Source: a virus
Strand: one strand, 5' to 3'
IMG/VR virus record: IMGVR_UViG_3300008113_000350
Span: 1 to 24,830 of that record
Length of the DNA stretch: 24,830 nt
The notes below the pieces were generated by a model that saw nothing but the letters and a program-made list of their open reading frames with translations, was not told the DNA's origin and searched no databases. This document shows, piece after piece, positions 1 through 24,830 of this stretch (positions are counted from its first letter, which is position 1; the number at the start of each line of letters is the position of its first letter). The position numbers and the translations under genes are program-made.

Positions 1-1
1 A

Positions 2-583
2 GCTGAAATTGACCAAGAGATCCTGTTGAGCCTGCGTAGTCTGGCTGCTACAGAGTTCACTTACAACCAAGCTACTGTTTCTGGTACTGCTACATTCGTT
101 GGTGACGAACACGCCGCTCTGGCTGTGCTGATCAACCGTGTGGCTAACCTGATTGCTCAGCGTACACGTCGTGGCGCTGGTAACTACGCTGTGGTCAGTA
201 GTGCTGCACTCACAGTGTTGCAAAGTGCTACCACCAGCGCATTTGCTCGCACCACAGAAGGCACCTTCGAAGCTCCTACAAACACCAAGTTTGTGGGTAC
301 CTTGAACGGTAGCATGAGAGTGTTTGTTGACAGCTATGCTAGCGACACCACACCAGTTCTGGTTGGCTACAAAGGCTCTTCAGAAGCTGACGCTCCTGCA
401 TTCTACTGCCCATACATCCCATTGATGTCAAGCGGTGTTGTGCTGGATCCAAGCACATTCGAACCAGTCGTGAGCTTCATGACCCGCTACGGATACATCG
501 AGCTCACCAATACTGCAAGCAGTTTTGGTAACGCTGGAGATTACGTCGGAGAAATTGCTGTACAAAACTTGTCTTTCAGCTAA
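2..583 (+). CDS. 23: Major capsid protein, gp23-like, C-terminal part (5' end outside window)
   Basis: The reading frame is open from the left edge, so the N-terminus is missing and about 193 residues remain. T4 gp23 is about 520 residues, so this is roughly the last third. Recognisable gp23-type features are the segment beginning EIDQEIL, the VGYKGSS stretch, and the hallmark AFYCPYIPLM, followed by a FMTRYGY motif near the C-terminus. In T4, gp23 forms the hexamers of the prohead shell and is trimmed by the gp21 protease at its N-terminus, which is not visible here. The gene ends 27 bases before a strong terminator, so it is probably the last gene of its operon. The family assignment rests on recalled motifs, not on an alignment. 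Confidence 0.93.
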   Translation, partial: AEIDQEILLSLRSLAATEFTYNQATVSGTATFVGDEHAALAVLINRVANLIAQRTRRGAGNYAVVSSAALTVLQSATTSAFARTTEGTFEAPTNTKFVGTLNGSMRVFVDSYASDTTPVLVGYKGSSEADAPAFYCPYIPLMSSGVVLDPSTFEPVVSFMTRYGYIELTNTASSFGNAGDYVGEIAVQNLSFS

Positions 584-610
584 TCACTGCAAGGCTTTTT
601 CAAAGCAATC

Positions 611-636
611 AAAAAAGCACCTTCGGGTGCTTTTTT
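611..636 (+). terminator. Rho-independent terminator after the capsid gene
   Basis: A perfect stem pairs 611-621 with 626-636 around a TTCG tetraloop. The core is GCACC/GGTGC, flanked by six A on the left and six T on the right. The symmetry means it could also stop transcription coming from the other strand. It follows the capsid stop codon by 27 bases. Confidence 0.93.
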
Positions 637-637
637 G

Positions 638-666
638 TTGACTTTTCTTTTGTAATATGTTATTCT
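638..666 (+). promoter_or_regulatory. Sigma70-like promoter, TTGACT-N17-TATTCT
   Basis: The -35 box TTGACT (638-643) matches five of six consensus bases. It is followed by a 17-base spacer and TATTCT (661-666), which matches four of six. It begins just after the capsid terminator, where a new transcription unit would be expected. Predicted initiation is near 673, ahead of the small zinc-finger frame. Confidence 0.5.
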
Positions 667-698
667 AATTTAGTGAAATTGCTAAACGTTTAGAAAAA

Positions 699-803
699 GT
701 GCGCGGCCAACGTCGACCCAAGCTCTACTGTGAGCACTGTGGCCGAGATATAGCCGCAGGATGGTTCCACAGGCACGGAGCCAACTGTGGCCAAAAGCCA
801 TAA
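699..803 (+). CDS. Small zinc-finger protein, possible homing-endonuclease remnant
   Basis: From the GTG at 699 this encodes 34 residues, but the frame is open back to 669 and that extra stretch (EIAKRLEKVRG) also looks like protein. No ATG is available, so the true start is unclear; GTG at 699 is the only ordinary start codon. The residues CEHCG, HRHG and NC make a CxxC...HxxxC-type zinc site. The pattern resembles the CPHCG...WH..NC finger found in phage homing endonucleases with HNH or GIY-YIG domains. No nuclease domain is present, so it is either a free-standing finger or the remains of a lost endonuclease next to the capsid gene. A sigma70-like promoter lies just upstream. The stop codon overlaps the late-promoter motif for the next gene. 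Confidence 0.45.
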   Translation: MRGQRRPKLYCEHCGRDIAAGWFHRHGANCGQKP

Positions 804-807
804 ATAC
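799..807 (+). promoter_or_regulatory. Late promoter candidate, CATAAATAC
   Basis: CATAAATA differs from the T4 late consensus TATAAATA by one base and is followed by C, as in the GCTAAATAC sites at 3439 and 22939. With T4-like spacing, initiation falls near 812, giving the 814 ORF only a 2-base leader. Confidence 0.55.
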
Positions 808-813
808 CAGACT

Positions 814-957
814 ATGCCAATTGAAATCACTCCAGGTATCACCATCACAGCAGGCCTGACCTTTGAGTCAGCAATACCTCAACCCGTCATGCTCTTGATC
901 ACCGAAGCAGGGCTGGACCTGCAGACCGAAGCAGGCGACGACTTAACAACAGAATAA
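814..957 (+). CDS. Small hypothetical protein (47 aa) upstream of fibre gene
   Basis: This is a 47-codon frame starting with ATG and ending four bases before the next gene's ATG. It is not recognised. The product is acidic, with several Thr and Ile near the N-terminus (PIEITPGITITAG) and a C-terminal half rich in Glu, Asp and Thr, including TEAGLDLQTEAGDDL, in which TEAG.DL recurs. There is no signal peptide or convincing membrane segment. Support for a real gene comes from the late-promoter motif directly upstream, the tight spacing to the fibre gene, and the absence of any other feature in the gap. There is no Shine-Dalgarno sequence, consistent with a leaderless late transcript. It could be a small virion or fibre-associated protein, but that is a guess from position. 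Confidence 0.6.
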   Translation: MPIEITPGITITAGLTFESAIPQPVMLLITEAGLDLQTEAGDDLTTE

Positions 958-961
958 CCAC

Positions 962-2143
962 ATGGCAAATATAAAAATATCACAACTCACCAGCCTGTCG
1001 ACCATGACAGACGCAGCCGTCATTCCTGTGGTGGCAGCAGGAGTCACCCAGCAGATTTCTGGCACAAACTTAAAAACATACTTTGGTAACTCAACAACCT
1101 GGGCACTATTAAACGATAAAACAGGTGCTGCAGGGCCCACCATCATAGCCCTGGGTCAAAATGCTGGACTTGACGGTCAGGCCAATGCGGCCATAGCCCT
1201 GGGCCAGTATGCGGGACAAGGTGGTCAAGGTGCTGCAGCCATCTCAATTGGACAAAATGCCGGCGCCAACACCACGCAAGGCTCTGGTGCTGTGGCCATT
1301 GGTGTCTCAACTGGATTTGATGCTCAAGGCCAGTACAGCGTGGCCATTGGTGCATTTACTGCAGCAACTTTACAAGGCTCTAGATCAGTGGCCATTGGAC
1401 TCAGTAGTGGCCAAACCACACAAGGCACCGACTCGGTGGCCATTGGTCAATATGCCGGCAACGAAATACAAGGTGCCAACTCAGTGGCCATTGGCAACAA
1501 TGCTGGTTATACCGGTCAAGGCGCTAGTGCAGTGGCAATTGGTGATAATGCTGGTGAAACATCACAAGGCGTCCAGGCAGTGGCCATTGGACAACAAGCT
1601 GGTGAAACATCACAAGGCAACTATGCAGTGGCCTTGGGCTTTCAAGCTGCCATAACCTCACAAGGCATAGGTGGTGTGGCCATTGGTCGAGAAGCTGGCA
1701 ACGCACAAGGTGCCTACGCAGTGGCCATTGGTCAAGAAGCCGGATTTGCCGGGCAAAGCAGTGGTGCAATAGCCATAGGTTTAGAGGCCAGCGAGACTAA
1801 TCAAGGTGAAGATTCAGTGGCCATTGGTTACCAGGCTGGAAGAGAAAATCAAGGCGACAACGCAGTAGCCATTGGTGCTCAGGCCGGTGAAACTGCACAA
1901 GGCGATGCTGCTGTGGCCATTGGCCGTCAGGCTGGACAAACCTCACAAGCCAACAACTCAATCATCCTGAACGCCACTGGCTCGGCACTAGATCAAACCA
2001 CAGCCAACACATTCACAGTGAAACCTGTGCGAGCAGTGGCCAATGTGACTTTTGCTGCACCTGATTCTGGCTCGGTGCCTGCAGGATTCTCGCCCATGTA
2101 CTACAATCCCACCACTGGCGAGATCATTGTGATCACCACTTAA
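962..2143 (+). CDS. Tail-fibre-type protein with YadA-head-like AVAIG repeats
   Basis: The protein has 393 residues. The N-terminal 45 residues (MANIKISQLTSLSTMTDAAV, then an IPVV and an LKTYF segment) match a short adaptor common at the start of phage fibre proteins. Residues about 60-330 are a run of roughly seventeen repeats, most of 16 residues, with the core (S/A)VAIGxxAGxxxQG, the pattern of trimeric autotransporter heads such as YadA, which fold as a left-handed beta-roll. The C-terminal 60 residues (NSIILNATGSALDQTTAN onward, ending in YYNPTTGEI) resemble a cap used in other phage repeat fibres. It probably forms a trimeric, surface-exposed adhesin or head/tail fibre. It follows the 47-aa ORF by four bases and has no clear Shine-Dalgarno sequence, so it probably relies on coupling to that ORF. 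Confidence 0.85.
   Translation: MANIKISQLTSLSTMTDAAVIPVVAAGVTQQISGTNLKTYFGNSTTWALLNDKTGAAGPTIIALGQNAGLDGQANAAIALGQYAGQGGQGAAAISIGQNAGANTTQGSGAVAIGVSTGFDAQGQYSVAIGAFTAATLQGSRSVAIGLSSGQTTQGTDSVAIGQYAGNEIQGANSVAIGNNAGYTGQGASAVAIGDNAGETSQGVQAVAIGQQAGETSQGNYAVALGFQAAITSQGIGGVAIGREAGNAQGAYAVAIGQEAGFAGQSSGAIAIGLEASETNQGEDSVAIGYQAGRENQGDNAVAIGAQAGETAQGDAAVAIGRQAGQTSQANNSIILNATGSALDQTTANTFTVKPVRAVANVTFAAPDSGSVPAGFSPMYYNPTTGEIIVITT
1143..1949 (+). repeat. Degenerate 48-bp coding repeats (16-aa beta-roll units)
   Basis: About seventeen in-frame units, most of them 48 bp, carry a conserved GTGGCCATTGG-like core encoding VAIG, followed by a CAAGG core encoding QG. The spacer codons vary. The repetition leaves long stop-free frames on both strands, which explains several spurious antisense frames here. 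Confidence 0.85.
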
Positions 2144-2159
2144 ATCAACCCACAATAAA

Positions 2160-2200
2160 ACCTGCACATCCATGCTGGTCAGGCTAGGAGAAGTGCAGGT
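2160..2200 (-). terminator. Stem-loop between convergent genes, weak terminator candidate
   Basis: ACCTGCAC (2160-2167) pairs with GTGCAGGT (2193-2200) across a 25-base loop. Read on the minus strand it is followed by TTTTATTG, a weak T-run, so it may end the glycosyltransferase transcript. The long loop makes this a weak call. Confidence 0.35.
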
Positions 2201-2249
2201 CCAATAATATAGTTTAACGACCTGGCGATCAAGCTTTAATTATAACACA

Positions 2250-3398
2250 TCAAACCTTGAACCACGAGAGATATTGAGCAACTTTTTTAGTAACACTAGC
2301 CCAATCTCCACGACGGGGTTGCCTAAACAGTCGCACAGTTGAATACCAGGGACTCGAATCCCGATCAGTTAGCCAACGCCAGTCTGTGGCATAAGCATTC
2401 AGCATGATCCAGGTAGGTCTGCCCATGGCACCGGCCAAATGACTCACAGCAGTGTCCACACCCACAACCACATCCAGGTGCTGCATCAGGGCAGCAGTGT
2501 CAGCAAAACTGTGAACACTACCGGGATATCGTGTCACACCCAACTGGTCCAACTCAGCTTCTTGTTCGGGACTAGCATCTACTTGTAGGTTAATCCACTC
2601 GTAGTCGGGACATGCTCGAATCAATTCCAGCATCGCATCAAACGGCACAGCCTTGTGTTGATTTAGCCAAGAGTCTGGACGACCACTCCACCCAAATCCC
2701 ACCCGCATGCGAGTTTTTGGACCCAGTCGTTGGTGCCAAGCTCGCACACGTTCAGGGTCAGCGTTTAGATAACTTTGCACTCGAGGCAAGGTATCCAGTG
2801 TGATGCCCAGGATACCTGGCAAGCTCATGATGGGAACCCAGTAGTCAAACTCTCCCATGTCCGCACCGTAACCGGCCACTTGCGATATGATACCGCCTAT
2901 GCTCAGTAACGGAATCAAGCCGTCTGTGACCTGCAGTTTGATCTGAGCACCACGTTGATGCAGATTCCACAAAAATCTCACAAACTGGATGTTGTCCCCG
3001 TGCCCTTGCTCACCCACTACCAAGATAGTTTTACCATTTATGTCCTCACCTGACCAGCGAGGTTGTGCAAATTTAGGCTCAGTTCCAGCCAAGTGTTCGT
3101 AGTTCCAACGTGCTTCGTAAGCAGGCCAACCACGAGCATAGTCGCCCATCAGCAAGTATGCTATGGCCAGGTTAAAATGTGCGGTAATATTTCGTGGATC
3201 CAACACAGCCGCATGCTGCAAAAACGGCACTGCCCGCCCTGGGTGTCCCAGTTCTCGCATGACATTGCCGTAGTTGTTGAATGCTGCAGCATTGTCTGGA
3301 TCTGCCACAAATGCCTGTGCATAGCAGGCCAAGGCCTGTTCAGGTTCTTGCTGGGCTCTGAGTTGGTTGCCTTGCTCTATTAGGTCGTTGGAATTCAT
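2250..3398 (-). CDS. TPR-repeat glycosyltransferase (GT9/heptosyltransferase-like)
   Basis: The protein has 382 residues from the ATG at 3398. The frame extends about 20 codons further upstream, but only to a TTG. Residues 1-110 hold tetratricopeptide-type repeats (QALACYAQAFVADPDNAAAF, then a FNLAIAYL segment). The rest resembles the C-terminal catalytic domain of TPR-linked GT9-like glycosyltransferases: VGEQGHGDNIQFVRFL, a GWSGRP motif, and DVVVGVDTAVSHLAGAMG followed by PTWIML and DWRWL. Such enzymes transfer a sugar from a nucleotide donor; acceptor and sugar are unknown. It is the only minus-strand gene in the left part, set between plus-strand fibre genes. Possible roles are fibre or capsid glycosylation or host surface change. 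No Shine-Dalgarno sequence is evident. Confidence 0.88.
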   Translation of the reverse strand: MNSNDLIEQGNQLRAQQEPEQALACYAQAFVADPDNAAAFNNYGNVMRELGHPGRAVPFLQHAAVLDPRNITAHFNLAIAYLLMGDYARGWPAYEARWNYEHLAGTEPKFAQPRWSGEDINGKTILVVGEQGHGDNIQFVRFLWNLHQRGAQIKLQVTDGLIPLLSIGGIISQVAGYGADMGEFDYWVPIMSLPGILGITLDTLPRVQSYLNADPERVRAWHQRLGPKTRMRVGFGWSGRPDSWLNQHKAVPFDAMLELIRACPDYEWINLQVDASPEQEAELDQLGVTRYPGSVHSFADTAALMQHLDVVVGVDTAVSHLAGAMGRPTWIMLNAYATDWRWLTDRDSSPWYSTVRLFRQPRRGDWASVTKKVAQYLSWFKV

Positions 3399-3438
3399 CA
3401 CATATTTACTGGTGCGTTCACACGATATCCAGATTTCT

Positions 3439-3447
3439 GCTAAATAC
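3439..3447 (+). promoter_or_regulatory. Late promoter, GCTAAATAC
   Basis: The octamer GCTAAATA plus C is identical to the minus-strand site at 22939-22947 and, over eight bases, to the site at 24733. It lies 90 bases upstream of the 3538 gene. The leader holds short stem-loops, for example CGGG/CCCG at 3496-3510, before a strong ribosome-binding site. It overlaps no coding sequence if the glycosyltransferase starts at 3398. Confidence 0.7.
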
Positions 3448-3537
3448 TGGGTCCGCAATACGGCGGCTTATGCTGAGCTTAACACCCACAGCGTACGGGC
3501 TAGAACCCCGATCGGACTTCTTTAAGGAGAAAACAAA

Positions 3538-4239
3538 ATGGGTCGTCCTCTAAAAATTAAAAAATCTACCACCGGTGATATCGGTTTCAACGCAATTGAC
3601 ACACTGACCAATCCGGTCTATCCCTCAGATCCAACTACATTTGGTGGCACAGAGTATCTGGGCGTGGTGGGCGGCGCCAACGCCAGCGTGGCTACCACAG
3701 CTTATCCAGTGGTCAAGTGCCGTGCTTTCATCACCGGTACAGGTGCCGAAGATGATGCCTACATCATCACACAAAAAGGTTCTACCAAATATCAGGTGGC
3801 CACTGTGACTGCAGTCAACGACGAAAGCATGGTTGTGGGCCAGGCCTATCGTATTCTCACAGTGGGCGACACCAACTGGGCAGCAGTGGGCGGCAGCGTA
3901 AGTGCTGCTGTGGGTGATGTATTTACTGCCACTGGCGCAGGTGCAGGCACAGGCACAGTGCAAGACGTGGGCACATGCGTGTTGGCCAACGAAGCTGACA
4001 GCTCATTAACCGAAGGCAACATGAACATCACATTCAGCACAGGTGACAGCACTGCGCAGTTGATCAGCCGACTCACCAACCGTTTTGCTTTGGACTACAG
4101 TGATCCGCCAGTGCGTTACGCCGTGAACTTCTTCAGTGACGAAGGTTACGAAGTCAAATCGGGCACCACAGGTGCAGTCAACGCCAGCGGTCAACAAAAC
4201 CGTGTGGATTTGGCCATCGTAGAAAACTACACTTCTTGA
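3538..4239 (+). CDS. Phage virion structural protein
   Basis: The protein has 233 residues. The start is well defined: AAGGAG at 3524-3529 lies eight bases before the ATG, the best ribosome-binding site in the window. Residues about 100-142 form a module (GQAYRILTVGDTNWAAVGG, then VGDVFTATGAGAGTGTV) that recurs inside many unrelated phage structural proteins. The C-terminal part (NRFALDYSDPPVRYAVNFFS) is beta-rich and resembles virion proteins of T4-like aquatic phages. The exact position in the particle cannot be told. It has its own late promoter and terminator, so it is probably made in quantity as a one-gene late unit. Confidence 0.7.
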   Translation: MGRPLKIKKSTTGDIGFNAIDTLTNPVYPSDPTTFGGTEYLGVVGGANASVATTAYPVVKCRAFITGTGAEDDAYIITQKGSTKYQVATVTAVNDESMVVGQAYRILTVGDTNWAAVGGSVSAAVGDVFTATGAGAGTGTVQDVGTCVLANEADSSLTEGNMNITFSTGDSTAQLISRLTNRFALDYSDPPVRYAVNFFSDEGYEVKSGTTGAVNASGQQNRVDLAIVENYTS

Positions 4240-4254
4240 TTTTATCAAGTTCTG

Positions 4255-4288
4255 AATCCTCTCAGCTACATACTGGGAGGATTTTTTT
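4255..4288 (+). terminator. Terminator whose 3' arm is the next gene's ribosome-binding site
   Basis: An 11-bp stem pairs 4255-4265 with 4273-4283, with one G-U pair and a 7-base loop, followed by five further T up to the ATG at 4289. The 3' arm contains GGGAGG (4275-4280), placed eight bases before that ATG. The structure can therefore end the upstream transcript and hide the Shine-Dalgarno sequence of the next gene. Confidence 0.85.
4265..4273 (+). promoter_or_regulatory. Late promoter candidate in hairpin loop, GCTACATAC
   Basis: GCTACATACTGGG (4265-4277) matches GCTAAATACTGGG (3439-3451) at 12 of 13 positions. The motif occupies the loop of the terminator hairpin. Initiation about six bases after the octamer would fall near 4278, giving an RNA with AGGA nine or so bases from the ATG and no 5' arm. 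Confidence 0.5.
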
Positions 4289-4876
4289 ATGACCGTAGCA
4301 TTTGTACTGGGAAATGGGCAAAGCCGTGACGCTTTGGATTTAACACAGTTGATCAAACTGGCGCCTGTGTATGGCTGCAACGCCCTGTTTAGAGAGTTTG
4401 AGCCATCTGTGCTGGTCAGCACAGATGCACCCATCAGCCGGGCCATACAAGAATCAGGCTACAGCAAAAAAAACGTGCACTACACCAGAAAACCCCTGCC
4501 AGACCTGGGTGCTCAACGTATACCACAACAGTATTATGGATTCAGTTCAGGACCTGCAGCAGTGGGCATTGCTGCTGTGGATCGCTGCAGAAAGATATAC
4601 CTGATAGGATTTGATCTAGGCCCGACTCGCACAGGGCACTTCAACAACATCTACGCAGACTCAGAATTCTACAAAAAATCATCGGCCACCCCCACTTTTA
4701 CCGGCAACTGGGTGCGTCAATTGGTCACTGTTGCCCGAGATTTCCCACAAGCACAATTTGTACGAGTTAAAGGATCGACCACAGCTGATATCCCAGAACT
4801 GGTCAATCTACCAAACTTTGCTCACATGGACATGGTAGACTTTATTGACCGCATAAATAACACAAAGGATCTCTAA
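4289..4876 (+). CDS. GNGxSR Rossmann-like protein (sialyltransferase/MptE-like fold, uncertain)
   Basis: The protein has 195 residues, with GGGAGG eight bases before the ATG. It begins with a beta strand and glycine turn, VAFVLGNGQSRD, followed by VYGCNALF. This pair of motifs recalls the nucleotide-binding start of Cst-I-type (GT42) sialyltransferases and of DUF115/MptE-like proteins, which open with GNGPS followed by a CN motif. Later features are a SSGPAAVGIAAV helix start, IYLIGFDLG and a TGNW segment. Small proteins of this type occur in aquatic phages. A sugar-nucleotide or pterin-related transferase activity is possible but unproven, because no catalytic set can be checked here. Its last codons contain the CATAAATA motif serving the following fibre gene, and its stop codon abuts that gene's ATG. 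Confidence 0.6.
   Translation: MTVAFVLGNGQSRDALDLTQLIKLAPVYGCNALFREFEPSVLVSTDAPISRAIQESGYSKKNVHYTRKPLPDLGAQRIPQQYYGFSSGPAAVGIAAVDRCRKIYLIGFDLGPTRTGHFNNIYADSEFYKKSSATPTFTGNWVRQLVTVARDFPQAQFVRVKGSTTADIPELVNLPNFAHMDMVDFIDRINNTKDL
4852..4859 (+). promoter_or_regulatory. Late promoter candidate, CATAAATA
   Basis: The octamer lies inside the last codons of the 4289 gene, 17 bases before the ATG at 4877. Predicted initiation near 4865 leaves a short leader with AAGGA as ribosome-binding site. Confidence 0.55.
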
Positions 4877-6373
4877 ATGTCTACCTACAAGCGTGTTGCT
4901 GGCAATCTCATTATTCAAACCATTGGTGCAACGAACACCGTGACTTTTCAAGGCGAAACTGCCAACGCTGCCACTGTGATCATCGACGGCGATTTGACTG
5001 TGAGTGGCAACGCCAGTTTGACTGGCAACATTTCAGGTGACAAGATATTCAACGGCACAACGTCAATTGAGATTCCTGTGGCCAGCGGCAACGCCTTGAT
5101 CACAGTTGGTGGTGTCAGCAACGTAGTGGTGGTCACTGCAGCAGGAGCCAATGTAGCAGGAACAGCTAACATCACAGGTGCAGTGGCCACAGGTTCTACA
5201 CTAGATGTAGTAGGTAATATTACAGGTGCTAACCTAAACACTGCCGGCAACGTGTGGATCACTAGAGATGCCAGTGTTACTCAACCTACCATTAGATTCA
5301 CAGACACAGATACCACTGTAACCGATGGACAAGTATTTGGAGCACTAGAATGGTTCACTTCTGACGCAACCCCGGGGGCAAGAGTTACTGCTAGTATTCG
5401 TTCGGTAGCATCTGGTGTTACAGGAAATGCCAACGTTCAAATTTTAACATCAACCAACGGAGCAGCACCCACAGCCAAAGTCACTGTGGACAACGTGGGC
5501 AACGTGGGCATTAGCAATGCTGCACCCCTGCACACCCTGGCAGTGAGCGGCACCATGTACGGATCCAGCACACTGGATGTGGTGGGCAACGTCTCAGGTG
5601 GTAACTTGTTGACCGCAGGTTCGGCCACTGCAACAGGCAATATTGTGGGTGGTAACATTGCCACAGCAGGCCTAGTCACAGTGACTGGCAATATTTCAGG
5701 TGGCAATATTGCCAGTCTTGGATCAGTCACAGCAGGAGCCGCTGGCGTCACTGCCACTGGCAACGTGCGCGGTGGCAATATTGTGAGTGACGCTGCTGTT
5801 TCTGCCACAGGCAACATTGACGGATCCAACTTGTTTACTCAAGGCATGGTCAGTGCCACAGGTAATGTGCAGGCAGGAAATGCTGTGATTGGCAACACAA
5901 TCAGCGCAGCCAACACAGTGATCACAGGACTCAGCAGCGGCACAGGCATTGGTGTGGAAAACATTGTGTGGCAAAGCACAGATTTTACCATCAGTTCTGC
6001 CACAATGGCCAATGTGGGTGTGCTGACTTTTACAGCATTGGAAAATCAAGCCTACAAGTTTGAAGCCTACATGCCCGTGGCTCCTGAAGGCTCTACTACC
6101 ACTGCTTTTTCGGTGTTGTTTGATAACGGCGCCTGCAACTACACAGTAGAAACACAGACAACATCTGCAGCGGCTTGGGCTACAGCAACGTCTAATACCA
6201 GCAACACAACTGGAACCACTCAGAGCATGACCGGAACTGACGCAAGAACTGTGCGGATCTCCGGCACATTTGCACACACGGGCAATACCGATGTCACAAT
6301 TCGTGCACAAACCAGCGCAGCCAACGTGGTGGTCAAAACAAACTCTCACCTGACCTACACCAGAATTGGCTAA
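4877..6373 (+). CDS. Repeat-containing tail fibre protein, first of three paralogues
   Basis: The protein has 498 residues, with its ATG directly after the previous stop codon. Residues 1-60 resemble fibre modules of the GDLTVSGNASLTGNI type. An IFNGTTSIEIPVASGNALIT module (about 57-80) also occurs in the two larger fibres downstream. Residues about 230-340 carry 17-residue repeats of the form SATGNIxGGNIxTAGLV, probably a beta-solenoid or triple beta-helix shaft. The last 140 residues are different: ENQAYKFEAYMPV and a stretch rich in Thr and Ser suggest a beta-sandwich tip, possibly for receptor or glycan binding. It has its own late promoter and is followed by the 1771-aa fibre after 49 bases. 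Confidence 0.82.
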   Translation: MSTYKRVAGNLIIQTIGATNTVTFQGETANAATVIIDGDLTVSGNASLTGNISGDKIFNGTTSIEIPVASGNALITVGGVSNVVVVTAAGANVAGTANITGAVATGSTLDVVGNITGANLNTAGNVWITRDASVTQPTIRFTDTDTTVTDGQVFGALEWFTSDATPGARVTASIRSVASGVTGNANVQILTSTNGAAPTAKVTVDNVGNVGISNAAPLHTLAVSGTMYGSSTLDVVGNVSGGNLLTAGSATATGNIVGGNIATAGLVTVTGNISGGNIASLGSVTAGAAGVTATGNVRGGNIVSDAAVSATGNIDGSNLFTQGMVSATGNVQAGNAVIGNTISAANTVITGLSSGTGIGVENIVWQSTDFTISSATMANVGVLTFTALENQAYKFEAYMPVAPEGSTTTAFSVLFDNGACNYTVETQTTSAAAWATATSNTSNTTGTTQSMTGTDARTVRISGTFAHTGNTDVTIRAQTSAANVVVKTNSHLTYTRIG

Positions 6374-6392
6374 TTTGTATTCCGGTTCTTTT

Positions 6393-6401
6393 GGTAAATA
6401 C
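6393..6401 (+). promoter_or_regulatory. Late promoter candidate, GGTAAATAC
   Basis: It lies in the 49-base gap before the giant fibre gene and keeps the TAAATAC core of the other late sites. Initiation near 6406 would give a leader that starts with GAGGA, 12 bases from the ATG. Confidence 0.5.
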
Positions 6402-6422
6402 ACCAGAGGACCATGAATACCT

Positions 6423-9400
6423 ATGTCACAACAAATAATTGATATTGGCGCCGCAGCCAATGATGGAACTGGCGAACCCCTACGCAGTGCGTTCAATGCA
6501 GTAAATGAAAACTTTACCGAAGTTTATGCTGCTGGTCCTGTTGGCTCAAACGTCACAATCACCGGAAACACAATCACCGTTACCGGTGTCAACAACAATC
6601 TAGTGCTGGCCGCCAATGGCATAGGCAATATTCAATCCAACAGCACCATCATGCCCAGCGTCGACGCTGTGTACGACATTGGCAGTGCCAACATGCGATT
6701 TGGTGACATCTACGGCACATACATCTACGGTAACGGTGCTTTCTTAACAGGCATCGCTGGCGGCGGTTCTGGTAATGCCATCTCCAATGGTGACTCTAGT
6801 GTGGCTATTCCTGCGGTCAACGGCAACGTATCTGTAACCATTGATGGCCGCGCCAATGTGGTGTCAGTACAACGTCAAAACGTAATTCTGGCTGCCAACT
6901 TGATGCCGTCGGCTAATGTCACATACAACTTGGGGTCTGCAAACAGCGCCTGGAAAGACTTGTACCTGTCCAACAGTACAATTTATTTAGGCAACAGTAC
7001 TATACAATCCAATGCTAATTCTTTTACCCTGACCACGCCCACTGGTGGAACAATTACTCTGCAAGGCAACGGCACAGTAAATCCTTATGCCAACGCCAAC
7101 GTAGCAGCATTCTTGCCCACCTACACTGGCAACGTTCGTGCAGGTAATATCAGTGCCGCGGGCAACGTCAATGCCGCAGGCAACGTAACAGGCCAATATA
7201 TCATTGGCGACGGCGGTTTCTTGAGCAACATTGTGTTTACAGGCAATGTGGCAGTGAGTCAATTGGGTAACGGAACCACTGTACTACGAGTTGAAGGCTC
7301 GGGCGGTAATTTAACTACCACAGTTGGCGGAGTATCCAATGTTCAAGTTACAACTCCAACTGGAATTGATGTTATAGGTAATATCAGTGCTACTGGCAAC
7401 ATTACTGGCAACTATATTTTGGGCAACGGTAGTCAACTGTCTGGCATGCCTGCTCCATACGCTAATTCAAATGTGGCTTCATACCTGTTGACCAATACAG
7501 GAAATATTGCTGCAGGCAACCTAAGTGTCACTAGCAATATCTCTGCAGGTAATGTTTCAACTGCAGGAACAGTCAGTGCCGTAGGCAATGTTAGAACTCA
7601 AGGTGCAGTCAGCGCTACCGGTAATATTGTCACAGAAGGATTTTTCATTGGTAACTTTGCCGGTAACATCACAGGTAATCTCACAGTACCTGGATCAAAT
7701 ACCCAGGTGTTGTTCAACGCCAATGGCAATGCTGCTGCCGTAGCAGGATTTACCTACAATGCTGATTCTAACACAGTAGGAGTATTAGGAGTTGTTAGTG
7801 CACAAGGCAACGTGATTGCTGGCAATGTTGTTACTGCAGGCAATGTGTCTGCCAATTACTATTTGGGCAACGGTTCTGCACTGACATCTATCACAGGGGC
7901 CAACGTAACAGGTACTGTGGCCACCGCAGCCACTGTGACCACAGCAGCACAACCCAACATCACCAGTGTTGGTACATTGACCAATTTGACAGTGAGTGGC
8001 AACATTGATGCAGATCGTTTGATTGTCAACAGCATCACCAGCGACGATTCAAGCATTCTGATCATTGACGACGGATTAGAAGTCAATGGTGATCTCACAG
8101 TTGGCAATGTCACTGCTGGCAACGTCAGCGCAGTTGGGAACGTTAGTGCTAATTTTTATCTGGGCAACGGTAGTCAACTGACTGGCATGTACAGCAATAC
8201 CAATGTTGAAGCTTATTTGCCCACATACACAGGAAACTTGTCTGCACTTGCTGGCAATGTCATAACCACGGCCAACGTCAGTGCAAACTATGTGCTGGGC
8301 AATGGTAGTCAACTTGCCAGCGTCAATGCTGTGAGTGTGCTAGGAGCAGTACCGTCAACAGCGGCCAATGCTGACAGCCTAGCGTTGCGAGACTCCAGCG
8401 GTAACATCACCGCTAATTTCTTTGTTGGCAATGGCTCGCAACTGACCGGCATGTACAGCAATACCAATGTTGAAGCTTACTTGCCCACCTATACTGGCAA
8501 CTTGGTGGCATTGACTGGCAATGTTACCACAACTGCCAATGTGTCAGGTAACTTCTTTATTGGCAACGGATCACAACTGACAGGACTTCCGGAAGGCTAT
8601 GCCAATTCCAAAGTGGAAGCATACTTGCCTACCTACACAGGCAATTTAGCAAGTCTACAAGGCAATGTCACAACCACAGCCAATATTTCGGGAAGTTTCT
8701 TGCTGGGCAATGGCGCATTTATTTCTGGACTGCCTGCCAGCTATGGCAACGCTCAAGTAGCCACATATCTAGCATCTGGCACCAACTCAGCCAACATTGT
8801 TACCACAGCCAACATCTCAGGTAGTTTCTTGTTGGGCAATGGTGCATTTATTTCTGGATTGCCAGCCAATTACGGCAACACCGAAGTGGCAGCATTTTTG
8901 CCTACCTACACAGGCAACTTGGTGGCGTTAACTGGCAATGTTACTACCACTGGTAATATTGCTGGTGGAAATATTTCTAGTCAGGGCACAATAAGTGCCA
9001 CGGGCAATGTCACAGGCAGTTTCTTCTTTGGTAATGGTAGCCAATTAACTGGCATAGTATCTAGTTATGGCAACGCCAATGTGGAAGCCTACTTGCCCAC
9101 ATACACAGGCAACTTGGCTAGCCTACAAGGCAATGTCACAACCACAGCCAATGTTAATGGTGGCAATATTGTCACAACTGGCACAGTTTCAGCAACTGGC
9201 AACGTAGTTGGCGGCAATTTGAATACTGCAGGTGCAATCAATTCTGCTACACTGAACACAACTGGTAATGCTGTGGTAGGCGGGGATTTAATTGTCAACG
9301 GCAATGTGACCTACATCAACGTAGATAATTTCAATGTTGAAGATCCCATAATTGGACTAGGACGAGGTGCCAACAACGCACCACTCACTGTCAATGATGG

Positions 9401-11738
9401 CAAAGATCGCGGCGAACAACTTTGGTATTACGCTGACACTGAAAAGTCAGCATTTGTGGGCTACGACAATTCAGAAGGAAAAATGATTGTTGCGGCCAAT
9501 GTAACTATCAGCAACGAAATAGTCACAGTCAACAACTATGGCAACACAGTAATTGGTAACTTGGAGGCCACAACAACAACAGCTACTGGCAACATAGTTG
9601 GTGGCAACATCAGCACAGCTGGATTGGTTAGTGCAACCGGAACAGTTACTGGTGGCAATGTATCCACAGGCGGTTTTGTGTTTGCTCTTGGCAACGTTGA
9701 AGGTGGCAATGTCAACACTGGAGCAGTGAACGCAGCCACAGTCAGTGCAATAGGCAACATCATAAGCGGCAACTTGTCCACCGGAGGAACAGTCAGTGCT
9801 ACCGGCAATATTACCAGTGGCAATGTCAACACTACTAACCTGAGTCTCACAGGCAATGTTATTGGTGCATTTAATGTTACAGGTAATATAACAGGCGGCA
9901 ACATAACATCTGTTGGAGCATTAACTGCAGCATTTATATCATCCTCAGGAAATATTGTTACAGGATCAGGATCCGGTGGAAATATAACTGGGGCCAACGT
10001 AATATCAGGCACCACAATCAGTGCAATTGGCAATGTCCAATCTGCCAATGTGTTCACTGGGTATGTCAGTGCAACTGGCAATATTGACAGTTTAAAAATC
10101 AATACAGACGATGTTTATGCAGACAATATATCAGTAACTGGTAATATAGTCGGTGGTAATGTCAACACTGGAATTGTGAGTGCAACTGGCAACGTTATTA
10201 GTAACAATGTTAACACCACAACAATAACAGCCACTACTGCTAGTGTGACGGGTACAGTAACTGGTGGTAATTTGGCCACTGGTGGTACAGCATCGGCCGC
10301 TGGTAACATAACCGGCGGCAACATTGTTACTGCAGGATTGATATCTGCAGCAGGAACCATCACTGGTAGCAATTTAGTTACAGGTGGAACTATTACCGCC
10401 AATGGTAACATTGATGGTGGCAACATTGTCACGTCAAATACTGTTTCTGGTCTACAGTTGTTTGCTAGTGGCACTGTTAGTGCAGTTGGTAACATCACAG
10501 GTGGCAACGTTGGCACGGCTGGATTAATTACAGCCACTGGTAATATTACTGGTGGTAATATTTTGACTATAGGATTGATATCTGCAGGCGGAACTATAAC
10601 ATCAGCAGCCAATATTACTGGTGCAAACTTAACATCCACTGCCCAGATAAGTTCTGCAGGCAACATCACTGCAGCAGGCAATGTGATTGCCACAAATTTT
10701 ATTGGTAATTTGGTAGGCAATCTCACAGCACCTGGAGCCAACAGCCAGTTGATATTTAACGAAGCTGGAGTTTTTGGCGGCCGCAGCGGCCTGGTGTTTG
10801 ACTATACCGGCAACGCACTCACAGTAGGCGGAGATATAGCCACACAAAACGGTGGCAACATTTCAGCTGCTGGTGCACTAAGTGTTACTGGCAACATCAC
10901 TGTCAGCACAGGCAACATCAACGGTGGCAATATCCGTGGCACAGTGATCAGTGCAAGCGGCAACGTTTTAGGTGGTAATGTCAGCACCGGAGGTGTGATT
11001 ACTGCTACAGGCAATATTGATGGTGGCAATATCAACACTGCTGGGCAAGTGGTAGCAACTGCCAACATCACCGGTGGCAATATCAACACTGCCGGGCAAG
11101 TGGTAGCAACTGCCAACATCACTGGCGGAAATATTTCTACTGCTGGATTGATTACAGCCACTGGTAATATTACTTCAACCGCTAATGTCAACGGTGGTAA
11201 TATCTCAACTGCAGGGATTGCTACAATCACTGGCAACGTCACAGGCGGTAACATCATTACTGGTGGCTTGATCACAGCCACCGGAAACATCTCTAGCTCA
11301 GCCAACATTGTGGCCACAGGCAATGTCACAGGCGGCAACGTAATTGCATCCAATTTGACAGCTACTCGAGTAGTAATTGCAGGTACTAATGGAGTGTTGA
11401 CTGATGTTAGCGGATTTGAATATACCACAGCCAACAGCACACTCACAGTAGCCAATATTGCTGCCACAGTAATTGACGCAACAGGCAATGTCACTGGTGG
11501 CAATATTTCAACTGCAGGTTTGATCACAGCCACAGGCAACATCACTGGCGGAAACTTGTTGGCCACAACACTGAGTTTGAGTGGCAACGTGCTCAGCGCA
11601 CTGAACATGACAACCAATATCACCACAACTGGTAATATATCGGCTAACAACATCGCGGCCACAACCTCCATAAATATTGCAGGAAACCCAGTGGCAACAG
11701 TAGACGATGCAACAGCATTGGCAATAGCATTAGGATAA
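6423..11738 (+). CDS. Giant repeat tail fibre (1771 aa), second of three paralogues
   Basis: The N-terminal 40 residues (IDIGAAANDGTGEPLRSAF, then VNENFTEVY) match a short module found at the start of many phage fibres and thought to anchor them to the virion. Residues about 330-910 alternate GNGSQLTG, NVEAYLPTYTGNL and NVTTTANVSG elements in units of roughly 50-90 residues. A TAAQPNITSVGTLTNL element near 505 is another common fibre motif. Residues about 960-1045 hold a globular module (VEDPIIGLGRGANNAPL, then a GEQLWYY segment) inserted in the shaft. From about 1045 to 1740 the protein is mostly 17-residue SATGNITGGNISTAGLV-type repeats. It is rich in Gly, Asn, Thr, Ala and Ser and almost free of Cys. 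The C-terminus lacks an obvious tip, so partner proteins may cap it. Probably a long trimeric fibre. Confidence 0.85.
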   Translation: MSQQIIDIGAAANDGTGEPLRSAFNAVNENFTEVYAAGPVGSNVTITGNTITVTGVNNNLVLAANGIGNIQSNSTIMPSVDAVYDIGSANMRFGDIYGTYIYGNGAFLTGIAGGGSGNAISNGDSSVAIPAVNGNVSVTIDGRANVVSVQRQNVILAANLMPSANVTYNLGSANSAWKDLYLSNSTIYLGNSTIQSNANSFTLTTPTGGTITLQGNGTVNPYANANVAAFLPTYTGNVRAGNISAAGNVNAAGNVTGQYIIGDGGFLSNIVFTGNVAVSQLGNGTTVLRVEGSGGNLTTTVGGVSNVQVTTPTGIDVIGNISATGNITGNYILGNGSQLSGMPAPYANSNVASYLLTNTGNIAAGNLSVTSNISAGNVSTAGTVSAVGNVRTQGAVSATGNIVTEGFFIGNFAGNITGNLTVPGSNTQVLFNANGNAAAVAGFTYNADSNTVGVLGVVSAQGNVIAGNVVTAGNVSANYYLGNGSALTSITGANVTGTVATAATVTTAAQPNITSVGTLTNLTVSGNIDADRLIVNSITSDDSSILIIDDGLEVNGDLTVGNVTAGNVSAVGNVSANFYLGNGSQLTGMYSNTNVEAYLPTYTGNLSALAGNVITTANVSANYVLGNGSQLASVNAVSVLGAVPSTAANADSLALRDSSGNITANFFVGNGSQLTGMYSNTNVEAYLPTYTGNLVALTGNVTTTANVSGNFFIGNGSQLTGLPEGYANSKVEAYLPTYTGNLASLQGNVTTTANISGSFLLGNGAFISGLPASYGNAQVATYLASGTNSANIVTTANISGSFLLGNGAFISGLPANYGNTEVAAFLPTYTGNLVALTGNVTTTGNIAGGNISSQGTISATGNVTGSFFFGNGSQLTGIVSSYGNANVEAYLPTYTGNLASLQGNVTTTANVNGGNIVTTGTVSATGNVVGGNLNTAGAINSATLNTTGNAVVGGDLIVNGNVTYINVDNFNVEDPIIGLGRGANNAPLTVNDGKDRGEQLWYYADTEKSAFVGYDNSEGKMIVAANVTISNEIVTVNNYGNTVIGNLEATTTTATGNIVGGNISTAGLVSATGTVTGGNVSTGGFVFALGNVEGGNVNTGAVNAATVSAIGNIISGNLSTGGTVSATGNITSGNVNTTNLSLTGNVIGAFNVTGNITGGNITSVGALTAAFISSSGNIVTGSGSGGNITGANVISGTTISAIGNVQSANVFTGYVSATGNIDSLKINTDDVYADNISVTGNIVGGNVNTGIVSATGNVISNNVNTTTITATTASVTGTVTGGNLATGGTASAAGNITGGNIVTAGLISAAGTITGSNLVTGGTITANGNIDGGNIVTSNTVSGLQLFASGTVSAVGNITGGNVGTAGLITATGNITGGNILTIGLISAGGTITSAANITGANLTSTAQISSAGNITAAGNVIATNFIGNLVGNLTAPGANSQLIFNEAGVFGGRSGLVFDYTGNALTVGGDIATQNGGNISAAGALSVTGNITVSTGNINGGNIRGTVISASGNVLGGNVSTGGVITATGNIDGGNINTAGQVVATANITGGNINTAGQVVATANITGGNISTAGLITATGNITSTANVNGGNISTAGIATITGNVTGGNIITGGLITATGNISSSANIVATGNVTGGNVIASNLTATRVVIAGTNGVLTDVSGFEYTTANSTLTVANIAATVIDATGNVTGGNISTAGLITATGNITGGNLLATTLSLSGNVLSALNMTTNITTTGNISANNIAATTSINIAGNPVATVDDATALAIALG
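11022..11123 (+). repeat. Recent tandem duplication of one 51-bp repeat unit
   Basis: Units 11022-11072 and 11073-11123 differ at only two bases, both third codon positions, and encode the same 17 residues (GGNINTAGQVVATANIT). Other neighbouring units differ much more, so this pair looks like a recent expansion. Confidence 0.9.
11484..11547 (+). repeat. 64-bp stretch identical to 14307-14370 in the next large fibre gene
   Basis: All 64 bases match between the 1771-aa and the 1114-aa fibre genes, including synonymous positions, while surrounding repeats diverge. It encodes GNVTGGNISTAGLITATGNI followed by T. The pattern points to gene conversion or recombination between the two genes. Confidence 0.9.
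11669..11676 (+). promoter_or_regulatory. Possible internal late promoter, CATAAATA
   Basis: The octamer equals those at 799 and 4852 but lies inside the end of the giant fibre gene, 66 bases before the 11743 ATG. It could serve the 11743-15823 genes. Being within AT-containing coding sequence, it may be chance. Confidence 0.3.
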
Positions 11739-11742
11739 TAGA

Positions 11743-12078
11743 ATGGCAAATACTTTTACAAGAAAACTCAGCAGGCAAGTCGGAACTTCTGCTACTGAAA
11801 TTGGCAGTTACACTGTAGGTGCTAGTACCACCACAGTGGTAGTAGGACTGTCAGTAACCAATCGAACAGGTAGTGCTATCACAGCCAACGTGTTTATTCA
11901 AGACGTTGGTGCAGCCAACACCTACATTGTGGTCAACGCACCCATCAGTTCAGGGTCTAGTTTGGTAGTAGGTGGCGGCGATCAGAAGCTGGTATTGATC
12001 ACTGGAGACAAAGTGTTTGTACAAAGCAGTGCAAGTTCAAGTCTTGACGCTGTGATGAGCATAATGGAAATCACCTAA
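11743..12078 (+). CDS. Small beta-rich phage structural protein (111 aa)
   Basis: It starts four bases after the giant fibre's stop, and its last base is shared with the next gene's ATG (TAATG), so the three are translationally coupled. The sequence (MANTFTRKLSRQVGTSATEI, then STTTVVVGLSVTNRTGSAIT) alternates hydrophobic and polar residues as in a beta-sandwich. It resembles a small family common beside fibre or head-decoration genes in tailed phages, with a pattern like TFTR...VG....TVGASTTTVVVGLS and a C-terminal GDKVFVQSS segment. Its role is unknown; a small accessory to the fibre or tail is likely from position. There is no strong Shine-Dalgarno sequence, which fits dependence on coupling. 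Confidence 0.75.
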   Translation: MANTFTRKLSRQVGTSATEIGSYTVGASTTTVVVGLSVTNRTGSAITANVFIQDVGAANTYIVVNAPISSGSSLVVGGGDQKLVLITGDKVFVQSSASSSLDAVMSIMEIT

Positions 12079-15000
12079 TGAGTTACATTGGTCTTAACCC
12101 ACAACAGCAGTTGCTGAACACCAGCACTGAATTTTTCAGTGGTGATGCATCAACAGTTCAATTTTTTCTTTCACGTAGCATAGCGTCAGCTAGTGATCTT
12201 GACGTCATGATTGGCAACGTGGCGCAGCGTCCGTTTGTGGACTATGTGGCACAAAACGTTTCCATGCAGTTTACCACAGCCCCTGCGTTTGGTACCAACA
12301 ATATCACAGTCACTTTCCGAGCAGGAGCGCTGAACAGTCTAGATCTCACAGCTAATGCGTTTGGTGCAGGCACAGTGGGCGAACCTGCTGTGTACAGTGT
12401 AGCAGCCAACAACACAGGCCTGTACTGGCCCAACGCTACCACACTGGCAGTGACTGTGGCTGGTGCCAATCGTGTGCAATTCAGCAGCAACGTGAACTCA
12501 ACCAGCAACACCACAGGTGCTCTTACAGTTGCTGGCGGCGCAGGCATTACAGGCAATATTAACACTAGCGGTCTAGTGTCTCTAACCAACACCACCAACA
12601 GCGCAAACATCAATACGGGTGCATTGACCCTGGCGGGCGGTGCAGGAATACTAGGCAACCTCAACATTGGCGGCGACATCACTTGTGTGGGCGACTTTAC
12701 TGTGAACGGCACTTTTACCACAACAGGCACCGATGCTTTGGTAGTAGAAGATCCGTTTATCTTTTTGGCCAACGCCAACCCTGGAGACAGTTTTGACACA
12801 GGTGTAATATCTCAGTATGACGACGGTGTGGTCACAAGATACACTGGGTATTTTCGTGACGTAACAGATGGCAAATATCGATTGTTTGGCAACTTGTTGA
12901 CCAAACCTACCACAGTTGTAGACACTGCTGATCCCAGTTTTGAACTTGACGACCTGTTGTTGGCCAATTTAAGCGCAACAGGCAACGTAAATGCAGCATA
13001 CTTTGTGGGCAATGGTGCAGCACTGACTGGAATTTCGTCTGACGCTACACAAATATTCAACGGTAACAGTCGAGTAAATATTCCGTCTGCCAGCGGCAAC
13101 ATTGTTAGCAACGTTAACAACGTCACAATCAGTGTGGTCAGTAGCACAGGACTAGGTATTACAGGATTAATAACTGCAAGTTCAAATATCAGTGCTGCAG
13201 GCAACGTACTAGGTGGTAATATTAGCACAGCAGGCATTGTTACTGCAACTGGCAATATTGTGAGTGCAGCCAACGTCAGTGGTGGCAACCTGCTCACAGG
13301 CGGAGGAGTCACAGCCACAGGCAATGTCACCGGCGGCAACTTGACCACAGCAGGTCAGGTCAGTGCCGGAGCCAACGTCACTGGTGGTAATATTAAAACA
13401 GCAGGTTTGGTCAGTGCCACAGGCGATGTGTTTGGAAACAATTTTTCAGCCGCAACCAATATAAATGCATCGGGCAACATTACTGGTGCAAATCTTGTGA
13501 GCACAGGATCTATCAGCAGTGTGGGCAACATCACTGCCAGTGCTGGTGCACTCAGTGTGTCAGGCAACGTCACGGGTGGCAACGTCAACACAGGCATCCT
13601 GAGCCTGAGTGGCAACGTGATCACAGCCATCAATACTACATCGGCAATTACCACCACTGCCAACATCTCAGGTGGCAACATTGTCAGCTCAGGCTTGGTG
13701 CAAGGTGTTACTTTTAATGCCAGTGGAGCAGTGACATTTTCGGGCACCACACAGGCTATTGCAGTGGGAACCAGCCAGACCACAGGCACAATTACCCTAG
13801 GAGGCACAGCCCAAACTGGTGTTATTAACATTGGTAGATCAGCAGAAACACAGAGTCTGATTTTGGCCAACGGTGCTGTGGCTTCTGGCAACCTCAAAAC
13901 AGTCAGCATAGGTGAATCGGGTGCGGTTGGTTCAACCACCACAATTGCAGTGGGTCCTATCACAGGCAACGGCACAGGTGCTGTGACATTTAACACTGGT
14001 ACCACTGTGACCATTGCCAACACTTCGGACACAGCACTTAGTGTAGCAGGCAACGTCACAGGTGGCAACTTACGAACATCAGGGGTGACCATTGGTGCTA
14101 GTGCTGTGACTGGAGTATCCACACTCAGTGCAACTGGAACAGTAACCGTAGGCAATGTGTCCACAGCTGGCACTGTGAGTGCTACTGGCAACATTACAGG
14201 TGGCAACATAGCTACAGGTGGTACAGCATCAGTCGCAGGTAATGTCACAGGTGGCAATATTGTGACCACAGGCCTAATCAGCGTGGGTGGTTCTGTCAGT
14301 GCCACTGGCAATGTCACTGGTGGCAATATTTCAACTGCAGGTTTGATCACAGCCACAGGCAACATCACTGCCACTGCCAACATTGCTGCTGGCAACATCA
14401 GCACTGCTAATTTATTGCAAGGTGGTACAGTCAGCGCCACAGCCAACGTGATTGGTGCTAATATACAAGGTGGCACACTGAGTCTAAGTGGCAACGTAAT
14501 CAGTGGTCTAAACATGACTACTCAAATTATCACTACTGCCAACATCACTGGTGGTAACTTGAACACTGCAGGTGCAGTAACTGGTAACGGACGTGCGCTG
14601 ACATCACTCAGTGCTACCAACATAGACACCGGCACATTGACGCAGGCCCGATTGGCTAACGCTGCAGTTACGCTGGGTAGTACTGCACTCACACTGGGTG
14701 CTACTGTAACCACTGTGGCAGGATTGACCAGCGTAACTTCAACTACATTTGTGGGTGCATTGACAGGTGCCGCCACCACGGCTGGTACAGTAACAACAGC
14801 AGCACAGCCCAACATTACCAGTGTGGGTACACTCAGCAGTGTCACAGTCACAGCCAACGTAGACGGCGGCAACTTGACCACAGGCGGCCTGGTTGTGGCC
14901 ACTGGCAACATAACAGGTGGCAACTTGATCACAGCTGGTTTGGTGAGTTTAAGCTCCATAACCAAAACCGGATCAAACGGCGTGGGCAACATTGGCGCAG

Positions 15001-15422
15001 CAGCCAGTGCGTTCAACACCATATTTGCCAAAGCCACAAGTGCACAATACGCTGACTTGGCAGAAATGTACTGTGCTGATGCAGACTACACACCAGGTAC
15101 AGTGTTAAGTTTTGGTGGAGCTCAAGAAGTTACCATCAGCAGCATTGCTAGCGATGCCAGAGTAGCAGGTGTAGTATCCACACATCCAGCACACTTAATG
15201 AATTCAACCTTGAACTGCGAACATGCTGTTGCCCTGGCACTAACTGGACGTGTGCCTACTCGGGTTACAGGCTTGGTACGCAAGGGAGACATGATGGTCA
15301 CTGCTGGCAACGGACACGCACAAGCCTGTGCCGCTCCAGCAATGGGCACTGTGATTGGCAAAGCTGTAGAAGATTTTGACGGCGACACTGGCACAATTGA
15401 AATTGTTGTTGGTAGAATGTAA
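12078..15422 (+). CDS. Large repeat tail fibre (1114 aa), third of three paralogues
   Basis: Residues 1-90 form an N-terminal domain (MSYIGLNPQQQLL, FFSGDASTVQFFLSRSI) that is related to the whole of the small protein at 15431. A globular insert at about 222-290 (VEDPFIFLANANPGDSFDTG, then TRYTGYFRD) is the counterpart of the insert in the 1771-aa fibre. Residues about 340-990 are 17-residue GNITGGNISTAGL-type repeats with TAAQPNITSVGTLSSV near 908. The last 130 residues are a distinct domain (SAQYADLAEMYCADADYTPG, then RVAGVVSTHPAHLMNS, VALTGRVP-like and GDMMVTAGNG segments) seen at the end of many phage fibres. That domain could be a trimerisation, chaperone or tip domain; this cannot be decided here. 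Confidence 0.85.
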   Translation: MSYIGLNPQQQLLNTSTEFFSGDASTVQFFLSRSIASASDLDVMIGNVAQRPFVDYVAQNVSMQFTTAPAFGTNNITVTFRAGALNSLDLTANAFGAGTVGEPAVYSVAANNTGLYWPNATTLAVTVAGANRVQFSSNVNSTSNTTGALTVAGGAGITGNINTSGLVSLTNTTNSANINTGALTLAGGAGILGNLNIGGDITCVGDFTVNGTFTTTGTDALVVEDPFIFLANANPGDSFDTGVISQYDDGVVTRYTGYFRDVTDGKYRLFGNLLTKPTTVVDTADPSFELDDLLLANLSATGNVNAAYFVGNGAALTGISSDATQIFNGNSRVNIPSASGNIVSNVNNVTISVVSSTGLGITGLITASSNISAAGNVLGGNISTAGIVTATGNIVSAANVSGGNLLTGGGVTATGNVTGGNLTTAGQVSAGANVTGGNIKTAGLVSATGDVFGNNFSAATNINASGNITGANLVSTGSISSVGNITASAGALSVSGNVTGGNVNTGILSLSGNVITAINTTSAITTTANISGGNIVSSGLVQGVTFNASGAVTFSGTTQAIAVGTSQTTGTITLGGTAQTGVINIGRSAETQSLILANGAVASGNLKTVSIGESGAVGSTTTIAVGPITGNGTGAVTFNTGTTVTIANTSDTALSVAGNVTGGNLRTSGVTIGASAVTGVSTLSATGTVTVGNVSTAGTVSATGNITGGNIATGGTASVAGNVTGGNIVTTGLISVGGSVSATGNVTGGNISTAGLITATGNITATANIAAGNISTANLLQGGTVSATANVIGANIQGGTLSLSGNVISGLNMTTQIITTANITGGNLNTAGAVTGNGRALTSLSATNIDTGTLTQARLANAAVTLGSTALTLGATVTTVAGLTSVTSTTFVGALTGAATTAGTVTTAAQPNITSVGTLSSVTVTANVDGGNLTTGGLVVATGNITGGNLITAGLVSLSSITKTGSNGVGNIGAAASAFNTIFAKATSAQYADLAEMYCADADYTPGTVLSFGGAQEVTISSIASDARVAGVVSTHPAHLMNSTLNCEHAVALALTGRVPTRVTGLVRKGDMMVTAGNGHAQACAAPAMGTVIGKAVEDFDGDTGTIEIVVGRM
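13195..14570 (+). repeat. Degenerate 51-bp coding repeats in the 1114-aa fibre
   Basis: These are the same 17-residue unit type as in the 1771-aa fibre, interrupted at about 13735-14040 by a non-repeat stretch (SGTTQAIAVGTSQTTGTITL and following). The block contains the 64-bp stretch at 14307-14370 that is identical to 11484-11547. Confidence 0.8.
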
Positions 15423-15430
15423 GGACAAAA

Positions 15431-15823
15431 ATGGCATACCTAGGTAATACACCTCAAATTGGTCAGTACCGCAAAATGGACGCACTCACGTTCAACGGCA
15501 GTACCCAAACTTTCAACATCACAGTGGGTGGCGTCAGCTTCACTCCTCCTACTGCACTGGCCATGTTGGTGGTGCTGGACGGGGAGCCCCTGAATCCTGG
15601 CGTGGATTTTAGCATCTCTGCAGCAACCATCAGCTTTGCTGTGGCCCCACTCAACAACACGCCTTTCTTTGCCCTGCTGTTTGGAGACACGCTATATACT
15701 GGCACACCCAGCGATGCCACAGTGATCAACAGCAAGATTGCAGATGGAGCAATCAGCTACAACAAGTTTGATACCAACACTCAAGCTAGATTGACAGCTA
15801 ATCAAATTATATTTGGAGTTTAA
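15431..15823 (+). CDS. Small fibre-family protein (130 aa)
   Basis: AAGGA (15421-15425) overlaps the previous stop codon and sits five bases before this ATG. The start, MAYLGNTPQIGQYRKMDALT, and the following GSTQTFNITVGG and DGEPLNPGVDFSISA segments match the pattern of phage fibre N-terminal domains, and correspond to residues 1-90 of the 1114-aa fibre just upstream. The C-terminus (ATVINSKIADGAISYNKFD) resembles a short linker seen after such domains. It therefore looks like an adaptor without a shaft: either a small protein joining fibre to baseplate or a fibre gene reduced to its anchor. The next gene starts five bases after its stop. Confidence 0.75.
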   Translation: MAYLGNTPQIGQYRKMDALTFNGSTQTFNITVGGVSFTPPTALAMLVVLDGEPLNPGVDFSISAATISFAVAPLNNTPFFALLFGDTLYTGTPSDATVINSKIADGAISYNKFDTNTQARLTANQIIFGV

Positions 15824-15828
15824 TAAAA

Positions 15829-18800
15829 ATGGCAAGACAACGCTTATACGATTACGTATTCACACCAGGCACAGCAGGCCTAGGTACAATCAAAGTACCA
15901 GGCCGCTATGGCTTGTCGGACTTTTTGGCCATTTACGACACTACTCAAAACGTCAACATCTACAACTTTGCTGATGTCACTCTAGGCGGCACAGTGAGCT
16001 ACACAGCCTCCGTCACTGCTGACTTCCCCACAGCATACGATGGTGTAACCACACTGAATCTAGATCTCAACACCAATACTTTGAGCGGCAGCGACAGCAT
16101 TGCTATCTATGTTGAACGTGAGACTTTGCAAACAAAACCTTGGTCATTTGGAGAAGATGCTATCGGGCGTCAACGAGTGTCCAATCCCACTGCACTGATT
16201 GACGCTGACTTTGAATACGGCTTGCAAAACACCAAGTGGCAAAACTTTTCAACCAACAACAACATTCCTGGATTCTACGACGACACTGGAGCAGACTTGG
16301 CTATTTCTACCAATGGATATGCTTCGTTCATTGCAGGTGACGATACACTTACCAGTAACGTGGACACAGCAGTGAGACTCAGTAACCCGGGTACTCCTGC
16401 CTGGATTGCCAACGACTTTGCACTGATCATCAGTCAGACTCAAGGCAACATTGTGCCTTTGGTTTCTACCAGTCTCACAGCCAATGTGTTGAGCCCACAA
16501 GAACGAGAGTTTCATGTGGCCAGTTCCACAGGATTCAGTGCTGGTGATCGTGTGGTAATTATCCCCAGACCCACCTCGGGCGGCACCACAGTGGCCACCA
16601 GTATCACCAGCACAGCAACAACCACAGTAGTAGTGGCCAATGCTGCTGCTGCAGGCATTGTGGATGGAACCTATGTGATTGTGGCCACAGATACTGCTAA
16701 TGTCTATGAGACCATGGCAGTGACCAACGTCAGCACCAACACGCTTACAGTGATTCGTCAGACCAACAACACCAACAGCGGCAATGTCAATATCACATCA
16801 GGCAATGCTATTTTTGTAGTGCCCAACATTGAAGTAGCGTCAGTGATCGAAGTTCCTGATGCCACTACTCTTGATCTAACACGAGGTTGGTACAACATAC
16901 CTTCAGTCAATTCAGCTGCAACAGGTACAATTATTCAACGATTGAGCAGCAACGTTGAACTAGTTGAACACACTGCTATCAGTACAGGAGTCAACGGTGC
17001 TCAGACTATCAGTCGCAGTGCCTACGGCAATGATGCTTTGTCTGCAGCAGGTGTGGGTTCTTTGTTTGTGCGAATGACTGGAGTATACAACACTGGTACT
17101 GATCCTGACCTTCAAATTGTGGGTGTCAACGCCCCAGATCACGCCGTGACTCAATTTGGTTATGTCAACAGCATCAACCTGGAACAAAGCCAAGCTGAGG
17201 GTGTGAGCATTGTGACCGACGAAGAATTCAACACCAACAACTTTGCATTTATTCCGTTTGTGGCAGTCACAGGACTAGACATTGGATTTCCGCTGAATCG
17301 CACAGACACTATTCTGAGACAGGCATATCCATTCACAGGTGCTGAACTTGATATTCTCAGCATATCTGGCAACGGCTCTGATCCTGCAACCATCACTGTG
17401 ACCACTCGGTATGCTCACGGCCTGGTGCCTGGAACCACCATTTTGGCCAACCTCACTGGTGGAACCAACTACGAGTATGGTATCCTTAGCGGTTTTGTAC
17501 TAAGTGTGCCCACCACAACCTCTTTTACCTACACAGCCAAACCTGGTGCAGCAGTGTCCGGAGCACTCACAGGAAATGTGTTTGTGCGGTCAAGTGCAGT
17601 ATTTTTGCCAAGACCGTTTGACGGCGGTGTGATCATGAGTTCAGGTGCACCCACACGCGGTGCCAGTGCTATTCGACAAACCAAAAAATACTTTCGTTAT
17701 CAGTCGGGCAAAGGAATCTTGTTCACATCTGGTACCATGCTGAAACCCACATTTGATATTGTGGCCATCAGTGCCGACGGAACCGCAATTGGCAGCAATA
17801 TCACAGTGGAAACTGATATTGAACACGGACTCAATCCTGGGGCAGGTGTTGAAATATCAGGAGTCAGCACATCAGGGTACAACAACTCTCAATACATTGT
17901 TACCGATATAATCAGTGACACCTCATTTGTAGTTGAAGCCCAGGTTGTGCTGGGTTCTGTTACTCCTGCACTGGCTCCTCAACCCAGAGTTAACGTGCAG
18001 TCCTGGCACGGTGCTGCTGTACGAGCAGGCATTTTTGATGATCAAAACGGTGTGTTCTGGGAGTGCGATGGGCAATTTATCAATGTGGTACAACGTTCAA
18101 GCACCTTCCAAGTGGCAGGATTGGTGAGTGTGGGCACAGGATCTAACCTTGTGGTTGGTGATGCCACCAGTCGTTTCCAGGAACAGCTCAACAACGGTGA
18201 TCAGGTGATCATCCGTGGCATGACACACACTGTGACAGGCATTCTTAGTGAGCAGCGTATGACTGTGGTTCCCACCTATCGCGGCGTACAAAATGACAAT
18301 CGAGTAAAAATGTGTCTGCGTCAAGAGATTCGTGTACGCCAGCCAGACTTCAACATCGACAAGCTGGATGGAACTGGTCCCAGTGGTTACACCTTGGATG
18401 CAGGATACATGCAGATGTTGGGAGTTGAATACTCCTGGTACGGCGCTGGTTACGTGCAGTGGATGATTCGTACTCAAGGCGGCGAAATGTTACCTGCGCA
18501 TCGCAAGCCCAACAACAACGTCAACTACGAAGCTTACATGCGTTCAGGCAACTTGCCAGCCCGCTACGAAGCCATAAACGAGACACCAGTGCAAGGTCTA
18601 GCCAGTGCAATCAATGATGCTGTGACCAGTATTGAATTAACAGATGCAACTGATTACCCTGCAGCCAGTGTTGAATATCCTGTGTTTGTGATGATTGACA
18701 GTGAAATCATCAAATACTCAGGCAAGACTGGCAACACTCTGACAGGGTGTACTCGCGCAGCCACATTCACACAATGGATTCAGGGACAAAATCGTTCGTT

Positions 18801-19797
18801 CACCAGTAGTGCAGCAGTTGGGCACGATGCCAACACAGGTGTTATTTTGATCTCTAACACCTGTACTCCGGTGGTCAATCACTGGGGTAGCTCAGTGATC
18901 ATGGACGGTGGATTTGATGCTGACGATGCGTTCCAGTACACTTATAACCGAACCAACTACGGTTTACCAGCAGCCGTTGGTGAAAAGCAGTTGGCATTTG
19001 CCATGCGCCTGGCACCCAGCGTCAGCAACGGTATCATTGGTGACCTAGGACAGCGAGACTTGATCAACCGTTCTCAACTGACTTTGGTCAGTCTCAACGT
19101 GCAGGCCAGTGCAGGACGTTATTTGGTCGAAGGTATTCTAAATCCCAACAACATTGACAGTGCCAACACCAGTTGGCAGGGTCTAAACAACGCAGGTGGC
19201 GGCTTCCAGCCCAGCTTTAGTCAGTTCACTGTGGCACCTGCCTATGAAGACGGTTCTACAGGCGGCGTGACCGGTGCTCCACTAAACACCGCTGGTGGTT
19301 TTGCTAGATCAGGCACCAAAATTGTACGGTCAGGCTCCAGAACATTTGGTAATTTGACCCCAACAGTAGTTTCTAGTGCAACTGGGGCTAACGCGGTAAT
19401 TTCAGTGACTCTTACTGGACCAGGCACCACATACAGTACAACCACTACTGCTATCTCAGTACAGAATTCAGGTACAGGCTACGCCATCAATGACACCTTG
19501 AAAATTCTAGGCAACGCACTTGGCGGATCAACTCCCGGCAACGACCTAAACTTGACGGTGCTGGCAGTGACCACTGAAATCTCCGGCGGCGAACGACTGT
19601 TTGCTATTCCAATCAATGCTACTCAGGGTGGTATTTTGGATCTGAGTTCGGTCAAACAGATTGGTACTAGTGCTATTCCCGGAACAGGTACATATCCCAA
19701 CGGTCCAGAAGTGTTGGCAGTGCAGATCACAGCATTGACCACACAAACAAGCCCAACAGGTGAAATACAGTTGAGTTTTAAAGAAAGCCAGGCCTAA
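15829..19797 (+). CDS. Large virion structural protein (1322 aa), baseplate or tail associated
   Basis: This resembles very large structural proteins of T4-like aquatic phages. The clearest motifs are KKYFRYQSGKGILFTSGTML near residue 620, two HGLxPG modules near 529 and 666 (AHGLVPGTTI and EHGLNPGAGVEISG), and a SAINDAVTSIELTDATDYPA to EIIKYSGKTGNTLTGCTRAA module at about 925-985 that recurs in phage tail proteins. The middle part (SWHGAAVRAGIFDDQNGVFW) is also typical. It ends the plus-strand structural run and is followed directly by a terminator. No signal peptide, enzymatic motif or low-complexity shaft is seen. A baseplate or tail-tip position is likely but not shown. No strong Shine-Dalgarno sequence precedes the ATG, which lies five bases after the previous stop. 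Confidence 0.72.
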   Translation: MARQRLYDYVFTPGTAGLGTIKVPGRYGLSDFLAIYDTTQNVNIYNFADVTLGGTVSYTASVTADFPTAYDGVTTLNLDLNTNTLSGSDSIAIYVERETLQTKPWSFGEDAIGRQRVSNPTALIDADFEYGLQNTKWQNFSTNNNIPGFYDDTGADLAISTNGYASFIAGDDTLTSNVDTAVRLSNPGTPAWIANDFALIISQTQGNIVPLVSTSLTANVLSPQEREFHVASSTGFSAGDRVVIIPRPTSGGTTVATSITSTATTTVVVANAAAAGIVDGTYVIVATDTANVYETMAVTNVSTNTLTVIRQTNNTNSGNVNITSGNAIFVVPNIEVASVIEVPDATTLDLTRGWYNIPSVNSAATGTIIQRLSSNVELVEHTAISTGVNGAQTISRSAYGNDALSAAGVGSLFVRMTGVYNTGTDPDLQIVGVNAPDHAVTQFGYVNSINLEQSQAEGVSIVTDEEFNTNNFAFIPFVAVTGLDIGFPLNRTDTILRQAYPFTGAELDILSISGNGSDPATITVTTRYAHGLVPGTTILANLTGGTNYEYGILSGFVLSVPTTTSFTYTAKPGAAVSGALTGNVFVRSSAVFLPRPFDGGVIMSSGAPTRGASAIRQTKKYFRYQSGKGILFTSGTMLKPTFDIVAISADGTAIGSNITVETDIEHGLNPGAGVEISGVSTSGYNNSQYIVTDIISDTSFVVEAQVVLGSVTPALAPQPRVNVQSWHGAAVRAGIFDDQNGVFWECDGQFINVVQRSSTFQVAGLVSVGTGSNLVVGDATSRFQEQLNNGDQVIIRGMTHTVTGILSEQRMTVVPTYRGVQNDNRVKMCLRQEIRVRQPDFNIDKLDGTGPSGYTLDAGYMQMLGVEYSWYGAGYVQWMIRTQGGEMLPAHRKPNNNVNYEAYMRSGNLPARYEAINETPVQGLASAINDAVTSIELTDATDYPAASVEYPVFVMIDSEIIKYSGKTGNTLTGCTRAATFTQWIQGQNRSFTSSAAVGHDANTGVILISNTCTPVVNHWGSSVIMDGGFDADDAFQYTYNRTNYGLPAAVGEKQLAFAMRLAPSVSNGIIGDLGQRDLINRSQLTLVSLNVQASAGRYLVEGILNPNNIDSANTSWQGLNNAGGGFQPSFSQFTVAPAYEDGSTGGVTGAPLNTAGGFARSGTKIVRSGSRTFGNLTPTVVSSATGANAVISVTLTGPGTTYSTTTTAISVQNSGTGYAINDTLKILGNALGGSTPGNDLNLTVLAVTTEISGGERLFAIPINATQGGILDLSSVKQIGTSAIPGTGTYPNGPEVLAVQITALTTQTSPTGEIQLSFKESQA

Positions 19798-19800
19798 AGC

Positions 19801-20232
19801 CTACACAAGATCCTGCTCGACCAGCAGGATCTTTTTTTGCACAGCATCAATGTTCACTGTGTTCCACAGTCCAGGATGCATGGGTCGGGGAAATGTGCCT
19901 GCGTCAATCCAGGCATAACCCAGGTGCTCGTGATTGAGCCTGGGAGTGAATTCTGACTGAATCACACACACCCAGGTGTGATACTCAAACACACCGTCGG
20001 GTGCGGTGAATTTTTCTAGTGGTATCAGTCTCAAGTATGTTGGAAAACTACCCAGTTCTTCAATACATTCGCGTTCCATGCCGCCCAGTAGTGTTTCTGC
20101 ACCTTCTAGTTTGCCGCCAGGAAGCCCCCATGCACCTGGGTGCTTGGCGTCGTTGCGCAAGAGATAAAGATAGCGACGGGTGTCTAGGCTTCGAAACCAA
20201 ACACCCACTGCTTTTAGAGAACCAGTTTCCAT
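19801..20232 (-). CDS. Nudix hydrolase
   Basis: The protein has 143 residues from the ATG at 20232, chosen because GGAGG (20236-20240) lies just upstream; the frame is open further but without a better start. A complete Nudix box, Gx5Ex7REUxEExGU, is present at about residues 39-61 (GKLEGAETLLGGMERECIEE then LG), with the preceding GAWGLPGG typical of the family. Nudix enzymes hydrolyse nucleoside diphosphates linked to another group; substrates may be oxidised dNTPs, ADP-ribose, sugar nucleotides or capped RNA. The substrate here cannot be inferred. The start overlaps the last 19 bases of the gp15-like gene, so it is co-translated with late tail genes. Its last codons double as the terminator of the convergent plus-strand gene. 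Confidence 0.93.
   Translation of the reverse strand: METGSLKAVGVWFRSLDTRRYLYLLRNDAKHPGAWGLPGGKLEGAETLLGGMERECIEELGSFPTYLRLIPLEKFTAPDGVFEYHTWVCVIQSEFTPRLNHEHLGYAWIDAGTFPRPMHPGLWNTVNIDAVQKKILLVEQDLV
19808..19838 (+). terminator. Terminator of the plus-strand structural run, inside the convergent Nudix gene
   Basis: AGATCCTGCT (19808-19817) pairs perfectly with AGCAGGATCT (19823-19832) around a 5-base loop, followed by six more T. The whole hairpin lies in the last codons of the minus-strand Nudix gene. On the minus strand it is not followed by a T-run, so it acts in one direction only. Confidence 0.92.
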
Positions 20233-21611
20233 GTGCCTCCGGGATAAACGCCCTGATAACTTTTGACCCAACTGGTACCGTTCCACTCGTACTGTATCCC
20301 AGTAGTAATGTTGGTCACGTACTGCCCGCCCGCTGCATCGGCAGCTCTAAAAACCACACGCCAGAAATTGTTTTGATACTCAATGATGTCATTGGCATTG
20401 GCAATTAAAGGCCTACCATTGGCTCCCAACCAAGCTACCGGATTGTATTGATTGTCTCCATCGCCGGTGGCCTCAATCAACAGGTATCTTTGTCCGTCAA
20501 TAGCAGAGTCTAGTCCTTCTTGTGGTCCGCTGATTAATGGATCAATTATGGCATCAATTGGTGCCAAGGTGTTTTGCGGCAGTGTGTCAATGTCAACTGT
20601 AAACAGCACAAATCGATCGTCATTGGGATCTAGTACAATAGTGCCAATTACTTCGGAGCCATCTTCTTGCTCCAGTCTTAATTGACTCACGCCCGGTCTC
20701 AATGTGCCGTACACGTCAATCACTGTGGGCCATAATAGATTGCTGTCTGACAGCACAGTATTAGGAACAAATTTACTGTTGGATTCAGGATCCACCAGTT
20801 GAGGTTTTACACACTGTATGCGATTGCCAATGACCACTAGGCCGTAGTTGTAAGGAGTAATGGCCTGGCGGGTGCCCAGCAACAAATCATTGTTGGTCAC
20901 TGCATTATTAAGATCACCCTGAGCATCGTACATGGATGCAATCACACGTTCTACCACACCCAGTTTCTTGACCTTGGCAGGAGGACTGATCCAGATGGGG
21001 AGATTGAATTTCAATGTGGAAATGTCAATGGTGTCCTGGGCACCTGCAGGTATGGTTCTGGAACTCCAGGTGTTGGATTCCAGTTCCACAATGCTGAGAC
21101 TGGTCCAGTCAATGTAGTTGTCAGTTGATTGAATTTCCAAACTGGGGTTAAACAAGGTCAGGATCTGTTCCAGCAACTGCAGCTTTTGATTGGTATTGGA
21201 AGTCCAGATGTCCAGGGTAATGCCCAGTTTGTAAGGCACAGGCATGATACGCTCAATAGTAAATGCATTGCCTTGTGTGGTTTCGTAGGTCTCAGTGGAC
21301 TCATCGTAAGTGCGTTGACGCACTGCTATCTTGCTTACAAATGTGGGATCCTGCATGCGAGGACGATCATAGTCTAGGGCAGAAATATAAAACGTCATCA
21401 TGGGACTGGCTGGCATAGAGTTGCGACTATTTTCCTGAATGATGTTTTGAGCATTGCGACTGGCATCGCCGTAGCGTACAGGCACCCGAAGCAGGGCAGC
21501 GTTTTCACTGTTTTCCTCACGGCCGTACTCTACCTGGAATCCTGAAAAGATCCTTGTAAATTGTAGTAGGAATCGACGTATTTGTTCGTCGTAAAAATAC
21601 ATTTGATTCAT
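20214..21611 (-). CDS. 15: Tail sheath stabilisation/completion protein, gp15-like, with long C-terminal extension
   Basis: The protein has 465 residues. The N-terminus MYFYDEQIRRFLLQFTRIFS matches the start of T4 gp15 in pattern (YFY...RRY.....LFS). LDIWTSNTNQKLQLLEQILT followed by LFNPS corresponds to the gp15 segment ending in EQILPYFQP, and NLPIWISPPAKVK to its W.YPP region. gp15 caps the tail tube and sheath so that the head can join. T4 gp15 is 272 residues, so about 190 C-terminal residues here are extra; they include a GTSWVKSYQGVYPGGTWKL end with GxxW-type turns. It starts four bases after the gp14-like stop. Confidence 0.82.
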   Translation of the reverse strand: MNQMYFYDEQIRRFLLQFTRIFSGFQVEYGREENSENAALLRVPVRYGDASRNAQNIIQENSRNSMPASPMMTFYISALDYDRPRMQDPTFVSKIAVRQRTYDESTETYETTQGNAFTIERIMPVPYKLGITLDIWTSNTNQKLQLLEQILTLFNPSLEIQSTDNYIDWTSLSIVELESNTWSSRTIPAGAQDTIDISTLKFNLPIWISPPAKVKKLGVVERVIASMYDAQGDLNNAVTNNDLLLGTRQAITPYNYGLVVIGNRIQCVKPQLVDPESNSKFVPNTVLSDSNLLWPTVIDVYGTLRPGVSQLRLEQEDGSEVIGTIVLDPNDDRFVLFTVDIDTLPQNTLAPIDAIIDPLISGPQEGLDSAIDGQRYLLIEATGDGDNQYNPVAWLGANGRPLIANANDIIEYQNNFWRVVFRAADAAGGQYVTNITTGIQYEWNGTSWVKSYQGVYPGGTWKLVL

Positions 21612-21615
21612 TGTG

Positions 21616-22932
21616 TTAACCGCCGTTGTCAGCTCTGGGCTTGAGGATTTCGCTTAGACTCTGACGACTTGGTATTGTACCGCGATCAGATGTTCTAACT
21701 GTGTCATTGTTATTTACAAAACTGCTGCGTTGGGTCTTGTTATTTGGGCCGTTGTTGAGATCAGTGCGCACATTGTCTTCAATTTTGACCCATCTTTTGC
21801 CGTCGTAACGAAACATGCGATTGGGTTTGTAATCCAATCGCAAGGTATAATCTCCTGTGACAGGATTCAGCGGGAAAGCGATACCGGTGGTCACGGGCAA
21901 GCCATTGGGAGCATGTGTGTCTCCGGTCAAGTAACCCTGTGTGTATCCAAAACTGCTTGGGGATGTGGATGCACCACCTTGCGTGCCATCCACAGTGGTA
22001 TTGGTCCCGTCAGCAGTGAGACTGGTGGGGTTGGCTGGAGCACCGTCTACTGTGGTTGGTTCAATATAGAACTTTTGATTGTCGTAACCCGACAGCGGAA
22101 CTTCAATGTCGGCCTGTGTGAGGATAGCATCGTTGATCTCTTGATCTTTGGTCCTGGTACTGAACACTTCACTAGCAGTGGGTGGAGTATACTCACGCCA
22201 AAATGTAGAGTTGGTTATAGCAGTACCAGCTGGAACGTTTTGAACAGACTGATAGTACACATCGCCTTGGTTTACAATTGAACCAGTGGGGTAGAAGTTG
22301 CCGTCGTCCCAGATGTTTTCAGGTGCAACTGGAGACTTCAGTATGTCTTTGACTTCTTGTGCATTGGTCATTGGGGTGGCCTTGACCCGCCAGGTGTGTG
22401 GTTGCCAGGTCTGTGCAAAGCCTTCGCTAGCAAAGGCAGCGTCCTGAATCATGTAGTACTTGGGCAGGGGCAACGGTATTGCAGTGTTAAGAGGATTGTA
22501 GTCCTTGAGGTTGGGCACCTCCAGCACATCACCGTTCATGAGCTTGCGACCAAAACTGTCAATCATGTCGTTGTAGTGAAAAGTAATAAACAAAGTGTCG
22601 TTGTTCAAAAACAAACCAAACTGACTGAGGTCAAAATCTACATCCTGTGTTTGATACACCCCGCGCATGACATACACATCCTGATCATAGATTCTGTCCC
22701 GGTTTTCCAGCAACAGCAAGTCCTGAATGTTCAAAGGACTGAGTTCATCATAAATGGGTTGTGTGGCATCAAAATTGCCTGACGTGGCCGAATCTTCGCC
22801 GCCAGTCTGTGGACCCAAATACTTGTGCACAAAGAGATCAAGTCCACCCACAGTGTACATTTCCGAGATGGTGCGATCCATGAACTGGTAATCTCTGGTA
22901 CGATTAGGGCGGTAAAGGCTGAGTTTGGGCAT
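21616..22932 (-). CDS. 14: Neck protein, gp14-like
   Basis: The protein has 438 residues from the ATG at 22932. The frame stays open 58 codons upstream, but that stretch overlaps the divergent promoter region and gene and is not supported. MPKLSLYRPNRTRDYQFMDR, then VGGLDLFVHKYLGPQ, LLLLENRDRIYDQDVYVMRG and DLSQFGLFLNNDTLF resemble neck proteins of T4-like aquatic phages assigned to gp14, including GDVLEVPNLKDYNPL and the YYMIQDAAFASEGFAQTW segment. In T4, gp13 and gp14 complete the head at the portal. T4 gp14 is 256 residues, and this one is much longer, with a Thr/Asn/Gly-rich C-terminal part. It has its own late promoter and leads the three-gene minus-strand operon. Confidence 0.75.
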   Translation of the reverse strand: MPKLSLYRPNRTRDYQFMDRTISEMYTVGGLDLFVHKYLGPQTGGEDSATSGNFDATQPIYDELSPLNIQDLLLLENRDRIYDQDVYVMRGVYQTQDVDFDLSQFGLFLNNDTLFITFHYNDMIDSFGRKLMNGDVLEVPNLKDYNPLNTAIPLPLPKYYMIQDAAFASEGFAQTWQPHTWRVKATPMTNAQEVKDILKSPVAPENIWDDGNFYPTGSIVNQGDVYYQSVQNVPAGTAITNSTFWREYTPPTASEVFSTRTKDQEINDAILTQADIEVPLSGYDNQKFYIEPTTVDGAPANPTSLTADGTNTTVDGTQGGASTSPSSFGYTQGYLTGDTHAPNGLPVTTGIAFPLNPVTGDYTLRLDYKPNRMFRYDGKRWVKIEDNVRTDLNNGPNNKTQRSSFVNNNDTVRTSDRGTIPSRQSLSEILKPRADNGG

Positions 22933-22938
22933 AGTAGA

Positions 22939-22947
22939 GTATTTAGC
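22939..22947 (-). promoter_or_regulatory. Late promoter of the neck operon, GCTAAATAC
   Basis: Read on the minus strand, GCTAAATAC is identical to the plus-strand site at 3439-3447. Only six bases separate it from the ATG at 22932, so the predicted transcript has a leader of about two bases. Confidence 0.7.
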
Positions 22948-22957
22948 GAATTCAAGT

Positions 22958-22986
22958 TTGACCAAAAATACGCCTTGTGCTATAAT
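22958..22986 (+). promoter_or_regulatory. Sigma70-type promoter, TTGACC-N17-TATAAT
   Basis: The -35 TTGACC and a perfect -10 TATAAT (22981-22986) are separated by exactly 17 bases. Five bases separate the -10 box from the ATG at 22992, so the transcript is predicted to be leaderless or almost so. Confidence 0.85.
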
Positions 22987-22991
22987 TAGGA

Positions 22992-23246
22992 ATGGATGAA
23001 TATCTACAGCGTATTGACAGCCTGAGTCGGCAGGCCCATAAGTTTCAAAGTTATGAGGCCCGTGAAGATCTGGACCGCATGATTGGTGCTGCTCGTGCAG
23101 TAGCACAAGACCTCAGCCGGGAACTGGTTGAATGCAAGCGCCTGCGCAAGATAACAGTACGGGCCCAAAGTTTTGAAGTCAAACTAACTGACCTTTTGGA
23201 CAATGTTGAGAAAATGTTAGTTTATGCCCAGTTGCGCTATCGTTGA
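22992..23246 (+). CDS. Small helical hypothetical protein (84 aa)
   Basis: Not recognised. The 84 residues are highly charged and almost free of Gly and Pro, with Leu, Arg and Glu spaced as in one or two long amphipathic helices (EDLDRMIGAARAVAQDLSRE, then LTDLLDNVEKMLVYAQLRYR), so a coiled coil or helical bundle is likely. It begins with ATG directly after a consensus sigma70 promoter, and its stop codon TGA overlaps the -35 box of the next promoter. Both suggest expression by unmodified host RNA polymerase, probably early in infection. Small early phage proteins of this kind often bind host targets, but nothing here identifies one. Confidence 0.75.
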   Translation: MDEYLQRIDSLSRQAHKFQSYEAREDLDRMIGAARAVAQDLSRELVECKRLRKITVRAQSFEVKLTDLLDNVEKMLVYAQLRYR

Positions 23247-23271
23247 CCAAAAAGGTTATGTGTGTTATAAT
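23243..23271 (+). promoter_or_regulatory. Second sigma70-type promoter, TTGACC-N17-TATAAT
   Basis: It repeats the upstream promoter's design: TTGACC (23243-23248), a 17-base spacer and TATAAT (23266-23271). The first eleven bases, TTGACCAAAAA, are identical to the promoter at 22958. Initiation near 23278 would serve the 23289 and 23597 genes. Confidence 0.85.
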
Positions 23272-23288
23272 ACATGCTTGTCTACTAA

Positions 23289-23588
23289 ATGGGGTATGTG
23301 ATGAAAGCTGTGAGTTTTGTTGCAAAGTATTCTGGCACCAATCGATCACGGGCTGTGGTACCCTATGACAAAGTCAAAGCCACAGAAAAGTGGGTAGAGT
23401 ATGCCTTGGACATTGCGGACATGTCGCGAATCATAATGTCCGTAGATTTTGACACAAAATGGAAACTAGCGGCGGCTCTGGAAATAGCAGAACGCAAAAA
23501 AGCCTATATGTACAAACACAAAAACTTCAATCTCAATCGTGCTTTGACAATTTTTGATGCCGTCAAACATTTGCCCTCCACTAAGTAA
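23289..23588 (+). CDS. Hypothetical protein (99 aa), probably early
   Basis: Not recognised. From the ATG at 23289 it has 99 residues; an in-frame ATG at 23301 (starting MKAVSFVAKYSG) has GGGG six bases upstream and may be the true start, giving 95 residues. The sequence is basic and mostly helical, with many Lys and Ala (KWKLAAALEIAERKKAYMYK) and a C-terminal FDAVKHLPSTK. No signal peptide or membrane segment is seen. It lies 18 bases after a consensus sigma70 promoter. Its stop codon overlaps the Shine-Dalgarno sequence of the next gene, so the two are co-expressed. Confidence 0.78.
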   Translation: MGYVMKAVSFVAKYSGTNRSRAVVPYDKVKATEKWVEYALDIADMSRIIMSVDFDTKWKLAAALEIAERKKAYMYKHKNFNLNRALTIFDAVKHLPSTK

Positions 23589-23596
23589 GGACCAAT

Positions 23597-24730
23597 ATGA
23601 AAAACACCGCTCAAGTAAAACTGCTGAATCCCCGTAGCCCAGACACCAAGTTCATGGGCATGGAACCCGACTGGCACACGGCTCCAATGGCCGGGCGCAT
23701 CAGTTCCATGAGCAAGGCCTTTGCATGGTACAATTATTTTTACGGCAAAAAAGATGCTCGTGACATGATTGTGAGCTACCTGGAAGCACATGGACGCAAG
23801 GCTGATGTACGTACTCTGCGAGGTGTTCCAGACTCGGCTATTCGCTCAACCACTGCATGGTTGTGCCGCATGACTCAGGTGGGTCTGGAACTAAATGAGG
23901 CTGAGCAAGTGAAGCTGGACACAATGTTGGCAGAAATTCTGGCAGCAAAACAGCAGGCCCAGGCCGAAGCCACTGTGGAATCCGACGTGCCAAAGATCAC
24001 CATCCAAGATCGCCTACGTGAAAAGGTGTCGGAGTGTGCTGGCGAACTGGACGGCATGTTTGACGAGTTTGTGATCAATGGCGCCAAAATGTCAGCGGAC
24101 TACAAACCTGTGAGCTTGATTCGTAGCATGAACGTGGCACCACAGTTGATCTCAGTACTAAGCGACATCTGGAAGCGCAAACTGACTGAGTTTGAATTGG
24201 CTGTGGAAGGCAAAGATGCACACCTGGCTGAAGGCTATAGATTCCTCTCCAAGATCCAGTTGCGCAATGCTGTGAAGTTCTGTGAAACTGTGATCAACGA
24301 CTGCGGTGCATATGTGCAGATCAAGAAAGTGGAACGCAAGCCGCGACAGGTCAAAGCAGTGCCACCTGAGAAGAAAGCAGCCAAGTTCAAGATTTGTACA
24401 GAGTTTGTGGAACTCAAGCTGAAGAGCCTGCCAGCTGCAAGCCTAGTGGACAAGACCGAAGCCTGGTTGTATGACACCAAAAAGCGCAAGCTGATTCATG
24501 TTGTGGCCGACGAGTATGCCAAGGTGTTTACTGTGAAAAACAATGCCATCATTGGATTCGGCACAGCGGAAACCCAGCAGAAAACTGTGCGCAAGCCAGC
24601 CGAAACTATTAAAGCTATGCAGGCAGCAGGCAAGCCAGCTGCTCGTAAACTGTTCAAGGACATCAAGACCACAGAAACTGCATTTAACGGACGTGGTACT
24701 GAGAATTTGGTGATCCTCAAGAGCTGGTGA
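23597..24730 (+). CDS. Hypothetical protein (377 aa) conserved-looking, function unknown
   Basis: TAAGGA (23586-23591) lies five bases before the ATG and overlaps the upstream stop codon. Residues about 20-70 (RISSMSKAFAWYNYFYGKKD, then a DMIVSYLEAHG segment) have the look of a conserved helical core rich in Trp and Tyr, and I have the impression of similar unknown proteins in T4-like aquatic phages. A middle helical part (about 130-240) is followed by a Lys/Pro-rich linker (RKPRQVKAVPPEKKAAK). The C-terminal part (AWLYDTKKRKLIHVVADEYA) looks like a small beta-rich domain, followed by basic residues. The high Lys content and linker suggest nucleic-acid binding, but no catalytic motif is seen. 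It probably shares the early promoter at 23243. Confidence 0.85.
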   Translation: MKNTAQVKLLNPRSPDTKFMGMEPDWHTAPMAGRISSMSKAFAWYNYFYGKKDARDMIVSYLEAHGRKADVRTLRGVPDSAIRSTTAWLCRMTQVGLELNEAEQVKLDTMLAEILAAKQQAQAEATVESDVPKITIQDRLREKVSECAGELDGMFDEFVINGAKMSADYKPVSLIRSMNVAPQLISVLSDIWKRKLTEFELAVEGKDAHLAEGYRFLSKIQLRNAVKFCETVINDCGAYVQIKKVERKPRQVKAVPPEKKAAKFKICTEFVELKLKSLPAASLVDKTEAWLYDTKKRKLIHVVADEYAKVFTVKNNAIIGFGTAETQQKTVRKPAETIKAMQAAGKPAARKLFKDIKTTETAFNGRGTENLVILKSW

Positions 24731-24732
24731 CA

Positions 24733-24740
24733 GCTAAATA
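24733..24740 (+). promoter_or_regulatory. Late promoter, GCTAAATA
   Basis: The octamer is identical to those at 3439 and 22940-22947 (minus strand). It lies three bases after the upstream stop codon. Initiation near 24746 would fall inside the 5' arm of the hairpin that covers the next start codon. Confidence 0.7.
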
Positions 24741-24760
24741 TAGGGAACGGAGTTCCCTAT
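24740..24760 (+). promoter_or_regulatory. Hairpin sequestering the start codon and ribosome-binding site of the next gene
   Basis: ATAGGGAAC (24740-24748) pairs perfectly with GTTCCCTAT (24752-24760) around the 3-base loop GGA. The stem includes the A and T of the ATG at 24759, and the GGAG (24749-24752) that would be the Shine-Dalgarno sequence lies in the loop and first pair. No T-run follows, so it is not a terminator. Confidence 0.8.
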
Positions 24761-24830
24761 GAGCGAAAATACATTACCCCAACTCAAGCAAAACTTAATT
24801 GAATATGTCAAGCTTCAGTTGGGTGATCAG
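24759..24830 (+). CDS. Start of a late gene, possibly structural (3' end outside window)
   Basis: Only 24 residues are visible, beginning MSENTLPQLKQNLIEYVKLQ and continuing LGDQ. The ATG is supported by GGAG six bases upstream and by the late promoter and hairpin directly before it. The pattern of a short polar start followed by an EYVKLQLG helix recalls N-termini of neck or other virion proteins in T4-like phages, but this is too short for a firm call. The promoter class suggests late expression, in contrast to the probably early genes just upstream. Confidence 0.6.
   Translation, partial: MSENTLPQLKQNLIEYVKLQLGDQ

Follow-up and report, generated by a model that had tools for sequence, protein, structure and literature searches.

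How does one phage gene end and its neighbour begin when the two share almost no intervening DNA? This question is raised by the junction of genes 3538 and 4289 in an IMG/VR fragment of 24.8 kb (24,830 nucleotides, referred to here as the window) that carries major-capsid, tail-sheath and virion genes of the T4-like type. Near matches to its DNA among cultured phages are confined to XbC2 and Kaldavass, both jumbo phages, and to short pieces of capsid sequence. A hairpin element of 35 bases occupies positions 4254-4288, lying 15 bases past the stop codon of gene 3538 and abutting the ATG of gene 4289. The features of the locus are as follows.

3439-3447, plus strand: late promoter GCTAAATAC of gene 3538, predicted +1 at 3452
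3451-3540, plus strand: freshwater-2 RNA (Rfam RF02980) in the 5' leader of gene 3538, 64.7 bits against a gathering score of 49.9
3538-4239, plus strand: upstream gene 3538, 233 amino acids, no known family, 27 relatives in IMG/VR
4254-4265, plus strand: 5' arm of the hairpin (fold and covariation)
4266-4272, plus strand: hairpin loop CTACATA of 7 nt, in which TACATA (4267-4272) is a variant late-promoter hexamer, followed by C4273
4273-4284, plus strand: 3' arm of the hairpin (fold and covariation)
4275-4280, plus strand: Shine-Dalgarno sequence GGGAGG of gene 4289, within the 3' arm (sequence; paired in 87 of 89 relatives)
4278, plus strand: predicted +1 of the loop promoter under T4 spacing, giving the leader AGGATTTTTTT and then the ATG
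4282-4288, plus strand: run of seven T's, putative terminator U-tract and spacer to the ATG at 4289 (sequence; TTTTT in 82 of 89 relatives)
4289-4876, plus strand: downstream gene 4289, 195 amino acids, MptE-like/glycan-type family (phrog_30607, 2e-31; phrog_4603, 3e-4)

The hairpin between genes 3538 and 4289

The RNA of 4254-4288 folds into a 12-bp stem of -15.9 kcal/mol (z about -5.4 to -6), and none of 200 shuffles folded equally well. An 11-bp stem starting at 4255 had been described in the initial annotation; these 11 pairs, including one U-G wobble (4262-4276), were recovered and a twelfth, G4254-T4284, was added by the fold. Of the plus-strand terminator-like sites in the window's first half, it and one other have the longest stems. 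GGGAGG in the 3' arm and the T-run as spacer to the ATG at 4289 were both found where they had been reported. In phage intrinsic (rho-independent) terminators, a stop codon is followed by a GC-rich stem and then by a run of T's, and 4254-4288 has this arrangement; it differs from such terminators in that its 3' arm and T-run double as the region where translation of the next gene starts and in that its loop sequence is conserved. No Rfam covariance model matched the element, the sole Rfam match in the window being freshwater-2 at 3451-3540.

The loop contains CTACATAC, one base away from the phage late promoter TAAATA. The proposal that the loop bears a promoter octamer one base off GCTAAATAC held for the single mismatch and required correction for the position, as the nonamer comprises the loop together with its closing G-C pair. 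The reported agreement at 12 of 13 bases between GCTACATACTGGG (4265-4277) and GCTAAATACTGGG (3439-3451) was reproduced, and beyond these two sites the record has no match to GCTAMATACTGGG. The T4 spacing rule, which puts the hexamer at -11 to -6, predicts a start at 4278, beyond the 5' arm, as had been suggested. The window alone contains six matches to GCTAAATAC with one mismatch or fewer as compared to 4.1 expected. Octamers of this kind are not above chance in the window, so the promoter claim needed a test in relatives, and the significance of the loop octamer derives from these relatives and not from window statistics.

For gene 3538, the start predicted from its own promoter (3452) nearly coincides with the beginning of the freshwater-2 RNA (3451), providing an independent check on the spacing rule. 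An [AC]TAAATA-type site is present at the equivalent place 5' of gene 3538 in relatives, and the freshwater-2 leader is kept in relatives L003-L028. Freshwater-2 at 3451-3540 would be a structured RNA in the late transcripts of T4-like jumbo phages. Family searches with the 3538 protein and the 4877 protein found no family for either, and the 4289 protein matched PF01973 with an E of 0.003, which is under the family cut-off. Elsewhere in the window, a strong bidirectional terminator with a UUCG loop lies 3' of the major capsid gene (610-637). An open reading frame with TPR repeats and a match to glycosyltransferase family 9 occupies the minus strand at 2250-3458, amid late genes of the opposite strand and near gene 4289, whose own match is weakly MptE/sialyltransferase-like.

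Conservation of the stem and variation of the loop

Relatives of genes 3538 and 4289 were gathered by protein. At loci carrying relatives of both genes, the hairpin was located between the two. Covariation was examined for 46 distinct sequences in one register: 97.2% of cells were paired as compared to 87.5% in shuffles, 46 cells had changed on both sides as compared to 13 in shuffles, and the covariation score was 0.386 for the true structure, 0.196 for shuffled sequences and at most 0.131 for slid structures. A protein-profile scan, which is unbiased as to DNA, was combined with the earlier protein-based loci to give 89 distinct upstream regions. A hairpin pairing the GG-rich ribosome-binding site was observed in 87 of these regions and a strict T-run (i.e. 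TTTTT) in 82. Of the exceptions, two were start codons misassigned by the script, one had an additional short reading frame separating the hairpin from the gene, three read TTTTCT or TTTCTT and one (L037) had no T-run. The proposed sequestration of the Shine-Dalgarno sequence is thereby favoured, both by the near-constant pairing of this arm and by the compensatory changes.

The T-run was further assessed in the best large relative, the 349-kb record of L007. Of its 105 starts with a ribosome site, only 2 had TTTTT within the 8 bases preceding the ATG; one of these was the hairpin element under study, indicating that the T-run is not an ordinary spacer. This scarcity at other starts favours a terminator role for 4254-4288; together with the strong stem, it lends comparative support to the termination suggested in the initial annotation.

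Four loci (L008, L036, L089 and L445) contain a 16-codon reading frame (MTFNSNWGPECLWHLF) between the hairpin/T-run and the real 4289-type start, which is possibly a recent insertion or a leader peptide. Pelagiphage HTVC008M encodes a distant relative of gene 4289, and no case of the hairpin element from this phage passed the scan.

Loop hexamers were tabulated for 115 family members (TACATA 52, TAAGTA 18, TAAATA 15, TAACTA 13, TAATTA 11 and TATATA 6) and for the protein-based set (TACATA 47, TAAGTA 16, TAACTA 7, TAATTA 6, TAAATA 5 and TATATA 4; one apparent TAGTTA, in L437, was an overlapping TACATA). In the latter set, 81 of 86 loops were non-TAAATA and the hexamer was directly followed by C in 80 of 86. 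Every state is either TAAATA or a single change from it at one of the two central positions, the nine possible double departures being absent. At least 26 changes among hexamer states were placed on the gene tree, a count that is approximate because the tree was built quickly and has many weak branches. In tree simulations with the two positions independent and rates matching the observed numbers of changes, the probability of obtaining no double departure was at most 0.01. The motif sequence was kept whilst its register against the stem shifted and the loop size varied from about 4 to 14 nt. A DNA-binding site that has to reach some minimum score would be expected to behave in this way; such constancy in a shifting register would be less expected if the loop were bound as RNA in one fixed structure. 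A loop held within one base of TAAATA over this number of changes, and reaching TAAATA itself in several clades of the gene family, argues for the promoter role that had been put forward. The related question of whether the A-to-C change is tolerated by the late sigma factor receives an evolutionary answer, TACATA being the commonest state in the family.

TAAATA had at first seemed to be absent from the loops, which a second scan and the protein-profile scan refuted, the first search pattern having forced A or C before the hexamer. All members with TAAATA loops (e.g. L205, L228 and L232) have T or G before the hexamer, and in nearly every variant loop this base is C or A; the positions possibly compensate for one another. 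A stricter formulation, in which T or G at the first base with a central AA amounts to exactly one mismatch, was weakened by the use of G or T at this position in ordinary late promoters.

Late promoter class and recurrence before other genes

In the 349-kb relative, NTAAATA[CT] and a sigma-70-type sequence, TGCTATAAT, showed the strongest 8-mer enrichment in front of genes. The TAAATA class (i.e. NTAAATA[CT]) occurred 64 times in sense and 20 times in antisense orientation as compared to 4.25 expected. This motif agrees with the late promoter of the T4 family. In T4, TATAAATA is perfect in 32 of 50 sites, with a single deviation in most of the others, and an AT-rich melting region downstream is usual (PMC2988020); the late promoter is CTAAATA in Aeh1 (PMC1524935) and ATAAATA in the jumbo phage CBB (PMC5259590). 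A gp55-like protein was detected with an E of about 1e-12 in three related records (those of L007, L010 and L016), the window itself being a fragment of 24.8 kb only. Hexamers with a single change showed no such enrichment in front of the genes of this 349-kb relative (TACATA 11 sense, 7 antisense); the argument for promoter activity of TACATA is consequently one of evolutionary constraint.

Recurrence of the arrangement was assessed by scanning for TAAATAC followed within 3-12 bases by GGA, then TTTTTT and ATG, with no requirement for a stem. CATAAAT was unfit as a control, being a substring of CATAAATAC, and the strand-reversed motif was used instead. At least 120 stretches were found with TAAATAC as compared to 21 with the reversed motif, a ratio of at least six; these counts are lower bounds and not frequencies. 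In 48-49 of the 88 distinct TAAATAC sites listed, a hairpin pairs the ribosome site with an arm 5' of or at the motif, and many of the sites without a motif-spanning hairpin have a small separate one. Among the matches listed, the genes behind the hairpin sites fall into about ten protein families that are unrelated to one another; one encodes a neck protein (recognised via cultured relatives) and another a protein resembling the baseplate hub gp5. The promoter hexamer also occurs in unstructured upstream DNA, for example at 22939-22947 on the minus strand of the window. Two further hairpins of the window resemble the element at 4254-4288.

6384-6412, plus strand: second promoter-in-loop hairpin, with GGTAAATAC in the loop and GAGG in the 3' arm, before gene 6423 (fold z about -3)
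24733-24761, plus strand: third case, with GCTAAATAT beside a hairpin TATAGGGAAC/GTTCCCTATG that covers the ATG (fold z about -4.8; predicted +1 at 24746)

A 14-bp version of the 6384-6412 hairpin was found in a relative. Three further loci (L084, L098 and L125) have a hairpin ACTCCTGTAGTA..TACTACAGGAGT with a T-run and TAAGTAC or a similar sequence in the loop; the gene that follows, starting MIIGVTGLIGSGKDTIADYL, looks like a nucleotide kinase.

Proposed function, alternatives and known systems

The element at 4254-4288 is likely to combine an intrinsic terminator, a lock on the ribosome site and a sub-consensus late promoter. The computed support consists of the hairpin, its covariation, its geometry, the constraint on the motif and the presence of a late sigma factor. 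Termination, initiation, a translational block and weakness of the promoter are activities that we infer for the element. Polymerase leaving gene 3538 would mostly terminate at the GC-rich hairpin and U7. Any read-through RNA would fold the same hairpin, hiding the Shine-Dalgarno sequence of gene 4289 and making translation poor. The DNA of the loop would serve as a late promoter for a gp55-type holoenzyme, probably a weak one. RNA begun near 4278 would be without the 5' arm and unable to fold into the hairpin, and it is therefore proposed to be translated. Gene 4289 would in this manner be insulated from a strongly expressed gene 3538 and have its own low or moderate late expression, making 4254-4288 a compact boundary element within the late operon of a T4-like phage. 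Some observations count against combining the three functions: TACATA in the window is not consensus, and the single-change variants lack enrichment in the 349-kb relative; the sequence downstream of it (CTGGGAGG) is GC-rich, unlike the usually AT-rich region of T4 late promoters; the predicted leader from 4278 is just 11 nt, with the Shine-Dalgarno sequence trimmed to AGGA; and gene 3538 is itself apparently late. The one-base departure and the GC-rich stretch suggest that the loop promoter is weak, and low expression of gene 4289 could have been selected, as judged from the avoidance of TAAATA in 81 of 86 loops.

The stem, T-run and paired arm would equally be accounted for by a terminator alone, its 3' arm doubling as Shine-Dalgarno sequence and gene 4289 owing its expression to leaky read-through and to the opening of the hairpin by ribosomes. 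This simpler account fits the large excess of non-consensus loops and the lack of enrichment of the variants elsewhere. We nevertheless regard it as unlikely, since an unconstrained loop should have drifted further than one base from TAAATA in the course of at least 26 changes, the C after the hexamer would be unexplained and exact consensus promoters occupy the equivalent place before other late genes. A conserved loop in a covarying stem is also reminiscent of operators to which proteins bind, for example the gene 43 hairpin, so the loop, as UAnnUAC, might be an RNA signal on read-through mRNA for a phage or host protein (i.e. a translational repressor or a nuclease site). The shifting register and variable loop size speak against such a signal, as does the identity of its consensus with a phage promoter hexamer that is also found in the unstructured DNA at 22939-22947, and we consider it improbable, more so than a terminator alone.

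Recurrence before about ten unrelated gene families would also be expected of a recombination or shuffling cassette maintained by spread between genes. The composite early-promoter-terminator cassettes of T4-like phages known as PeSLs (Arbiol 2010 and Comeau 2014, as cited in PMC4503421) have been linked to gene shuffling. PeSLs resemble 4254-4288 in combining a promoter and a terminator stem-loop in one intergenic element and differ in having early promoters, whereas 4254-4288 has a late-type motif inside the loop and a ribosome-binding site in the stem. No sigma-70-type promoter, as found in PeSLs, is listed at 4254-4288. Moreover, stem sequences vary from family to family instead of being copies of a single cassette, and in the 4289 family the element constantly lies between the same two genes where the locus has both. 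A shuffling cassette is thus very improbable.

The combined terminator, lock and promoter is closest in logic to systems in which a locked ribosome site is bypassed by a second transcript, as established for T4 genes e, soc, 49, I-TevI and segB and for Aeh1 mobE (PMC3014915, PMC2988022). As in the leaders of the T4 gene e/I-TevI type, the ribosome-binding site at 4254-4288 lies in a hairpin; by prediction it would be locked on long transcripts, and late RNAs would lack the 5' arm. Unlike in those leaders, the putative promoter is in the loop and the putative terminator U-tract doubles as spacer to the ATG. Gene 3538 is itself apparently late, having a late-type promoter at 3439, so the temporal switch of T4 gene e is not directly applicable; the element is likely to serve for insulation and not for early/late switching. 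In the part of the literature covered, no description was found of a late promoter in a terminator loop whose 3' arm is the ribosome site of the next gene. If the combined reading is true, about 35 bp encode the end of a gene, the next promoter and a lock making the next gene readable from its own promoter only; the T4 gene e/I-TevI principle would be extended from early/late timing to the insulation of neighbouring late genes and would recur, in uncultured T4-like phages, before several families of late genes. More tentatively, a gene boundary of ~35 nt built from an overlapping terminator, lock and nested late promoter may be standard in many environmental T4-like phages, with the nested promoter in the 4289 family selected exactly one step off consensus for low expression behind a strongly expressed gene. 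The loops of this family would then provide a natural series of single-base promoter variants in a fixed context for the study of gp55-type specificity.

Looser versions of the element were found in the cultured jumbo phages PA5oct, Atu_ph07 and XbC2. In Pseudomonas phage PA5oct, an 8-bp stem surrounds ATAAATAC before gene 135020. The neck gene of Xanthomonas phage XbC2 (113592) is preceded by a hairpin (113550-113592; about 13550-13592 in L383) with a 13-bp stem, ACCCCTAAATATG..CATGTTTAGGGGT, whose 5' arm contains CTAAATAT and whose 3' arm contains the ribosome site AGGGG, and this hairpin is a possible laboratory model.

Follow-up and report, generated by a model that had tools for sequence, protein, structure and literature searches.

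For gene e of phage T4, which encodes lysozyme, it has been described that the long early RNA folds over the Shine-Dalgarno (SD) sequence and the AUG, and that the late RNA, whose promoter lies within the element, lacks the 5′ strand of this fold (PMC3014915). The design has been described for T4 e, soc, 49, I-TevI, I-TevII, I-TevIII and segB and for Aeh1 mobE (PMC3014915, PMC2988022); the original prediction for the present locus had invoked e, soc, 49 and I-TevI as precedents. Here we describe a candidate for a new and widely conserved case of this T4-type switch, well supported in silico, located on an essential-looking structural gene. A core neck protein would thereby join the accessory or mobile genes (lysozyme, soc, homing endonucleases) that use the T4 device. 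The phages concerned are giant freshwater jumbo phages, a large and mostly uncultured group, and no report of such a design in jumbo phages was found in the literature searched.

The DNA analyzed, henceforth referred to as the window, is the complete IMG/VR fragment IMGVR_UViG_3300008113_000350 (24,830 bases). Positions 24733 to 24761 read GCTAAATATAGGGAACGGAGTTCCCTATG and contain the predicted perfect 9-bp hairpin (24740-24760) at the start codon of the gene at 24759. Its 5′ arm ATAGGGAAC (24740-24748, + strand), delineated by sequence, folding and covariation, pairs with the 3′ arm GTTCCCTAT (24752-24760, + strand), which covariation supports as well, leaving a 3-nt loop, GGA (24749-24751). 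The SD-AUG spacer and the start codon are thereby closed, the 3′ arm covering the spacer and the AU of the AUG. The hairpin had also been proposed to close the SD sequence GGAG (24749-24752, + strand), which holds in part: the last G is paired, but GGA remains unpaired in the loop. Folding of the 76-nt hairpin region yields −16.8 kcal/mol (z = −2.6); for the predicted late RNA, starting at 24746, the value is −3.7 kcal/mol (z = −0.2).

The stem alone would not prove much, as the window contains four non-overlapping perfect 9-bp stems with loops of 3 to 8 nt and first-order Markov copies contain 0 to 4; it is placement and conservation that carry weight. The stem at 24740-24760 is the only one of the four that falls on a start codon. 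The three other perfect stems of at least 9 bp are found at 611-636, 4404-4427 and 19807-19833, and those at 611 (A/T-flanked) and 19807 (with a T tail) resemble intrinsic terminators.

From the sequences, the layout of the window is closest to that of T4 soc (TATAAATAATCATGTAATTTAAATAAAGGAGAATTACATG), in which the 5′ arm likewise begins just past the promoter, the loop contains the SD and the AUG falls within the 3′ arm, although soc has an AT-rich 9-bp stem and a longer loop. T4 e, with the layout AATACCTTC-[TATAAATACTTA]-GGAGGTATT, resembles the window in having a late promoter within the element and a late RNA devoid of the 5′ strand. Its promoter, however, is located in the loop and its SD in the 3′ arm, whereas in the window it is the SD that occupies the loop, the late box TAAATA being at the left edge; the layout of e recurs in the relatives L005, L269, L244, L198, L238 and L205. 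In T4 gene 49 the late box straddles the 5′ arm, as it does here, but this gene encodes a recombination endonuclease, the stem is a different one and the box is 29 nt from the AUG. The leaders of Aeh1 mobE and of T4 I-TevI, I-TevII, I-TevIII and segB follow the same timing logic (PMC2988022). They differ in that the homing endonuclease genes are mobile, while the gene considered here belongs to the core of the virion, and in mobE and I-TevII the promoter is moreover at or in the loop.

The gene controlled by the hairpin (24759-24830, + strand) runs off the contig after 24 codons. In an identical contig (L003) the whole gene is present (3073-3834) and encodes a protein of 253 aa matching phrog_211, head-tail adaptor Ad2 (E = 2e-27); from the nomenclature, we take Ad2 to be T4 gp13-like, making this a presumptive late neck gene. 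A blastn search of the region against annotated phages gave no match, and relatives were obtained from protein searches. By comparison, the cultured relatives are phages of the Atu_ph07, XaC1, PA5oct and RaK2 types, so that the 'distant T4-like phage' of the original prediction is rather akin to jumbo phages of the PA5oct/RaK2/Atu_ph07 type than simply T4-like. In PA5oct, a homologue of the early gene described below is immediately followed by the gene of a neck protein that mass spectrometry has detected; TAAATA is present at the same early/neck junction of this cultured phage, with only a weak hairpin. Sinorhizobium phage phiM12, Caulobacter phage Cr30 and Ochrobactrum phage OC carry a homologue of the early gene without the neck gene beside it.

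Upstream of the hairpin, two predicted early sigma70 promoters, both TTGACC-17-TATAAT with 11/12 matches (22958-22986 and 23243-23271, + strand), head a run of three ORFs on the same strand. These are putative early genes encoding 84 aa (22992-23246) and 99 aa (23289-23588), neither with a family match, and, directly upstream of the neck gene, a 377-aa protein of phrog_11903 (23597-24730; E = 3e-54; unknown function). Both promoters had been predicted to read toward the hairpin, and such promoters are retained among relatives: 128/133 loci have a sigma70 promoter with at least 10/12 matches in the 1.5 kb before the 377-aa gene (a longer stretch being scanned for a few partial matches). The corresponding counts are 20/133 for the reverse strand and 30/136 for the body of the gene and the sequence beyond it. 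No terminator-like sites were found on the + strand between these promoters (22958, 23243) and the hairpin. Hence the promoter scan, the terminator scan and the 128/133 relatives place the neck gene downstream of early promoters from which read-through is possible, as in a T4-type switch.

The late promoter was originally described as the octamer GCTAAATA (24733-24740) at the left edge of the hairpin. A late box indeed ends there, but the octamer is too narrow a definition: the unit conserved across relatives is TAAATA (24735-24740, + strand), which is invariant in 48 aligned relatives while the flanking bases are free. GCTAAATA itself occurs three times in the window, with 0.46 expected. Nor does it differ from the octamers already known, as had been supposed, since it fits the published late consensus of Aeh1, in which a/gC replaces TA at −13/−12, giving a/gCTAAATA (PMC2988020). 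With T4 late-promoter numbering (octamer from −13 to −6), transcription is predicted to start at 24746 (+ strand). Sequence and numbering together therefore place the promoter such that the late RNA would lack six (24740-24745) of the nine bases of the 5′ arm.

The distribution of TAAATA in larger genomes identifies it as the predicted late promoter box. In G001, a relative of 212 kb that is the contig of locus L058, TAAATA occurs 109 times, 45 of them in intergenic DNA, which makes up 4% of the sequence, and 62 of the 109 (57%) precede an ATG ORF within 45 nt, compared with 16-29% for other AT-rich hexamers. In PA5oct, 20/46 structural genes have the box in the 50 nt before them, versus 4/104 genes of a left-end block that consists of small non-structural genes and was taken as early. 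A TATAAATA-like box is thus present about one turn upstream of the predicted start, recognizable by a TAAATA core that recurs at gene starts and upstream of structural genes. Genes for gp55-like late sigma factors are present in the relatives G002 and G006 and in PA5oct; a search of the 212-kb fragment G001 found none. A search for a gp45-like clamp (phrog_223) gave no match in the relatives, nor in any control genome.

To compare the two RNAs, the energy needed to open the start was used, as the mean unpaired probability of SD and AUG failed to separate them, GGA being in the loop. The computed opening cost in the window is 12.2 kcal/mol on read-through RNA (100-nt context) versus 4.5 kcal/mol on late RNA, and 12.3-13.7 kcal/mol in RNA folded from the sigma70 start regions. 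The predicted contrast between a hidden start on read-through RNA and an open one on late RNA is therefore reproduced by the model, in line with the read-through and late values of the known switches T4 e (15.8 and 2.0), 49 (16.5 and 3.3), I-TevII (13.6 and 0.4) and mobE (14.1 and 4.8). For T4 soc (7.8 and 7.3), the two RNAs are not separated by this measure. Computation thus places the AUG and the last base of the SD in a helix on the read-through RNA, as in a T4-type switch.

The same holds for relatives. Among 67 distinct leaders in which the neck gene is adjacent to the early gene, the median opening cost is 12.7 kcal/mol on read-through and 4.1 kcal/mol on late RNA. The difference amounts to at least 5 kcal/mol in 59/67 of these leaders but in only 18/41 of those separated from the early gene by other genes (Fisher p = 2e-6, relatedness ignored). 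For the 25 genes of G001 preceded by TAAATA and an SD, the neck gene included, the medians are 5.0 versus 2.9, and the neck gene ranks first in difference.

Homologous gene starts were gathered by three scans, resulting in about 240 related loci. Across these, TAAATA and GGAG hardly vary, nor does the spacing of 8-9 nt, and the stem covaries. Its sequence takes forms such as GGGAAC/GTTCCC, GGGTAC/GTACCC, GGGGC/GCCCC, AAGGAC/GTCCTT and CTGGGC/GCCCAG, with 29 different arm pairs in all. Contiguous pairs were counted with the arms anchored on GGAG, since a fixed-column alignment mis-registers stems with loops of 4-5 nt; 5.15 were observed, versus 3.65 ± 0.16 when arms were dealt among sequences (maximum 4.21 of 2000). 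A MAFFT alignment contains 38 cells with two-sided change versus 15.8 after shuffling (0/500), slid structures on this alignment have lower pairing and covariation scores, and several pairs show three standard pair types. These controls leave relatedness in, the relatives being non-independent samples and the statistics lacking a tree correction. Compensatory changes, by which the hairpin had been proposed to be judged, are thus found, with pairing kept while bases vary. Loss of the stem with retention of the gene start, named beforehand as the opposing outcome, occurs in a minority of loci, mostly where genes separate the early from the late gene. A few adjacent relatives (L139, L163) are without a hairpin, and about half of the separated loci keep one in the absence of an adjacent early gene. 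Beyond what single T4 genes offer, the many relatives add covariation, unrelated replacement hairpins and partial loss where no early gene is adjacent.

Such a replacement is found in L005, of which the upstream protein is 91% identical to that of the window. This relative has an unrelated 10-bp hairpin, GAATCCTTGC-TAAATACA-GCAAGGATTC, whose loop contains TAAATA and whose 3′ arm contains the SD; an exact search for it returned only L005 and two coding-like matches in other phages. L269, L244, L198, L238 and L205 have the same promoter-in-loop design with other stems. In these relatives, an RNA beginning 6 nt after TAAATA would start at the SD or no more than one base away from it and would contain no 5′ arm. 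Because the two unrelated hairpins share only their presence on read-through RNA and their absence on late RNA, the function of the hairpin is most likely located on the read-through RNA.

Taken together, we interpret the site as a T4-type translational gate that would keep a late virion gene from being translated on early read-through RNA, a reading to which we assign a probability of about 0.85. It builds on sequence, conservation, covariation, modelled folding and enrichment of the box; its predicted components are where transcription starts, which sigma factor is used, how large the translational block is and when it operates. Early sigma70 transcripts from 22958 and 23243 would traverse the 377-aa gene and continue into the neck gene, and on this RNA nine bases, beginning with the last A of TAAATA, would pair with the SD-AUG spacer and the AUG and exclude ribosomes. 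Late in infection, a gp55-type sigma factor would use TAAATA to start RNA near 24746, and with most of the 5′ arm missing, AACGGAG...AUG would be open and translated.

The main rival to this gate is translational coupling, because TAAATA supplies, with its TAA, the stop codon that ends the early gene in 23/38 distinct adjacent leaders, L024, L049 and L058 among them. A ribosome terminating there would cover the 5′ arm, so that ribosomes finishing the early gene could melt it and reinitiate on the neck gene, read-through RNA being used rather than silenced. In the window, however, the stop codon (24728-24730) is 10 nt before the hairpin, and the footprint of a ribosome stopped at that distance barely reaches it; in the promoter-in-loop relatives L269 and L005 the distance between stop and hairpin differs again. 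Moreover, were early RNA the template, there would be no point in having a late promoter inside the element, and the neck gene encodes a part of the virion. We therefore consider coupling unlikely. As an observation in its own right, the stop codon and the late box share three bases in those 23 leaders.

Two further explanations, a DNA operator and a role on the late RNA, appear less probable still, and about equally so. The palindrome, a perfect inverted repeat adjoining the promoter box, could be an operator overlapping the late promoter and bound by a repressor, much as I-TevI binds to DNA and so represses its own late promoter (PMC2988022). The stem sequence is not conserved, though, as the 29 arm pairs illustrate, and in six relatives the palindrome is centered on TAAATA instead of the SD; it is the pairing against SD and AUG that is maintained, not a DNA word. 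Alternatively, transcription could start upstream and the hairpin act on the late RNA itself, through stability, protein binding or enhanced initiation, since hairpins near an SD can aid initiation, e.g. in T4 gene 25 (PMC3014915). This is at odds with a box that ends at the base of the stem, from which a start 6 nt on removes most of the 5′ arm, with the promoter-in-loop design, in which the entire 5′ arm precedes the predicted start, and with the variable loop and stem sequences. A chance palindrome, conceivable given the 0-4 nine-bp stems per simulated window, is refuted by conservation, that is by covariation and by recurrence across more than 100 distinct leaders.

In L011, L031, L037, L053 and others, about 40 distinct leaders, one or two genes (0.9-2 kb) are inserted at the early/late junction, and roughly half of these leaders have a weaker hairpin or none. 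The first inserted gene is presumably radical-SAM-like, by our own reading of a CxxxCxxC motif. At these separated loci, TAAATA stands at the stop of the early gene in 23/28, and in most of these 23 the AUG of the inserted gene follows TAAATA by about 4-8 nt. We infer that the late mRNA of such a gene would be leaderless and that inside early RNA, without an SD, the gene would be silent. In G001, 26/109 copies of TAAATA have an ATG ORF 3-8 nt away, versus 0.6-7% for control hexamers, which suggests that leaderless late mRNAs may be common in this phage group. The same spacing of 3-8 nt before an ATG ORF is also seen at window positions 22945 (− strand) and 801 (+ strand) and in L031 and L037.

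It is conceivable, at slightly less than even odds, that this lineage guards the early/late boundary at the RNA level by interchangeable devices, namely two unrelated kinds of hairpin, one looping out the SD and the other the promoter, or a leaderless late start at an inserted gene. If true, late genes located behind early operons would follow a rule holding throughout the lineage, and the devices would be more than a curiosity of single T4 genes. The combination of TAAATA and a closed start could also serve as a sequence signature by which to predict, in metagenomic phages, where early genes give way to late ones.

Weaker start-closing stems adjoining TAAATA are present at other late genes of G001, at 163201 (− strand, TAAATACTGACAATCGGAGCGGTCAATG) and 114892 (− strand, TAAATATGCAACAGGAGAAGCCACTATG). 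Likewise, at positions 103682-103740 of PA5oct (MK797984), TAAATA stands immediately before a long, AT-rich hairpin in which the AUG of EST35_0170 (103722) is contained; the product of this gene is a structural protein detected by mass spectrometry, making it a second such case, in a cultured phage.
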